Notes under the pieces: model-generated
Database searches by the model: none
The model's input: only the letters and a program-made list of their open reading frames with translations
What the model was told of the DNA's origin: nothing
Assembly: GCA_021849425.1 (NCBI GenBank)
Contig: JAJZSY010000002.1
Coordinates: 1-64,000 of the forward strand
Reading direction: 5' to 3'
Length of the DNA stretch: 64,000 nucleotides
Origin: Pseudomonadota bacterium
Lineage (GTDB): Bacteria > Pseudomonadota > Alphaproteobacteria > Acetobacterales > Acetobacteraceae
In this document: positions 1 through 64,000 of the stretch, piece after piece
How the letters are laid out: each line of letters starts with the position of its first letter
Numbering within the stretch: the first letter of the stretch is position 1
Made by a program: the position numbers and the translations under genes

Positions 1-114
1 CGATTCTTCAACTTCATCAAGCATTTCCGCGCAATCGCGACGCGCTACGAAAAGACCGCGCGCAACTTCCTCGCCGGCCTGCACCTCGTCTGCGCCATCG
101 CTTGGCTCAAATGA
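1..114 (+). CDS. IS5-family transposase, C-terminal fragment (cut by window edge)
   Basis: The first 37 codons read in frame 1 to a TGA at 112-114. The fragment shows the FNFIKHFRAIATRYEKTARN pattern and ends in HLVCAIAWLK, which is typical of the C-terminus of IS5-family DDE transposases (IS427/IS1031-like group). The rest of the protein lies outside the window, so intactness cannot be judged. The IS right end should lie a few bases downstream, probably near the CGACCTAAT at about 119-127; this is inferred from how tightly such elements end after the stop. Confidence 0.75.
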   Translation, partial: RFFNFIKHFRAIATRYEKTARNFLAGLHLVCAIAWLK

Positions 115-132
115 CGACACGACCTAATCATA

Positions 133-152
133 CCGATGCGATTTCGCATTGG
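133..152. promoter_or_regulatory. 20-bp near-perfect palindrome upstream of chemoreceptor gene
   Basis: CCGATGCGATTTCGCATTGG is a palindrome with a single mismatched pair. It lies between the presumed IS end and the start codon at 182. It could be an operator, a small hairpin in the leader, or part of an IS terminus. No T-run follows, so it is not an obvious terminator. Confidence 0.3.
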
Positions 153-181
153 TTTTCTATAGGTTTATCAGAGGGTTCTGG

Positions 182-1858
182 ATGAAATTTTCCCCGCTCG
201 GCGACCATCGGCAAATTCACGAGGCTGTCGGCAAGATGGCCGGTCTTTTGCGGGTCGGCGCCGACGGCTCGATCATCGATGCCAACGCGACGTTCTGCGC
301 GCTGCTTGCCGGCGAACGGGCGGATTTCATCGGGCGGCCGCGTGTCGCGCTGAACGGCGATGTCGTCGATCCGGACTATGTCCGTCATCTCGCCGAGGGA
401 ACGGGATGGCGCGGTGTGCAGACCCTTGTTTCGCCAAGGGGTGGCAAGGTGACCGTCCGGCTGGTGGCGCATCGGGTGGATGGCGGGCGGGGCGGAACGG
501 CCGAGCTGGTGCTGGCGGTTTCGGAGGCGGAACTGCGGACGATGCACGATGCGCGCGGCCTGCGGACCATTGCCAGCGGGCGCGGCATGCTCGAATGCGC
601 GCCGGACGGCACGATTCTCGACGTCAACAACAATTTTCTCCGTGCGGTCGGCTACCGGCGGGACGAGCTGATCGGCCAGCATCACCGGGTGCTGGCCGTG
701 ACCGGCGAGGCCGAGGGCGAGGCCTATCGCCAGTTCTGGGAGCGGCTTCGCGCGGGGGAGCATTTCGTCGGCGAGATCGCCCGCCGGCACCGCGACGGTC
801 ACACGGTATGGCTGGCCGAATCGTATAACGGCATGCGCGATGCCGCCGGCGCGGTGACCAGCTTGATGATCTTCGCCACGGACGTGACTGACCGGGTGCG
901 CGCCGTCGAGACGATCAAGCAGGCGCTGGGCGGGCTTGCCGCCGGCGCGCTGGATGTCTCGGTGCCGGAGGGGCTGCCGGCGCCGTTCGACGCGATCGCC
1001 GCCGACCTGAACGGCGCGGTCGGCGCGCTGAGGACGACATTGCGGCAGGTGCGGGAATCGTCGTCGGTGATCGATGGCAGCCTGCGCGAGATCCGTGCCG
1101 CCGCCGACGATCTGGCGCGCCGCACCGAGGGAGAGGCCGCCAGCCTGGAGCAGTCGGCCGCGGCCCTGGCGCAACTCGACAAGCATCTGCGCGCCACCGC
1201 CGACGAGGCGAAGCAGGCCAGGGAGACCGCCGCGGCCACCGCCGGCATGGCGGATGAATCCAACCGGCTGGTGAGCGAGGCCGTCGCGGCGATGCAGGCG
1301 ATCGAATCCTCGTCCTCGGAGATCGCGCAGATCATCGACCTGATCGAGGAGGTCGGGTTCCAGACCAACCTGCTGGCGCTGAATGCCGGGGTTGAGGCGG
1401 CACGGGCCGGCGAAGCCGGGCGCGGTTTCGCCGTGGTCGCCTCGGAAGTGCGCGCCCTCGCCCAGCGTTCGTCGGACGCGGCGAGGCGGATCACCCCGCT
1501 CATTCTCGGCTCGCGCCGCCAGGTGACGGAAGGCGTCGCTCTGGTGGCCCGCACCGGCGAGGCATTGCAGGGCATTTTCCGGGACGTCGAGGCGATGAAT
1601 GGGCGGATCGGCGAGATGGCGGCGGCGATTGCCGCGCAGTCCGACGATATCGGCGCGATCAATTCGGCAATCGGCTATCTCGACCAGGCGATCCAGCAGA
1701 ATGCGGCGATGGCCGAAGAGGCCAACGCCGCCACCGCCACCCTTGCCGGGCAGGCGGAGGCGCTTTCGGGGATCGTCGGGCGTTTCCGGTTTGCATCCGG
1801 CGCGGCGAAGCCGGACGCGCCGCCGCTTTTGCGCCTGGTGCGGAGCGAGGCGTCCTGA
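182..1858 (+). CDS. Soluble PAS-PAS methyl-accepting chemotaxis protein
   Basis: A 558-aa chemoreceptor-type signal transducer. Two PAS-like domains occupy about residues 15-120 and 122-245; the second has the DGTILDVNNNFL and GYRRDELIG motifs. A linker and a long helical MCP signalling domain follow. The hairpin tip at about 385-415 contains FQTNLLALNAGVEAARAGE and GRGFAVVASEVR, which are the CheA/CheW-contacting signature. No transmembrane segment is visible, so it is probably cytoplasmic and senses an internal signal such as redox state or energy. I chose the ATG at 182, preceded by GAGGG at 171-175, over the upstream in-frame TTG at 149. No che genes are nearby, so it stands alone. PAS ligand is unknown. 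Confidence 0.85.
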   Translation: MKFSPLGDHRQIHEAVGKMAGLLRVGADGSIIDANATFCALLAGERADFIGRPRVALNGDVVDPDYVRHLAEGTGWRGVQTLVSPRGGKVTVRLVAHRVDGGRGGTAELVLAVSEAELRTMHDARGLRTIASGRGMLECAPDGTILDVNNNFLRAVGYRRDELIGQHHRVLAVTGEAEGEAYRQFWERLRAGEHFVGEIARRHRDGHTVWLAESYNGMRDAAGAVTSLMIFATDVTDRVRAVETIKQALGGLAAGALDVSVPEGLPAPFDAIAADLNGAVGALRTTLRQVRESSSVIDGSLREIRAAADDLARRTEGEAASLEQSAAALAQLDKHLRATADEAKQARETAAATAGMADESNRLVSEAVAAMQAIESSSSEIAQIIDLIEEVGFQTNLLALNAGVEAARAGEAGRGFAVVASEVRALAQRSSDAARRITPLILGSRRQVTEGVALVARTGEALQGIFRDVEAMNGRIGEMAAAIAAQSDDIGAINSAIGYLDQAIQQNAAMAEEANAATATLAGQAEALSGIVGRFRFASGAAKPDAPPLLRLVRSEAS

Positions 1859-1863
1859 TCCGG

Positions 1864-1895
1864 CCCGGCGTTGCGCGGTTCGGAACCGCGCCGGG
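1864..1895. terminator. Bidirectional hairpin between convergent genes
   Basis: The short gap between the chemoreceptor and the convergent LacI gene contains GCGCGGTT (1873-1880) pairing with AACCGCGC (1884-1891) around a three-base loop, flanked by further GC complementarity. No U-tract is present. A role as a shared 3' terminator or RNA stabiliser is inferred from position and stem strength. Confidence 0.45.
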
Positions 1896-1897
1896 CT

Positions 1898-2956
1898 TCA
1901 GACGGCCGGATCGGGCGGCGGGCCGGATAGCAGCGAGCTGCCCCGGGCGACGAGGCGGAGCCCGACCTCGATGCGCTCGGGCGGGAGGGCATCGCCCCGG
2001 CGGCGGGCAGCGACCGCGCGGGCCAGCATCGCTCCGGCGCGCTCGCCAATACCCCGCGCATCCACCGCGACGGTGCTGATCGCCGGCACGGCGCAGCGCG
2101 ACACCTCGAAATCGCCGAAGCCGCCGATGGCGATGCGCGCCGGCACGGCGATACCCCGCCGCTGGCATTCGCCGATCGCGCCGAAGGCGATCAGGTCGCT
2201 GGCGCACACGACCGCGTCGATCTCGGGCCAGCGTTCCAGCAGCCGCGCCATGCCCTCGGCGCCGTGGCGCATCGAGAGCGGCGGCTGGCCGTGGCGGAAC
2301 AGACGAGGCGGGCCGAGCCCGGCGGAAGCCAGCGCCTCTTCATAGCCACGGCCGCGCTCCTCGCCGCGCGGATCGCGCCTTGAGGCGCCGCCGAGAAAGG
2401 CGATTCGGCGGCGCCCGATCGATGCGAGATGCGCCGTCATCGCCGCCCCCGCGGCACGGTTGGAGAAGCCGACCACGCCGCCGATGGGGGACGCGGGCAG
2501 ATCCCATGTCTCGACCACCGGCAGCGCCGAGCGGCCGAGCAAGGCGGCGACGCGCCGGCTGTGCGCCCCGCCGGTCAGCACGATGCCCTCGGGCCGGTGG
2601 CGCATCAGCGTGTGGAGCAGCGCCTCCTCGCGGGCGCTGCTGTAGAGCGTGGTGCCCAGCAGCAGGTCGAGCCCTGCCTGGCGGAGCGCGGCCTCAAGCC
2701 CGGCGACGGTTTCGGCGAAGTTGGAATTGTCCATCGAGGGAACGATGGCGGCGACGAAGCCGGACCGCCGGCTGGCCAACGCGCCGGCCGCCGCGTGCGG
2801 CACATAGCCGAGCCGGGACACCGCCTCCATGATCCGCGCCCGCGTCGGCGCCGCCACCACCGCGCCGCGCAACGCCCGCGAGACGGTCATTTTCGACACG
2901 CCGGCGGCGGCGGCGACATCGTCCATCGTCGGCGCGCGATCGAGCGGGGAGGTCAT
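1898..2956 (-). CDS. LacI-family transcriptional regulator (GntR/IdnR type)
   Basis: A 352-aa LacI-family repressor. Residues about 9-30 form the helix-turn-helix (TMDDVAAAAGVSKMTVSRAL), followed by the hinge (PHAAAGALASRR) and a periplasmic-binding-protein-like effector domain starting at FVAAIVPSMDNSNFAETVAG. That last pattern is typical of gluconate/idonate-type members. It lies 11 nt downstream of the idonate-type dehydrogenase on the same strand and is probably co-transcribed with it. The divergent intergenic region carries a LacI-type palindrome at 4048-4061, its likely target. Effector is inferred to be a sugar acid. Confidence 0.85.
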   Translation of the reverse strand: MTSPLDRAPTMDDVAAAAGVSKMTVSRALRGAVVAAPTRARIMEAVSRLGYVPHAAAGALASRRSGFVAAIVPSMDNSNFAETVAGLEAALRQAGLDLLLGTTLYSSAREEALLHTLMRHRPEGIVLTGGAHSRRVAALLGRSALPVVETWDLPASPIGGVVGFSNRAAGAAMTAHLASIGRRRIAFLGGASRRDPRGEERGRGYEEALASAGLGPPRLFRHGQPPLSMRHGAEGMARLLERWPEIDAVVCASDLIAFGAIGECQRRGIAVPARIAIGGFGDFEVSRCAVPAISTVAVDARGIGERAGAMLARAVAARRRGDALPPERIEVGLRLVARGSSLLSGPPPDPAV

Positions 2957-2967
2957 CGCGCCAGCGC

Positions 2968-3996
2968 CTAGAAGGCGAGCTGGACCTTCACCGCGCGCGC
3001 CTTGTCAGCCGCGAGCGCGAAAGCCTCCGCCGCCCGCGCCGCCGGCAGCACCGCGCTGAGCAGGGGGTCGGGGTCGATCGCGCCGGATGCGAGCAGCGCC
3101 ACCGCCTCGGCGAATTCGGGGCCGAAGCGGAAAGCGCCGGCCAGCTCGATCTCCTTGCTCACCAGCGCCATCAGCGGCAGGGTCATGTCGCCGCCAAGAC
3201 CGAGCTGGACGATCCGTCCCTGCGGGCGCACCACCGCGATCAGCCCGGCGAGCGAGGCGGCGGCACCCGACGCCTCGATCGCCGCATCGAACCGGCCCTT
3301 GCCCTCGGCGAAGCGGGCGAGACCCTCCGGTTTCTGACCGAGATCGACCGTTTCGGTCGCGCCCAGCCGGGCCGCGAGGGCGAGCGGGGCGCCAAGCACG
3401 TCGCAGGCGACGATCTCGGCAGCACCACGATGCCGTGCCGCGAGCAAGGCGAGCAGGCCGATCGGCCCCATGCCCGCGATGATCACCCGCATCCCCGGCC
3501 CGATCCCCGCCCGCGCCGCGGCGTGCAGCCCCACCGCCAGCGGCTCGGCGAAGGCGGCGCGCTCGACCGACAGCCCCGCCGGCAGCCGGACGAGCTGGCG
3601 CGCCGGCACCGTGATCGCGGAGCGGAACGCGCCGTTGATGTGCGGCCGGCGCATCGCGCTGCCGAAGAACCGCATGTCGGCGCAATGCTGCGTCGCCCCG
3701 GCAAGGCAGAACCGGCAGGCGCCGCAGGGCAGCGACGGGTCGATCGCCACCGCCTCGCCGGGCGCGAAACCCGACGCGGCGCCGGCAACCTCCACCTCGC
3801 CCGTCACCTCATGGCCGAGCACCATCGGCTCGGCCAGGCGCACCGGGCCGAAGCCGCCATGGCGCATGTAATGCAGGTCGGAGCCGCAGATCCCGCCGCG
3901 CAGCACCCGCACGCGCACCTCGTCCGGCCCCGGCGGCGGCGCGGGGCGATCCTCGATCCGGAGATCGCCCGCGGCGTGGATCACGATCGCTGTCAT
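2968..3996 (-). CDS. idnD: Zinc-dependent sugar-acid dehydrogenase, L-idonate 5-dehydrogenase-like
   Basis: A 342-aa medium-chain dehydrogenase. The catalytic zinc ligands are visible in GGICGSDLHYMRHGG and LGHEVTGEV. Four structural-zinc cysteines sit in CGACRFCLAGATQHC, and the NAD fold has GMGPIGLLALLAA. Length and motif spacing match L-idonate 5-dehydrogenases, which interconvert L-idonate and 5-keto-D-gluconate; sorbitol/threonine-type relatives are possible. It begins the minus-strand unit that continues into the LacI gene. A gluconate-5-dehydrogenase-type SDR starts divergently, which strengthens the sugar-acid assignment. Confidence 0.75.
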   Translation of the reverse strand: MTAIVIHAAGDLRIEDRPAPPPGPDEVRVRVLRGGICGSDLHYMRHGGFGPVRLAEPMVLGHEVTGEVEVAGAASGFAPGEAVAIDPSLPCGACRFCLAGATQHCADMRFFGSAMRRPHINGAFRSAITVPARQLVRLPAGLSVERAAFAEPLAVGLHAAARAGIGPGMRVIIAGMGPIGLLALLAARHRGAAEIVACDVLGAPLALAARLGATETVDLGQKPEGLARFAEGKGRFDAAIEASGAAASLAGLIAVVRPQGRIVQLGLGGDMTLPLMALVSKEIELAGAFRFGPEFAEAVALLASGAIDPDPLLSAVLPAARAAEAFALAADKARAVKVQLAF

Positions 3997-4047
3997 GGTG
4001 ATTTCCTCCTTGAGCGGTGGGCCGGGTTCGTGTTACGGCATCAAAAG

Positions 4048-4061
4048 TGTTACCGCTAACA
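4048..4061. promoter_or_regulatory. LacI-family operator between divergent sugar-acid operons
   Basis: TGTTACCGCTAACA has perfect TGTTA/TAACA arms around a central CG, the usual form of GntR/IdnR-type LacI operators. It lies 52-65 bp upstream of the dehydrogenase ATG, where it could block the minus-strand promoter. The neighbouring LacI gene is the obvious candidate to bind it; binding is inferred. Confidence 0.6.
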
Positions 4062-4089
4062 TGCGCCGGTTTCGGCAGTTCGGCAACCA

Positions 4090-4193
4090 TCCGGCACGAG
4101 CCGGCATAAAATTCGAGACCGGCCCGTGCCGGCGGATCAGAAAAATGACCGGCATTAGCCGGTGGAGCCAATAAATGACCGGCATTTGCCGGT
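4090..4193. repeat. Array of four 16-bp palindromes (ACCGGC-N4-GCCGGT)
   Basis: Sites lie at 4090-4105 (TCCGGC-ACGA-GCCGGC), 4118-4133 (ACCGGC-CCGT-GCCGGC), 4148-4163 (ACCGGC-ATTA-GCCGGT) and 4178-4193 (ACCGGC-ATTT-GCCGGT). Starts are 28, 30 and 30 bp apart. The last two sites sit in longer direct repeats that include an AAATG prefix. A possible -10 element, TAAAAT at 4107-4112, lies between sites 1 and 2. The array could be an operator cluster for an unidentified dimeric regulator or a run of leader RNA hairpins. Confidence 0.6.
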
Positions 4194-4206
4194 CGGGGAT
4201 GGATAC

Positions 4207-4971
4207 GTGGGACTGACTCTGTTCGACCTTTCGGGCCGCAGGGCCCTGATCACCGGCGGGCGCAGCGGCATCGGCCGCGCCATCGCCACCGGGCTCGCCG
4301 AGGCCGGGGCAACGGTCATTCTGAACGCGCGCGACGCCGGGCGGCTGGAGGAGGCCGCCGCCGCGCTGCGCGCCCTCGGGCTCGACGCCCATGCCGCCTG
4401 TTTCGATGTCACCGACGCCGACGCCACCGCGGACGCCATCGCGCGGATCGAGGCCGACGGGCCGATCGACATCCTGGTGAATAACGCCGGGCTGCAACAC
4501 CGCGCCCTGGCGGCGGATTTCCCGCTCGACGCCTTCGACCGGATCATGGCGCTCAATGTCCGCGCCGCCTTCGTGATGGCGCAGACGGTCGGCCGGCGGA
4601 TGCTCGCCCGCAACCGCGGCAAGATCATCAACATCGCCTCGGTGCAGAGCGAGCTGGGCCGCGCCTCGATCACGCCCTACACGATGAGCAAGGGCGCGGT
4701 CCGCCAGCTCACCCGCGGGCTCTGCGCCGAATGGGGCGGGCGGAACATTCAGGTCAACGCCATCGCGCCCGGCTATTTCCGCACCGAGCTGACCGCAACC
4801 CTCACCGCCGACGCCGATTTCTCCGCCTGGCTCGCCGCGCGCACGCCGGCCGGGCGCTGGGGCGAGCCGGACGAGCTGAAGGGGGCGGCGATTTTCCTCG
4901 CCAGCGCCGCGTCGGATTTCGTCAACGGCCAGATGATCTTCGTCGATGGCGGGCTGACGAGCGTCGTATGA
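4207..4971 (+). CDS. idnO: SDR oxidoreductase, gluconate 5-dehydrogenase-like
   Basis: A 254-aa short-chain dehydrogenase when started at the GTG at 4207, preceded by GGGGAT at 4195-4200. An upstream in-frame GTG at 4162 would place the palindrome array inside the coding sequence and make the protein longer than the family. Motifs seen: TGGRSGIG for the dinucleotide, NNAGLQHRA, catalytic Ser in NIASVQSELG and YTMSK. The NNAG-x-QHR pattern is typical of gluconate 5-dehydrogenases, which reduce 5-ketogluconate to gluconate. It heads a five-gene plus-strand operon and overlaps the next gene by ATGA. Confidence 0.75.
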   Translation: MGLTLFDLSGRRALITGGRSGIGRAIATGLAEAGATVILNARDAGRLEEAAAALRALGLDAHAACFDVTDADATADAIARIEADGPIDILVNNAGLQHRALAADFPLDAFDRIMALNVRAAFVMAQTVGRRMLARNRGKIINIASVQSELGRASITPYTMSKGAVRQLTRGLCAEWGGRNIQVNAIAPGYFRTELTATLTADADFSAWLAARTPAGRWGEPDELKGAAIFLASAASDFVNGQMIFVDGGLTSVV

Positions 4972-5848
4972 CCGCGATCGGGCTGATCGGCGCGGGGGTG
5001 ATGGGCAGCGCGATCGCCCGCCGCCTGCTCGCCGCCGGGTTCGGCCTGCGCGTGCACGACCGCAATCCGCCGAAGCTCGCCGCCCTCGCCGCGCAGGGCG
5101 CCCTGCCCGCCGCCAGCCCGGCCGAGGCCGCGCGGGGTTGCCCCTTCGTCATTCTCAGCCTGAACGATGCCGCCGGCATTCGCGCCGTGATGTTTGGCGC
5201 TGGCGGAATCACCAGCGTCGCCGGGCCGGAGACGCTGGTGATCGACATGTCCTCGATCGACCCGGCGGCGACCCGCGCGCTGGCCGCCGGCTTCGCCGCC
5301 GCCTGCGGCGGGCGCTGGCTCGATGCCCCGCTCTCCGGCGGCGCCCCCGGCGCGCTGGCCGGGCGGCTCGCCGTGATGGCCGGCGGCACCAGCGCCGATT
5401 TCGAATCCGCCCGCACGGTGATGGATCATCTCGCCGCGCGCTTCACCCTGATGGGCGGCACCGGCGCCGGGCAGGCGGCCAAGCTGGCCAACCAGCTGCT
5501 CTGCGGCGTCGGCTTCGCCGCCCTCGCCGAGGCGATCGCGCTGGCCGAGGCCGCCGGGGTCGATGCCGCGCGCCTGCCCGAAGCACTGTCCGGCGGCCGC
5601 GCCGATTCCGCCATCCTGCGCGAGTTCGGACCGAAATTCGCCGCCCGCGACGAAACCCCGACCGGCCGGCTCGACAACATGGTGAAGGACCTCGCCGGCG
5701 CCGCCGGCCTCGCCGCCGAGGCGGGCCTCGCCCTACCGCTGCTCGACGCGACCCTCGCCACCCACCGCGCCCGCATTGCCGAGGGGCTCGGCGGGGCGGA
5801 TACCGCCGCGCTGATGCGCGCCTTTCCCCGACGCGAAGCGGGCGCGCC

Positions 5849-5852
<4 letters not shown>
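4968..5852 (+). CDS. Beta-hydroxyacid dehydrogenase (3-hydroxyisobutyrate dehydrogenase family)
   Basis: A 294-aa NAD(P)-dependent enzyme. The N-terminal Rossmann motif is GLIGAGVMGSAIARRLLAAG. The substrate loop DAPLSGGAPGA and catalytic lysine region GAGQAAKLANQLL follow in the usual order. Family members act on 3-hydroxyisobutyrate, tartronate semialdehyde, L-threonate or related beta-hydroxyacids; the exact substrate cannot be read from sequence. Start ATG overlaps the SDR stop (ATGA), and its own stop overlaps the ABC ATPase start. Placement among sugar-acid enzymes suggests action on a C4-C6 sugar acid. Confidence 0.8.
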
Positions 5853-7382
<1,530 letters not shown>

Positions 7383-7396
<14 letters not shown>

Positions 7397-8447
7397 GTCC
7401 GACGCGCTGGAGCCGAGCGGCGCCGAACGCGCCGTCCTGCCGCGCGCCGAACTCCGCCGCCGCCTGCTCACCGTCTATGGCCTGCCGATCCTCACGGTGG
7501 CACTGATCGTGCTGTTCTCGCTGCTGCTGCCGGACACGTTCCCCACCGCCGGCAACATGCGGGCGATCTTCGTGGTGAAATCGGTCGTCGCCCTGCTCGC
7601 CCTCGCCGCCCTGCCGCCGATGATCGCCGGGCGGATCGACCTGACCGTGGGCTACGGCATCGTGCTGTGGTCGATCATCGCGATCAGCCTGCAGGTGCAG
7701 TATCACTGGCCCTGGCCGCTGGCTGTGCTGGCGGTGCTCGCGCTCGGCGGGCTGTTCGGGCTGATGAACGGCATGCTGGTCGAGATCGCGCAGATCGACA
7801 GTTTCATCGCCACCCTCGGCACCGGCACCATCATCTACGCCCTCGCCGAATGGTATACCGGCGGCGAGCAGGTGGTGGGCACGCTGCCCGCCGCCTTCAC
7901 CGCCATCAACGACGGCCGGCTGTTCGGCCTGGTGCCCTTCCCCGCGCTCTACGTGCTGGTGGTGGCGCTGCTGCTCTGGCTGGTGACGGAGCGGATGCCG
8001 CTCGGCCGCGTGCTGTATGCGATCGGCGCCAACCGCCGCGCCGCCGAGCTGAACGGCATCGCGGTGCGGCGGCACGTTATCCTCGTGTTCGTCGCCTCCG
8101 GCGTGCTGACCGCCTTCGCCTCGGTGGTGTTGGCGGCACAGCTGCGGATCGGCGCGACCAGCCTCGGGCTGAGCTACCTGCTGCCCGCTTTGGTCGGCGC
8201 CTTTCTCGGCTCGACCACGATCCGCCCCGGCCGGGTGAATGTGTGGGGCACGGTGGTGGCGGAGCTGCTGCTCGCGGTCGGCATTTCCGGCATCGAGCAG
8301 CTCGGCGGCGCGTTCTTCGTCTCCAGCCTGTTCAACGGCGTCACCCTCGTGGTCTCGATCGGCCTGGCCGGTCTCGCGCAGCGGCGACGCGGCGTTCTCA
8401 TCAAGGCGGCGCCGCCGGCGACCGCCGCAACCGGGGAGGACTCATGA
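7383..8447 (+). CDS. Sugar ABC importer permease (RbsC type)
   Basis: A 354-aa inner-membrane permease with about ten hydrophobic segments. It has the family features GRIDLTVG after helix 3, the ATPase-coupling region FIATLGTGTIIYAL and the ANRRAAELNGIAV loop. It starts 14 nt inside the ATPase gene and overlaps the binding-protein gene by ATGA, so the three are translated from one message. The cargo is inferred to be the sugar acid or sugar handled by the dehydrogenases upstream. Confidence 0.85.
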
Positions 8448-9550
8448 AAAAGAACATCACACTGCTGGCGGCGCTGGCCGTCGCCGGCTTCACGGCACAA
8501 GCGCTGGCCGCGCCGTCGATGCTCGCGACGGCGCGCCAGTATGTCGCCGCCGCGACCAATCCCGCCCTGCCCTATACCGGGCCGACCACCGGGCCCAAGG
8601 CGGTGGCGGGCAAGTTCATCGTCTATGTCTCGTCGAACCAGTCGAATGGCGGGGCGCGCGGCGTGGGCAAGGCGGTGCGCGCGGCGGCGACGGCGATCGG
8701 CTGGCGCTTCCGCCTGCTCGACGGCAAGGGCACGGCGGCCGGGCAGAACGCCGCCCTGTCGGAGGCGATCGCGCTGAAACCCGCCGGCATCGTCCTTGGC
8801 GGGCTGGATGCGACGCAATCCGCCCCGTTCATCGAACAGGCCGACAAGGCCGGGATCAAGGTGGTCGGCTGGAATGTCAGCCCCAAGCCGGGCCCGATCG
8901 CGAAGCCGGCCATCGTCTACAACGTCGCGCAGGACCCGCTGGAGGTCGCCCGCGCCGCAGCACTCTACGCTATCGCCCGCTCGGACGGGCATGCCGGCGT
9001 CGTCATCTTCACCACCAGCGAATTCTCGATCGCGCTCGCCAAATCGAACCGGATGGCGGCGATCATCCGCGATTGCAAGGGCTGCCACCTGCTCGGCATC
9101 GAGAACGTGCCGCTCTCCTCGACCGCGACGCGGATGCCGCAGGTGACCGCGGCGCTGCTTGCCAAATACGGCAAGAAATGGACCTATTCGCTCGCCATCA
9201 ACGACCTCTATTACGACTACATGGCGCCTGGCCTGTCCGCCGCCGGGCATCGCGGCGACGGCCCGCCCTACAACGTTTCGGCGGGCGACGGCTCGCAATC
9301 GGCCTTCCAGCGCATCCGCTCGAAACAGTTCCAGACCGCGACCGTCGCCGCACCGCTGGAGCTGGAGGGCTGGCAATGCGTCGATGAACTGAACCGCGCC
9401 TTCGCCGGGCAGAAGCCGGTCGCCGAGCCTGACCCGGTGCATCTGTTTACCCCGGAAAACGTCAACCAGGACGGCGGCGACAAGGACGTGTTCAATCCGC
9501 CGAACGGCTACAAGAAGGTGTTTCTGCGGATCTGGGGCCGCGCCGGCTGA
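8444..9550 (+). CDS. Periplasmic sugar-binding protein of the RbsABC-type importer
   Basis: A 368-aa class I solute-binding protein. A Sec signal peptide (MKKNITLLAALAVAGFTAQALA) ends at about residue 22. The mature protein has the Peripla_BP_4 pattern: FIVYVSSNQSNGGARGVGK, the KPAGIVLGGLDA turn and VSAGDGSQSAF near the C-terminus. It is preceded by GGGGAGGA and overlaps the permease stop. The last three codons and stop are also the first part of the 31-bp tandem repeat that follows. Ligand is unknown. Confidence 0.8.
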   Translation: MKKNITLLAALAVAGFTAQALAAPSMLATARQYVAAATNPALPYTGPTTGPKAVAGKFIVYVSSNQSNGGARGVGKAVRAAATAIGWRFRLLDGKGTAAGQNAALSEAIALKPAGIVLGGLDATQSAPFIEQADKAGIKVVGWNVSPKPGPIAKPAIVYNVAQDPLEVARAAALYAIARSDGHAGVVIFTTSEFSIALAKSNRMAAIIRDCKGCHLLGIENVPLSSTATRMPQVTAALLAKYGKKWTYSLAINDLYYDYMAPGLSAAGHRGDGPPYNVSAGDGSQSAFQRIRSKQFQTATVAAPLELEGWQCVDELNRAFAGQKPVAEPDPVHLFTPENVNQDGGDKDVFNPPNGYKKVFLRIWGRAG

Positions 9551-9750
9551 CCCCGGCGCGCAAGACCGACGCGCCGGCTGACCCCGGCGCGCAAGACCGA
9601 CTCGCCGGCTGACCCCGGCGCGCAAGACCGACGCGCCGGCTGACCCCGGCGCGCAAGACCGACGCGCCGGCTGACCCCGGCGCGCAGGACCGACGCGCCG
9701 GTTGACCCCGGCGCGCAAGACCAACGCGCCGGCTGACCCCGGCGCGGGAC
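9540..9750. repeat. 31-bp tandem repeat array, about 6.8 copies, starting at a stop codon
   Basis: Units begin at 9540, 9571, 9602, 9633, 9664, 9695 and 9726 (last one partial). Copies differ by only one or two bases. Each contains CGCGCCGG and CCGGCGCG separated by six bases, a perfect 8-bp stem, so a transcript would form a chain of hairpins. The first unit includes the final codons and TGA of the binding-protein gene. The unit length is not a multiple of three and most copies carry in-register stops, so the array is not coding. Confidence 0.85.
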
Positions 9751-9809
9751 GCTGCCACGCTGTTTTCGCGGTGATGGCAAACGAGTGGTTTGGGTATAGG
9801 CTGCGCATT

Positions 9810-9913
9810 AGAGCATCATCCGATCAGATGGAGTCATCTGATCGGATAAAGATGCTCTGATCATCAATATCATAGAGCACTACATCCGATCCGAATGGAT
9901 CGGAAAGTGCTCT
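9810..9913. repeat. Double-hairpin palindromic repeat element (complete copy)
   Basis: Hairpin 1 pairs AGAGCATC (9810-9817) with GATGCTCT (9851-9858), plus an inner CCGATCAGATG/CATCTGATCGG stem around loop GAGT. Hairpin 2 pairs AGAGCACT (9874-9881) with AGTGCTCT (9906-9913), plus an inner CCGATCC/GGATCGG stem around loop GAAT. The linker contains ATCAATATC. A shortened relative is at 32523-32587. The structure is that of a REP/BIME-like or small MITE-like element. No ORF lies inside. Confidence 0.75.
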
Positions 9914-9970
9914 AGCGCATGGCGGCGGGGCCACGGTGGCACCGCCGCCACGGCGCGAAGGAGCGGGGCC

Positions 9971-10132
9971 ATGCCGACCACGATCGAACTGCCCGACCGA
10001 ATCATCGTCGATCCCGCCATCACCACGCTGCGACGACATATCCACCACTGGCAGCGGGTGCAGGACATTGCCGGACTGCTGGCCTTTGTGCTGTTCGCCG
10101 CAACGCCGCTGGTGATGACGCTGACGTTCTGA
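9971..10132 (+). CDS. Small single-pass membrane protein (hypothetical)
   Basis: A 53-aa ORF starting at an ATG with AAGGAG at 9958-9963, a strong ribosome-binding site at ideal spacing. The first 33 residues are polar with a basic stretch (LRRHIHHWQR). Residues about 34-52 (IAGLLAFVLFAATPLVMTL) form one membrane helix. I do not recognise a family. Its good start signal and clear topology support a real gene despite the short length. It is isolated between the repeat elements and a convergent dehydrogenase. Confidence 0.55.
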   Translation: MPTTIELPDRIIVDPAITTLRRHIHHWQRVQDIAGLLAFVLFAATPLVMTLTF

Positions 10133-10178
10133 GGCGTCCGGCACGTCCTCGCGGGCGGGGACGTGCGGTGTTGCCGGT

Positions 10179-11134
10179 TCAGACCACGCGGTTGGCGGGA
10201 GACTGGCCGGCGAGGACGGCCTCGATCCCGTCCAGCGCCAGCATGCCCATCGCAGTGCGGGTCTCGCGCGTGGCGCTGCCGAGATGGGGCAGCAGGACGA
10301 CGTTCTCCAGGCCGAGATAGACCTCGGGCACGGCGGGTTCGGCGGGAAAGACGTCGAGCCCGGCGGCGCCGAGATGGCCGCTGGCGAGTGATGCGGCGAG
10401 GGCTTCATCGTCGATCGTGGTGCCGCGGCCGGTATTGATGACGATGGCGCCCGGTTTGAGGCGGGCGATGCGCGCGGCGTTCAGCCAGTGCCGCGTCGCG
10501 TCGCCGCCGGGCAGGTGGATCGACAACACGTCCGCCGCGGCGAGGAAATCGGCCTCGTCGGCGATGAAGGCGGCGCCGCCCTCCTGCGCCGGGGCGAGGC
10601 GGCGGCGGTTGTGATAGACCACGCGCATCGACAGGCCCTGCGCCATCCGCGCCAGCGCCTGGCCGATGCGGCCCATGCCGAGGATGCCGAGCGTCTTGCC
10701 CTCAAGGCTGGTGCCGAGGAGGTAGGTCGGCGTCCAGCCCGGCCAGGCGCGGGCGCGGACGATGCGCTCGCCCTCGCCGGTGCGGCGGGCGGCGGCGAGC
10801 ATCAGCGTGAGGGCAAGCTCGGCGGTGGCGAAGGAGAGCACGTCCGGCGTGTTGACCACGGCGAGGCCGCGCGATTTGGCGGCGTCGAGATCGATATGGT
10901 CGGTGCCGACGGAGAAGGTGGCGAGGACGCGCAGGCCGGCTGGGATGCGGGCGATCGAAGCGGCGTCGAGCCGGTCGGCCGGGGTGATCAGGGCGGCGGC
11001 GGCGCCATCGAGCGCGGCGAGGAAGGACGCGGCGTCGAAAGCGCCGTCCTGCGCGAGGAAGCGGGCGGCGAAGCCCTCGGCGGCGCGGGCCTCGACCGGT
11101 TCGGGCAGCACGCGGGAGATGGTCAGTCCTGGTT

Positions 11135-11138
<4 letters not shown>
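10179..11138 (-). CDS. D-isomer-specific 2-hydroxyacid dehydrogenase (glyoxylate/hydroxypyruvate reductase-like)
   Basis: A 319-aa NAD(P)-dependent dehydrogenase. The nucleotide motif is GILGMGRIGQALARMAQ. The catalytic triad is visible as Arg in INTGRGTTID, Glu in LDVFPAEP and His in LLPHLGSAT. Members reduce glyoxylate, hydroxypyruvate or other 2-ketoacids. It is the last gene of the long minus-strand operon and overlaps the preceding molybdopterin-domain gene by ATGA, although a metabolic link to molybdenum-enzyme maturation is not obvious. Confidence 0.8.
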
Positions 11139-12750
<1,612 letters not shown>

Positions 12751-12754
<4 letters not shown>

Positions 12755-13437
12755 GGCGCGGCGAGGCGACCGCGGCGGGCGGCGACGATTTCGGCGATGA
12801 TCGACAGGGCGATCTCGGGCGCGGTGACGGCGCCGATATCGAGGCCGACCGGGGCGCGGATGCGGGCGAGCGCGGCATCATCGACCCCGACGGCGCGCAG
12901 GCGATCGAGCCGGGCGGCGTGGGTTTTCCGCGAGCCGAGCGCGCCGACATAGAACGGATCGGCGGCCAGCGCCCGGCGCAGCGCCGGATCGTCGAGCTTG
13001 GGGTCGTGCGTGAGGGTGACGACGGCGGTGCGGGAATCGAGGCCGAGGCGGTCCAGCGCCTCGTCCGGCCAGTCGGTCGCGATGGCGACGCCGGGGAAGC
13101 GATCCGCGGTGGCGAAGGCGCGGCGGGGATCGACCACGGTGACGGCGAAGCCGGAGGCGAGCGCGAAGGGCACCAGCGCCTGGGCGATATGCACCGCGCC
13201 GACGACGAGCAGCCGGGGGGGCGGGTTGCGCGATTCGATGAACCAGCCCTCGTCGCCGATGGTGACGGTGCCGCTGCGATCGGCGGCGAGCATGGCAGCG
13301 GCCTCGGCGGCAAGTGCGGCGGGGGCGGCCTCGTCCGGCAGGATGAAGGCAGCACCAGTGGCGAGGTTGGTGGCGAAGGCGACCGGGCGGCGGGCGGCGG
13401 CGGCTTCGCGAAGGGCGGCGAGATGGGCCGCCTTCAC
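12751..13437 (-). CDS. XdhC-like protein, C-terminal Rossmann-type half
   Basis: A 228-aa protein beginning at a GTG that overlaps the upstream stop (GTGA). It carries the XdhC C-terminal domain: PRLLVVGAVHIAQALVPFA, VVDPRRAFA, LTHDPKLDDPAL, YVGALGSRKTHAARL and the APVGLDIGAVTAPEIALSI ending. XdhC proteins insert the sulfurated molybdenum cofactor into xanthine-dehydrogenase-type enzymes. Here the usual two domains are separate ORFs; the N-terminal half is the gene just upstream. An ATG-started form joined in frame to the upstream region is not supported, because that region is coding in another frame. Confidence 0.8.
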
Positions 13438-13766
13438 GAGAGTTTTTCCACGAAGACCGAGACCTTGCCGCCGCAGGCGAGGCCGACTTCCCAGGCGCGT
13501 TCGTCGGTCACGCCGTAATCGAGGCGCTGCGGCGTGCCCGTTTCGATGCTGCGCTGGGCGGCCTCGGCCACCGCGCCCTCGATGCAGCCGCCAGAGACCG
13601 AGCCGGCGATGCGGCCGGAGGCGGTGACGGCCATGCGGCTGCCGACGCGCCGCGGCGAGCTGCCCCAGGTGCTGGTGACGGTGGCGATGGCCACCTGCTC
13701 GCCTTCCGCGTGCCAGGCGGCGGCGATTCCGAGAATGTCCTCGGCGTCGGATACGGTGTCGCTCAT
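13434..13766 (-). CDS. XdhC/CoxI N-terminal-domain protein
   Basis: A 110-aa protein with the XdhC_CoxI domain: VAIATVTSTWGSSPRRVGS, SGGCIEGAVAEAA and GLACGGKVSVFVE. The two conserved cysteines in SGGC and CGG are present, as expected for handling the terminal sulfur of the molybdenum cofactor. The ATG at 13766 overlaps the vWA gene stop (ATGA). Its 3' end overlaps the XdhC C-terminal-domain gene, so the two halves are probably made together and may form a heteromer. Confidence 0.8.
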   Translation of the reverse strand: MSDTVSDAEDILGIAAAWHAEGEQVAIATVTSTWGSSPRRVGSRMAVTASGRIAGSVSGGCIEGAVAEAAQRSIETGTPQRLDYGVTDERAWEVGLACGGKVSVFVEKLS

Positions 13767-14974
13767 TGGCGGGTCTCCCACAGGGCGGCGGCCTGCAGGC
13801 GCGGCGGCGCCTCGCCCGACAGGGCTTGGACCAGGCTGCGCAGGCTGGCCAGGTTATGCACCGGGCGGAACTCGTCGACATAGGGCAGCATCGCCCTAGC
13901 ACCTTGCGATTTCGGCGCGAAGCCATCGTAGCGCAAGAGCGGATTGAGCCAGATCAGCCGGCGCGAGGAACGGTGCAGCCTTGCCATGTTGTCGGCGAGG
14001 CCGACGGCGCCCTCGCGGTCGAGCCCGTCGGTGACGAGAAGGACGACGGCGCCCTGCGCCAGCACGCGGCGGGCCCAGAGCCGGTTGAACTGGCCGAGCG
14101 CCTCGCCGATGCGGGTGCCGCCCGACCAGTCCGGCACCGCGCTGGCGACCTGCTCGAACGCCTCTTCCGGGTCGCGCCGGGCGAGCTGGCGGGTGATGTT
14201 GGTCAGCCTCGTGCCGAAGAGGAAGGTGGTGACGCGCTCGCGGTCGTTGGCGACGGCGTGGAGGAAGTGCAGCAGGATCTGCGCGTAGCGGGCCATCGAG
14301 CCGGAAATGTCGCACAGGACGACGAGCGGCGGCGGGCGGGTGAGCGGCACGCGGCGGGCGATGTCGAACACCTCGCCGGAATGACGCATCGAATCGCGCA
14401 GGGTGCGCTTGAGATCGACCCGGCTGCCGCGGGCGGCGAGGCGGAAGCGGCGGGTGCGGCGTTCATCGAGCGGCAAGGCGAGACGGGCGATCTCGGTCTT
14501 GGCGGCGGCGATCTCCTCGGCGCTCATCGCCTCGAAATCGAGGGTTTCGAGGCGTTCCTGGGCGGAGGCGGAGAGGATCGCGTCGATCTCGCGGCGTTCG
14601 TCGGGGCGGGGTTCCTGCTCGCGTGCCTTCGCCGCCGCCATCGCCTCGGCAAGGCGGCGGGCGCCGGCGGCGGCCTTCTCCTCGCGCGGGGCGCGGCCAT
14701 CCATCGCCGCCAGCATCTGGGCGAATTTCGCGGCATCGGGGTTGCGCCAGAAGGCCGAGAAGGCCTGGTCGAACAGCAGCGCGTGCTCGTGCCGGCGCAG
14801 CATCACCGCTTGGAGTGCCGCGCGCATCACCCGCCGGTCGGTGATGTCGACATGGGTGAGTGCCTCGGCGGCGGCGATGACCTCGCCGGGGCCGACGGGC
14901 AGGCCGGCGCGCCGGAGCAGGCGCGCGAAATGCATCACGTTCGGCGCGAGCCGGCCCGTATCGGAGGCACTCAT
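13763..14974 (-). CDS. coxE: CoxE-like von Willebrand factor A domain protein
   Basis: A 403-aa protein with an N-terminal helical region and a C-terminal vWA domain. The metal-ion-dependent adhesion motif is seen as LCDISGSMARY, with later SGGTRIGEAL and VTDGLDREG segments. CoxE works with the MoxR-type ATPase CoxD to complete the Cu/Mo or Mo active site of carbon-monoxide-dehydrogenase-type hydroxylases. It sits directly after coxD with an ATGA overlap, as in cox clusters. Confidence 0.85.
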   Translation of the reverse strand: MSASDTGRLAPNVMHFARLLRRAGLPVGPGEVIAAAEALTHVDITDRRVMRAALQAVMLRRHEHALLFDQAFSAFWRNPDAAKFAQMLAAMDGRAPREEKAAAGARRLAEAMAAAKAREQEPRPDERREIDAILSASAQERLETLDFEAMSAEEIAAAKTEIARLALPLDERRTRRFRLAARGSRVDLKRTLRDSMRHSGEVFDIARRVPLTRPPPLVVLCDISGSMARYAQILLHFLHAVANDRERVTTFLFGTRLTNITRQLARRDPEEAFEQVASAVPDWSGGTRIGEALGQFNRLWARRVLAQGAVVLLVTDGLDREGAVGLADNMARLHRSSRRLIWLNPLLRYDGFAPKSQGARAMLPYVDEFRPVHNLASLRSLVQALSGEAPPRLQAAALWETRQ

Positions 14975-15873
14975 GCCGCCTGGATCGCCTCCCCGGTGAG
15001 GCGGGCGGCGGTCTCGCCACGGATTTTCGCGATGTCGTCCTGGTATTTCAGCAGGGCGCCGAGCGTGTCCTCGACCGCGGCGGGGGCGAGTTCGACCTCG
15101 TCGAGCGCGGCGAGGGCGGAGGCCCAGTCGATCGTTTCGGCGACGCCGGGGAGCTTGAAGATGTCGGTGGTGCGGATGCGCTGGACGAACGCGACCACCT
15201 GGGCGGAGAGCTTCGCCGGCACCGCAGGCGCGCGGGCGGCGAGGATGGCGCGCTCGCGGGCGGCATCGGGATAGTCGACCCACTGGTAGAGGCAGCGGCG
15301 GCGGATCGCGTCGTGCACCTCGCGGGTGCGGTTGGAGGTGATGACGACGACGGGTTTCGTCGCCGCGGCGATGGTGCCCAGCTCGGGAATGGTGATCTGG
15401 AAATCGCCCAGCAATTCGAGGAGGAAGGCCTCGAAGGGCTCGTCCGCGCGGTCGAGCTCGTCGATCAGCAGGACGGCGGGCGGCAGGCCCGGATCGATCG
15501 CCGAGAGCAGGGGCCGGCGGAGCAGGAATTCGGCAGAATACAGCGTCTCGCGCAGGGAGGCGCGGCTGGCGCCGCCGGATTCGGCGAGGCGGATTTCCAT
15601 CAGCTGGCGGGCGTGATCCCACTCATAGGCGGCGGCGGCGAGATCGAGCCCGTCATAGCATTGCAGGCGCACCAGACGCCGGCCGAGCTGCTCGGCCAGG
15701 ACCTTGGCGATCTCGGTCTTGCCGGTGCCGGGCTCGCCCTCAAGGAACAGGGGGCGCCCCATGGCGAGGGCGAGATGCACGCTGGTGGCCAGCGCCCGGT
15801 CGGCAACGTAGTTGCCGCGGGCGAGCAGTTCGGCGGTTTCGGCGACGGTGCGCGGGAGGGCGGTTTCGGTCAT
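14971..15873 (-). CDS. coxD: MoxR-family AAA ATPase, CoxD-like
   Basis: A 300-aa AAA+ ATPase. Walker A is GEPGTGKTE, Walker B is LLIDELDRAD and the sensor region is VVITSNRTREVHDA followed by the second arginine motif RRRCLYQW. The family assists metal-site assembly in molybdenum hydroxylases, pairing with a vWA protein; here that partner is the next gene. It overlaps the coxG-like gene and the coxE gene by ATGA at either end. Confidence 0.88.
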   Translation of the reverse strand: MTETALPRTVAETAELLARGNYVADRALATSVHLALAMGRPLFLEGEPGTGKTEIAKVLAEQLGRRLVRLQCYDGLDLAAAAYEWDHARQLMEIRLAESGGASRASLRETLYSAEFLLRRPLLSAIDPGLPPAVLLIDELDRADEPFEAFLLELLGDFQITIPELGTIAAATKPVVVITSNRTREVHDAIRRRCLYQWVDYPDAARERAILAARAPAVPAKLSAQVVAFVQRIRTTDIFKLPGVAETIDWASALAALDEVELAPAAVEDTLGALLKYQDDIAKIRGETAARLTGEAIQAA

Positions 15874-16511
15874 CCGATGTATTTGGAGAGGACCAGTGCC
15901 ACGACAACCGCCGAAATGATGATCGGCACCCAGATCCCGAGGGGCAGGCCGGCGATGACGGGGTTGCTGCGATCCTCGCCATGGGCGGGGTGGGCGTGAT
16001 CGTGGGCGTGGTCGGCCATGCTGGCGGTCTCCTTGGTTTGGTCCGGCGCGGGAGCCGGGACGGCTGCCGGGGCGGGGGCGAGTTTTTCGGAAAATTTGGT
16101 GAAGAAGGACTCGGCGTAGGATTTCGCCACCGAATCGATCAGCCGGGCGCCGAGCTGGGCCATCTTGCCGCCGATCTGCGCGGAGACCTGATAGGTCAGC
16201 TTCGTGCCGCCCTCGGCATCGGCGAGCTGGACCTTCGCGCCGCCCTTGGCGAAGCCGGCGACACCGCCCTGCCCTTCGCCGGAAATCGTGTAGGAATTGG
16301 GCGGATCGAGATCGGCCAGCGTCACCTTGCCATTGAAGCGCGCGGAAATCGGGCCGATCTTGGCGGCAACCGTCGCGGCCATCTCGGTATCGGAGTGCTT
16401 TTCAATGGATTCGCAGCCCTGTATGCACGCCTTGAGGACTTCGGGGTCGTTCAGCGCGTCCCATACCGCCGCGCGCGGCGCAGCGATCAGCCGTTCTCCC
16501 GACATTTCCAT
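15870..16511 (-). CDS. coxG: CoxG-like SRPBCC membrane-anchored protein
   Basis: A 213-aa protein. Residues about 1-145 form an SRPBCC/CoxG domain (MSGERLIAAPRAAVWDALND, GEGQGGVAGFAKG). A flexible Ala/Pro linker follows, then a His-rich segment (ADHAHDHAHPAHGED) at about residues 166-180, and a C-terminal membrane helix (WVPIIISAVVVALVL). CoxG anchors CO dehydrogenase to the membrane in carboxidotrophs. As the first gene of the minus-strand maturation operon it begins at the ATG at 16511. Confidence 0.85.
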   Translation of the reverse strand: MEMSGERLIAAPRAAVWDALNDPEVLKACIQGCESIEKHSDTEMAATVAAKIGPISARFNGKVTLADLDPPNSYTISGEGQGGVAGFAKGGAKVQLADAEGGTKLTYQVSAQIGGKMAQLGARLIDSVAKSYAESFFTKFSEKLAPAPAAVPAPAPDQTKETASMADHAHDHAHPAHGEDRSNPVIAGLPLGIWVPIIISAVVVALVLSKYIG

Positions 16512-16635
16512 GAGGCTTGCTCTCCTTCGTGACCGTGTTCCGTTTCCGCATCTTTAGTTTGACGCTGCCGCGCGCGCAAATCCGCCCTGCCCTGCCGCGC
16601 GGGATCTTGAAAGCCGGACGCCGGGGCACGCGCCG

Positions 16636-17898
16636 GTGAGCGGGCTTGCCGCAGTCGCGCCGTTCTTGGGCACGCTGGCGAGTTTCGCCCTGCTGCCGGG
16701 GCTGGCGCCGCGCGTCTGGCACCGGCACATGGTGCGGATCAGCCTGTTCTGGGTGGCGCTCGGACTCGCGATCGGGGCGATGGCGGCCGGGCCGGCGGCG
16801 GCGCTGGCGCAACTCTGGCATTCGGGGCTGGTCGATTTCATGCCCTTCATCGCGGTGCTGATGGCGCTCTACACGCTGGGCGGCGGGGTGCTGATCGCCG
16901 GCGGGCCGTGGGGGCGGCCGGGCGGCAACCTGCTGCTGCTGGCGGTGGGCACGCTGCTCGCCTCGGCGATGGGGACGATCGCAGCCTCGCTGCTGCTGAT
17001 CCACCCGCTGCTGGCGGCCAACGCGGCGCGGCGCGAGGTGCGGCATCTGGTGCTGGCGTTCATTTTCGTGGTGGCCAATGCCGGGGGCGCGCTGACGCCG
17101 CTCGGCGATCCGCCGCTGCTGATCGGCTTCCTGCGCGGGGTGCCGTTCTTCTGGCCGCTGTTCAACCTCGCCGGGCCGATGCTGGTGGTGGTGGTGCCGG
17201 TGCTGGCGCTCGCCTTCGCGATCGACTGGCGGCTGGCGCGGCGCGAACCGGTGCGCAAGGCCGAGCGGCTGAGGGTGCGCGGCGGCGCCAATCTCGCGTT
17301 GCTTGGCATGTTCATCGCGGTGCTGACGCTGGCCGGGATCGAGCCGGGGCCGGAGATCGCGATCGGGCCGGCATCGCTGCCGGCGGGGCAGATCGCGATC
17401 ACATTGTCTGCGGCCGTTTTCGTCGCGATTTCCGAGCGGGTGACGCCACGGGCGATCCGCGCGCGCAACCAGTTCGCCTGGGAGCCGATGCGCGAGATCG
17501 CCGTTCTGTTCTTCGCGATCTTCGCGACGATTCCGCCGGTGCTGCGCACGGTCGCGGCGGCGGGGCTGCCGCAATCGGCGGGCTTGTGGTTCTGGGCTTC
17601 GGGCCTGTCCTCGGCGTTTCTCGACAGCGCGCCGACCTATCTGATGTTTTTCGAGGCGGCCGGGGGGAACGCGGCGCGGCTGGTCGCCCCGCCGGCGACG
17701 CTGCTGACAAGCTTCGCCGCCGGATCGGTGCTGTTCGGCGGGCTGACCTATCTTGGTAACGCGCCGAATTTGATGATCCGCGCGATCGCGGCGCGGCGCG
17801 GCGTGCGGATGCCGGGGTTCATCGGGTATATGGGGGCGGCATTCATCGTGCTGCTGCCGCTCTTCGCGCTGACGACGCTGATGTTTTTCGCGGGCTGA
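16636..17898 (+). CDS. Ion-transporter-superfamily antiporter (NhaD/CitM-like membrane protein)
   Basis: A 420-aa polytopic inner-membrane protein with about eleven or twelve hydrophobic segments. The repeats typical of the IT superfamily are visible: NAGGALTPLGDPPLLIGFL in the first half and DSAPTYLMFFEA plus GGLTYLGNAPNLM in the second. These re-entrant hairpins bind substrate ion in sodium/proton antiporters (NhaD) and carboxylate or arsenite relatives. The GTG start is 125 bp from the divergent coxG-like gene. Exact substrate cannot be told; a sodium:proton antiporter is the most likely reading. Confidence 0.75.
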   Translation: MSGLAAVAPFLGTLASFALLPGLAPRVWHRHMVRISLFWVALGLAIGAMAAGPAAALAQLWHSGLVDFMPFIAVLMALYTLGGGVLIAGGPWGRPGGNLLLLAVGTLLASAMGTIAASLLLIHPLLAANAARREVRHLVLAFIFVVANAGGALTPLGDPPLLIGFLRGVPFFWPLFNLAGPMLVVVVPVLALAFAIDWRLARREPVRKAERLRVRGGANLALLGMFIAVLTLAGIEPGPEIAIGPASLPAGQIAITLSAAVFVAISERVTPRAIRARNQFAWEPMREIAVLFFAIFATIPPVLRTVAAAGLPQSAGLWFWASGLSSAFLDSAPTYLMFFEAAGGNAARLVAPPATLLTSFAAGSVLFGGLTYLGNAPNLMIRAIAARRGVRMPGFIGYMGAAFIVLLPLFALTTLMFFAG

Positions 17899-18003
17899 CG
17901 CCGCTGATCGTCTTTTGCCGGCGGTCGCCGTTGATCGTCTTTGCCGGCGGTCGCCGTTGATCGTCTTTGCCGGCGGTCGCCGTTGATCGTCTTTGCCGGC
18001 GGT
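17899..18003. repeat. 26-bp tandem repeat, four copies, starting at a stop codon
   Basis: Units start at 17899 (27 bp, one extra T), 17926, 17952 and 17978, followed by a partial copy. Copies 2-4 are identical and copy 1 differs by the extra T and one substitution. The array begins on the base after the antiporter TGA and fills the gap to the convergent eda gene. Each unit contains CGGCG-GT-CGCCG across the junction, a tight potential hairpin. It may act as a bidirectional terminator; no protein is encoded. Confidence 0.8.
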
Positions 18004-18020
18004 CGCCGGCGGGTCGGGGT

Positions 18021-18656
18021 TCAGCGGCGCAGGGCGGCGGCGGCGGCGGCGCGCTCGGTGATGGCCCGCCAGTCGCCGGTGCTGAGCAGATCGGCCGGGG
18101 TGAGCCAGGAGCCGCCGACGCAGATCACGTTGGCCAGCGCGAGATAGTCGGGCGCGGAGGCGGGGGTGATGCCGCCGGTCGGGCAGAAGGTAACCTCGTG
18201 GATCGGCGCGCCGATCGCCTTGAGCATCGGGATGCCGCCGGCCTGCTCGGCGGGGAAGAATTTCTGGTAGCGGAAGCCGGCTTCGAGCAGATGCAGCACC
18301 TCGGTCGGCGTTGCAGCGCCGGGGAGGAAGGGCACGCGGCTCTGCGCCGCGGCGGCGTGGACGGCGGGGCTGGAGCCGGGCGAGACGACGAATTTCGCAC
18401 CGGCCTCCTCCACCTCGCGATATTGCGACGGGGTGAGGACGGTGCCGGCGCCGACGACCATTTCCGGCACCGCTTCGGCCATCGCCGCGATCGCCTCCAT
18501 CGCCGCCTTCGTGCGCAGCGTGACCTCGACGACGCCGACGCCGCCCTCGATCAGGGCGCGGGCGAGCGGGATGGCATCCTGCGCGCTGTCGATGGTCAGG
18601 ACCGGGATGACCGGCGAGACGGCGAGCAGGGCAGCGAGCCCGTCCTGGCGGTTCAT
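18021..18656 (-). CDS. eda: KDPG aldolase
   Basis: A 211-aa class I aldolase that splits 2-keto-3-deoxy-6-phosphogluconate into pyruvate and glyceraldehyde 3-phosphate. Seen: [11 protein letters not shown] with the catalytic glutamate, [20 protein letters not shown] and the Schiff-base lysine in [17 protein letters not shown] and VGGSWLTP bind phosphate. Length is standard. The ATG at 18656 overlaps the edd stop, making this the last gene of the zwf-edd-eda unit. Confidence 0.93.
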
Positions 18657-20467
18657 GCGAAGACGCTCGCGCCGAGATCGGCCCCGGCGACGGCGGCGCG
18701 GAAGGCGCCGAACAGGTCGCGGCCGATGCCGTGGTGATGCGCCGAGAGATCGACCTCCGGGAGCGGCCGCGCCGCGAATTCCGCCTGATCCACCTGAACC
18801 TCCACTATGCCGGCCTCGCAATCGAGCCTGATCATGTCGCCATCCCTCACCTTCGCCAGCGCGCCGCCGCAGGCGCATTCCGGCGTCACATGGATCGCCG
18901 AGGGCACCTTGCCGGAGGCGCCGGACATCCGCCCATCGGTGACGAGGCCGACCTTGAAGCCGAGATCCTGCAACACGCCGAGGGGCGGTGTCAGCTTGTG
19001 CAATTCGGGCATCCCGTTCGCCTGCGGCCCCTGATGGGTGACGACGGCGATGAAATCGCGGTGCAGCTCGCCGGCCTTGAACGCCTCCTGCATCGCTTCC
19101 TGGCTGCGGAAGACGCGGGCCGGGGCGACGATGACGCGGTGCTCGGGCTTGACGGCGGAGATCTTGGTGACGGCCTGGCCGAGATTGCCGTGCATGATGC
19201 GCAGGCCGCCATCCTTGCTGAAGGGCTCGGACGCATCGCGCAGGACGTCGCGGTCGAGGCTTTCGGCCGGGGCGGGTTTCCAGCGCAGGACCTTTTCCTC
19301 CAGCACCGGCTGGTCGCGATAGGCCTGCAACCCGTCGGGGCTCCAGACGGTGCGGGCATCGCCGTGCAGCAGGCCGGCATCGAGCAGGGCGCCGATCAGC
19401 ACCGGCATGCCGCCGGCGGCCTGGAAGTGGTTCACGTCGGCGCTGCCATTGGGATAGATGCGGGTAAGCAGCGGGATGTGTTCGGACAGATCGGAGAAAT
19501 CCTGCCAGGTGATGGCGATGCCGGCGGCGCGGGCCATGGCGACAAGGTGGATGGTGTGGTTGGTCGAGCCGCCGGTGGCGAGCAGGCCGATGATGCCGTT
19601 CACCACCGTCCGCTCGTCGACCATTTCGCCGACCGGGGTGAATTCGTTGCCGCGGGCGGTGATTTCGAGGATGCGCTTCGCCGCCGCACTGGTCAGCGCG
19701 TCGCGCAGCTCGGTGTTGGGGTTGACGAAGGAGGCGCCCGGCAGATGCAGGCCCATGATCTCCATCAGCATCTGGTTGGAGTTGGCGGTGCCGTAGAAGG
19801 TGCAGGTGCCGGGGCTGTGATAGGCGCCGATTTCGGAGTCGAGCAGTTCGGCGCGGCCGACCTTGCCCTCGGCGTAGAGCTGGCGGACGCGGGATTTCTC
19901 GGTGTTGGAAATGCCCGATTGCATCGGCCCGGCGGGGACGAAGATGGCCGGCAGGTGGCCGAAGGACAGGGCGGCGATGACGAGGCCGGGGACGATCTTG
20001 TCGCAGACGCCGAGCAGCAGCGCGCCGTCGAACACGTCGTGCGAGAGGGCGATGGCGGTGGCCATGGCGATGACGTCGCGCGAGAAGAGCGAGAGTTCCA
20101 TCCCTTCCCGCCCCTGGGTGACGCCGTCGCACATCGCCGGCACGCCGCCGGCGACCTGGGCGATGCCGCCGGCCTCGCGCACGGCGTGCTTGATGAGGTC
20201 GGGGAAGCGGCCGAAGGGCTGATGCGCCGAGAGCATGTCGTTATAGGAGGTGACGATGCCGATATTCGGCTTGTCGTCGCGCTTGAGGTCGTCCTGCTCG
20301 GCCTTGGCGCAGCCGGCCAGGGCGTGGGCGAGATTGGCGCAGCCGACCGCGCCGCGGTGCACGCCGCGCGCAATCAGCGCGCCCGTGCGGGCCAGATAGG
20401 CGGCGCGCCCGGCCTCGCTGCGCGCCCTGATCCGGTCGGTGACCCGTGCGATCGCATCCTGAACCAT
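18653..20467 (-). CDS. edd: Phosphogluconate dehydratase
   Basis: A 604-aa Entner-Doudoroff dehydratase that converts 6-phosphogluconate to KDPG. The IlvD/Edd family motifs are clear: [16 protein letters not shown], the cluster cysteine in [32 protein letters not shown] and [12 protein letters not shown]. Cluster-binding cysteines are present. GAGGAG lies 7 nt before the ATG. It is 45 nt downstream of zwf and overlaps eda by four bases. Confidence 0.95.
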
Positions 20468-20490
20468 GTTTTTGCTCCTCGCAGTACGCG

Positions 20491-20510
20491 CGCCCCCCCG
20501 TGAGGGGGCG
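20491..20510. promoter_or_regulatory. GC hairpin between zwf and edd
   Basis: CGCCCCC (20491-20497) and GGGGGCG (20504-20510) form a 7-bp perfect stem with a six-base loop, starting three bases after the zwf stop. Without a U-tract it is more likely an RNA processing or stability element in the operon message than a full terminator. Role is inferred. Confidence 0.4.
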
Positions 20511-20512
20511 TG

Positions 20513-22012
20513 TCAGTCGCCGGCGCCGTAGCCGGCCTGTTCGTCGAACCAGGTGCGGCCGTCGCGGACGATCATCGCCACCGCCTCGGACGGACCCCAG
20601 GTGCCGGCGGTGTAGAGCTTGGGACGGTCGCCGGCGGAATTCCAGGCATCGAGGATGGATTCGGTCCATTCCCAGGCGGCCTCGACCTCGTCGCGCCGCA
20701 TGAACAACGTGGCGTTGCCGCGCACCACATCCATCAGCAGGCGCTCGTAGGCATCCGGCATATGGTTGTTCTTGAAGGTTTCGGCGAAGCTCAGGTTGAG
20801 CGGGGCGTTGCGCAGGCGCAGGCCGCCGGGGCCGGGTTCCTTGGTCCACAGATGCAGGCGGATATGCTCGTCGGGCTGCACGCGGATGACGAGGCGGTTC
20901 GGCATCGCGCGGTCAGAGCCGGTGGGGAAGATCCAGTAGGGCACCGGCTTGAACTGGATGACGATTTCCGAGACCTTTTCGGGCATCCGCTTGCCGGTGC
21001 GCAGGTAGAACGGCACGCCGGCCCAGCGCCAGTTGCGGACCTCGACCTTCAGCGCGGCGAAGGTTTCGGTGGTGGAGCCGGGGGCGATGTCGTTTTCCTC
21101 GGCATAGGATTTCACCGGGCCGCCCTTGATCGCGCCGGCGCGATACTGGCCGCGGACGGATTTCGTTGCGATATCGTCACGGGAAATCGGGGCGAGGGAT
21201 TTCAGCACCTTGATCTTTTCGTCGCGCACTTCCTCGCGATCGAGCGTTGCCGGCGGTTCCATCGCCACGAGGCAGAGCAGCTGCATCAGGTGGTTCTGGA
21301 TCATGTCGCGCAGGGCGCCGGTATGGTCGTAATAGCCGCCACGATCCTCGACGCCGACGGTTTCGGCGACGGTGATCTGCACATGATCGATGCCGTTATG
21401 GTTCCAGACCGGTTCGAACAGCGAGTTGGCGAAGCGCAGCACCAGCAGGTTCTGCACCGTTTCCTTGCCGAGATAATGATCGATGCGGAAGATGTTGCTC
21501 TCCTCGAACACCGCGCCGACACGGTCGTTGATGGCGCGGGCGGAGGCAAGGTCGTGGCCGATCGGCTTTTCCAGCACGATGCGGGTTTCCGGCGTTTGCA
21601 GGCCGTGGGCGTGGATGTTGTCGGCGATCGGGCCATACAGCTCGGGGGCGGTGGCGAGGTAGAAGACGCGGATCTGGCGCGGCGCATCCCCGAGCAAGGC
21701 GGCGAGTTCGGGCCAGCCGCGCGCGGCCTTGGCATCGACCGAGACATAATGCAGCCGGGCGAGGAAGCGGGCGAGCACCGCGGGATCGAGCTTGTCGGCG
21801 ATGAATTCGCGCAGGCTCGCCTCGACCAGCTCGCGGAACCCGGCCGCGGAGAGTTCGGTGCGGGCGGAGCCGACGATGCGCGAAGACGCCGGCAACTGGC
21901 CGTCGAGATCGCGGAGGTAGAGTGCGGGCAACAGCTTGCGGCGGGCGAGGTCGCCGGTGCCGCCGAACACCACGTAGTCGAACGGGTCGATGATGGGCTG
22001 GGAAAAATTCAT
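20513..22012 (-). CDS. zwf: Glucose-6-phosphate 1-dehydrogenase
   Basis: A 499-aa enzyme that oxidises glucose 6-phosphate to 6-phosphogluconolactone, feeding the Entner-Doudoroff pathway. The NADP motif GGTGDLARRKLLPAL is at the N-terminus. The active-site signature RIDHYLGKETVQN and the substrate segment EKPIGHDLASAR are present. Length is as expected. No 6-phosphogluconolactonase gene accompanies it in this window; spontaneous hydrolysis or a distant pgl would be needed. Confidence 0.95.
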   Translation of the reverse strand: MNFSQPIIDPFDYVVFGGTGDLARRKLLPALYLRDLDGQLPASSRIVGSARTELSAAGFRELVEASLREFIADKLDPAVLARFLARLHYVSVDAKAARGWPELAALLGDAPRQIRVFYLATAPELYGPIADNIHAHGLQTPETRIVLEKPIGHDLASARAINDRVGAVFEESNIFRIDHYLGKETVQNLLVLRFANSLFEPVWNHNGIDHVQITVAETVGVEDRGGYYDHTGALRDMIQNHLMQLLCLVAMEPPATLDREEVRDEKIKVLKSLAPISRDDIATKSVRGQYRAGAIKGGPVKSYAEENDIAPGSTTETFAALKVEVRNWRWAGVPFYLRTGKRMPEKVSEIVIQFKPVPYWIFPTGSDRAMPNRLVIRVQPDEHIRLHLWTKEPGPGGLRLRNAPLNLSFAETFKNNHMPDAYERLLMDVVRGNATLFMRRDEVEAAWEWTESILDAWNSAGDRPKLYTAGTWGPSEAVAMIVRDGRTWFDEQAGYGAGD

Positions 22013-22092
22013 GGGTCAAAATAATCCCTGGTTGCCGCTGCCCGGTATAGGCCGGGCCGCCGGTCAACTCAACACCGGCGGCCCGCTTGCGG

Positions 22093-22866
22093 TCAATTCA
22101 TGCAATTGCCGCCATCGACGTTGAGCGTCTGGGCGACGATGTATTCCGCCTCGTCGGAGGCGAGGAAGATGGCGGCACCGACGAGATCGTCCGGCCGGCC
22201 CATCCGCCCATAGGGCACGGCGAGGCCGACCTGGCGCTTCTTCTCGCCGACCGGCAGGTTTTCATATCGCGCGAACAGCGCATCGACCTCCTGCCACATC
22301 GGCGTGTCCACCACGCCGGGGGAGATGGCGTTGACGCGGATGCCGTGGCGGATCAGGTCGAGCCCGGCGGACTGGGTGAGGCTGATCACCGCCGCCTTGC
22401 TCGCGCAGTAAACGCCGACCAGCGCCTCGCCGCGGCGGCCGGCCTGCGAGGCCATGTTGATGATCCGCCCGCGCCGCCCGAGCGCGATCATCTGCCGGGC
22501 TGCCGCCTGCAGGGTGAAGAGCAGGCCCTTCACGTTGACGGCGAAGAGCTTGTCGTAGCTCGCCTCGGTGATGTCGGCGATCGGCGCGAGATCGAACACC
22601 GCGGCGTTGTTTACCAGGATGTCGAGCCCGCCGCGCGCTGCGGTGAAATCGGCGAAGGCGGCAATGGAATTCATGTCCGCCACATCGAGGGCACAGGCAT
22701 GCGCCTGCGGCCCGAGATCGCGCGCGACCGCCTCCGCCGCCGCGCGCGAACGGTCGGCGATGCAGACAGTCGCACCCTCCTCGATATAGCCGGCCGCCAT
22801 CGCCCGGCCGATGCCCCCTGCCCCGCCGGTGATCGCCGCGTATTTGCCTTGCAAGCGTCCGCTCAT
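22093..22866 (-). CDS. SDR polyol dehydrogenase (sorbitol dehydrogenase, SmoS/PolS-like)
   Basis: A 257-aa short-chain dehydrogenase. Motifs: TGGAGGIGRAMA, NNAAVFDLAPI, catalytic Ser in NMASQAGRRGEA and YCASKAAV. Length and the GVVDTPMWQEVD and LNVDGGNCMN segments resemble sorbitol (L-iditol/galactitol) dehydrogenases of Rhodobacter SmoS type. I use the ATG at 22866, preceded by GAGG; a longer in-frame start would overlap the upstream SDR. It is the last gene of the polyol import operon and should oxidise the imported polyol to a ketose. Confidence 0.8.
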   Translation of the reverse strand: MSGRLQGKYAAITGGAGGIGRAMAAGYIEEGATVCIADRSRAAAEAVARDLGPQAHACALDVADMNSIAAFADFTAARGGLDILVNNAAVFDLAPIADITEASYDKLFAVNVKGLLFTLQAAARQMIALGRRGRIINMASQAGRRGEALVGVYCASKAAVISLTQSAGLDLIRHGIRVNAISPGVVDTPMWQEVDALFARYENLPVGEKKRQVGLAVPYGRMGRPDDLVGAAIFLASDEAEYIVAQTLNVDGGNCMN

Positions 22867-22873
22867 CGCTGCC

Positions 22874-23647
22874 TCACCAGACCGTGTAGCCGCCATCGGC
22901 GAGGACGATCGAGCCGGTCATCAGGCTCGACGCGTCGGAGGCGAGGAAGAGCACCACCGAGGCGATTTCGTGCGGCTGGCCGACGCGGTGCATCGGCGTC
23001 ATGTCGAGCCAGATGCGGTTGAGTTCGGGATCCTCCATGCCGAAGCGGGTCAGCGGCGTGTCGATATAGGTGGGCGCGACGGCGTTGACGCGCACGCCGC
23101 GATCGGCCCACTCGCCGGCGAGGGAGCGGGTGAGATGGTGCACCGCCGCCTTCGACGCGTTGTAGAAGGACTGCTTCTGCGGCTTGTTCGAGATGAAGCC
23201 CGACATCGAGCCGGTGTTGACGATGACGCCGCGCTGGCGGGCGAGCATGGCGCGGCCGAAGGCGCGGGCGCACCAGAACACGCCGTTGAGATTGACGTTG
23301 ATGACATCGAGCCAGTGCTCGTCGGTCACGTCCTCGGCGGCGACGCCCGAGCGGGCGATGCCGGCATTGTTCACCAGGATGTCGATCGCGCCGAATTTCG
23401 CATTCAGCGCATCGGCGGCGGCGTTCACCGCGTCGGGGTCGGTGACGTCGAGCACGACGGAGTCGGCCGAGTAGCCGAGCTTCGCGAGTTCGGCCTTGCC
23501 TTCCTCGCAGACGGTGGCATCGCGGTCGGCGATGACGACATGCGCGCCGGCCTCGGCCAGAGCGGTGGAACAGGCGAGGCCGATCGCGCGGCCACCGCCG
23601 GTGACGACCGCGTTGCGCCCCTTGAGGTCATATTTCTCGAGATACAT
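22874..23647 (-). CDS. SDR polyol dehydrogenase (arabinitol/galactitol-type)
   Basis: A 257-aa SDR only distantly like its downstream neighbour. It has TGGGRAIGLACSTALAEAG, NNAGIARSGVAAEDV, catalytic Ser in NTGSMSGFISN and YNASKAAV. The GFISNKPQKQSFYNASK region is typical of D-arabinitol and related polyol dehydrogenases. Having two SDRs after one importer suggests the operon handles more than one polyol, or catalyses two successive oxidations. It lies 36 nt after the ATPase gene. Confidence 0.75.
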   Translation of the reverse strand: MYLEKYDLKGRNAVVTGGGRAIGLACSTALAEAGAHVVIADRDATVCEEGKAELAKLGYSADSVVLDVTDPDAVNAAADALNAKFGAIDILVNNAGIARSGVAAEDVTDEHWLDVINVNLNGVFWCARAFGRAMLARQRGVIVNTGSMSGFISNKPQKQSFYNASKAAVHHLTRSLAGEWADRGVRVNAVAPTYIDTPLTRFGMEDPELNRIWLDMTPMHRVGQPHEIASVVLFLASDASSLMTGSIVLADGGYTVW

Positions 23648-23683
23648 GTCCGCTCCTTGTGTTGTCCTGCGCTGGCGTGGTGC

Positions 23684-24781
23684 TCAGCGCAGGTGGAATT
23701 CGCGCCGCAGCAGCGCCTTGCCGTCCGGCCCGAACAGCACGGCGCGGGCGGGTTGCGGCTTCATGCGCACGGGATCGCCCATGCGCACGCCGGCGAGATC
23801 GTCGGCCTTGACGATCATCTGCGCCTCGCCGGGGCGCCTGACATAGACGAGGGTTTCATTGCCGAGATGCTCGACGAAATCGGCGGTGCCGCCGATTTCG
23901 CCATCGGCGGCGAGCGCGGTGTGCTCGGGCCGGATGCCGAGCGTGACGCGCAGGCCGGGGGCCGCGGCGATGTTGGCCGCCGCGACACGGATGCTGCCGC
24001 CATCGTCGAGTTTCACATCCGCGCCGGCATCGTCGCGCGCGGAGACGACGCCTTGCAGCAGGTTCATCTTGGGCGAACCGATAAAGCCGGCGACGAAGAG
24101 ATTGGCCGGGTTGTGATAGAGTTCGAGCGGCGAGCCGACCTGCTCGACGATGCCGCCGTTCAGCACCACGATGCGATCGGCCATCGTCATCGCCTCGACC
24201 TGGTCGTGGGTGACGTAGATCATCGTGGTTTCGAGCTGCTTGTTCAGCTTCACGAGTTCGGTGCGCATCTGCACGCGCAGCGCGGCATCGAGATTCGACA
24301 GCGGTTCGTCGAACAGAAATCCTTTCGGATTGCGAACGATGGCGCGGCCGATGGCGACGCGCTGGCGCTGGCCGCCGGAGAGCGCCTTGGGGCGGCGGGC
24401 GAGTACCTTGTCGAGTTGCAGCATCTCGGCGGCGTGGGCGACCTTCCGCTCGATCTCGGCCTTGGGGACTTTCGCCATCTTGAGCGCGAAGCCCATGTTT
24501 TCCGCGACCGTCATGTGCGGGTAGAGCGCATAGGTCTGGAACACCATGGCGAGGCCGCGCTTGTCGGGCGGGATGTCGTTGGCGCGCACGCCATCGATGC
24601 TGAAATCGCCGCCGCTGATTTCCTCGAGCCCGGCGATCATGCGCAGCAGCGTCGTCTTGCCGCAGCCCGAGGGGCCGACGAAGACAACGAATTCGCGATC
24701 GTCGATCGACAGGTCCACGCCCTTGATGGCGTGGAAGCCCTCGTATCGCTTCTCGACCTTTTCCAGCAGAAGTTTCGCCAT
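23684..24781 (-). CDS. Polyol/sugar ABC importer ATPase (MalK/SmoK type)
   Basis: A 365-aa ATPase with Walker [10 protein letters not shown], signature [16 protein letters not shown] and Walker [12 protein letters not shown], then a C-terminal TOBE/OB regulatory domain ([10 protein letters not shown]). This layout is shared by MalK, UgpC and polyol SmoK/MtlK. It follows the two permease genes, completing the importer. Confidence 0.9.
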
Positions 24782-24790
24782 GATCCGCTC

Positions 24791-25612
24791 CTATTTCACC
24801 GCGCCGAATGTGAGCCCGCGCACGAGGCGGCGCTGGGTCAGGCTGCCGAAGACCAGAATGGGGGCGACCGCGAGAACCGAGGCCGCCGAGAGTTTCGCCC
24901 AGAACAATCCCTCCGGCGCCGAGAACCGCGCGATATAGGCCGCGAGCGTGCCGGCGTGCGACGCGGTGACGTTGATGCTCCAGAACGCCTCGTTCCAGGC
25001 GAGGATGACGGAGAGCAGCGCCGTGGAGGCGACCCCGGGCCCCGCGAGCGGGAGCAGCAGATGGATCATCTGCTGGCGCGGGCCAACCCCGTCGACGCGC
25101 GCGGCTTCGAGGATTTCGTGAGGTATATCCTTGAAGAACGAATAGAGCATCCAGACCACGATGGGCAGGTTCATCAGCGTGTCGATGGCCACGAGGCCGA
25201 GCCGCGTGTCGAGCAGGTGGACGTTCTTGAGGAAGAGATAGATGGGCATCAGCACGCCGACCGCCGGGAGCATCTTGGTCGAGAGCATCCACATCAGGGT
25301 GAATTCCGTGCGCTTGCCAGGGAAGAAGGCGAGCGCGTAGGCGGCGGGAAAGGCGATGGCGATGGCGAGAACGGTGGCGCCGACGCTGACGATCACGCTG
25401 TTGAGCGCGAAGAGCAGGTAGCCGGCGTTCTGCGTCGCGTCGAAAAAGCTCCTGAGCTTGGGCGTGAAGATCAGCAGCGGCGGGATCGCGATGGCCTGGC
25501 CTTCGGTCTTGAAGGCGGTGACGAGCATCCAGAGGATGGGGAAGACCATGATGAGCGCTGCCGCCCAGGCGAGGGTGGCGAGGACGACGCGGCTGGCGAG
25601 GGAGGGTTTCAT
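24791..25612 (-). CDS. Polyol/sugar ABC importer permease (MalG/SmoG type)
   Basis: A 273-aa inner-membrane protein with six hydrophobic helices. The ATPase-contact EAA loop is EAARVDGVGPRQQMIHLLLP. The start at 25612 follows the first permease by ten bases and is preferred to an upstream start that would lie inside that gene. It forms a heterodimeric channel with the preceding permease. Confidence 0.88.
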   Translation of the reverse strand: MKPSLASRVVLATLAWAAALIMVFPILWMLVTAFKTEGQAIAIPPLLIFTPKLRSFFDATQNAGYLLFALNSVIVSVGATVLAIAIAFPAAYALAFFPGKRTEFTLMWMLSTKMLPAVGVLMPIYLFLKNVHLLDTRLGLVAIDTLMNLPIVVWMLYSFFKDIPHEILEAARVDGVGPRQQMIHLLLPLAGPGVASTALLSVILAWNEAFWSINVTASHAGTLAAYIARFSAPEGLFWAKLSAASVLAVAPILVFGSLTQRRLVRGLTFGAVK

Positions 25613-25622
25613 CGGCGGGACC

Positions 25623-26537
25623 TCACGCCTGCAACGTGCGCGAGACCGCGCGGATGAGGAAGAAGGCGAGGATGTTGGCAAGCACGATCGCGAAGACGCC
25701 GGCGGCCGAGGCGCTGCCGATCGAGAAATCGTTGAGCGCGCGGATGAAGATCATGTAGGTCAGCGTCGTCGTCGCATCGCCGGGGCCGCCATTGGTGGTG
25801 GTGTAGATGACGGCGAAGGCCGAGAGCATGAAGATCGATTCCAGCATCACCACGATCGAGATCGGCCGGCCGAGATGCGGCAGCACGATGTAGCGCAGGC
25901 GGGCGAAGCCCTTCGCACCGTCCATCCGCGCGGCTTCGAGCTGGTCGGTATCGAGCGATTGCAGGGCGGTGAGCAGGATGAGGGTGGCGAAGGGAATCCA
26001 GCGCCAGGAATAGATCACCACGATCGAGAGCATCGGATAGACGCTGAACCAGGCGATGGGCTTGAGGCCCGCCAGCGTCATCAGCCAGCCGGCGAGGCCG
26101 CTGACCGGATCGAGCAGCAGGTTCTTCCAGATCAGGGCGGCGACCGGCGACATCACGAAGAAGGGCGCGATCGCCATCAGCCGGGCGATGTTGCGGCCGG
26201 GGAAATCGTTGTTGAGCAGCAGCGCGATGATCGTGCCGAACACGATCGAGGCGGCGAGCACGCCGGCGACCAGCACCACGCTGTTCCAGATCGCCGTCCA
26301 GGTCGAGGAATCGGTGAAGAGGTAGGTATAGTTGAGGCCGCCATTATACGCCGCCGGCGGTTCCATCAGGTTGTAGTGCTGGAACGAATAGAGGATCGTC
26401 TGCAGCAGCGGCAGGATCGACCAGAGCAACAGGAGGACGACCGCGGGGAGCAGCAGCGGCAGGGTTCGCACCTGGCGGCGCGGCGCGGCCGAGGGAGCGG
26501 CTTTTGTCATCGTGGGTGATACAGGCTGGCTCATCAT
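25623..26537 (-). CDS. Polyol/sugar ABC importer permease (MalF/SmoF type)
   Basis: A 304-aa membrane protein with six main helices and an EAA loop (EAARMDGAKGFARLRYIVLP). A short polar N-terminus precedes helix 1 (LPLLLPAVVLLLLW). Several in-frame starts are close together: 26537, 26534 and an ATG at 26510, so the exact N-terminus is uncertain. It lies 69 nt downstream of the binding protein. Confidence 0.88.
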   Translation of the reverse strand: MMSQPVSPTMTKAAPSAAPRRQVRTLPLLLPAVVLLLLWSILPLLQTILYSFQHYNLMEPPAAYNGGLNYTYLFTDSSTWTAIWNSVVLVAGVLAASIVFGTIIALLLNNDFPGRNIARLMAIAPFFVMSPVAALIWKNLLLDPVSGLAGWLMTLAGLKPIAWFSVYPMLSIVVIYSWRWIPFATLILLTALQSLDTDQLEAARMDGAKGFARLRYIVLPHLGRPISIVVMLESIFMLSAFAVIYTTTNGGPGDATTTLTYMIFIRALNDFSIGSASAAGVFAIVLANILAFFLIRAVSRTLQA

Positions 26538-26606
26538 GCGCTCCCGCGTTCCGGCGGATGGCGGCGCCCCGGAAGATCCGCGACGCCGCCTCCTTCCTTG
26601 CCGAAC

Positions 26607-27917
26607 TCAGTGGTAACCGGCTTCCTTCATCGTCCGCGCCGTGGCCTTCTGGGCCTGGGCGAGGGCGGCGTCGACCGATTTCTGCCCGGCGAGGGCGGCG
26701 GCGAGCTGCTGGCCGACCTCGGTGCCGATCCCCTCGAATTGCGGGATCGCGACGAACTGCACGCCGGTATAGGGCACGGGCTTCAGCGTCGGGTGATTCG
26801 GATCGGCGGTCAGGATCGCGTTCTTGACCGCCTCCGCGAAGGGAGCCGCCTTGAGGTAGTCAGGGTTGCTGTAGGTCGAGATGCGGGTGCCGGGCGGGAC
26901 CTGGACCCAGCCGAATGTGTGACCGACCAGCTTGAGATAGGCTTTCGACGTGGCCCATTCGAGGAACTTCATGTCGGCCGCCTTGTGGCGCGTGGTTTTC
27001 GGCATGGCGAGCGCCCAGGCCCAGAGCCAATGCGCGCCGTGCGGCGTGACCGCGACCGGGGCGGAAACCATGCCGACCTCGCTTGCGACCTTCGAGGTTT
27101 TCGGGTCCCACAGCGAGCCGGCCGCGACCGTGCTGTCGATCCACATGCCGCATTTGCCCTGGCTGAACAGCGCCAGATTCTCGGTGAAGCCGTTGGAGGT
27201 GACGTTGGGCGGGCCGTATTTCTTCTCGATGTTGACGTAGAAATCGGCGGCCTTCTTCCAGGCCGGACTGTCGATCCGCGGCTGCCATTTCATGTTGAAC
27301 CAGCGGCCGCCGAACGTGTTCACCAGCGTGGTGAAATAGGCCATGTTCTCGCCCCAGCCGGGCAGGCCGCGCAGACACATGCCGTAGATGCCCTTCGAGG
27401 GATCGTTGATCTTGGCGGCAAACGTCTCGATCTCGGCATAGGTCGGGTGCGCCGGCATGGCGAGGCCGGCGGCCTTGAACAGATCCTTGCGGTAATACGT
27501 CGCCGAGCTTTCGGCATAGAACGGCAGGGCGTAGAGCGTGCCCTTGTAGGACAGACCCTTGCGCACGGTGGGGAACAGATCCTTCGCGTCGTAGCTCGCG
27601 GGCAGGTTCTTCACCGGCGCGAGCCAGCCGGCCTTGCCCCAGATCGGCACTTCGTAGGAGCCGACGGTGACGATGTCGAAATTGCCGGAATTGGTCGCGA
27701 TATCGGTGGTGACGCGCTGGCGCAGGGTGTTTTCCGGCAGCACCACCCAGTTCAGCTTGATGCCGGTTTCCCTGGTGAACTGGGGCGACAGTTTCTGCAT
27801 TTGCAGCATGTCGGGGTTGTTGACCGTCGCGATCGTCAGCGTCGTCGCGTGAGCGGCGGCGATGCCGAGGCAACCGAGGGCGAGTCCGCCCATCGCAGTC
27901 CTGATCTGTCGTTTCAT
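26607..27917 (-). CDS. Periplasmic polyol/sugar-binding protein (SmoE type)
   Basis: A 436-aa class II extracellular binding protein. A Sec signal peptide (MKRQIRTAMGGLALGCLGIAAAHA) precedes the mature sequence TTLTIATVNNPDML. Conserved features include YALPFYAESSATYYRKDLF, MCLRGLPGWGENMAYF and a C-terminal helical region. It resembles polyol (sorbitol/mannitol) binding proteins. The gene heads the leftward importer operon. The ATG at 27917 was chosen because it starts the signal peptide. Confidence 0.85.
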   Translation of the reverse strand: MKRQIRTAMGGLALGCLGIAAAHATTLTIATVNNPDMLQMQKLSPQFTRETGIKLNWVVLPENTLRQRVTTDIATNSGNFDIVTVGSYEVPIWGKAGWLAPVKNLPASYDAKDLFPTVRKGLSYKGTLYALPFYAESSATYYRKDLFKAAGLAMPAHPTYAEIETFAAKINDPSKGIYGMCLRGLPGWGENMAYFTTLVNTFGGRWFNMKWQPRIDSPAWKKAADFYVNIEKKYGPPNVTSNGFTENLALFSQGKCGMWIDSTVAAGSLWDPKTSKVASEVGMVSAPVAVTPHGAHWLWAWALAMPKTTRHKAADMKFLEWATSKAYLKLVGHTFGWVQVPPGTRISTYSNPDYLKAAPFAEAVKNAILTADPNHPTLKPVPYTGVQFVAIPQFEGIGTEVGQQLAAALAGQKSVDAALAQAQKATARTMKEAGYH

Positions 27918-28305
27918 GAAGCGTTTCCCTCTCGAACAATCCGGTTCATCGACTGAAGCACGGCGCTCGCAAACCGCGCGCCGGGACGTGCGCAGACGGG
28001 GCTGCGCGAGGTGAGCCCGCAAGGGCCAGTGCGATCGGGGAAACCCGGCCCGCGCCCCGCCCGGGTGCGACCGGAAGGCTGGATATCCCCCCGCATGTTG
28101 CGTCCGGCGCGCCGGCACAACTTGTGATTCGCAGGTAGCTGGCTTTCGTTTGGAAAGTCAACGACAAAATCATGCCGCGGCGCAACATCGAAAGATAGGA
28201 ATTTGAAATAGAAATATGGCGAGAGCGGCGGAAAATCGGGTTTGCTGGGGAAAAAATTTCTTTCGTTTCGAAACCTATAGACTTCCGGTCGGGTTACTGG
28301 CATCG
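27918..28305. promoter_or_regulatory. Divergent control region of polyol locus with two matching sites
   Basis: This 388-bp gap separates the leftward importer operon from the rightward regulator and kinase genes and contains no convincing gene. CTTTCGTTTGGAAAG (28143-28157) and CTTTCGTTTCGAAAC (28260-28274) match at 13 of 15 bases. A related half-site, TCGAAAG, is at 28188-28194. TTTCGTTT-like motifs are common in DeoR-family operators, so the neighbouring regulator is the likely binder. AT-rich stretches around 28195-28275 are candidate promoter sequence. Confidence 0.5.
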
Positions 28306-29190
28306 ATGCCGCATGGAACGTTCCGGGGCATCGCTTTGACGGTCGGCGCAAAGAGCGCCGTGTTGCAGCGGCGGTTGCAGATCGCCGACTGGATCCGTCA
28401 GTACGGGCAGATGCGCGTCGATGAACTCAGCACGGCGCTCAAGGTTTCCGAAGTCACGATTCGCGGCGACCTGACCTATCTCGAGGAGCAGGGGCTGATC
28501 GTCCGCAGTTTCGGCAAGGCGATCGCCGCGAAATCGGCCGCTCCGCGCGACCGGCCCGCCGGCGCGCCGCTGACCAAGGCGCAGCTGGTGCCGATGCTGC
28601 GGCGGGCGCAGGCGCTGATCGGGCCGGACCAGACGGTGCTGGTCGGCCCCGGGCCGCTGGCGACGCAGGCGATTCCGTGGCTCGCGGAAATTCCCGGACT
28701 TTCGGTGGTGCTGACCAGCGCCGAGGCGATCCCGCTTGCCCGCACCTGCCTCGATGCGCGGATTCATCTGCTGGGCGGCGAGATCGCGCCCGACAGCGGC
28801 ATGATCGAGGGCGCGGGCGCGCTCAGGATGCTCGACCATTTCGCGCTCGGCTGGTCGATCTTCGAGGCGGACGCGCTGTCGGCCGACGCCGCCCTGCTGC
28901 TGGCCGCCAAACCCGCCGAACGGCTGGCCGAGGCGGCGATACGGCGCAGCACGCGCAGCATCGTGCTGATCGGCAACCCCGCTCTTTCGCTCGAACGGCG
29001 CACCGCACAGCTCGGCCTTGCCGGGATTTCCGACCTGATCCTGCCCGGGCTGCCGAGCAACCGGCTGCGCGACATCCTGCTGGGCGCGGGCTTCAGGCCG
29101 GTGGATGCCGAGGCCGGGACGGAGGCGCATTTCTCCAGCCACCCGGCACGGCAGCGCGCCGGCGCCAAGGCATTCGGCGAGGCGTCATGA
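28306..29190 (+). CDS. DeoR-family transcriptional regulator of polyol locus
   Basis: About 294 aa with an N-terminal winged helix (LQIADWIRQYGQMRVDELST, VSEVTIRGDLTYLEEQGLIV) and a C-terminal DeoR sugar-phosphate-sensing domain. The effector region keeps the LLGGEIAPDSGMIEG loop and LIGNPALS. Start is uncertain: ATG 28306 is used, but TTG 28336 would fit the usual distance to the helix-turn-helix, and an upstream start at 28216 would be too long. It overlaps the kinase gene by ATGA and likely senses a phosphorylated ketose. Confidence 0.75.
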   Translation: MPHGTFRGIALTVGAKSAVLQRRLQIADWIRQYGQMRVDELSTALKVSEVTIRGDLTYLEEQGLIVRSFGKAIAAKSAAPRDRPAGAPLTKAQLVPMLRRAQALIGPDQTVLVGPGPLATQAIPWLAEIPGLSVVLTSAEAIPLARTCLDARIHLLGGEIAPDSGMIEGAGALRMLDHFALGWSIFEADALSADAALLLAAKPAERLAEAAIRRSTRSIVLIGNPALSLERRTAQLGLAGISDLILPGLPSNRLRDILLGAGFRPVDAEAGTEAHFSSHPARQRAGAKAFGEAS

Positions 29191-30128
29191 CCGGCATGAT
29201 CGTCACCATGGGTGAAATCCTCGTCGACATTCTGGCCGAGGAAAAGGGGCAGGGCTTTCACGAGCCCGGCCGGCTGCTCGGCCCCTTCCCCGGCGGCGCG
29301 CCGGCGACCTTCATTGCCCAGGCCGCGCGGCTCGGGGCTGGCGCGGGCATCATCTCCTGCATCGGCGACGACGATTTCGGCTGGCTCTGCGTCGACCGGC
29401 TGCGGCGCGAGGGGGCGGATGTGAGCGCCGTGCGGATCGAGCCGGACCAGGTGACGGCGAGCGCCTTCGTGCGCTACCGCGAGGATGGCGACCGCGACTT
29501 CCTGTTCAACCTCAAGCGCAGCGCCGCCGGGCGGATCACGATCGACGCGGCGGCGCGGGCGATGCTCGCGCAATGCGCGCATTTCCATATCATGGGCACG
29601 TCGCTGTTTTCGTTTCATGTCATTGACGAAATGAAAAAGGCGATCGAACTGGCCAAGGCGAATGGGGCGGTGATTTCGTTCGATCCGAATATCCGCAAGG
29701 AAATGCTGACGATTCCCGAAATGCGCGCCGGGCTCGAATTCATGCTGGGCTATACCGACATCTTCCTGCCCTCGGGGCCGGAGATTCTGCTGCCGACGGA
29801 GGCGAAGTCGGAGCGCGCGGCGGTCGAGGAGCTGCTCGATCTCGGCGTGCGGATGGTGGTGATCAAGCGCAGCCGCAAGGGTGTCAGTTTCCGCTCACGC
29901 GAGGAACAGTTCGACCTGCCGGCCTTTCCGGTGGAGGAGGTCGACCCGACCGGGGCTGGCGACTGTTTCGGCGCCGCCTTCGTCACCTGCCTGTTGCAGG
30001 GGATGGGGACGCGGCGGGCGCTCGACTACGCCCGCGCGGCCGGCGCGCTGGCCGTCAGCCGCAAGGGCGGGATGGAGGGGATCGCCGATCTCGCGACACT
30101 CGACGCCTTCATCGCCGAAGCGGGCTGA
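29187..30128 (+). CDS. PfkB-family sugar kinase
   Basis: A 313-aa ribokinase-fold kinase. The N-terminal PFPGGAPATFIAQAARLG and C-terminal catalytic signature DPTGAGDCFGAAFV with the catalytic Asp are present. Closest types are fructokinase and 2-keto-3-deoxygluconate or tagatose kinases. In a polyol locus it most likely phosphorylates the ketohexose formed by one of the SDRs. It overlaps the regulator gene by ATGA. Confidence 0.85.
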   Translation: MTGMIVTMGEILVDILAEEKGQGFHEPGRLLGPFPGGAPATFIAQAARLGAGAGIISCIGDDDFGWLCVDRLRREGADVSAVRIEPDQVTASAFVRYREDGDRDFLFNLKRSAAGRITIDAAARAMLAQCAHFHIMGTSLFSFHVIDEMKKAIELAKANGAVISFDPNIRKEMLTIPEMRAGLEFMLGYTDIFLPSGPEILLPTEAKSERAAVEELLDLGVRMVVIKRSRKGVSFRSREEQFDLPAFPVEEVDPTGAGDCFGAAFVTCLLQGMGTRRALDYARAAGALAVSRKGGMEGIADLATLDAFIAEAG

Positions 30129-30155
30129 GCCATAACCGGAACGAGGAGAACCGCC

Positions 30156-31799
30156 ATGAGCCATCCGGAAAACCATGTCGTCATCGGCGTCGATGTCGGC
30201 ACCGGAAGCGCGCGCGCGGGCGTGTTCGGCCTTGACGGGGCGATGCGCGGGAGTGCCACGCGGGCGATCGGCAGCTGGCGGCCGCGGGCGGATTTCATCC
30301 AGCAATCGAGTGCGGATATCTGGGGAGCGGTGAGCGCGTGCGTGCGCCGCGCGATGACGGAGGCGGGCGGCGGGCTGGTGGTGCGGGGCATCGGGTTCGA
30401 TGCGACCTGCTCGCTCGTGGTGCTGGATGCGGCCGGCACGCCGCTGCCGGTGGAGCCGGACGGCGACCCGGCGCAGGACGTGATTCTCTGGGCGGATCAT
30501 CGCGCGCGGGCCGAGGCGGAGGAGATCAATGCGGGCGGGCACGAGGTGCTGCGCTATGTCGGCGGGCGGATCTCGCTGGAGATGGAGACGCCGAAGCTGC
30601 TGTGGCTGAAGCGGCACGCGCCGCAAAGCTGGGCGGCGGCGCGGCATGTCTTCGACCTGCCGGATTTCCTCACCTACAGGGCGACGGGGGCGACCAGCCG
30701 CTCGCTCTGCTCGACCGTGTGCAAATGGACCTATCTCGGCCACGAATCCCGCTGGGACGAGGGGTATTTCCGGGCGATCGGGCTTGGCGAACTCGCCGAT
30801 GAGGGGTTCGCGCGGATCGGCACCACGATCCTGCCGATCGCGACACCGGTGGGCGGCGGGCTCTCGGCCGAAGCGGCGGCGGCGTTTGGCCTCACGCCGG
30901 GGATTCCGGTAGGCACCTCGGCGATCGACGCGCATGCCGGCGGGATCGGGGTGATCGGCGCGGCACTCGACGGAGCGGCGCCGGATGCGGCCGCGCTCGG
31001 GCGGCGGGTGGCGCTGATCGGCGGCACCTCGTCCTGCCACATGGCAGTGGCGCCGGAGCCGCGCTTCGTTCCCGGCGTGTGGGGACCATATCACGCGGCG
31101 ATGCTTCCGGGGATGTGGCTGAGCGAGGGCGGGCAGTCGGCGACGGGCGCGCTGATCGACCACGTGGTGACGACCCATGCCGCCTATCCCGCGCTTGCCG
31201 AGGCCGCGAAGGCGGAGGGGGTGAGCATCTATGAGCGGCTGAATGCGATGGTCGGGCAGATGGCGGCGGAGGCCGGCTCGACCGCGGCGCTGACCGGGGA
31301 GCTGCACGTGTTTCCCGATTTTCACGGCAACCGCTCGCCACGGGCCGATGCGAGCCTGCTGGGCATGATCTCGGGCCTGAAGCTCGCGGCGGACGAGGCT
31401 GAGTGCGCGCGGCTCTATCTCGCGACGATCCAGGCCGTGGCCTATGGCACGCGGCACATCATCGAGACGATGAACGAACATGGCTACGCGATCGACACGA
31501 TCATGGCGACCGGCGGGGGGACGAAGAACCCGCTGTTCCTGCGCGAGCACGCCGATGCGACGGGATGCCGGATCGTGCTGCCGGCGGAGCCGGAAGCGGT
31601 GCTGCTCGGCAGCGCCATTCTCGGCGCCGTGGCCGGCGGCGCCTATCCCGACCTGCCGGCGGCAATGGCAGCGATGAGCCGGGCCGGGGCGGTGATCGCG
31701 CCGGAGGCGGCGCGGACGGCGTTCCATGCCCGCAAATATGCCGTGTTCCGGCGGATGCATGACGATCAGATGACGTATCGGGCGCTGATGCGGGGCTGA
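30156..31799 (+). CDS. FGGY-family pentulokinase (ribulokinase-like)
   Basis: A 547-aa kinase of the FGGY family, long form as in ribulokinases. Features: ATP-binding [36 protein letters not shown], the [13 protein letters not shown] segment with catalytic Asp, and the C-terminal [18 protein letters not shown]. It follows the PfkB kinase by 27 nt with a GAGGAG site. D-ribulose or another pentulose from ribitol or arabinitol oxidation is the likely substrate, so the locus may serve both hexitols and pentitols. Confidence 0.82.
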
Positions 31800-31849
31800 A
31801 CCGGCGAGGGTATCTGCCGGTGGCGCGGGATTGGTGTATCCTGCACGGC

Positions 31850-32512
31850 ATGTGGACATCTCCCCTCGCCGTGCGGGTCGCGCGCAGCCACCCGCGCCTG
31901 TTTACCGGATTGCTCTGCGGCCTTCTGGCCGCGCTGCTGCTGCCCGCCACGATCGCGCCGACGCTGCGCGCGGTGCTATGCTGGGACATCGCCGTTGCCG
32001 CCTATGTCGTGCTGGCGATGCTGCATTTCAGCCGCGCCGATCACACCCGGATCGGCGATGACGCGGCGCGGCAGGAGGAAGGCGAATGGACGATCTTCGG
32101 CCTGAGCATCGCCGGCGCGCTGATGAGCTTCACCGCGATCGTGATCTTCGCCGCGCGCGGCAAGGGGGCGGGGGCGGCGGCGCACACGCCCTATGTGGCA
32201 CTGGTGGCGGCGACGCTGGTGGCCTCGTGGCTGATGACGCAGATCACCTTCACCTATCGCTACGCGCATGAATATTACGCGGCGACCGAAAGCGGGCCGG
32301 AGGGCGGGCTTGCCTTTCCGGGTGGCGAGGCGCCCGACTATCTCGATTTCGTCTATTTCTCGTTCGTGCTGGGGATGACGTTCCAGGTGTCGGACGTGAA
32401 CATCCTCAGCCGCAAGATGCGCCGGCTCGCGACATTGCAGGGCGTGATCGGCTACCTGTTCAACACCGTGGTGCTGGCGCTCGCCATCAACATCGCGGCT
32501 GGGCTGTTCTGA
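31850..32512 (+). CDS. DUF1345 membrane protein
   Basis: A 220-aa membrane protein with about five hydrophobic helices. The DUF1345 pattern is seen in FTYRYAHEYY, DYLDFVYFSFVLGMTFQVSD and GVIGYLFNTVVLALAIN. Function is unknown for the family. An in-frame GTG at 31820 is possible, but the ATG at 31850 starts right before the first helix region. It follows the pentulokinase by about 50 nt. Confidence 0.8.
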   Translation: MWTSPLAVRVARSHPRLFTGLLCGLLAALLLPATIAPTLRAVLCWDIAVAAYVVLAMLHFSRADHTRIGDDAARQEEGEWTIFGLSIAGALMSFTAIVIFAARGKGAGAAAHTPYVALVAATLVASWLMTQITFTYRYAHEYYAATESGPEGGLAFPGGEAPDYLDFVYFSFVLGMTFQVSDVNILSRKMRRLATLQGVIGYLFNTVVLALAINIAAGLF

Positions 32513-32522
32513 GCGCGGGATT

Positions 32523-32587
32523 GAGCATCATCCGATCGGATGGGGTCATCTGATCGGATGATGCTCCAATTATCAATATCGTGCTCT
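32523..32587. repeat. Double-hairpin repeat element, shortened copy
   Basis: Hairpin GAGCATCATCCGATC...GATCGGATGATGCTC (32523-32566) closely matches the first hairpin at 9810-9858. It is followed by the shared ATCAATATC linker, but only GTGCTCT (32581-32587) remains of the second hairpin. The element fills the gap between two convergent genes and overlaps the pyrE stop codon at 32586-32588. It may serve as their shared terminator. Confidence 0.7.
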
Positions 32588-33314
32588 ATTTCGACGCCTT
32601 GTAGGCGGCGGCCTCCTCGGCGCTGGCGACACCGCCATGCTTCGCCGACCAGGCGACGGGGTCTTCGAGGAACCTGCGCACGCCGGCGAGTGTCGCCTCG
32701 GGGAAATAGTCGCCACCGCGGCAGGCTTCCAGCACGTCCCACCAGGTGCAGAGATGGTGCAGCGACATGCCCATCTCGGCCAGCGTGTTCAGGCTGCCGG
32801 GGAAGACGCCGTAATAGAACACCACGAAGACGTGGTTGCAGATCGCCCCGGCCTCGCGCAGCGCGTTGGCGAAGTGGATTTTCGATCCGCCATCGGTGGT
32901 GAGGTCTTCGACGAGGAGGGTGTTCCTGCCCTCCGGCACGTCGCCCTCGATCTGGGCGTTGCGGCCGAAGCCCTTGGGCTTCTTGCGGACATAGGCCATC
33001 GGCAGGCCCATGCGGTCCGCCATCCAGGCGGCGTAGGGGATGCCCGCGGTTTCGCCGCCGGCGACGGCCTCGATCGTCTCGAAGCCGACATGGCGGTAGA
33101 GCTTCTCGACGCCAAGCTCGCAGATTTTCGCCCGGGCGCGGGGGAAGTAGATAATCTTGCGGCAGTCGATATAGACCGGCGCCTTCCAGCCCGAGGTGAA
33201 GGTGTAGGGTTCCTCGGGGCGGAAATTCACCGCCCTGATTTCGAGCAGGATGCGGGCCGCGGTAAGTGCGGCGTCGCGGTCCCAGTCGGTCGCGTGGCCC
33301 AGGCCAGACGTCAT
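32586..33314 (-). CDS. pyrE: Orotate phosphoribosyltransferase
   Basis: A 242-aa phosphoribosyltransferase. The PRPP-binding motif is LLVEDLTTDGGSK, and the N-terminal FTSGWKAPVYIDCRKI region is the OPRTase substrate motif. It converts orotate and PRPP to orotidine 5'-phosphate in pyrimidine synthesis. Its C-terminus is somewhat longer than the compact E. coli form, as in other alphaproteobacteria. The stop overlaps a repeat element. Confidence 0.88.
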   Translation of the reverse strand: MTSGLGHATDWDRDAALTAARILLEIRAVNFRPEEPYTFTSGWKAPVYIDCRKIIYFPRARAKICELGVEKLYRHVGFETIEAVAGGETAGIPYAAWMADRMGLPMAYVRKKPKGFGRNAQIEGDVPEGRNTLLVEDLTTDGGSKIHFANALREAGAICNHVFVVFYYGVFPGSLNTLAEMGMSLHHLCTWWDVLEACRGGDYFPEATLAGVRRFLEDPVAWSAKHGGVASAEEAAAYKASK

Positions 33315-33429
33315 GTCGATCCTCCAAATCTGGCCGCCGTCCTAGAACACCCCTGCCCTGCCGTCCACCGTCTTGCGGCGGGCGGGGCGCATGGCTAGAC
33401 CGTCGCAAACTGCCGCAAGGAGCTTCGGA

Positions 33430-34659
33430 ATGGCCAAGATCAAGGTTAAGAACCCGATCGTGGAGATGGACGGCGACGAGATGACCCGGATCATCTGGGG
33501 TTTCATCAAGGACAAGCTGATCCTGCCCTATCTCGACATCGACCTGAAATATTTCGATCTCGGGATCGAGAACCGCGATGCGACCGACGACAAGGTGACG
33601 GTCGACTCGGCGCTGGCGACGCGGGAATACGGCGTCGCGGTGAAGTGCGCCACGATCACGCCGGACGAGGCGCGGGTGACGGAATTCAACCTCAAGCAGA
33701 TGTGGCGCAGCCCGAACGGGACGATCCGCAACATCCTCGACGGCACGATCTTCCGCGAGCCGATCATCTGCGCGAACGTGCCGCGCCTGGTGCCGCACTG
33801 GTCGCAGCCGATCGTGATCGGCCGCCATGCCTATGGCGACATCTACCGCGCCGCCGAAACCAAGATCCCCGGCCCCGGCAAGGTGCAGCTCTCCTACATT
33901 CCGGCCGATGGCAGCAAGCCGCTGATCCTCGACGTGCATGATTTCAAGGGCCCCGGCGTGGCGCTCGGCATCCACAACACCAAGGCCTCGATCGAGGGCT
34001 TCGCGCGGGCGAGCTTCAATTACGGGCTGGCGCGGAACTATCCGGTCTATCTCTCGACCAAGAACACCATCCTCAAGGCCTATGACGGCATGTTCAAGGA
34101 TGTGTTCCAGGAGATCTTCGACGCCGAGTTCAAGGCCGAGTTCGACAAGCGCGGCCTGACCTACGAGCACCGGCTGATCGACGACATGGTCGCCTCGGCG
34201 CTGAAATGGAACGGCGGCTATATCTGGGCCTGCAAGAACTATGACGGCGATGTGGAGAGCGACATCGTGGCGCAGGGCTTCGGCAGCCTCGGGCTGATGA
34301 CCTCGGTGCTGATGAGCCCGGACGGCAAGACGGTGGAGAGCGAGGCGGCGCACGGCACCGTGACGCGCCACTATCGCGAGCACCAGAAGGGCCGGCCGAC
34401 CTCGACCAACCCGATCGCCTCGATTTTCGCCTGGACCCGCGGCCTCGCCTATCGCGGCAAGTTCGACGAGACCCCCGAGGTGACCGAGTTCGCCGAGACG
34501 CTGGAGCGCGTCTGCGTCGAGACGGTGGAAAGCGGGTTCATGACCAAGGATCTCGCGCTGCTGATCTCGAAGGATCAGCCCTGGATGACGACGCAGGACT
34601 TCCTCGCCAAGCTCGACGAGAACCTGCAGGCGGCGATGGCGAAGCGCCAGGCCGCGTGA
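33430..34659 (+). CDS. icd: NADP-dependent isocitrate dehydrogenase
   Basis: A 409-aa enzyme of the eukaryote-like NADP-ICDH subfamily. Seen: [13 protein letters not shown] at the N-terminus, [19 protein letters not shown] binding isocitrate, and [14 protein letters not shown] near the cofactor site. It makes 2-oxoglutarate and NADPH in the TCA cycle. AAGGAG precedes the ATG. It stands as a single gene, divergent from pyrE and followed by a strong hairpin. Confidence 0.95.
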
Positions 34660-34664
34660 TGGCG

Positions 34665-34696
34665 GGCCCTGTGGTCCACACAAGGATCGCAGGGCC
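34665..34696 (+). terminator. Strong bulged hairpin after icd
   Basis: GGCCCTG (34665-34671) pairs with CAGGGCC (34690-34696). Inside, GGTCC (34673-34677) pairs with GGATC (34684-34688) around loop ACACAA. It begins six bases after the icd stop. There is no U-tract, so it may be a weak or Rho-assisted terminator or a 3' end stabiliser. Confidence 0.5.
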
Positions 34697-34742
34697 ACAT
34701 ACCTGACGGCGTCTTGACTGAAAGGCGGGCTGCCTTCCCTAT

Positions 34743-35756
34743 ATGGATATGATGGAAGGCATCCCGTTTTCGGTTCTCGACCTCGCCCCCGTGCCGGATG
34801 GCGCCACCCCGGGCGACGCGTTGCGCAACAGCATCGACCTCGCCCGCCACGCCGAAACCCTCGGCTTCAACCGCTACTGGTTGGCCGAACACCACAACAT
34901 GCCCGGAATCGCGAGCGCGGCCACCTCGGTCGTGATCGCGCATGTGGCGCAGGCGACGACGCGGATCCGCGTCGGCTCGGGCGGGGTGATGCTGCCCAAC
35001 CATGCGCCGCTGGTGATCGCCGAGCAGTTCGGCACGCTGGCCGCGCTGCATCCCGGGCGGATCGATCTCGGGCTTGGCCGCGCGCCGGGCACCGATCCGC
35101 GCACCGCCCACGCGCTGCGGCGGAACATGGAGGGGACCGAGGCCCGCTTCATCGAGGATGTGATCGAGCTGCAATCGTATTTCCAGCCGGCGGACGCGGC
35201 GCAGGCGGTGCGCGCGGTGCCGGGCGCGGGGCTCGACGTGCCGATCTGGCTGCTCGGATCGAGCACCTTCTCGGCCGAACTCGCCGCCGCGCTCGGCCTG
35301 CCCTTCGCCTTCGCAGCGCATTTCGCCCCCGATCTGCTGGGTGCCGCGCTGACGCGGTATCGCAGCCGGTTCCAGCCCTCGGCACAGCTGGCGAAGCCGC
35401 ATGCGATGATCTGTGTCACGGTCTGCGCCGCGCCGGATGACGAGGAGGCGGATTTCCTGTTCACCTCGCAGCAGCGCGCCTTCGTCAATCTGCGGCGCGG
35501 CCAGCCGGGGCTGCTGCCGCGCCCCGCGCCGCTCGACGGGGGATGGAGCGAGCGCGAGCGCGCCGGGGTCGAGCATGCGCTGGCCTATGCGATGGTTGGC
35601 GGGCCGGCGCGGGTCGCGGCGAAGCTCGCCGGCTTCATGGCCGAATTCCGCCCCGACGAACTGATGATCGCCTGCCAGATCCACGACCATGCGGCGCGCC
35701 GGCGCAGCTACGAGATCGTGCGCGGGCTGGGCTGCAGCCTGAGCCGGGCCGCCTGA
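34743..35756 (+). CDS. LLM-class flavin-dependent monooxygenase (luciferase-like)
   Basis: A 337-aa luciferase-fold oxidoreductase of the YhbW/MsnO8-like group. Typical segments are [53 protein letters not shown] and LGRAPGTD. It probably uses FMNH2 supplied by a reductase; the substrate is unknown. No clear ribosome-binding site precedes the ATG at 34743, and in-frame ATGs at 34749 and 34752 are alternatives. Confidence 0.8.
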
Positions 35757-35760
35757 GGCC

Positions 35761-37323
35761 TCAGCCGGCGGCGGGCGGCTCGTTATGCTCCCAGCCGCCG
35801 CCGAGCGCCTGATAGAGCGTGACGAGGTCGGCCGAAATCCTCGCCTGGCTCTGCGCCTGCGCCTGTTCGGCGGCCAGCACGGATTGCTGCGCGGTGAGGA
35901 CCTGGAGATAGTCGACGAGGCCTTCGCGGTAGCGTTCCTGGGCGAGTGACAGCGCGCGGCGGGTCTGGGTGACGTCGGCTTTCAGCGCGTCCTGGGTCTT
36001 CTGCTCCTCGTCATAGGCGGTCAGCGCGTTGTCGACCTGATGGAAGGCGGTGAGCACGGTTTTCGCGTAGTTCACCGCGGCCTCGCGCTGCTGCGCCTTG
36101 CGCAGGTGCAGCTCGCCGCGCAGGCGGCCGCCCTCGAACAGCGGCATGGTGATCTGCGGGCCGATCGCGTAGGTGACGGCGGAAAGCTGGTTCAGGTTGG
36201 AGAATTGCAGCGCCTGCAGCGACACCGAGCCGGCGAGCGAAATGTCGGGGAAGAAGCTCGCCTTGACGACACCGATCTCGGCGGTGGCTTCATGCAGGCG
36301 GGCGGTAGCTTCGCGGATGTCCGGACGGCGCTGGAGCAGTTGCGAGGGCAGGCCGATCGGCACCACCGGGGGGACCGGCGGAATCGGTTTCGCGGTGATC
36401 AGCCTTGCGCGGAGGGCTTCCGGCCCCTCGCCGAGCAGGAGGCTGAGCTGGTTGATGTCCGCTGAGATCGAAGTTTGCAGGGCGGGGAGTTGGGCGCGGA
36501 TCGACGCCGCCTGGGCCTCGGCGTCGGCGACGTCGAGCGCGTTGGCGAGGCCGGCCTGCTGGCGCTGGCGGATCAGCCCGGCGATGTTGCTGGCGCTGGC
36601 GAGGTTGCGGCGGGTGATGGCGAGGACCGCCTGCTCGGCGCGCAGATTGATGTAATCGTGCGCCACCTCGGCCTCGGTGTTGAGGAGGACGGCGCGGCGG
36701 GCATCGCGCGAGGCCTGCACCGCGGCGAGCGAGGCCTCGACCGCGCGGCGGTTCTTGCCCCAGAGATCGAAATCGAAGACCGAGGAGAAACCGTACTGGA
36801 AGAGGTTGAAGGGCTGGAGCTGCGCGCCGGGCAGGCCGCCGCCGCCGATCGAGGTCGAGCCGCCGCTGGCGGTGGAGCCGGCATTGGTGCTGGTCGAGGT
36901 TGACCCGCCGCCGCTGAGCGCGGTGAAGACGCCCTTGTTGCTCGGCTTCTCGCGCGTGTAGGAGCCGGCGAAATTGAGGTTCGGGTAGAGTGCCGCGCCC
37001 TCGATCTGCGCCTGGGCCTCGGCTTCGGCGAGGCGCTGGGTGGCGGCCTTCACGTCGAGATTGCGGGCGATGGCCTGCTGCTCAAGACCGCTGAGGGCGG
37101 GATCGCCGAAGCTCTGCCACCAGGCGAGGTCGACCTTGCCCTGGCTGACCGTCTCCGGGGAGGTCAGCGCCGGACGATGGGCGAGAAAGGATGAGGCCGT
37201 CCTCGTTCGCGGCGCGTGGAAATTGGGGCCGAGTTCGCAGCCGCCGAGTGCGAGGGCGGCGATCAGCGCCGGGCCCATGAGGGCCCGCCGGCGCAGGCGG
37301 GCGGCAAAAACATCAAATTTCAT
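35761..37323 (-). CDS. NodT-family outer-membrane efflux lipoprotein
   Basis: A 520-aa RND/MFS outer-membrane channel protein. The lipoprotein signal ends in ALALGGC, giving a lipidated cysteine at about residue 29. Mature sequence begins ELGPNFHAP, and two TolC-like repeats contain LNTEAEVAHDYINLRAEQ and RRPDIREATARLHEATAEIG. It exports drugs together with the inner-membrane and adaptor proteins encoded just upstream. It overlaps the MFS gene by 11 nt. Confidence 0.9.
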   Translation of the reverse strand: MKFDVFAARLRRRALMGPALIAALALGGCELGPNFHAPRTRTASSFLAHRPALTSPETVSQGKVDLAWWQSFGDPALSGLEQQAIARNLDVKAATQRLAEAEAQAQIEGAALYPNLNFAGSYTREKPSNKGVFTALSGGGSTSTSTNAGSTASGGSTSIGGGGLPGAQLQPFNLFQYGFSSVFDFDLWGKNRRAVEASLAAVQASRDARRAVLLNTEAEVAHDYINLRAEQAVLAITRRNLASASNIAGLIRQRQQAGLANALDVADAEAQAASIRAQLPALQTSISADINQLSLLLGEGPEALRARLITAKPIPPVPPVVPIGLPSQLLQRRPDIREATARLHEATAEIGVVKASFFPDISLAGSVSLQALQFSNLNQLSAVTYAIGPQITMPLFEGGRLRGELHLRKAQQREAAVNYAKTVLTAFHQVDNALTAYDEEQKTQDALKADVTQTRRALSLAQERYREGLVDYLQVLTAQQSVLAAEQAQAQSQARISADLVTLYQALGGGWEHNEPPAAG

Positions 37324-38863
37324 AGACCACTCCTTCGGCGGCGCGGGCGGACGGGGTGCCCAGCAACAGCACGACCGGCCAGACCAGCAGGGCCATCAGG
37401 CCCAGAATATGGAACAAATCAAGATAGCTCATGAACGCTGCCTGATGTTGCACCGCCGCGGCGACCTGCGAAAGGGTCCTTCCGTGCAGGCTGGCATACG
37501 GTGTGACGGATTCGGCAAGTCTTGAATGATGGAACTGGGTACGCCAGGCGAGCATCGAGGTGACGAAGGAGATGCCGATGCTGCCGCCGATATTGCGCAC
37601 CTGGTTGATGATGGCGGAGGCATCGCCGTTGCGGGCCGGTGGCAGGCCGACATAGGACAGCGCCGAAATCGGGATGAACAGGAAGGGCAGCGCGATCACC
37701 TGCAGCACCCGGTCGATCGAGATGGTGGAGAACGAGGCGGTGGGCGCCAGGTGCGACTGGAAGACCAGCGCGATGCCGGTTTCGAGCAGACCGCCCACCA
37801 GCAGCACGCGCGCGGGGATGATCCGGCCGGTGACGATGCCGGCGACGGGCATCAGCCCGATCGTGGCGAGGCCGCCGAGGGCGAGGGCGAAACCGGCGGT
37901 TTCCGAGGAGTAGCCCATCAGCGTCTGGGTGAGCTGGGGAAGCAGCTGGGTGGTGCTGAGCAGGATGAAGCCGATGACGAACATCACGAGGCAGCAGATC
38001 GCGAAGTTTCGGTAGGCGAAGAGGCGGACATTCACCACCGGCGCGGGGTGGTTCCATTCCCAGACGATGAGGGTGACGAGCGAGACCGACCAGAGCACGA
38101 ACAGGAAGCGGATGAAGACGCTGCCAAATCCGTCGTCGATCGAGAACTTGTCGAGAAAGATCTGCAACGCGCCGAACCCGACAGCGACCAGCAGGAGGCC
38201 GAACCAGTCGAACCGCAGGCCGACGGCGAGGCGGGCGGCGCGCTCGCGGATCAGAAGTTCGGGTTCGTCGACAAAGATCGCGATCAGGGCAAAGGCGATG
38301 AGGCCGATCGGCAGGTTGATCAGGAACACCCAGTGCCAGGACAGATGGTCGGTCAGCCAGCCGCCGAGGATCGGCCCGGTGGCGGGGGCGACGATGATCA
38401 CCACGCCGAATACCGCAAAGACCTGGGCGCGCTGCGAGGGGGGGAAGCTGTCGGCATACATCGACTGGGTGACGGGCTGCAGGCCGCCGCCGCCGATGCC
38501 CTGCAGCACCCGGGCGACGATGAGCATGGACAGCGAGGTCGAGAGCGCGCAGAGGACCGAGCTTGCGGTGAAGAGCGCGACGCAGATCAGGAACAGCCGC
38601 TTGCGGCCGACCACCTCCTGCAGCCAGCCGGTGATCGGCAGGATGATGCTGTTCGAGACGAGATAGGAGGTAAGCACCCAGGTGCTTTCGTCGGGGCTGA
38701 CCGCCAGCGAGCCGGCGATATGGGTGAGCGCGACATTGGCGATGGTGGTGTCGAGCACCTCCATGAACGGTGCCAGCGCCACCATCGCCACGATCAACCA
38801 GGGATTGTAGACGCCTGCCGCCGAACGCGGCGTGTTGGGCCGCGTGGCGTAGAGCAGGCTCAT
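37313..38863 (-). CDS. emrB: DHA2-family MFS drug exporter (EmrB-like)
   Basis: A 516-aa, fourteen-helix major facilitator. Features: FMEVLDTTIANVALTHIAGS, SYLVSNSIILPITGWLQEVVGRKR and RVLQGIGGGGLQPV, all DHA2 hallmarks. The ATG at 38863 overlaps the adaptor stop (ATGA). It should pump drugs or organic anions in exchange for protons through the EmrA-like adaptor and NodT channel. Confidence is high for family and low for substrate. Confidence 0.88.
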   Translation of the reverse strand: MSLLYATRPNTPRSAAGVYNPWLIVAMVALAPFMEVLDTTIANVALTHIAGSLAVSPDESTWVLTSYLVSNSIILPITGWLQEVVGRKRLFLICVALFTASSVLCALSTSLSMLIVARVLQGIGGGGLQPVTQSMYADSFPPSQRAQVFAVFGVVIIVAPATGPILGGWLTDHLSWHWVFLINLPIGLIAFALIAIFVDEPELLIRERAARLAVGLRFDWFGLLLVAVGFGALQIFLDKFSIDDGFGSVFIRFLFVLWSVSLVTLIVWEWNHPAPVVNVRLFAYRNFAICCLVMFVIGFILLSTTQLLPQLTQTLMGYSSETAGFALALGGLATIGLMPVAGIVTGRIIPARVLLVGGLLETGIALVFQSHLAPTASFSTISIDRVLQVIALPFLFIPISALSYVGLPPARNGDASAIINQVRNIGGSIGISFVTSMLAWRTQFHHSRLAESVTPYASLHGRTLSQVAAAVQHQAAFMSYLDLFHILGLMALLVWPVVLLLGTPSARAAEGVVYEI

Positions 38864-39906
38864 TGGCCGCGGATGCGGATATAGGGCTCGACGGACATGC
38901 CGGGCGCGAGCAGATGGTTGCGCAGGCGGCTGTCGTCGAAGTCGATGCGGACGGGGACGCGCTGGACCACCTTGACGTAATTGCCGGTGGCGTTCTCTGC
39001 CGGGAGCAGCGAGAAGACGCTCCCGGTGCCGTGCTGGATGCTGGCGACCCGCGCGTGAAACGCGATGCCGGGGATGGCATCGACATAGACCCGCACGTTC
39101 TGGCCGGGATGAATCCTGCCGAGCGCCGTCTCCTTGAAGTTCGCGGTAACCCATACGCGATCGCCGACAATGGCCATCAGCCCGGCTCCGGGGGCCACGA
39201 CATTGCCGGTGCGCACGCTCTTGCGCGCGACCCAGCCGGAAACCGGGGCGCGGATTTCGGTGTAGCCAAGCTTGAGCCGGGCGTCGGCGACATTCACGGT
39301 GGCGGCCTTGAGCGCGGCTTGCGCTGCCGCGACAGCGGCATTGGCGGCGCCAACCTGCTGGCGGGCGGCGTCGGCGCGGGCAACCGCGCCGCGCAGGGCG
39401 GCGGCGACGGAATCGCGCGTTGTCGGCGTGATCGCGCGCGGATCGATCCTGGTGTAGCGCGCCTCGTCACGGCGGGCGCGGAACAGCGAGGCGTCGGCCA
39501 CCTCGACATTGGCGCGGGCAACCGCGAGGTCGGCCTCGCGCGCGGCGAGATCGGCCTTCGCCTCGGCCTCGCCGGCTTCGGCGCGGTCGAGCGCCACGCG
39601 CTGGGCCCGCGGATCGAGGCGGACGAGCACCTGCCCACGCACGACGTGCTGGTTGGTCCTGACCAGAACGGCCACGACCTTGCCCTGGACGCGGGCGGAA
39701 ATCGTGTGGATCGCGCTTTCGATCTGCGCATCCGAGGTGGAGGCGAAATCGCGGGTGCTCCACCAATAGGCAAGGCCCGCGGCGGCAAGACCGATCAGCA
39801 ACAGCGCCAGAATTACAAACGGACGCCGCTTGCGGCGCGCGGCGACAGCAGGTGCTGACGACGAGGCCGCGCTGCGGCGCAAGTCGGTCTCGGTCAGGTC
39901 ATTCAT
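38860..39906 (-). CDS. emrA: HlyD/EmrA-family membrane fusion protein
   Basis: A 348-aa periplasmic adaptor. One N-terminal membrane helix (FVILALLLIGLAAAGLAYWW) is followed by a biotinyl-lipoyl-like half (SARVQGKVVAVLVRTNQHV), a coiled-coil hairpin and a second lipoyl half (YTEIRAPVSGWVARKSV). The first gene of the emrA-emrB-nodT operon. No dedicated repressor gene is adjacent; the upstream 212-bp gap contains a 17-bp palindrome. Confidence 0.88.
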   Translation of the reverse strand: MNDLTETDLRRSAASSSAPAVAARRKRRPFVILALLLIGLAAAGLAYWWSTRDFASTSDAQIESAIHTISARVQGKVVAVLVRTNQHVVRGQVLVRLDPRAQRVALDRAEAGEAEAKADLAAREADLAVARANVEVADASLFRARRDEARYTRIDPRAITPTTRDSVAAALRGAVARADAARQQVGAANAAVAAAQAALKAATVNVADARLKLGYTEIRAPVSGWVARKSVRTGNVVAPGAGLMAIVGDRVWVTANFKETALGRIHPGQNVRVYVDAIPGIAFHARVASIQHGTGSVFSLLPAENATGNYVKVVQRVPVRIDFDDSRLRNHLLAPGMSVEPYIRIRGQ

Positions 39907-40043
39907 GACGCCATTCTACCCTATTGGCAGGATCATCGCCACCATCGGCGCGTGGGTCGCCATTACACACATCTCGAAGCCGCAACAACTCGGCGGGGGT
40001 CGAACGTACATCAACAAAGTTTCAACGAAGACGACGATTCGGC

Positions 40044-40085
40044 TTGAATCCGTCGGCGTGTGGAGTATTACTATCTTAGGTAGTA
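40044..40085 (+). promoter_or_regulatory. Candidate promoter with overlapping 17-bp palindrome
   Basis: TTGAAT (40044-40049) and TATTAC (40066-40071), spaced 16 bp, resemble a sigma-70 promoter for the gene at 40119. TACTATCTTAGGTAGTA (40069-40085) is a palindrome with one mismatch that overlaps the -10 element, a position suited to repression. The region is AT-rich compared with its surroundings. Confidence 0.45.
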
Positions 40086-40118
40086 TTTCGATTTTCAAAA
40101 TAACAATTTGGATGAAAA

Positions 40119-41030
40119 ATGACGCAGTTTCAGAGCATGGACAGTTACCTGCGCGACCGGATCAGGGCATGGCCACAGACGCCGCCGGGGCTTGAACCCG
40201 CAGATGCGGACGAGCGCGGGGTGTGGCTGCGGGCCCGGCCGGGACCGGTTCAGGAAACCGAGGCCCCTGCCCTGAAGATTCCCGGCGCCTCGCGGATGCG
40301 AACCTTCCCCGACGGGCTGTGGTTGTGGTTCGGCGGCAATAGCGCCGATCCGTTCGTCGATCTCTTCGCGATCGAGATCTGCGGCAGCTTGCAGAACCTG
40401 CTCGACAAGCGGTCCCGCTATGCGCCGAGCCTGCATTCGCTGCTGGTCTCCTGCCCCGCCGGATGGATGCGCCGGCCAGTCTGCGCGCAGGACCCGACGC
40501 AGCGATGGCAGCGGATCGGCCTGCTCGATGCCGCACCGGAGACGCCAACCGCGCTGCCGGTGCGCGACATCAGGGTTCTCTATGCGCTGAAGCCCAAGCA
40601 TTTCAGGGAATTCACCGCCGGAAGCATCGCGCATCCGCACGAATTGTTCGCGCCTGTGGACATATTGCTCGACGAGGCGGGCTGGCGGGCGCCGGGGTTG
40701 CGGCGGTTTCTCTGCCACGCCGCGCGGCGCGCGAATTACTGGGATTCAGCCTGGTGCGGCGGCGACGAAGCCGGGGGCGGCGAGTTGCAAGCCGGCGCGC
40801 GCGATGGCGTCACGGGCGAGATCGGGACGATCGGAAATCATGCCATCGACGCCGAACCCGATCATCCGGTCGAACGCCTCGGCGGTGTTGACGGTCCAGG
40901 GCAACACGAGGAGGCCGAGCGCGTGGGCCTCGCGGACTTCGCTCTGCTGGAGCGTCCCGTGAAACGGCGCCCAGCACACGGCCCCCAGGGCCGCGACCGC
41001 GCGCGGGAGCTGGCCGCCGAATGCGTCTAG
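40119..41030 (+). CDS. Hypothetical protein, 3' end antisense to phosphodiesterase gene
   Basis: A 303-aa ORF that I do not recognise. Residues 1 to about 208 have balanced composition with many Trp, Phe and Tyr residues and strong G/C third-position bias, so this part looks truly coding. The last 95 residues overlap the convergent glycerophosphodiesterase gene for 285 bp; their Gly/Glu/Arg-rich sequence looks like an antisense shadow. The protein may simply read through to the TAG at 41028, or a mutation may have removed an earlier stop. No signal peptide or membrane helix is evident. A second ATG at 40137 is possible. Confidence 0.5.
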   Translation: MTQFQSMDSYLRDRIRAWPQTPPGLEPADADERGVWLRARPGPVQETEAPALKIPGASRMRTFPDGLWLWFGGNSADPFVDLFAIEICGSLQNLLDKRSRYAPSLHSLLVSCPAGWMRRPVCAQDPTQRWQRIGLLDAAPETPTALPVRDIRVLYALKPKHFREFTAGSIAHPHELFAPVDILLDEAGWRAPGLRRFLCHAARRANYWDSAWCGGDEAGGGELQAGARDGVTGEIGTIGNHAIDAEPDHPVERLGGVDGPGQHEEAERVGLADFALLERPVKRRPAHGPQGRDRARELAAECV

Positions 41031-41672
41031 ATCGATGCCGCCGAGCCAGAGCGGGGCGGCCTCCACCGTATCCGGCGCGGTGAGGCCGCACCGGCGCAGG
41101 CCCGGCTCGATTGCCGCCGCGGCGCGCAGCACCCGCCAGTCGAAGGCAAAGAGCAGCGTACGCCCGATGGCGCGATGACGGCGGAGCGTGTCGATCACCG
41201 CGGCGGCCATGCGTTCGGGCGTCGCCGTGCGGTCGGGATGGTCGGGGAAGGTCTTGACCTCCACCAGGAGATCGCGGCCGGCAAGCGCCTCGATCACCGC
41301 ATCGAGCGTGGGAATCCGCGCGCCATCCGCCGGCGCCTGGGCGGGGTAGCGCGCGGCATAGTCCGATCCCGGCCGCAGCCGGCCGACATCGTAGGCGGCG
41401 AGTTCGGCGAAGCGTTGCGCGCGAAGCAGCGGGGCGGCTTCGGGCGCGAGCCAGTTCCCTGCCCCATCGCGCGCGATGTCGGGATTGAGGCGCGGATCGT
41501 GGTGAACCACCACGACATCATCGGCGGTCAGGCCGACATCGAATTCGGCGCCGGTCAGGTCGAGCGACGCGATCGCGGCGAAGCCCTCGATGGTGTTTTC
41601 GGGACGCAGGCCGCGCGCGCCACGATGGCCGAACAGAGCGATGGAGCGCGGCGATGCGGCGGCGTCGGTCAT
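40746..41672 (-). CDS. ugpQ: Glycerophosphodiester phosphodiesterase
   Basis: A 308-aa GDPD-fold enzyme. The catalytic HRGARGLRPENT at the N-terminus and the metal-binding EFDVGLTADDVVVVHHDP are present, and DLLVEVKTFP supplies the next metal ligand. It hydrolyses glycerophosphodiesters to glycerol 3-phosphate and an alcohol. No signal peptide is visible, so it is probably cytoplasmic. It lies 15 nt downstream of the ABC exporter gene. Confidence 0.88.
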   Translation of the reverse strand: MTDAAASPRSIALFGHRGARGLRPENTIEGFAAIASLDLTGAEFDVGLTADDVVVVHHDPRLNPDIARDGAGNWLAPEAAPLLRAQRFAELAAYDVGRLRPGSDYAARYPAQAPADGARIPTLDAVIEALAGRDLLVEVKTFPDHPDRTATPERMAAAVIDTLRRHRAIGRTLLFAFDWRVLRAAAAIEPGLRRCGLTAPDTVEAAPLWLGGIDLDAFGGQLPRAVAALGAVCWAPFHGTLQQSEVREAHALGLLVLPWTVNTAEAFDRMIGFGVDGMISDRPDLARDAIARAGLQLAAPGFVAAAPG

Positions 41673-41687
41673 GGCGGGTCTTTCGGG

Positions 41688-43454
41688 TCAGGCGGTCTCG
41701 GCTGCGTCGACGCGGGCATGGCCGCCCTCGCCGGGGCTGATGCGCATGCGCCTGGGATGCAGGCGGATCAGGCTTTCGTGATGGGCGATCGAGACGATCT
41801 GCATCGCCGGCAGGCGGGCGCGCAGCATGGCGAAGAGGCTGGCGGCCGACTCCTCGTCGAGCGCGGAGAGCGCCTCGTCGAGGAACAGCCAGTCCGGCCG
41901 CGCGACCAGCACGCGCGCAAGGGCGAGGCGCTGCTGCTCGCCGCCCGACAGGCGCAGCGCCCAGTTGTCGACATGTTCGAGACGCAGGCCGAGGCCGCCG
42001 AGGCCGACCTCGGCGAGGGCCGCGCGGACGGTTTCGTCGTCCACCTCGTATTCCTGCTGCGGATAGGCGACCGCGCGCTTGAGCGAGCCGAGCGGAAAAT
42101 AGGGTTTCTGGGGCAGGAACATCGCCGTGCCGGAGGGCCGGGCGACGCGGCCGCGGCCGAACGGCCAGATACCGGCGAGCGCGCGGAACAGTGTGGATTT
42201 TCCGGTGCCGGAGGGGCCGGTGATGACCACCGGCTCGCCGCGCTCGATGGCGAGGCTGGCGCCGGCGAAAAGATGCCGCCCGTCGGGCAGCGAGACGGTG
42301 AGATCTTCGGCATGCAGTGCTGCATCCGCCGGCGCGACGACATGGTCGGGCCGGTGCGCGTGCGCCTGCTTCACCGCGCGCTCGAACCCATCGAGACGCT
42401 GCACGGTGGCGCGCCAGCCGACCAGCTGCGGATAGGCCGAAACGAACCAGGAGAACGAGCCCTGCACGTTGCCGAAGATATTGTTGATCTGCAGCAGCAG
42501 GCCGAGGGTGAAGAGGCCGGAGAAATAGCCGGGGGCGGCGATCAGGATCGGGAAGATGATCGCCACCTGGCTGAAGCCGATGGTGAAGAAGTTCAGCGCC
42601 TTGGTGCGCTTCATGATCTTCCACCAGTTGAGGTAGATCGCATGGAAGCGCTGCTTCAGGCCGACCCCTTCCTCGGCCTCGCCGCCATAGAGCGCGATCT
42701 GCTCGGTGTTCTCGCGCACGCGGATGAGATTGAAGCGGAAATCGGCGTCGACCTGCTGCTGCTGGAAGCTCAGCGGGATCAGTTTCCAGCCGATCACATG
42801 GGTCAGATAGGTGCCGATGAGCGAATAGACGATCGCGATCCAGACCAGATAGCCGGGGATCACCAGGCCAAGCAGGTGCAGCGGCGGCACCAGGAACCAC
42901 AGCACGAAGATAAAGCTGCAGAGGTTCACGATATTGGAGATGAAGCTGATGCCAAGGGACAGGTTGTTGGAGACGAAGCTGCGCAGGTCGTCAGCGATCC
43001 GCTGGTCGGGGTTATCGAGCGGGCTGCCGGCCTCGGCCTTCAGGCTGAGCTGGTAATGCGCGCGGTTGGCCAGCCAGTCAGCCACGAAATTTTCGGTGAT
43101 CCAGCGGCGCCAGCGGATTTCCAGCATCTGCTGGAGATAGAAGGCGTAGACGCCGACGAGGATGTTGAGGGTGGCGATCTCGGTGAAACCGGGGACGAAC
43201 CAGGGATAGCCCTTGATCATCCGGTAGGTGAAGATCGACTGCCAGAAACCGGCGGCGTCCTTGGCCTGGAGCGCGTTGTAGAAGATCTTGTACCAGTAGG
43301 AATAAAGAACGTTGAGATAGACCGAGACGAGGTTGAGGGCGATGATGGTCGCGAGCAGGGCCAGCGCCGGCCAGCGCTCTTTCGAGGCGAAATAGGGCCG
43401 GGCGAGGCGCCAGGCATCCGCCAGGGCGGCGATCACCGCGCGCAGGAACCTCAT
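41688..43454 (-). CDS. ABC transporter with fused membrane and ATPase domains (YddA/BacA-like)
   Basis: A 588-aa half-transporter. The membrane domain of about 370 residues belongs to the SbmA/BacA-like group (SFQQQQVDADFRFNLIRVRE, RENTEQIALYGGE). The ATPase has Walker A GPSGTGKST, signature LSGGEQQRLALARVLV and Walker B LFLDEALSALD. Members move very-long-chain fatty acids, peptides or cobalamin; direction and substrate cannot be told. Its start overlaps the DUF1499 gene by ATGA. Confidence 0.85.
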   Translation of the reverse strand: MRFLRAVIAALADAWRLARPYFASKERWPALALLATIIALNLVSVYLNVLYSYWYKIFYNALQAKDAAGFWQSIFTYRMIKGYPWFVPGFTEIATLNILVGVYAFYLQQMLEIRWRRWITENFVADWLANRAHYQLSLKAEAGSPLDNPDQRIADDLRSFVSNNLSLGISFISNIVNLCSFIFVLWFLVPPLHLLGLVIPGYLVWIAIVYSLIGTYLTHVIGWKLIPLSFQQQQVDADFRFNLIRVRENTEQIALYGGEAEEGVGLKQRFHAIYLNWWKIMKRTKALNFFTIGFSQVAIIFPILIAAPGYFSGLFTLGLLLQINNIFGNVQGSFSWFVSAYPQLVGWRATVQRLDGFERAVKQAHAHRPDHVVAPADAALHAEDLTVSLPDGRHLFAGASLAIERGEPVVITGPSGTGKSTLFRALAGIWPFGRGRVARPSGTAMFLPQKPYFPLGSLKRAVAYPQQEYEVDDETVRAALAEVGLGGLGLRLEHVDNWALRLSGGEQQRLALARVLVARPDWLFLDEALSALDEESAASLFAMLRARLPAMQIVSIAHHESLIRLHPRRMRISPGEGGHARVDAAETA

Positions 43455-43933
43455 GAACGCGGTGCCGCCGCGCGGGAGATGGCATCGAGCCAGCGCCGCA
43501 GCCGGGCGGCATTGGCGCCGAAATCCGAATAGCCGTAGAGCGAGCGGGAATAGAGGATCAGGTCGCTGCCGCCGGCCGGGTCGGGGCGGACCTGAGCGAT
43601 CACCACATCGGGGAAGTTCGCCACGGGCGTGCGCGCGACCCAGGCTTGCTGCATCCGGGCCGGATCGGCCGAGAGGCCATAGGTTCGCGGCTCGGCGGCC
43701 GCGACACGGGCGACGAGCGCATAGAGCGCGGCGGGCGGCAGGCCGTAGCGCGGCGTGTCGAACGTGGGTTTCGGGGTGAAGCCGGCGGGGGCCGCCAGCG
43801 CCTTGTTGGGCGAGGCCGGGAGGGCGAGATGGGGGAAATCGACATACCCCGGCGGGGTGACGCCGGCGGCGCCGGCGAAGCCGCAGGCGGGGAAGACGAT
43901 GCTGAGCAGCAGGGGCAACAATCCAACAGCCAT
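43451..43933 (-). CDS. DUF1499 family protein, probable lipoprotein
   Basis: A 160-aa protein. The N-terminus (MAVGLLPLLLSIVFPACG) looks like a lipoprotein signal with Cys-17. The DUF1499 core follows: SPNKALAAPAGFTP, DVVIAQVRPDP and the C-terminal YSRSLYGYSDFGANAARL. Function of the family is unknown. The ATG overlaps the DUF3253 stop (TGATG), and the stop overlaps the ABC gene, so translation is coupled. Confidence 0.8.
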   Translation of the reverse strand: MAVGLLPLLLSIVFPACGFAGAAGVTPPGYVDFPHLALPASPNKALAAPAGFTPKPTFDTPRYGLPPAALYALVARVAAAEPRTYGLSADPARMQQAWVARTPVANFPDVVIAQVRPDPAGGSDLILYSRSLYGYSDFGANAARLRRWLDAISRAAAPRS

Positions 43934-44241
43934 CAGGCGGTCTCTCCGGGAGGAATGGCGGGCTGGGCGAGACGAATGACGCCCCGCACGGCATCGGGTT
44001 CGACCACCTTGCCCTTGCGCAGGATCACGATGCTGCCCTCGCGGGCAAGGTCGAGCGCGGTGCGGCGGATGGTGGCGAGGTGATGGCGCCAGGCGCCGGG
44101 CGCGGTTTCGCCGCGCGCGGCGGCGAGATGCCGGGCGGCATCCGTCGGGCAGATCGAGGCGCCTGGCCGACAGGCAGCGAGGGCACCGCGAATCGCGCGG
44201 CCGGCTTCGTCGGGGCTGGCAGAGTGCGGAGCACGGGTCAT
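43933..44241 (-). CDS. DUF3253 protein
   Basis: A 102-aa protein from the ATG at 44241. It shows the winged-helix-like DUF3253 pattern: DEAGRAIRGALAACRPGAS, CPTDAARHLA and REGSIVILRKGKVV. A longer reading frame upstream is Arg/Pro-rich and not convincing. Function is unknown; the fold may bind nucleic acid. It begins the four-gene unit ending in the phosphodiesterase. Confidence 0.75.
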   Translation of the reverse strand: MTRAPHSASPDEAGRAIRGALAACRPGASICPTDAARHLAAARGETAPGAWRHHLATIRRTALDLAREGSIVILRKGKVVEPDAVRGVIRLAQPAIPPGETA

Positions 44242-44323
44242 GCCGTCATGTCTGGCGCGGATCGGGCGTTCCGGCAAGCTCCCGCGCCGCCAACCGCGAA
44301 GGGTTCGGGCCGTGCGGCGCGGC

Positions 44324-45226
44324 TCAGATCCCGGCCGGCAGCCGCGCGCGAAGCATGTCCGCCGCCATGGCGGGCCCGATCCATGGTCCCTGCACCTCGG
44401 CGATTCCGAGCTCCCGGGCTTTCTGCAATTCGGACTCGGTTTCCACCCCATCGAGCAGGACGGTGACGTCGAACCGGCGGGCGATGTCGATCGCGGCGCG
44501 GATCAGCACCACGTCCGGCCCGGCGGGATCGGCCACCAGGGCGCGAACCAGCCGGCGGTCGAATTTGAGGCCGCTGAACGGCAGGCGGGACAGCAGGGCA
44601 AGCCCCCCGAAATCGTGACCGAACCCTTCGAGGATGACGCCAATTCCGGCGTCCCGCAGGCCGGCGATCTGCTGCTGGAGATGCTCGCCGCCGATCACGA
44701 GGTCGGCTTCGTCGATCAGGATGTCGAGCCTCTGGAGGTCGATGCCGAGCGGCTCGAAGGCCTGGCGCACGAGGCCGACGGCGTAGCCATCCCCGAGGGT
44801 GGCGCCAGGAAGCGGAACGCCGACATGCCAGCCCGGCGGCCCGGCGGCGAGTTCGGCCGCGACGGCGCGCAGCGTGTAGGACAGCATGTCGTGACGCAGC
44901 ATCGCCCGGTCGATCCCGCGCAGCAGGGGAGCGACCGGCATCAGGCCGCGGCGGCGGTTCGGCAGGCCGAGCCAGAGATCGGCGCCAACGAACCGCTCGG
45001 CGGAGGGGGCGAGGCTGAGGCGCGGGATGTAGCGGCGGACGAAACTGTCCTGCCGCAAGGCATCGGCGAGGCGGGCCGCCCGCTTGCGCTGCTCGCCGGC
45101 TTCGAGACGGCGGAGCGACGCGCGCTCGCGACGCTCCGTTTCAGCCGAACCGGACTCCGAAACGCCCGACCGAACCGGCGCGGTGGCCGCTGTCGGCCGA
45201 AAGTCCGGTGACTGCGATACACTCAA
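44324..45226 (-). CDS. Degenerate EAL-domain protein, probably non-catalytic
   Basis: A 300-aa protein whose residues about 75-295 follow the EAL fold. The canonical EAL is ADL here. The DDFG-type motif reads EGFGHDFGG, the EGVET motif reads DGVETESEL, and the NIS-type segment reads VPLPG. The KID-like lysine is kept (LKFDRRLV). With most metal ligands changed, hydrolysis of cyclic di-GMP is unlikely, and binding or a protein-interaction role is more plausible. An N-terminal helical, Arg-rich segment precedes the domain. No GGDEF domain is attached. Confidence 0.75.
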   Translation of the reverse strand: MSVSQSPDFRPTAATAPVRSGVSESGSAETERRERASLRRLEAGEQRKRAARLADALRQDSFVRRYIPRLSLAPSAERFVGADLWLGLPNRRRGLMPVAPLLRGIDRAMLRHDMLSYTLRAVAAELAAGPPGWHVGVPLPGATLGDGYAVGLVRQAFEPLGIDLQRLDILIDEADLVIGGEHLQQQIAGLRDAGIGVILEGFGHDFGGLALLSRLPFSGLKFDRRLVRALVADPAGPDVVLIRAAIDIARRFDVTVLLDGVETESELQKARELGIAEVQGPWIGPAMAADMLRARLPAGI

Positions 45227-45337
45227 AAGACACTACTCCATCGACGCGTCCCACGTGACGGGATGATGAAGCAGGATGGGTAAAATATACCTTAACGTGA
45301 CACGATAAATGCGACGACGAGCTTATTTCAGGGCGTT

Positions 45338-46174
45338 TCAGACGCCGATCGTGTCGAGCAGGCGGGTGGTGCCAAGACGGGCGGCGGCGAGCAGGCGGGC
45401 GCCCGAATCGAGCGCCGCGAGCGGGGCCAGACTCGTTTCGTCGACGAGTTCGAGATAATCTAGGACGAACCCGCCGGCGGCGAGCGTCTGCCGGCTCGCG
45501 GCAAGGGTCGCGCCGACCGGGGCGCCGGCGCGCAGCTCGTCGCGCGTGCGTAGCAGGACCCGATGCAGCAGCGGCGCGCGGGCGCGCTCGGCGGCGTCGA
45601 GATAACGGTTGCGCGAGGACATCGCGAGGCCGTCTGCCTCGCGCAGGGTCGGGCCGACGACAATCTCCACCGGCAGGAACAGGTCGCTCGCGACGCGGCG
45701 AATGACCTGCACCTGCTGCCAGTCCTTCTCGCCGAACCAGGCGGCGTTCGGCCCCACCTGGCCGAGCAGCTTGGCCACGACCGTCGCCACGCCCCGGTAA
45801 TGGCCGGGTCGGACCGCGCCTTCGAGCACCGTCGACAGCCCGGCGACATCGATCATGGTGGCATCGCCGGGCGGATACATCGTCGCCACCTCGGGTAGCC
45901 AGGCCAGCGCGCAGCCGGCATCGGCGAGCAGCGCGCAGTCGCGCGCGGGGTCGCGCGGGTAGCGGGTGAAATCCTCGTTCGGACCGAACTGGGTGGGGTT
46001 GACGAAGATGGAGGCGGCCACGACGTGCCCGGCCGCGCGGGCCGCGCGAACCAGGGAGAGATGGCCCTCGTGCAGCGCGCCCATGGTCGGCACCAGAGCG
46101 AGGGAGGCACGGCCGCCTTCCGCCAGCGCCGCGCGGGCGGCCCGCAGGTCGTGGAGATGACGGACGATCTGCAT
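45338..46174 (-). CDS. panC: Pantoate-beta-alanine ligase
   Basis: A 278-aa pantothenate synthetase that joins pantoate and beta-alanine using ATP. Motifs: VPTMGALHEGHLSLVR with the HxGH signature, VNPTQFGPNEDF, YRGVATVV, GEKDWQQ and the KMSKS-like MSSRNRYL. Length is standard. The ATG at 46174 was chosen over an in-frame upstream start that adds a non-conserved extension. No other pan genes are close. Confidence 0.93.
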   Translation of the reverse strand: MQIVRHLHDLRAARAALAEGGRASLALVPTMGALHEGHLSLVRAARAAGHVVAASIFVNPTQFGPNEDFTRYPRDPARDCALLADAGCALAWLPEVATMYPPGDATMIDVAGLSTVLEGAVRPGHYRGVATVVAKLLGQVGPNAAWFGEKDWQQVQVIRRVASDLFLPVEIVVGPTLREADGLAMSSRNRYLDAAERARAPLLHRVLLRTRDELRAGAPVGATLAASRQTLAAGGFVLDYLELVDETSLAPLAALDSGARLLAAARLGTTRLLDTIGV

Positions 46175-46373
46175 GGTGTGTCTCCATGAAAGACGGCTGG
46201 TTGAGGGCGTTTTGAGGGAATCCGGCGGCCGCGTCCATGCCCGCTGGCGGAAGGCTGTTCCGCCGGCAAAGGCGCGGCCATACATTCGTGAAAACATAAA
46301 CTATCCGCGAGCGGGCCGCGCCGGAGGCGGAAGCGCACTTTGGAAATCGGCGGGGTAACTATATGTAGCGGTC

Positions 46374-48056
46374 ATGGCACGCCAATCGTCTCCCGCGAAA
46401 CAGTGGATCCATCAGGAAATCAGGCTTGGAGGACGCCGCGCCCGGCTCGCGATCGGGCTCGGCATCGCCTCCACCCTCATCGCGATCGGGCAGATCGCCT
46501 GCGCCGCCGGGCTGCTGGCCGCGGCGATCGCGCCGGGGCATCTGCCCGTCGCGCTGCTCGGGCTCGGCTTCATCACCGCCGCCCTGCTGCGGGCGGGGCT
46601 GATCGTCGGCCAGGAACACGAGGCGAGCCGGCTCGGCATCGCCGCCCGCCGGCGGCTGCGCAGCGACACGCTGGGCCGGCTGATGAGCGCGGGGCCGGGG
46701 CTGCTGCGCGGGCGGCATTCGGCGGAGCTGTCGATCATCGTGGTCGACCGCGTCGAGGCGATGAACGGGCTGCACGGGCGCTGGATTCCGGCGGCGCGGC
46801 TCGCCGCGATCGGGCCGGCGCTGGTCGCGCTCGCCGCCGCGATCGCGGACTGGCGCAGCGGGCTCATCCTAGCGGTGAGCGGCGTTCTGGTGCCGGTGTT
46901 CATGGCCATGACCGGGATTGGCACCGGGGTCGCGGCGCGGCGCCAGTTCACCGCGATGGCGCGGTTGCAGACCCGCTTTCTCGATCGCGTGCGCGGCATC
47001 GCCACCATCGTGCTGGCCGGGCGCGCGGAGGCCGAGGCGGCATCGCTCGGCCGCGCCGCCGACGAGTTGCGCCACCGCACCATGCGAATTCTGCGCATCG
47101 CCTTCCTCAACGCCACGGCGCTCGACCTGCTGGCCGCGGCGGCGCTGGTGGGGATCGCCATCCGCTTCGCCGGGCCGCTGCTCGCCGGCCACGCAGCACT
47201 GGCGCCGACCGCGCTGTTCTGCGTGCTGCTGGTGCCGGAGTTCTTCGCGCCGCTGCGCGCGTTCTCGGCCGTGTATCAGGACCGGATGACCGCGCAGACC
47301 GCGGCCGAAGACCTGGTCGGCCTGCCCGAGCCGCAGACGGTCGCGGTGCCGCCGGATGCCATCCGCACGGTGACGGCGCGGGGCATCACGATCGGTTTCG
47401 AGCAGGTCGGCTTCGCCTGGAGCGAGGCGCGCGGCCCGGTGTTGCAGGATCTCAGCTTCCAGTTGCCCGCGGGGGAGATGATGATGCTGGTCGGCCCCTC
47501 GGGCGCCGGAAAATCCACCATCATCGAGCTGCTCCTTGGCTATATCAGGCCGCAATCCGGGCGGATCACGCTGAACGGCGCGCCGATCGAGACGATCGTG
47601 CCAGACGCCCTCGCCCGCATGACGGCGCTGATCAGCCAGCGGCCGGTGCTGTTCGCCGGAACGATCGAGGAGAATATCCGGATGGGCCGGCCGGAGGCGA
47701 GCGAGGCCGACCTGCTGGAGGCGGCGCGGCTCGCGCGGGTGAGCGAGTTCGCCGACCAGCTTCCCGAAGGACTGGCGACCCGCATCGGCGATGGCGGCTA
47801 CGGGCTGTCGGGCGGCCAGGCGCAGCGGATCGCGATTGCCCGCGCCTTTCTCAAGGATGCCAGCCTGCTGCTGCTCGACGAGCCGACCGCGCAGCTCGAT
47901 CCGGCGACCGAGCGCGAGGTGGTGGACAGCCTCAGGCGGCTGGCGATCGGGCGGACCGTAGTGCTCGCCAGCCATGCCGCCTTCGCCCATGAATTCAGCG
48001 GCCGCAAGCTCGATCTCGGCGTCGCGCAGGCGGCGCGGCTCGAGGGGGTGGCGTGA
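46374..48056 (+). CDS. cydD: Thiol/heme ABC exporter subunit CydD
   Basis: A 560-aa half-exporter. Six-helix membrane domain (about residues 1-320) followed by an ATPase with Walker A GPSGAGKST, signature LSGGQAQRIAIARAFL and Walker B LLLLDEPTAQLD. CydDC exports glutathione/cysteine and binds heme, and is required for assembly of cytochrome bd oxidase. It is coupled by TGATG to cydC. No cydAB genes are in the window. Confidence 0.88.
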   Translation: MARQSSPAKQWIHQEIRLGGRRARLAIGLGIASTLIAIGQIACAAGLLAAAIAPGHLPVALLGLGFITAALLRAGLIVGQEHEASRLGIAARRRLRSDTLGRLMSAGPGLLRGRHSAELSIIVVDRVEAMNGLHGRWIPAARLAAIGPALVALAAAIADWRSGLILAVSGVLVPVFMAMTGIGTGVAARRQFTAMARLQTRFLDRVRGIATIVLAGRAEAEAASLGRAADELRHRTMRILRIAFLNATALDLLAAAALVGIAIRFAGPLLAGHAALAPTALFCVLLVPEFFAPLRAFSAVYQDRMTAQTAAEDLVGLPEPQTVAVPPDAIRTVTARGITIGFEQVGFAWSEARGPVLQDLSFQLPAGEMMMLVGPSGAGKSTIIELLLGYIRPQSGRITLNGAPIETIVPDALARMTALISQRPVLFAGTIEENIRMGRPEASEADLLEAARLARVSEFADQLPEGLATRIGDGGYGLSGGQAQRIAIARAFLKDASLLLLDEPTAQLDPATEREVVDSLRRLAIGRTVVLASHAAFAHEFSGRKLDLGVAQAARLEGVA

Positions 48057-49699
48057 TGAGGGATGTCGTGTTCGCGCCGCTGCTGCGGGTGATCCTGATC
48101 TGGCGGCGGCAGGCGCCGGCGATCGCCTTCGGCGCGCTGGTCGCACTGGCCTCGCTTGCCTCCGGAGTCGCACTGATGGCCGGCGCCGGGCACTATATCG
48201 CGGCCTCGGCGATCGGCCTCGCCGTTGTCGTGCCGGTGGTGCTGGAGGTGACCGGCATCGCGCGGGTGGTGCTGCGGTATCTGGAGCGGCTGACGACGCA
48301 TGATGCGACCTTCCGCGCGCTGGCGGCGCTGCGGTTGTGGTTCTATCGCGGGTTCGCGCGCAGTGCCGCCGGCGGGCTCGGGTTCCGGCGCTCGGGCGAT
48401 GTGCTGGCGCGGCTGGTCAACGATATCGAGGCGCTGGACGGGGTGCTGCTGCGGCTGCTGATCCCGCTGCTCGGCGCGGTGATGCTGGTGCCGGCGCTGC
48501 TGGTGGTGATCGGCCACGATGACGACGCCGCCGCGGTGCTGGTGCTGGCGCTGTTCGCCATCGTCGCGTTCGTGATGCCGTGGCGGGCGATGGTCGCGGC
48601 GCGGGCGGCCGCGGCGGACGAGACCGAGGCAGGCGGCGCCCTGCGCGTCGCGGTGCTCGACACGCTGACGGGGTTGCGGGAAATCAAGGTCTACGAGGCC
48701 GAGGGGCGGATGCTCGCCGGTGTGCAATGGCAGGAATCCCGGCTGTTCCGCGCCGAACGCGACCTCGCCGCGCGCGGGGCGGCATTGCAGGGTCTCGCCT
48801 TCCTCGCCACCCAGGGCGCGCTGCTCGCGGTGCTGCTGATCCATGGCGCGCATCCGCTGGCCGTGGTGGTGGCGGTTTTCGTCGTCGTCGCCGCGTTCGA
48901 GGCGGTGGGCGGCATGCCGCGCGCGGGCGTGATCGCGGGACGGGCCTCGGCGGCGGCGACGCGGGTTCTCGAAGCGGCCGAGGCCGCGCCGCCGGTGCGC
49001 GATCCCGAGCGCCCGGCGCCGATGCCGGCCGGCAACGCGCTCGCCTTCGAGCATGTCGGGTTCCGCTGGACGCCGGAGGGCCAGGCGGTGTTCGACGACC
49101 TGTCGCTCGACGTGCCGGCGGGGTCGCGGGTCGCGGTGCTCGGGCCGTCAGGGGCGGGAAAGTCGACGCTCGCCGCACTGGCGCTGAAGCTGGCGGCGCC
49201 CGAGCAGGGCAGGATCCGGCTCGGCGGGACGGATATCGGCACGCTGCGGGCCGCGGATGTGCGCGCGCGGATCGCCTGGCTGTCGCAGGCGACGCATCTC
49301 TTCGCCGACACGATCCGTAACAACCTGCTGATCGGGCGCGACGATGCCGATGACGAGGCGCTCTGGGCGGCGCTGGAGGCGGCGCGGATCGCCGATGTCG
49401 TGCGTGCGCTTCCGGACGGGCTGGAGACGTGGGTCGGCGAACAGGGCTCGCAGTTTTCCGGCGGCCAGGGGCGGCGCCTCGCGCTGGCGCGGGTGCTGCT
49501 GAGCCCGGCGCCGATCCTGATTCTCGACGAGCCGTGCTCGGGCCTCGACCTCGAAACCGAGCGCGCCTTCCTCGCCACGCTCAACAACACGCTGGACGGG
49601 CGGACGGTGCTGATGATCACCCACCGGCTGACCGGGGTGGAGAAGCTCGACAGGATCTATCGGTTGCAGAATGGCAAGCTGACGGTGGCGACGAGATAG
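48056..49699 (+). CDS. cydC: Thiol/heme ABC exporter subunit CydC
   Basis: A 547-aa partner of CydD with the same layout. The membrane domain contains RYLERLTTHDATFRALAALR, typical of CydC. The ATPase has GPSGAGKST, signature FSGGQGRRLALARVLL and Walker B LILDEPCSGLD. I use the ATG at 48056, which shares its A with the cydD stop; a GTG one codon upstream is also in frame. Confidence 0.88.
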   Translation: MRDVVFAPLLRVILIWRRQAPAIAFGALVALASLASGVALMAGAGHYIAASAIGLAVVVPVVLEVTGIARVVLRYLERLTTHDATFRALAALRLWFYRGFARSAAGGLGFRRSGDVLARLVNDIEALDGVLLRLLIPLLGAVMLVPALLVVIGHDDDAAAVLVLALFAIVAFVMPWRAMVAARAAAADETEAGGALRVAVLDTLTGLREIKVYEAEGRMLAGVQWQESRLFRAERDLAARGAALQGLAFLATQGALLAVLLIHGAHPLAVVVAVFVVVAAFEAVGGMPRAGVIAGRASAAATRVLEAAEAAPPVRDPERPAPMPAGNALAFEHVGFRWTPEGQAVFDDLSLDVPAGSRVAVLGPSGAGKSTLAALALKLAAPEQGRIRLGGTDIGTLRAADVRARIAWLSQATHLFADTIRNNLLIGRDDADDEALWAALEAARIADVVRALPDGLETWVGEQGSQFSGGQGRRLALARVLLSPAPILILDEPCSGLDLETERAFLATLNNTLDGRTVLMITHRLTGVEKLDRIYRLQNGKLTVATR

Positions 49700-49734
49700 G
49701 GGCGTCGCCGCGCCGCGAGGCCGCAGCCGCCGGC

Positions 49735-50685
49735 TCAGGCGACGGCGGCGAGATCCGGGGCGGCGGTGCTGGCGCGGCGGTAGTTCGCGGCATCGGCGAA
49801 CAAGGCGCGCAGCAGAAGGTTGTTGAGCCGGTGGCCGGTGCGCGCGCCGATGAACCGGCCGCGAATGGCGGCGCCGGCCAGCGCCAGATCGCCCACCACG
49901 TCGAGCAGCTTGTGGCGGACGAACTCGTCAGGGCTGCGCAGCCCTTCGGGGTTGAGGATGCTGTCGCCATCGACCACCACGGCGTTGCCGAGGGTGCCGC
50001 CGAGGGCGAGGCCCGCCTCGCGCAGACGGTCGATATCCTGTTTCATGGTGAAGGTGCGGGCGCGGGACAGCTCGGTTGTGAAGCTTTCCGGGGTGATTTC
50101 GAGGGAGAGCGCCTGGCGGCCGATCGCACGGGCGGGAAAGTCGATCTGCAGTGCCGCGGTGAAGCCATATTCACCCGCGGCGGCGGGGCGCAGCTCGGCG
50201 AAAGCGGCGCCGTCGCTCACCCGGATGGGGCGGCAGATGTCGATGATGTCCCGCGGCAAGGCGGTTTCGACAATGCCGGCACAGCGGATGAGGAAAACGA
50301 ATTCCGCCGCGGAACCATCAAGGATCGGGACCTCCGGGCCGTCGACCTCGATCAGCGCATCGTCGATGCCGAGGCCGGCGAGCGCCGCCATGACATGTTC
50401 GACCGTGCCGATCCTGGCTTCCGGCCGGTGCGGATCGGCCAGGACGGTGCAGAGCCTGGTATCGGCCACAAGGTCGTGGCGGGCGGGAATGGTGACGCCG
50501 AGATCGGTGCGGCGGAAGCCGATGCCAGAACCGGGCTCGGCGGGGACGAGGCGCAGAGTCACGTCCTGTCCGCCATGCAGGCCGACGCCGCGGCAGGCGA
50601 TCTCCGCACCGAGGCCACGCCGTCTCACGGGGCTGTCCTGCCCGACGATGAAGGGGCGGCTGAACGGAATGGCGGTGGACATCAT
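49735..50685 (-). CDS. lpxC: UDP-3-O-acyl-N-acetylglucosamine deacetylase
   Basis: A 316-aa zinc deacetylase catalysing the committed step of lipid A synthesis. Zinc and catalytic motifs are clear: GTVEHVMAALAG (His), RHKLLDVVGDLAL (HKxxDxxGD) and GHRLNNLLLRAL. The GVGLHGG loop at the N-terminus is typical. Its presence shows an outer membrane with lipid A. The gene stands alone; in many proteobacteria it is near ftsZ, which is not seen here. Confidence 0.95.
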   Translation of the reverse strand: MMSTAIPFSRPFIVGQDSPVRRRGLGAEIACRGVGLHGGQDVTLRLVPAEPGSGIGFRRTDLGVTIPARHDLVADTRLCTVLADPHRPEARIGTVEHVMAALAGLGIDDALIEVDGPEVPILDGSAAEFVFLIRCAGIVETALPRDIIDICRPIRVSDGAAFAELRPAAAGEYGFTAALQIDFPARAIGRQALSLEITPESFTTELSRARTFTMKQDIDRLREAGLALGGTLGNAVVVDGDSILNPEGLRSPDEFVRHKLLDVVGDLALAGAAIRGRFIGARTGHRLNNLLLRALFADAANYRRASTAAPDLAAVA

Positions 50686-50940
50686 GCGGTGAAAGCCTTG
50701 TGTTAAACGCGAAAGCCTTCGACAGGCTCGTTATTGCGGTGCAAACTAGCCCGGCAGGACGGCGGAGGGAAATCAATGAATATTTCTGATTATTTCCATA
50801 TAAACCTATGATTTTGTTATTTTTATGGCGGCGCTGACACAAACGGTTCACAGCCCCGGGCGGCGCGGTTTGCCTTTGCCGGCCGGTTCTGCTTTCAGGG
50901 GGAACGGAGCGCGGCGCCGCCGCGCCAGACCGGGGAACCC
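50686..50940. promoter_or_regulatory. Divergent intergenic region, lpxC/ispD
   Basis: This 255-bp gap has an AT-rich core at about 50775-50828 in a GC-rich setting and presumably holds promoters for both genes. I see no gene, strong palindrome or matching operator in it. Confidence 0.4.
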
Positions 50941-51642
50941 ATGACTGTCGCACTGATCGTCGCCGCCGGCCGTGGCCATCGCCTCGGCGGTCCCATTCCG
51001 AAACAGTACCGTCTGCTTGACGGCGTGCCGATCCTTCGCCGCACGGCTGAGGCGCTGCGCCGGCATGCGGCGGTGCGGGCGGTGCGGGTGGTGATCAACC
51101 CCGCCGATCGGGGGCTGTATGACGAGGCCATGGCAGGGCTCGGGCTCGTGGAACCGGTGACGGGCGGCGCCTCGCGGCAGGAATCGGTGCGCAACGGCCT
51201 CGAATCGATCGCTTCCCTCGCCCCCGAGACGGTGCTGATCCATGACGGGGTGCGGCCCTTCGTTGCCCCGACCGTGATCGGCGCGGTGCTCGACGCGCTC
51301 GGCCGCGTGCCCGGCGCGGTGGTCGGCGTGCCGGTCACCGACACGCTGAAACGGTGCCGCGGCGCCGTGGTCACCGGAACGGTGGAGCGGGCGGATCTGT
51401 GGCGGGCGCAGACACCGCAGGGCTTCCGCTACGAGGCGATCCTCGGCGCGCATCGGCGCGTGCATGCGGCACATCCGGGGCGAGACTTCACCGATGATTG
51501 CGCGGTGGCGGAGCTCGCAGGCCTCACGGTCGAGATGGTCCCGGGCAGCGAGGAGAATTTCAAGATCACGACCGAGGCCGACCTGCTGCGCGCCGAGGCC
51601 ATGCTGCGCGAACGGGGGCGCTTGCTGGCCGTCGCAGATTAG
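50941..51642 (+). CDS. ispD: 2-C-methyl-D-erythritol 4-phosphate cytidylyltransferase
   Basis: A 233-aa enzyme of the non-mevalonate isoprenoid pathway. Seen: IVAAGRGHRLGGPIPKQYR for CTP binding, GGASRQESVRNGL, VLIHDGVRPFVAP and TPQGFRYEAIL. Many alphaproteobacteria fuse IspD to IspF; here it is a stand-alone IspD of normal length. The stop is immediately followed by a short tandem repeat. Confidence 0.92.
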   Translation: MTVALIVAAGRGHRLGGPIPKQYRLLDGVPILRRTAEALRRHAAVRAVRVVINPADRGLYDEAMAGLGLVEPVTGGASRQESVRNGLESIASLAPETVLIHDGVRPFVAPTVIGAVLDALGRVPGAVVGVPVTDTLKRCRGAVVTGTVERADLWRAQTPQGFRYEAILGAHRRVHAAHPGRDFTDDCAVAELAGLTVEMVPGSEENFKITTEADLLRAEAMLRERGRLLAVAD

Positions 51643-51710
51643 GGCAGGCGCCGAGATCAGGGCAGGCGCCGATCAGGGTAGTCCCGGGCCCTGCCCTCCC
51701 CTGCCCTGGC
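51641..51710. repeat. Short duplicated motif and inverted copies after ispD stop
   Basis: AGGGCAGGCGCCGAGATC (51641-51658) is followed directly by AGGGCAGGCGCCGATC (51659-51674), beginning within the TAG stop. CTGCCCT occurs twice downstream (51691-51697 and 51701-51707), complementary to the AGGGCAG of each copy. The region lies between convergent genes and could form alternative hairpins as a two-way terminator. Confidence 0.55.
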
Positions 51711-51721
51711 GCGCCGTTGGC

Positions 51722-52645
51722 TCAGCCGATCCCCGCCGCGGCGATGAGCACGACACCGAGGCTGACCAGAGCGAGTCCGGCCATCTCGCCGCGCCGCGTG
51801 CGCTCGCCGAGGAAAAAATGGCCGACCGCAAGGGTGAACAGGATCTCGATCTGGCCAAAGCCGCGCACGAGGGCGGCGCTGGTCAGCGCGAAGCCGGCGA
51901 ACCAGCAGCCCGAGCCGCAGGCGGAGAGCAGGCCGACCGGCGCCGCCCGCCGCCAGAGGGTGAAGCATTTGGCGAGTTCGCCCCGGTTCCGCAGCGCCAT
52001 GACGCCGCCCTGGACCAGGGTTTGCAGCAGGTTGGTGACGGTGAGGGTGAGCACGGCCTTGAGCACGACCGGCGTGGCGGGGCCGAGCGTCAGCGTCGCC
52101 TCGCGCAGCAGGATCGCAGTGACGGCAAAGCAGAAGCCGGACCCGAGGCCGCAGAGAGCGGCGGGCTGCACCGAGGCGCGCAGCAGATCGGCCGGGGAGA
52201 GTTTCTGGCCGGCGAAGGACAGCGCGAGCACGCCGGCAACCGCGAGCATGATCCCGACTATGGCGAGCGGCGGAATCCGCACCCCGAGCACCAGAACCGA
52301 GAAGATGACGAGCTGCGCCGCCTCGGTCTTCGCATAGGCGGTGCCGACCACGAAATTGCGGTGGCCGAAGGCCATGATCAGCAGCATGGTGCCGAAGATC
52401 TGGGCGATGCCGCCGGCGAGGCAATCGAGCAGGAAGGCGGGCGGGATCGCCGGCAGGGCGCGGCGGAGCAGGAGAAGCGCCACGCCGAGCAGCAGGATAT
52501 CGGCCGGTAGCGCGTAGACGAACCGGACGAAGCCGGCCGCCGGGGCGCTTAGCGCGCCGCGCAGCCGGGCCTGCAGCGCCGTTCGCCAGACCTGGAACAG
52601 CGCGGCGGCGATGGTCACCGGTATCCAGGCGGGAACCAGGCTCAT
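51722..52645 (-). CDS. EamA/DMT-superfamily transporter
   Basis: A 307-aa membrane protein with about ten helices in two EamA-type repeats (FGHRNFVVGTAYAKTEAAQ in the first, GFGQIEILFTLAVGHFFLGE in the second). The family exports metabolites or amino acids, or takes up nucleotide sugars; the substrate here is unknown. It overlaps the creatininase-family gene by ATGA. Confidence 0.8.
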   Translation of the reverse strand: MSLVPAWIPVTIAAALFQVWRTALQARLRGALSAPAAGFVRFVYALPADILLLGVALLLLRRALPAIPPAFLLDCLAGGIAQIFGTMLLIMAFGHRNFVVGTAYAKTEAAQLVIFSVLVLGVRIPPLAIVGIMLAVAGVLALSFAGQKLSPADLLRASVQPAALCGLGSGFCFAVTAILLREATLTLGPATPVVLKAVLTLTVTNLLQTLVQGGVMALRNRGELAKCFTLWRRAAPVGLLSACGSGCWFAGFALTSAALVRGFGQIEILFTLAVGHFFLGERTRRGEMAGLALVSLGVVLIAAAGIG

Positions 52646-53430
52646 GCCAGCGCCGCGACATGGGCGCAGAAACGCGCGGCGAGCGCCACCAGATCGGCGA
52701 CGACCGCCTCGCCGAGCGCGGCATCGGCGCCGGTGGCGTCGGCGGTGGCGGAGGCCGGCGCGATCTCGGGATATTCGGCGGGCGCGTCGATATCGACCCC
52801 CTCGAAGCCGATCGTGCCGAAGCCGGTGACCGGGCAGCCAAGCAGGCTGGCGCCGGCGGCGGGCTTGCGCGCAAGATCGGGGCGGGAGACGTCGGGGCGG
52901 AGGCAGAGCGCGATCGAGGCGAGCGGCTCGGCGCCATGGCCGAACCGCCCGGGCGCGGGGCCGATGCGGGCCTGCATCAGGCGGCTTGCGACCTTCCAGA
53001 GATAGAAGGACGGGATCACCGGCCCGCCGGCGCGGCGGATGGCGAGGGTTGCCTCATGCACCAGCGGCGCGTTGCCGCCATGGCCGTTGAGAATGACGAT
53101 ACGCTCGAACCCCGTGCGGCGCAGATCGGCGATCAGGTCGGCGAGCACGGCGCGGAAGGTGGCGGGGGCGAGCGCGAGGCCGCCGGGCACGGCGCCGAAA
53201 TGATCCGCGGCACCGAAGGGCAGCGCCGGGGCCGCGAGGGTGAGAGTGCCCGAATCGGTCGCGGCGCGCGCGATCCGCCGGGCCAGCGCTTCGGCAAGGC
53301 GGAAATCGCCCATCGGGGCATGCGCGCCCTGGTCTTCCTGGCTGCCGAGTGGCAGCAGCACCAGCGGACGGCGCGGCAGGAGGGCTTGCAGTTCGGCACT
53401 GGTCAGATCATCGAAAGCTGTTTTAAACAT
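52642..53430 (-). CDS. Creatininase-family amidohydrolase
   Basis: A 262-aa protein with the creatininase fold: LLPLGSQEDQGAHAPMGDF, VILNGHGGNAPLVHE and FGHGAEPLASI supply the metal ligands. Family members hydrolyse creatinine or act in cofactor and deazaflavin-type amide formation. The ATG at 53430 has an AGGAGG site upstream, which decides the start over a longer frame. It is transcribed with the EamA transporter, so the pair might handle one amide compound; this is a guess from context. Confidence 0.78.
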   Translation of the reverse strand: MFKTAFDDLTSAELQALLPRRPLVLLPLGSQEDQGAHAPMGDFRLAEALARRIARAATDSGTLTLAAPALPFGAADHFGAVPGGLALAPATFRAVLADLIADLRRTGFERIVILNGHGGNAPLVHEATLAIRRAGGPVIPSFYLWKVASRLMQARIGPAPGRFGHGAEPLASIALCLRPDVSRPDLARKPAAGASLLGCPVTGFGTIGFEGVDIDAPAEYPEIAPASATADATGADAALGEAVVADLVALAARFCAHVAALA

Positions 53431-53513
53431 TTGTTCATCCTCCTGCGGGGATCCATGCTGGACGCAATTGTTGTGCGCTGGCAATGGAACGCATCCAATT
53501 TGAGGGAATTTGC

Positions 53514-54968
53514 ATGTCAGGACCGACTTCATCGCCAGCGCCCTTGCCCATGGCCGGAATTGTGCCGGTCATCCTGGCCGGCGGAACCGGAACACGGCTC
53601 TGGCCGGTTTCACGCAAATCGTATCCGAAACAGTTCTGGCCGCTCGTGTCGTCGCGGACCATGCTGCAGGAAACCGCGGCGCGGGCGCAGGGCGAGCGTT
53701 TCGCGCCCGCGATCGTGGTGGCGAACGAGGCGCATCGCTTCATCGTCGCCGAACAGCTGCGCGGCGAGGGCCATGAGGGAACGCGGATCCTGCTGGAGCC
53801 GGTGGGGCGGAACAGCGCGCCGGCCATCGCAGCCGCGGCGCTGCTGATCGCCGAAACCAATCCCGACCAGGTGATGTGGATCATGGCGGCGGACGCCTCG
53901 ATCGCGGATGCGGACTCGCTCGGCCGCGCGCTCGCCATCGCCGCCGCTGCCGCGCGGGACGGGCAGATCGTCACCTTCGGGATGCAGCCGAATATGGCCG
54001 AAACCGGCTATGGCTATATCGAGCAGGGCGAAACGCTGGCCGGGCATGAAGGCGCGTTCCGCATCGCCCGCTTCGTCGAGAAGCCGGATGCGGCGACAGC
54101 GGCGAGGCTGATCGCCGACGGGCGGCATTACTGGAATTCAGGCATGTTCGTCGCGACCGCGCGGACCATGCTGGCGGAGATGGAGCGGCTGGCCCCCGAG
54201 GTCGCGCGCAGCGTGCGGGCGGCGTTCGACGCGCGGATCCCCGATCTGGATTTCATCCGGCTTGAAACCGCGGCGTTCCGCAGCGCGCCCGATATCAGCA
54301 TCGACTACGCGATTGCCGAGAAGACCGACCGCGCCGCCGTGGTGCCGGCCGCGCTCGGCTGGTCGGATGTCGGCTCGTGGTCGGCCATCTGGGACATCGC
54401 CGAGAAGGACGCGGCCGGCAACGCGGCGCTGGGCGATGCCGTGATCGAGGATTCCAGCGGCTGCTATGTCCGCAGTGACGGCGCGATGACCGCGGTTCTC
54501 GGGCTCGAGAACACCGTTGTGGTGACGACGCCGGATGCCGTGCTGGTCGCGCACCGGGACAAGGCGCAGAACGTCAAGCGCGTCGTCGATGCGCTGAAGC
54601 GGATGAAGCGGCCCGAGGCGGAGGATCACAATCGAGTGTACCGGCCCTGGGGGTTTTATGAGAGCCTGATTCAGGGCGACCGCTTCCAGGTCAAGCGGAT
54701 CGTGGTGATGCCCGGCGCGAAGCTCAGCCTGCAGAAGCACTTCCACCGTGCCGAGCACTGGGTGGTGGTGGCCGGCTCGGCGCTGGTGACGCGGGACGCC
54801 GAGACGCATCTCGTGCGCGAGAACGAGAGTATCTACCTGCCGCTCGGCTGCGTTCACAGGATGGAGAATCCCGGCAAGATCCCGCTGACGCTGATCGAGG
54901 TGCAGTCTGGCTCCTATCTCGGCGAGGACGATATCGTTCGCTACGAGGACACGTACGGGCGGAGCTGA
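53514..54968 (+). CDS. manC: Mannose-1-phosphate guanylyltransferase / mannose-6-phosphate isomerase
   Basis: A 484-aa bifunctional enzyme. The N-terminal nucleotidyltransferase has LAGGTGTRLWPVSRKSYPKQ, FVEKPD and LGWSDVGSW. The C-terminal type II isomerase cupin begins at RPWGFYES and carries MPGAKLSLQKHFHRAEHWVV. It makes GDP-mannose for exopolysaccharide or O-antigen. ATG 53514 has GAGGG upstream; an earlier in-frame ATG at 53484 lacks a site. No polysaccharide genes are adjacent. Confidence 0.92.
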   Translation: MSGPTSSPAPLPMAGIVPVILAGGTGTRLWPVSRKSYPKQFWPLVSSRTMLQETAARAQGERFAPAIVVANEAHRFIVAEQLRGEGHEGTRILLEPVGRNSAPAIAAAALLIAETNPDQVMWIMAADASIADADSLGRALAIAAAAARDGQIVTFGMQPNMAETGYGYIEQGETLAGHEGAFRIARFVEKPDAATAARLIADGRHYWNSGMFVATARTMLAEMERLAPEVARSVRAAFDARIPDLDFIRLETAAFRSAPDISIDYAIAEKTDRAAVVPAALGWSDVGSWSAIWDIAEKDAAGNAALGDAVIEDSSGCYVRSDGAMTAVLGLENTVVVTTPDAVLVAHRDKAQNVKRVVDALKRMKRPEAEDHNRVYRPWGFYESLIQGDRFQVKRIVVMPGAKLSLQKHFHRAEHWVVVAGSALVTRDAETHLVRENESIYLPLGCVHRMENPGKIPLTLIEVQSGSYLGEDDIVRYEDTYGRS

Positions 54969-54979
54969 ATTCGGCCTAT

Positions 54980-55000
54980 GTTCTTGTTTTGTTCTTGACA
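54980..55000 (+). promoter_or_regulatory. Alphaproteobacterial LexA (SOS) box overlapping a -35 element
   Basis: GTTC at 54980-54983 and GTTC at 54991-54994 are separated by exactly seven bases, matching the alphaproteobacterial LexA box GTTC-N7-GTTC. TTGACA follows directly at 54995-55000, a consensus -35 hexamer. It lies 45-65 bp upstream of the radical SAM gene. LexA repression of that gene is inferred. Confidence 0.65.
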
Positions 55001-55044
55001 GCGCGCGTGATTTCCGGTGTGCTGCGTAGGAACGGAGCACGAAC

Positions 55045-56133
55045 ATGGACACATTCATACCGCGAGGCCTTCGGCCCGACGGCCGTGGCACCAGGCTTGC
55101 CCCACCCAACCGGTTCGAAACCACGCGCCATGATGCGTTCGACGACGGGTGGGGCATGCTGGACGAGAAGGAGGCAGCCCCCGAGACGGTGCTGATCCGC
55201 GACGCGACGAAATCGGTGATCAGCCGCAACGACAGTCCGGATCTCGGTTTCGATCGCGGGCTCAACCCGTATCGGGGCTGCGAGCATGGCTGCATCTACT
55301 GCTATGCGCGGCCGACCCATGCGTGGATCGGCCTGTCGGCGGGGCTCGATTTCGAGACCAAGCTGGTGTTCAAGCCCGAGGCGGCGACGCTGCTGGAGCG
55401 CGAGCTGTCGCGCAAGGGCTATCAACCGGCCACTATCGTGCTGGGCTCGAATACCGACCCGTATCAGCCGGTCGAGCGGCAGCTGCGGCTGACGCGCGCG
55501 GTGCTGGAGGTGCTGGAGCGGTTCGGACATCCGGTTGCGATCGTCACCAAATCGGCCGGAGTGCTGCGGGATGCCGACATTCTGGCGCGGATGGCGACGC
55601 GCAACCTCGCCCGCGTGCATCTCTCGGTGACGACGCTGGACGCAAGGCTCGCCCGGGCGATGGAACCGCGCGCGGCGACACCGGTGCGGCGGCTCGATGC
55701 GATGGCCGGACTCAAAGAGGCGGGAATCCCGGTCGGCGTGCTGGCCGCGCCGATGATTCCGGGGCTCAACGATCCCGAGCTGGAGCGCATTCTCGAAGCG
55801 GCGGCGCGGTCGGGCGCGTCGTCCGCCAATGCGATCCTGCTGCGCCTGCCGCACGAGCTGGGCGCGCTGTTCGAGGACTGGCTGAACCGCACCATGCCGG
55901 ACCGCGCCGCGCATGTGCTGAGCCTGATCCGCCAGACTCGCGGCGGCGCGCTGAATGATGCCGCCTTCGGCAGCCGGTTTCGCGGCACCGGGGCCTATGC
56001 GGGGCTCTTGCGCGCGCGTTTCGAACGGGCGGCGCGCCAGTTCGGGCTGAGCGAAACGCCGCCGCCGCTCGATTGCAGCCAGTTCGCCAAGCCGCGCGCG
56101 ACAGCTGCGGCAGCGCAGCTGTCGCTGTTCTGA
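55045..56133 (+). CDS. PA0069-family radical SAM protein (spore-photoproduct-lyase-like)
   Basis: A 362-aa radical SAM protein. The cluster motif CEHGCIYCYARPTH has CxxxCxxC spacing. Flanking conserved parts include SPDLGFDRGLNPYRGC and VLGSNTDPYQPVERQLRLTR. It resembles SplB and Rv2578c-like proteins; activity in non-sporulating bacteria is not established, but a DNA-repair role is often proposed. The SOS box upstream supports a link to DNA damage. Confidence 0.85.
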   Translation: MDTFIPRGLRPDGRGTRLAPPNRFETTRHDAFDDGWGMLDEKEAAPETVLIRDATKSVISRNDSPDLGFDRGLNPYRGCEHGCIYCYARPTHAWIGLSAGLDFETKLVFKPEAATLLERELSRKGYQPATIVLGSNTDPYQPVERQLRLTRAVLEVLERFGHPVAIVTKSAGVLRDADILARMATRNLARVHLSVTTLDARLARAMEPRAATPVRRLDAMAGLKEAGIPVGVLAAPMIPGLNDPELERILEAAARSGASSANAILLRLPHELGALFEDWLNRTMPDRAAHVLSLIRQTRGGALNDAAFGSRFRGTGAYAGLLRARFERAARQFGLSETPPPLDCSQFAKPRATAAAAQLSLF

Positions 56134-56157
56134 CCACCGCTCGGCCCGCCCCTGCGG

Positions 56158-57792
56158 TCAGGCGCGGCCGAGACGCTCGGCGCCGCCGCCACGGGCGGGA
56201 GAAGCGGTCGGGTCTTCCTCGTCCTCGCCCAGATCGCCGACCAGCGTTTCCGTGGTCAGGATCAGCTTGGCGACCGAGGCGGCGTTGCGCAGCGCCGTGC
56301 AGGTGACGCGGACGGGATCGATGATGCCGGCATCATACATGTTCTGGAACGTGCCGATGGCGGCGTTGTAGCCGAAGCCGCCATTCACCGCCGAAACCTT
56401 GGCGATCACGTGGTCAGGGTCGCCGCCGGCATTGGTCACGATGCGCCAGAGCGGCCTTGTGAGGATGGAGCGGACAAGTTTCACCCCCTCCGCGACATCG
56501 CCGCTGACGCCGGCCAGCACCTCGTCGAGCACCGGGCCGATCTGCGCCAACGCGGTGCCGCCGCCGGCAACCACTCCCTCCTCGCTCGCGGCGCGCACGG
56601 CGGCGAGCGAATCCTCGATCAGCTGGATCGTGCGCTTCTGCTCGACCGGCGTCGCCCCGCCCGCATAGAGAATGGCGGTGCCGCCGGAAAGTTTCGCGAG
56701 GCGCTCGCGCAGCTTGTCCTGCTCGATGTTGGGTGGTGCCGCATCGTGCATGCGCTGGACCTGTGCGCGGCGCGCGGCGATCGCGGCCGGATCGCCGGCG
56801 CCGCCGATGATCGCGGTGTGCGTGGCACTGGTGCGTACCCGCTCGGCGCCGCCGAGATCAGCTTCGGTGACATCCTCGATCCGGCCGCCGAGATCGCGGG
56901 CGATGACGCGGCCGCCGGTGATGATGGCGATATCCTCCATCATCGCCTTGCGCCAGTTGCCGTATTCGGGCGGGTGCACGACGAGGTAGCGGCCCGGCCC
57001 GTCGCGCCCGAGCAGGCTGACGACGACCTCCGGCGCCACCTCCTCGGCGATCACGAGGAGCGGGCGGCCGGCCTCGGCGGCAAGCGCCCGCGCCGCATCG
57101 AGCGCATGGGGATCACGGATCTTGAGATCCGTCATCAGGATCAGCGGCCGTTCGAGCACGGCCTCCATCTTCTCCTGATCGGTCACCATGTGATGCGAGA
57201 TATAGCCGCGATCGAAGGACATGCCTTCAACGACGTCCAGCGTGGTTTCGGTGGTCACGCTGAAATCGGTGGTGATGACGCCCTCGGCGCCGACCCGCGC
57301 GAAGGCCTCGGCCACCAAGGCGCCGAGATGCGGCTCGGTCGCGGCGATGTTGGCCACCGCGGCCAGCATGCCGTTGCCGGAAGCGGGCCGGGCGGCGGCC
57401 TTGAGGGAGGAGGCCACGCGCTCGACCGCGAGATCGATCCCGCGGATGAGATCGACCGCGCGGGCGCCGCGCTCGCTGGCCTCGACGCCGGCCTGGACGA
57501 GCGCGTTGGCCAGCACGATCGCCGTGGTAGTGCCGTCTCCCGCCAGTTCGTTGGTCTGCATCGAGACCTCGCGGACCACCTGCGCGCCCATGTTCTCGAA
57601 CCGGTTCGGCAGCTCGATTTCCACCGCGATGCTGACGCCATCGCGCGTGACCATCGGCGTGCCGATCGGCCGGTCGATCATCGCGTTCATTCCCTTAGGC
57701 CCGAGCGTCGGCTCGACGGCGGCCGCGAGCCGGCCCACACCGCGGGCCAGCGCGCGACGCGCTTCGGAATTATGCAGAAGCAGCTTAGCCAT
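56158..57792 (-). CDS. GroEL-like chaperonin dedicated to the monooxygenase operon
   Basis: A 544-aa chaperonin, divergent from housekeeping GroEL. It keeps TLGPKGMNAMID, the ATP site AGDGTTTAIVLANAL and the late VAGGGTALAQ motif. It lacks the usual Gly-Gly-Met C-terminal repeats, ending instead in EEDPTASPARGGGAERLGRA. In Mycobacterium a GroEL homologue (MimG) in the same gene order is needed to fold the large hydroxylase subunit. There is no groES beside it. As the last gene of the operon it should share the sigma-54 promoter. Confidence 0.88.
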   Translation of the reverse strand: MAKLLLHNSEARRALARGVGRLAAAVEPTLGPKGMNAMIDRPIGTPMVTRDGVSIAVEIELPNRFENMGAQVVREVSMQTNELAGDGTTTAIVLANALVQAGVEASERGARAVDLIRGIDLAVERVASSLKAAARPASGNGMLAAVANIAATEPHLGALVAEAFARVGAEGVITTDFSVTTETTLDVVEGMSFDRGYISHHMVTDQEKMEAVLERPLILMTDLKIRDPHALDAARALAAEAGRPLLVIAEEVAPEVVVSLLGRDGPGRYLVVHPPEYGNWRKAMMEDIAIITGGRVIARDLGGRIEDVTEADLGGAERVRTSATHTAIIGGAGDPAAIAARRAQVQRMHDAAPPNIEQDKLRERLAKLSGGTAILYAGGATPVEQKRTIQLIEDSLAAVRAASEEGVVAGGGTALAQIGPVLDEVLAGVSGDVAEGVKLVRSILTRPLWRIVTNAGGDPDHVIAKVSAVNGGFGYNAAIGTFQNMYDAGIIDPVRVTCTALRNAASVAKLILTTETLVGDLGEDEEDPTASPARGGGAERLGRA

Positions 57793-57837
57793 TTTGTCTC
57801 CCTTCGGCCGAATGACCGGCGCGCTGCGTGGACCGGC

Positions 57838-58860
57838 CTATTCGGCGGCGACCGCGAGCGGCGAGGCCGCAAGCGCCGCCTTCTTCGCCGCGATATCGAT
57901 GCCGTAGAGCTTGGCTGCATTGAGGCCGAGGATCTTTTCCTTGATCGCCGGGGTGAGATCGATGCCGCGCTCCTGCTTCACATCCTCAGGCAGCTCGAAA
58001 TTCCAGAATTTCTCGACCAGCCAGCGCGGCGTCCAGATCGCGTAGTCGGAGCCGAACAGGATGCGGTCCTCGCCGAGCCAGAACAGCAACTCGCCCATGA
58101 TTTCGGCGAAGTAGCGCGGCCGGGAGTGGATGAAGGGGAGCACGACGGCGAGGCCGCCATAGACATTCGCTTCCTGCACCGCGATCCAGCAGAAATCGTC
58201 GATGCGGGGCTGGCCGCAATGCTCGACGACCCAGTTGAGATTGGGGAAGTCGGTCGCGGCGTAATCGACGTCGTGAACGTCGAAGGCGTCCTTGCTCAGC
58301 GGGATGATGGTCGGACCCTTGTGGACGTGCATGTTCCTGATGCCGAGCTTCTCGCACAGCTCGAAGCATTTGTAGGCCTCGGGATCGTTCAGCCGCCAGC
58401 CGCGAGAGGCGCCGTTCCATTCGGCGGTGTAGAGTTTCACGCCCTGGATATTATATGTTTCTTTCATGTAATGGATATATTCGAGCGCCTTCTCGCCATC
58501 CCGCGGGTCGAACGCGCCATTGATGATGAAGCGTTCGGGATAGCGGGCGGCGACGTCGGCATTGCGTTCGATCGTGTTGAAACCGGTCTTGTAGAAATCC
58601 TTGAGGTAGGTGGACTGCACGATCGCGACATCGTCGGGGCCGTCAATGAAGAGATCGCGATAGAGATCATCGGCGCTGTATTTCTCGAACTTCTCCTTCG
58701 GCCACAATTTGTCGGCCGGGCTCAGCGCGTTGTGATAGGCGAAGAAGCACTCGATGAACTGCTTGCCGTGAATGTTGCTCTGGTTCGCCGGGCTGCCATC
58801 CCAGAAATGGGTGTGGCCATCGACGATGAAGATTTCCTTGCCCTCGGGCGTTACGAACAT
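57838..58860 (-). CDS. Amidohydrolase-family protein of the propane monooxygenase operon (MimE-like)
   Basis: A 340-aa amidohydrolase_2 protein. Metal-ligand segments seen are VDGHTHFWDG, MHVHKGPT, VEHCGQPRIDD and LFGSDYAIWTP. ATG 58860 is preceded by GGAGGAAA, which decides against a longer start. Homologues sit between coupling protein and chaperonin in actinobacterial propane monooxygenase operons; their exact role is unproven. The C-terminus is Ala-rich. Confidence 0.85.
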   Translation of the reverse strand: MFVTPEGKEIFIVDGHTHFWDGSPANQSNIHGKQFIECFFAYHNALSPADKLWPKEKFEKYSADDLYRDLFIDGPDDVAIVQSTYLKDFYKTGFNTIERNADVAARYPERFIINGAFDPRDGEKALEYIHYMKETYNIQGVKLYTAEWNGASRGWRLNDPEAYKCFELCEKLGIRNMHVHKGPTIIPLSKDAFDVHDVDYAATDFPNLNWVVEHCGQPRIDDFCWIAVQEANVYGGLAVVLPFIHSRPRYFAEIMGELLFWLGEDRILFGSDYAIWTPRWLVEKFWNFELPEDVKQERGIDLTPAIKEKILGLNAAKLYGIDIAAKKAALAASPLAVAAE

Positions 58861-58939
58861 GGTTTCCTCCACGTGTTGATTGCTTGCCGGTCGGCGCGCC
58901 ACGCGCGGGTTGCGCGCGGGCGCGCCGGAGTGCCGCGGT

Positions 58940-59308
58940 TCAGATGTATTCGAAGACGTCGTCCATATTGCCGAACAGGATCACGGTGTTGTCGTCGACG
59001 CGGACCATGCGGCCGTAATGCGTCGAGGTGTTCACCTCGAAGATCTCGGCCGTCATGTCACGGCCGAGATACTCGCCGATCTCGTCCATCTTGAAGATCA
59101 GCTTGCCGTGGCCGTCGATGCGGATCAGGGCGGGCTGGTAGGTGACGGTGACGCCGGGCTTGTCGCTCATGAATTCGGCGATGGCGCGGGCCTCGACCGA
59201 ATCGTTCATCGTCACGCCGCATTGATCCGAGATCGTCTGCTCGAAGGTGATATCCTTCATCTGCTTGAAGATGGTCGAATGGGTCGCGTCGCGTGCTGCT
59301 GTTGACAT
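58940..59308 (-). CDS. prmD: Propane monooxygenase coupling (regulatory) protein
   Basis: A 122-aa MmoB/DmpM-family effector without cofactors. Recognised by CGVTMNDSVEARAIAEFMSD and the long polar C-terminal half ending MDDVFEYI. It binds the hydroxylase and tunes electron transfer and oxygen use. It lies 23 nt after prmC and 79 nt before the amidohydrolase gene. Confidence 0.9.
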   Translation of the reverse strand: MSTAARDATHSTIFKQMKDITFEQTISDQCGVTMNDSVEARAIAEFMSDKPGVTVTYQPALIRIDGHGKLIFKMDEIGEYLGRDMTAEIFEVNTSTHYGRMVRVDDNTVILFGNMDDVFEYI

Positions 59309-59331
59309 GATGTTATCTCCTGTGCGGGGCG

Positions 59332-60387
59332 TCAGGCGAGACCGAGTTCGCCGAGGATCTTGCCGATGCGCTCCTGCGACTGCGCCCTGACATCCTGGAA
59401 CGAGACGGGTTTGGAATGGGGCATCGACCAGATCGGTTGCAGGCCGAGGGCCGCCTTGTCGGCGAGGGCGCGGTGTTTTTCGAGCCAGCCATGGAGGATG
59501 GCGCGGTTCTCGCCGCCGTGTTTCTCGTCGTTGGCAAGGAGGTAGATGAGGTCGATCGTGTTCGCGAGGTTGCGTTCGTAATCTGCCTCGGCGGCGGAGA
59601 TCACCGGGGGCGTGACGAAATCGTTGTTGGCGGCGGCGACCTGCATCAGGAAGCCGGAGCGGAACAGCTCGCCCACCAGCGGCTCGAAGACGATGTTGAT
59701 CGCGAAATACTGTTCGAGATAGTCGCTCGACCCCATGATCGTCTCGATCGCCTCGCGCGTGCCCTGCCAGATCGGGTCCTCAAGCCAGGCGACCTTGCCG
59801 AGCTCGTCGTTCCAGCCGGGAATGTCCATGCCGATTTCGGCGAGGTAGAGCGTGATATCCTGCGCGAGGCGCATCTTGTAGGAGGAATTGGTCAGCGTCG
59901 CGTTGTTGATCATCTGCGTGTAGCCGTAGCGCTGCGCCTGCATCAGCGAGGTGCCGAGGCCGAATTCGGCGTGTTTCCAGGCGCCGAGATGGGCTTGCAG
60001 GATGCGTTGCCAGACCTTGTCGAAATTCGCCGGGGCGCCGGCGCGGCGGGCATTGGCGATGACGCTCTGCACCATCGTCTCGATGCGGGACTGGCGCTGG
60101 TAGTGGGTGCGTTCCCATTCCTGGTCCGGCGCGCGGAAGGCGTGCCAGTTGCTGCTTTTCAGCGCCGTGGCGTCCTTCACATAGGCGCCCTTGCCGTTCG
60201 CGAAGGAGATGATCCAGTTCTGGATCAGGTAGCGCTCGGGATCGGGCTGGACATCGACGGTGACGTCTTCGTAATGGGTTGCGCGCTTGCCGCGCGGCTC
60301 GAAATAACGGTAGCGGCGGCTGTCGGAATCCGCGAAAATCGCCGCTCCCGCGGCACCCGATCCGACTGAACTCGACAAGGCTGGCAT
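59332..60387 (-). CDS. prmC: Propane monooxygenase hydroxylase small (beta) subunit
   Basis: A 351-aa ferritin-fold subunit of a binuclear-iron monooxygenase. It shows the family's conserved FEPRGKRATHYEDVTVDVQ start, EWERTHYQRQSRIE and NIVFEPLVGELFRS segments. Beta subunits lack the di-iron ligands and serve structure. It follows the reductase gene by 42 nt. Confidence 0.9.
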   Translation of the reverse strand: MPALSSSVGSGAAGAAIFADSDSRRYRYFEPRGKRATHYEDVTVDVQPDPERYLIQNWIISFANGKGAYVKDATALKSSNWHAFRAPDQEWERTHYQRQSRIETMVQSVIANARRAGAPANFDKVWQRILQAHLGAWKHAEFGLGTSLMQAQRYGYTQMINNATLTNSSYKMRLAQDITLYLAEIGMDIPGWNDELGKVAWLEDPIWQGTREAIETIMGSSDYLEQYFAINIVFEPLVGELFRSGFLMQVAAANNDFVTPPVISAAEADYERNLANTIDLIYLLANDEKHGGENRAILHGWLEKHRALADKAALGLQPIWSMPHSKPVSFQDVRAQSQERIGKILGELGLA

Positions 60388-60429
60388 GGTGTCTCTCCCT
60401 GGGTTTCGGTTTGCCCGTGCGGCGCGCGA

Positions 60430-61521
60430 TCAGTGACCGGCGGGAACGGGAACGCTCGAGGATGTGGTGAACCTGTCAAAGAAGACGCGCTCGTTCTCGA
60501 AGCCGTTCAGGAACAGCACCGGTTGCAGCGCGTCGATCATGGGGGGTGGGCCGCAGGCATAGACGTCGCCCTCGCCATCGATACCGAGGGCCTTCAGCCT
60601 CGCATCGACGCATTCATGGACGAAGCCGCGTTCGCCCTCCCAGCCGGCATCGCCGCCGGCGTGCGAGAGAACCGGAATGAATTCCAGCTCCGGGTAGCGA
60701 TCAGTGAGTTGCGCGATGCGATCGAGGTGGAAAAGATCCTCCCGCGTGCGCGCGCCATAGAAGAAATAGACCGGCCGGCTTTCGCCGCTGGCGAGATGAT
60801 CGTTCAGGATCGACCAGATCGGCGACATGCCGGAGCCGGCGCCGACGAGGATCAGCGGTCCGGTTCGTCCTTCCCGCCGGAAGCAGGTCCCATAGGGTCC
60901 GGTGAGGGAGACATCGGCGCCGATTCTGATTCCGCCGCTGTCGAGTTCGCCGGAGAATTTTCCTTCGGGGTATTTCTTGATGATGAAGGAGAGGCTTTTG
61001 GCTTGGTCCGGCGTATTTGCCATGGAAAACGAGCGCGTAATCGTCTCCCCTTTTTCCGTGGTGACGGTGATGTCGACATATTGTCCGGCCCAGAACTTGA
61101 TCGGGGAGTCGAGATCGATCGTGATTCCGCGAATGTCGTGCGTCAGCTTTGCAATCTCGGCGATCCGGCCGTTGAAGGTCCGCACCGCGATCGACCGCGC
61201 CAGCACTTCCTCGTCATAGTTGAGGAGTTCGACCTCCATGTCCGAATAGGCGATCGTGCGGCAGAGCAGGATATGGCCGCTTTCGCGCTCCATATCGTTC
61301 AGCGCGAAGGTCGAGTATTTCAGCATGTCGACCTCGCCATCCGTCAGGATGCACTTGCAGGCCGAGCACTGGCCCTCCTTGCAGCCATGCGGCAGGGCGA
61401 TGCCCTGGCGGAAGGCGGCGTTGAGCACCGTTTCGCCGTCCTCGACCTCGAACTCGACACCGACCGGCTCGAGCCTCACCGTATGCGTGCCACCCATCTG
61501 GCCCATCTCCCGAAAGTCCAT
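60430..61521 (-). CDS. prmB: Propane monooxygenase NADH reductase component
   Basis: A 363-aa reductase with an N-terminal plant-type [2Fe-2S] ferredoxin domain (GCKEGQCSACKCILTDGE), an FAD-binding part (RSFSMANTP) and an NADH site (GAGSGMSPIWSIL). It passes electrons from NADH to the di-iron hydroxylase. ATG 61521 with GGAG four bases upstream is used. It is 81 nt downstream of prmA. Confidence 0.92.
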   Translation of the reverse strand: MDFREMGQMGGTHTVRLEPVGVEFEVEDGETVLNAAFRQGIALPHGCKEGQCSACKCILTDGEVDMLKYSTFALNDMERESGHILLCRTIAYSDMEVELLNYDEEVLARSIAVRTFNGRIAEIAKLTHDIRGITIDLDSPIKFWAGQYVDITVTTEKGETITRSFSMANTPDQAKSLSFIIKKYPEGKFSGELDSGGIRIGADVSLTGPYGTCFRREGRTGPLILVGAGSGMSPIWSILNDHLASGESRPVYFFYGARTREDLFHLDRIAQLTDRYPELEFIPVLSHAGGDAGWEGERGFVHECVDARLKALGIDGEGDVYACGPPPMIDALQPVLFLNGFENERVFFDRFTTSSSVPVPAGH

Positions 61522-61602
61522 CACGCTCCGGCGGGGCGCCGGAGGTGTCGCGTTGAGAAGGAAGCGGGAGCCGGGGCAACGGCTCCCGCAAGGTCCGCCG
61601 GA

Positions 61603-63270
61603 TCAGTTGAACGGCGTGATCGTGAAGCCCGCGCGATATTCGGCGATATGCTTCGCGCGATCCTCCGGGCTCATCTCCCGCAGCAGGGTGAGCGGCGAGA
61701 GCAGGGTGTGGCCACGCACGTCATCGAGCGTCCACAGTTCGCTATCCTCGAAGCGCAGATGCGGCTGGGGCACCAGGGTCTTGCCATCGGAGCGGACGAA
61801 GTTCAGATCCTTGATCGCATCCGCGAGATCCCAGCCGTGATAGACCGTCTCCCACTCGCGCTTGCCGCTGAAGCGGCCCATCGCGGGGGTCGGGCGGCCC
61901 TGATACTCGTCGGCGAAGGCCTCGACCGCGGTCCAGCGATCGAGCTCGTGGGCGAAGGTGTGGAGCTTGCCGTCGATTTCGTCGACCACCATGTCCTCGC
62001 GGATCAGGCAGGGGACGAGGCAGCTCCAGCAGCGATGCGGATAGACGTAGCCGACCTCCTCATTGAAGGTGATGACCTTCTCGCCGCGATGGCTGAGCTT
62101 GTCGTACCATTTCCAGAAATCGCCGAACTTGGCGTACCAGCCTGGATATTTCTGCTCGAACCACTCGAAGTCGGCCTCGCGCTGGGCCTCGATGCGCCAG
62201 AAATTCACCGGCCAGCCGACAGCGAAGAACTGGGCGACGTGGTGGACGTAGAGCTTCTCGGTCAGGCGCTTCCAGGCGGCCTGGACATCGTCGTGGTGCA
62301 CCTTGATGCCGTATTTCTCAAGCGGCAGCATGTAGGTCCGGTAGTAATCCTCGAAGATCCAGCGGTGCCACATCTCCGCGTAGGATTCCTTCGACTTGTC
62401 GCGATTGGTGGTGCCGTATTCGATGAAGGTGCCGATCGCGGCATCGACGATCGCGTGGTTCTGCCAGAAGGCGTAGCGCAGGTCGCGCTCGAGCAGGAGA
62501 TGATTTTCCGGCTCCTTGAGGGCGGCCATCAGCATCGAGTGTCCGTTGCCGATATGCCGACTCTCGTCGGACTGCACCGAGAGGAAGACGGTCGGCAGCG
62601 CGTAGTCGCCGTTGCGGGCGGCCTCGGAGGGCATGGCAACGAACAGCGTGTTGGTGAAGGCGGTTTCAGCGACGACGGTGAGATACATGCAGGCGGCGGT
62701 CATCGTGTCGCCGGTGATGAAGCCTTCGCCGAACTGCCGGCCGATCGTGGTCGCATAGCATTTGCCGAAGGCTTCCTCGGTGATGTCGAAGCCCGCCGGA
62801 TCGATGTAGTTCTCCATGTACCATTTCTTGAGGTTCATCTGGATGGTCGAGTGACGGAATTCGTCGACCATCTGCATCGTGAACCCGGTGCGCAGGTCCT
62901 CGCCCGGCGCGAGGCGGGCGACCATCGCCATCGAACGCGCCGCGGAGATTTCCGGGAAGGGGATGATCGCGAGGAACAGCTTCATCCATTCGACCCAGCG
63001 CGGCTCGACATTGCGGAACATGTCGCCGCGCAGCGCCGCATCGAGCGCGCCATAGACGCGGTTGTCCTTCTCTTCCTGCATCGGGAAGTAGGAGCGCAGC
63101 ACCTGCTTCATCGGATCGCGCGGGGCCTTGGTGATCTTGTAGTCGGTCGGGTAGGTCATCGCCTCCTGGACATAGGTCGGATTCCACCCGAGATCGGAAA
63201 TCTTCCTGGTTGCCTCGCCCACGGATATGCCGCGCTGCGAGGTGATCTTGTTGAGCGTCAGGGACGTCAT
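61603..63270 (-). CDS. prmA: Propane/acetone-type monooxygenase hydroxylase large (alpha) subunit
   Basis: A 555-aa di-iron hydroxylase subunit. Iron-ligand motifs are VDEFRHSTIQ and QSDESRHIGNG (ExxH type). The N-terminal NPTYVQEAMTYPTDYKITKA and the MimA/PrmA-like length indicate the propane/acetone group rather than soluble methane or toluene enzymes. Known members hydroxylate propane to 2-propanol and some act on acetone or phenol, so the true substrate is open. ATG 63270 has GGAGG upstream. It heads the six-gene operon. Confidence 0.92.
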   Translation of the reverse strand: MTSLTLNKITSQRGISVGEATRKISDLGWNPTYVQEAMTYPTDYKITKAPRDPMKQVLRSYFPMQEEKDNRVYGALDAALRGDMFRNVEPRWVEWMKLFLAIIPFPEISAARSMAMVARLAPGEDLRTGFTMQMVDEFRHSTIQMNLKKWYMENYIDPAGFDITEEAFGKCYATTIGRQFGEGFITGDTMTAACMYLTVVAETAFTNTLFVAMPSEAARNGDYALPTVFLSVQSDESRHIGNGHSMLMAALKEPENHLLLERDLRYAFWQNHAIVDAAIGTFIEYGTTNRDKSKESYAEMWHRWIFEDYYRTYMLPLEKYGIKVHHDDVQAAWKRLTEKLYVHHVAQFFAVGWPVNFWRIEAQREADFEWFEQKYPGWYAKFGDFWKWYDKLSHRGEKVITFNEEVGYVYPHRCWSCLVPCLIREDMVVDEIDGKLHTFAHELDRWTAVEAFADEYQGRPTPAMGRFSGKREWETVYHGWDLADAIKDLNFVRSDGKTLVPQPHLRFEDSELWTLDDVRGHTLLSPLTLLREMSPEDRAKHIAEYRAGFTITPFN

Positions 63271-63522
63271 GTTTTCAAACCTCCACCTTGTTTGCGCCGC
63301 GGGTCCCGTGACCCGGGCGGAAAGCGGCTCAGGTGCCGCCGTGCGAGTTTCCGGATGGCCTGCGCCGCGTTGCGGGGCGTTGCCTGCCGGATCCCGGCAA
63401 AGGTCTTCGAACGATCCTGATCGGTGACAGCGCAGTGTCGCGCGAAGCCGATCCGGTTTCCTCCGTTCCTTCGTTCTTCTGGCACCGCGCCACGCGCGAT
63501 GATTTTCTTCTGGACAAATCAG

Positions 63523-63538
63523 AGCAAATCCCATGCCA
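63523..63538 (-). promoter_or_regulatory. Sigma-54 promoter of the propane monooxygenase operon
   Basis: On the minus strand TGGCATGGGATTTGCT matches the TGGCACG-N4-TTGCW consensus at all but one position, with the invariant GG and GC ten bases apart. Transcription would begin near 63511, leaving a leader of about 240 nt before prmA. Such promoters need an enhancer-binding activator; none is seen in the window. Confidence 0.8.
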
Positions 63539-63613
63539 AAAGGCCGGCGGGATGGTCATGCGCACGAACGCGGCGGATATCGGAAAGTGCCGACGCAATG
63601 CCGCAACGCACAA

Positions 63614-63656
63614 TGTAAAGGAAATTTACATCTGTAAATGACAAGTGTAATACTTG
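63614..63656. promoter_or_regulatory. Cluster of TGTAAA/TTTACA half-sites, candidate activator site
   Basis: TGTAAA (63614-63619), five bases, TTTACA (63625-63630), two bases, TGTAAA (63633-63638). The last two form the palindrome ATTTACATCTGTAAAT (63624-63639). CAAGTGTAATACTTG (63642-63656) is a further inverted repeat. They lie about 100-145 bp upstream of the predicted start, the normal enhancer distance for a sigma-54 activator. Confidence 0.6.
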
Positions 63657-63783
63657 GCATATTTCAAATATAGATGAATATCACTTCAAACAATCAAATT
63701 GACTTTCGCCCGCATGGGTGGCTAATTCTCGCCAAGCGACGATCGCCCAGCCGAGGCATGGCGATCGAGGCGAGGAGGCGCAG

Positions 63784-64000
63784 GTGCCCGACAAACAGCG
63801 GCCAGACATGGACCCGACATCTCCGGCGGCAGGCGGCGGAGACGTGACCGAGCAGCTGATCCGGCTGATGTCACGCGACCTGGTGTTCACCATGACCTTT
63901 CTCGGCGAAAGTCAGCACCGGATGCAGACGCATTTCGAGAGCTTCATCACCGCCTCGCTTGCCCGCGCCGGGATGAACCAGACCACCCACCCGATGATCC
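63784..64000 (+). CDS. Unrecognised protein divergent from prmA, 5' part only
   Basis: A GTG start with AGGAGG at 63773-63778 opens a frame with no stop before the window ends; the visible part is 72 codons. After a Pro/Gly-rich stretch of about 18 residues it becomes helical and amphipathic (TEQLIRLMSRDLVFTMTFLG, ESQHRMQTHFESFI). I do not recognise a family, and it does not look like the start of a sigma-54 activator. An ATG at 63808 is an alternative start. Its position suggests a role with the monooxygenase. Confidence 0.6.
   Translation, partial: MPDKQRPDMDPTSPAAGGGDVTEQLIRLMSRDLVFTMTFLGESQHRMQTHFESFITASLARAGMNQTTHPMI

Follow-up and report, generated by a model that had tools for sequence, protein, structure and literature searches.

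Enhancers of the NifA/NtrC type are palindromic sites of ~17 bp, located ~100 bp upstream of a -24/-12 promoter. Regulators that act with sigma-54 are already known for soluble di-iron monooxygenases (SDIMOs). BmoR of Thauera butanivorans has been described as activating the butane monooxygenase operon in a sigma-54-dependent manner in response to n-alkanols (PMC8784404). The propane monooxygenase cluster of Methylocella is written prmABCDGR (PMC6778391), where we read R as the regulator and G as the chaperonin, and mimABCD with mimR and groEL is described from mycobacteria (PMC8394569).

Here, we analyzed a window of 64,000 nucleotides (the whole stretch of DNA studied, C54:1-64000) from the 2,895,660-base draft genome G000 of an acid-loving bacterium, which carries an operon for a predicted gas-oxidising, propane-type enzyme on its minus strand. 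The gene set of a propane-type SDIMO is complete, with a prmA/mimA-like hydroxylase large subunit (61603-63270; PF02332), a reductase (60430-61524; Fer2, FAD_binding_6 and NAD_binding_1), a hydroxylase small subunit (59332-60387; PF02332), a MimD-like coupling/effector protein (58940-59308), which reached 109.4 bits and thus stays below the curated cut-off of 150 bits of the MimD model, and a GroEL-like chaperonin (56158-57792). An amidohydrolase (57838-58902; PF04909) is encoded between the latter two, and none of the NCBIfam models matched the prmA-like large subunit.

In terms of gene order, the excerpt on the Methylocella cluster has genes for this enzyme type with G and R behind them, comparable to the GroEL and regulator genes after prm in relatives of the window, and gives neither an enhancer nor a sigma-54 site for prm; R is part of that cluster whereas the candidate regulator gene of G000 is on another contig (PMC6778391). 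The BmoR/Pbmo system likewise combines a sigma-54-dependent activator with an SDIMO operon, yet with a gene set that differs from prm of G000; it is the precedent for the sensing and activation proposed below (PMC8784404). The mycobacterial mim system has the same enzyme type, a chaperonin and a dedicated regulator (PMC8394569). NifA/NtrC-type enhancers are similar in palindrome size and distance, whereas in G000 the palindrome TGTAA-N7-TTACA is embedded in an array of five half-sites. As for the mycobacterial counterpart, use of sigma-54 is not known from these organisms. We found no description of the 37-bp enhancer or of its activator in the open-licence papers searched; the enhancer and the candidate activator in trans represent the new content.

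A preliminary description had placed a sigma-54 promoter with GG-N10-GC layout in front of the monooxygenase operon. This layout is indeed present on the minus strand at 63538-63523, where the -24/-12 element TGGCATG-GGAT-TTGCT (TGGCATGGGATTTGCT) carries GG and GC with ten nucleotides in between, resembles TGGCAC-N5-TTGC and leads to a predicted start at ~63512. From the position of the -12 element and the start of prmA, an untranslated leader of ~240 nt (63271-63512, minus strand) can be predicted. Enhancer-bearing relatives also have the promoter ~255-322 nt upstream of prmA, and a site is located at 119-153 nt in six of nine loci that represent the other prm lineage within the family of the window.

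Searching the draft genome with the strict pattern TGGCAYRN4TTGCW resulted in four matches, compared to one for a reversed-pattern control. Besides the prm site, the matches are located at C23:153960, C33:75343 and C46:54926, all three within ~2 kb of PF00158 matches and hence of genes for enhancer-binding activators (bEBPs). The site at C23:153960 faces an apparent aldehyde dehydrogenase gene (named by eye) beside the bEBP gene, and those on C33 and C46 precede Asn/Ala-rich, secreted-looking proteins. The genome has one rpoN gene (PF04552 at C56:140257-140733, E 1.2e-64).

Upstream of the promoter, three half-sites had been noted ~100-127 bp from the start. We found all of them (TGTAAA 63614-63619, TTTACA 63625-63630 and TGTAAA 63633-63638), at ~102-126 bp from the predicted start near 63512, together with two more, TGTAA at 63646 and a degenerate TGACA at 63639 (both plus strand). 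Read on the minus strand, they form a predicted compound enhancer (UAS) of 37 bp (63650-63614) that ends 75 bp from the -24 element and has the order TTACA-N2-TGTCA-N-TTACA-N2-TGTAA-N7-TTACA, with TTACA at 63650-63646, TGTCA at 63643-63639, TTACA at 63637-63633, TGTAA at 63630-63626 and TTACA at 63618-63614. The block matches 24 of 25 fixed positions in G000, while the maximum among 1640 shuffles of upstream regions was 16. Shuffles served as null because stretches from real loci caught the true sites themselves, and that null was set aside.

The palindrome by itself is less telling. TGTAAAN{3,8}TTTACA occurs at one place in G000, as does its control, and TGTAAN7TTACA also at one place with none for the control; with one mismatch allowed, the control outnumbers the motif by nine places to three, which means that the palindrome alone is not improbable. 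We therefore dropped it as evidence in its own right and relied on the complete block together with its conservation and phasing.

To follow the block through relatives, the best 80 of 533 encoding stretches (the named relatives) were examined together with G000 and its congener G007, identified as Acidiphilium multivorum AIU301 by 8000 bases that match plasmid NC_015178.1 at 100 %. The block, counted from 20 of 25 fixed positions upwards, is present upstream of prmA in 57 of the 80 named relatives as well as in G000 and G007, both of which score 24 and share one degenerate half-site. In 58 of these 59 loci, a strict sigma-54 site lies between the block and prmA, and the remaining one, L093, has TGGCACGGCGCTTGCG in its place. 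Blastn and direct reading, used because a global MAFFT profile misaligned the region, show that G000 and G007 have retained the half-sites and the -24/-12 element, whereas the sequence that separates these elements has diverged. In the remaining 23 relatives, most of them Rhodobacteraceae and kin, the block is weaker or absent; the last three half-sites are partly kept with the same spacing in Rhodoblastus L057 (14 of 15 positions) and Limibaculum L032 (12 of 15).

The distance from the block to the -24 element is 51-53 bp in 11 loci, 72-75 bp in 43, 95-96 bp in three and 64 bp in one, and a 2-bp longer inner spacer in L027 and L025 brings their true distances to 62 and 73 bp. The resulting steps of ~52, 62, 73 and 95 bp fit whole helical turns. 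Phase coherence was 0.91 at a period of 10.75 bp, calculated over 61 values that include three matches 279 bp from the promoter with scores of 18-19, regarded as spurious, and it is to be read as a description and not as a probability because related loci are not independent. It is extremely unlikely that the -24/-12 match arose by chance and that prm uses another promoter, considering that there are only four strict sites in the whole genome and that 58 of 59 loci conserve the site with phased spacing. Conservation of this kind strongly supports the earlier assignment of a sigma-54 promoter with an upstream enhancer.

Inverted repeats in divergent intergenic regions are common operators, and the block is flanked by a divergent gene, which starts at 63718 on the plus strand and runs past the window end at 64000 (listed with 179 aa, although its true start is uncertain, and matched by no Pfam or NCBIfam model). 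The block could thus be the operator of an ordinary repressor or activator outside the sigma-54 class, positioned beside a real sigma-54 promoter and serving the divergent gene, a homologue of which is found divergently upstream of prmA in 68 of the 80 named relatives and in all 57 that bear the enhancer. In G000 and G007, a sigma-70-like TTGACT-N18-TAA box even faces this gene. This box is not general among enhancer-bearing loci, as no TTGAC..TA-type box occurs within 170 bp of the divergent gene in any of the 57 named ones. We consider an ordinary operator very unlikely, since the distance to the -24 element is phased, a bEBP homologue accompanies the block in the same 57 named genomes, and the palindrome differs where the recognition helix of the activator differs (see below for both). 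Sigma-54 control shared with the divergent gene was also considered and found to be unsupported, with a TGGCA-type site facing the gene in one of the 57 loci. On Aminobacter plasmid pAA02, further divergent genes include one for a WD40-repeat protein.

Returning to the block as an enhancer, the preliminary description had seen no enhancer-binding activator in the window and had proposed a genome-wide search. In agreement with this, all 12 PF00158 matches of G000 (nine strong and three weak) are outside C54:1-64000, and the search led to a strong candidate in trans, G000:C20:12632-14596. It encodes a GAF-AAA+-Fis bEBP (PF01590, PF00158, PF02954) of 655 aa from the start used, which carries a GAFTGA loop in the translated protein and ends in a helix-turn-helix (GNLSRAAQRLGISRPTLYRKLDQFGIRRGFV) that is nearly that of enhancer-bearing Rhizobiales. 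The C54 contig extends for 56 kb beyond the GroEL end of the operon and shows no PF00158 match there; judging from the coordinates, the operon and the C20 gene would be separated by at least ~68 kb if the two contigs joined end to end. By comparison, an activator gene is located near the GroEL end in G007, Labrys, one Mesorhizobium and Aminobacter aminovorans plasmid pAA02, whose record names it a sigma-54-dependent Fis family regulator.

Homologues of the C20 protein were detected downstream of prmA within the flank in 38 of the 80 loci, most of them truncated to C-terminal parts where the flank stops, and upstream of it in one (L078). A whole-genome search of the 33 enhancer-bearing genomes without a flank match recovered a homologue with 60-67 % identity in every case, 32 of them nearly full length and the one in G084 matched over 10-474 of 655 residues. 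Together with 24 enhancer-bearing loci with a match in the flank, this gives a homologue in all 57 enhancer-bearing named genomes. For the remaining eight of the 80 loci, none of which bears the enhancer, the search covered the flanks.

In a maximum-likelihood tree of 62 C-terminal bEBP parts, the C20 protein is placed inside the enhancer-positive clade (98/93) as sister to the prm-linked activator of G007 (100/99), and is thereby kin to the regulators at prm clusters (PrmR position). The tree comprised eight of the nine strong bEBPs of G000, the ninth (C56:118087-118584) being outside queries and tree, and was restricted to rows of at least 240 residues and to loci other than eight whose best match was an upstream bEBP. 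The C20 protein is apart from the other seven G000 proteins, which account for most of the long branches, and the prm-linked activators of enhancer-less members of the window's family form a separate group. Some observations are less favourable: besides the degenerate half-site of G000 and G007, the C20 protein and the G007 activator are only 76 % identical although their operons share 94.5 % of the DNA sequence, and G005 of the same genus has a C20 homologue of 43 % and no close PrmA, which counts against the link. The ~840 bp that precede the C20 gene, and likewise those before its orthologue in G007, contain no TGTAA/TTACA half-site, giving no sign of autoregulation through the motif. On the basis of sequence, the C20 protein is a strong candidate for the cognate activator of the prm enhancer. 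Promoter, enhancer and the related activator point to a propane (SDIMO) monooxygenase operon of the sigma-54/PrmR type whose activator has been separated from it.

The same promoter and enhancer could also be served by another cluster-type bEBP, G000:C18:24467-26368, which has a similar domain plan, stands beside an alcohol dehydrogenase and a paralogue of the amidohydrolase and might contribute, all the more as several congeners and family members carry its homologues and an alcohol dehydrogenase upstream of prm. We regard this as quite unlikely, because 39 of the 57 enhancer-bearing named loci are without a bEBP upstream of prmA (flank of up to 8 kb, shorter in four), the C18 helix-turn-helix reads SRNTIYRAI, and the protein is far from the enhancer-positive clade in the tree, on a long branch. 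Moreover, no TGTAA/TTACA palindrome occurs in the stretch that contains the divergent sigma-54-like site of C18 itself (L015:8522). The C18 module (L015:6468-11113) consists of the GAF-type bEBP, this divergent site, a zinc alcohol dehydrogenase, and, assigned by eye, the amidohydrolase paralogue and a DUF59-like gene; it is cut by the contig end, and genes of this kind border the prm operon in several relatives.

Taken together, the joint explanation with the C20 protein as activator is the best one and in our view highly probable. Site, enhancer, conservation, phasing, rpoN and the domains and kinship of the activator can be read directly, and from these we infer binding, RpoN dependence, looping and the inducer as follows. 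RNA polymerase with sigma-54 would transcribe the prm operon from 63538-63523, and the C20 protein, as orthologue of the regulator that ends the prm cluster in relatives, would bind the 37-bp enhancer at 63650-63614 from its gene in trans. Its N-terminal region is proposed to sense a pathway product, a small alcohol or ketone such as 2-propanol or acetone and probably not propane itself, whereupon the activator would contact the closed complex by DNA looping and drive open-complex formation. With a candidate activator, a defined enhancer and a predicted promoter at hand, the regulation of a widespread alphaproteobacterial gas/ketone monooxygenase becomes directly testable. Activator and enhancer could be developed into an alcohol/ketone biosensor pair, and operons of this type are relevant where short-chain alkanes and ketones are to be removed biologically.

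In congeners that carry the other prm lineage, both the recognition helix and the palindrome differ, the latter being TGTCG-N7-CGACA. The 71 loci with a PTLY helix score on average 9.51 of 10 for TGTAA-N7-TTACA and at least 9 in 61 cases, compared to 12 of 900 shuffles; the other ten loci, several Rhodobacteraceae among them, reach only 7-8, so that the site cannot be predicted from the helix alone. Eight loci with STLH, STLY or STMY, all from the window's own family, score 7 or less for this palindrome and 8-10 for TGTCG-N7-CGACA, with at least 9 in six of them (14 of 900 shuffles reach 9). For this count, three of the 33 genomes of the whole-genome search gave no locus and were excluded, L155 and L156 were left out, and L151 and L154 were paired with L150 and L153 of the same genomes. 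As TGTCG-N7-CGACA was chosen after inspecting the sequences of those loci, and as the loci compared are related by descent and one event may account for the switch, the match of helix and palindrome is a strong hint and not a test. The TGTAA/TGTCG switch nevertheless offers a natural test of enhancer choice by Fis-type activators.

With regard to its origin, PrmA of the window shares 99 % identity with its G007 counterpart and up to 95 % with Rhizobiales proteins (Labrys), but only 80-81 % with those of five other members of the genus (G003, G006 and G010-G012), which suggests a Rhizobiales-like source of this operon lineage. A wider reading, which we put forward tentatively and at somewhat less than even likelihood, is that two lineages of one operon within one genus use orthogonal activator/enhancer pairs: the frame TGT-N11-ACA would be kept, and the inner AA or CG would switch with the Fis helix SRPTLYRKL or SRSTLHRRL. 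The site of the first lineage would have grown into a five-half-site array able to seat more than one activator dimer, and operon and activator would have arrived together from the Rhizobiales-like source and been separated later, with the match kept in trans. Between G000 and G007, the 94.5 % DNA identity spans the operon (window 56158-63512 against L144:9531-16870), and the flank and the activator region are ~78-80 % identical. The boundaries lie near the promoter and at the groEL stop, which suggests that the operon alone was exchanged or transferred.
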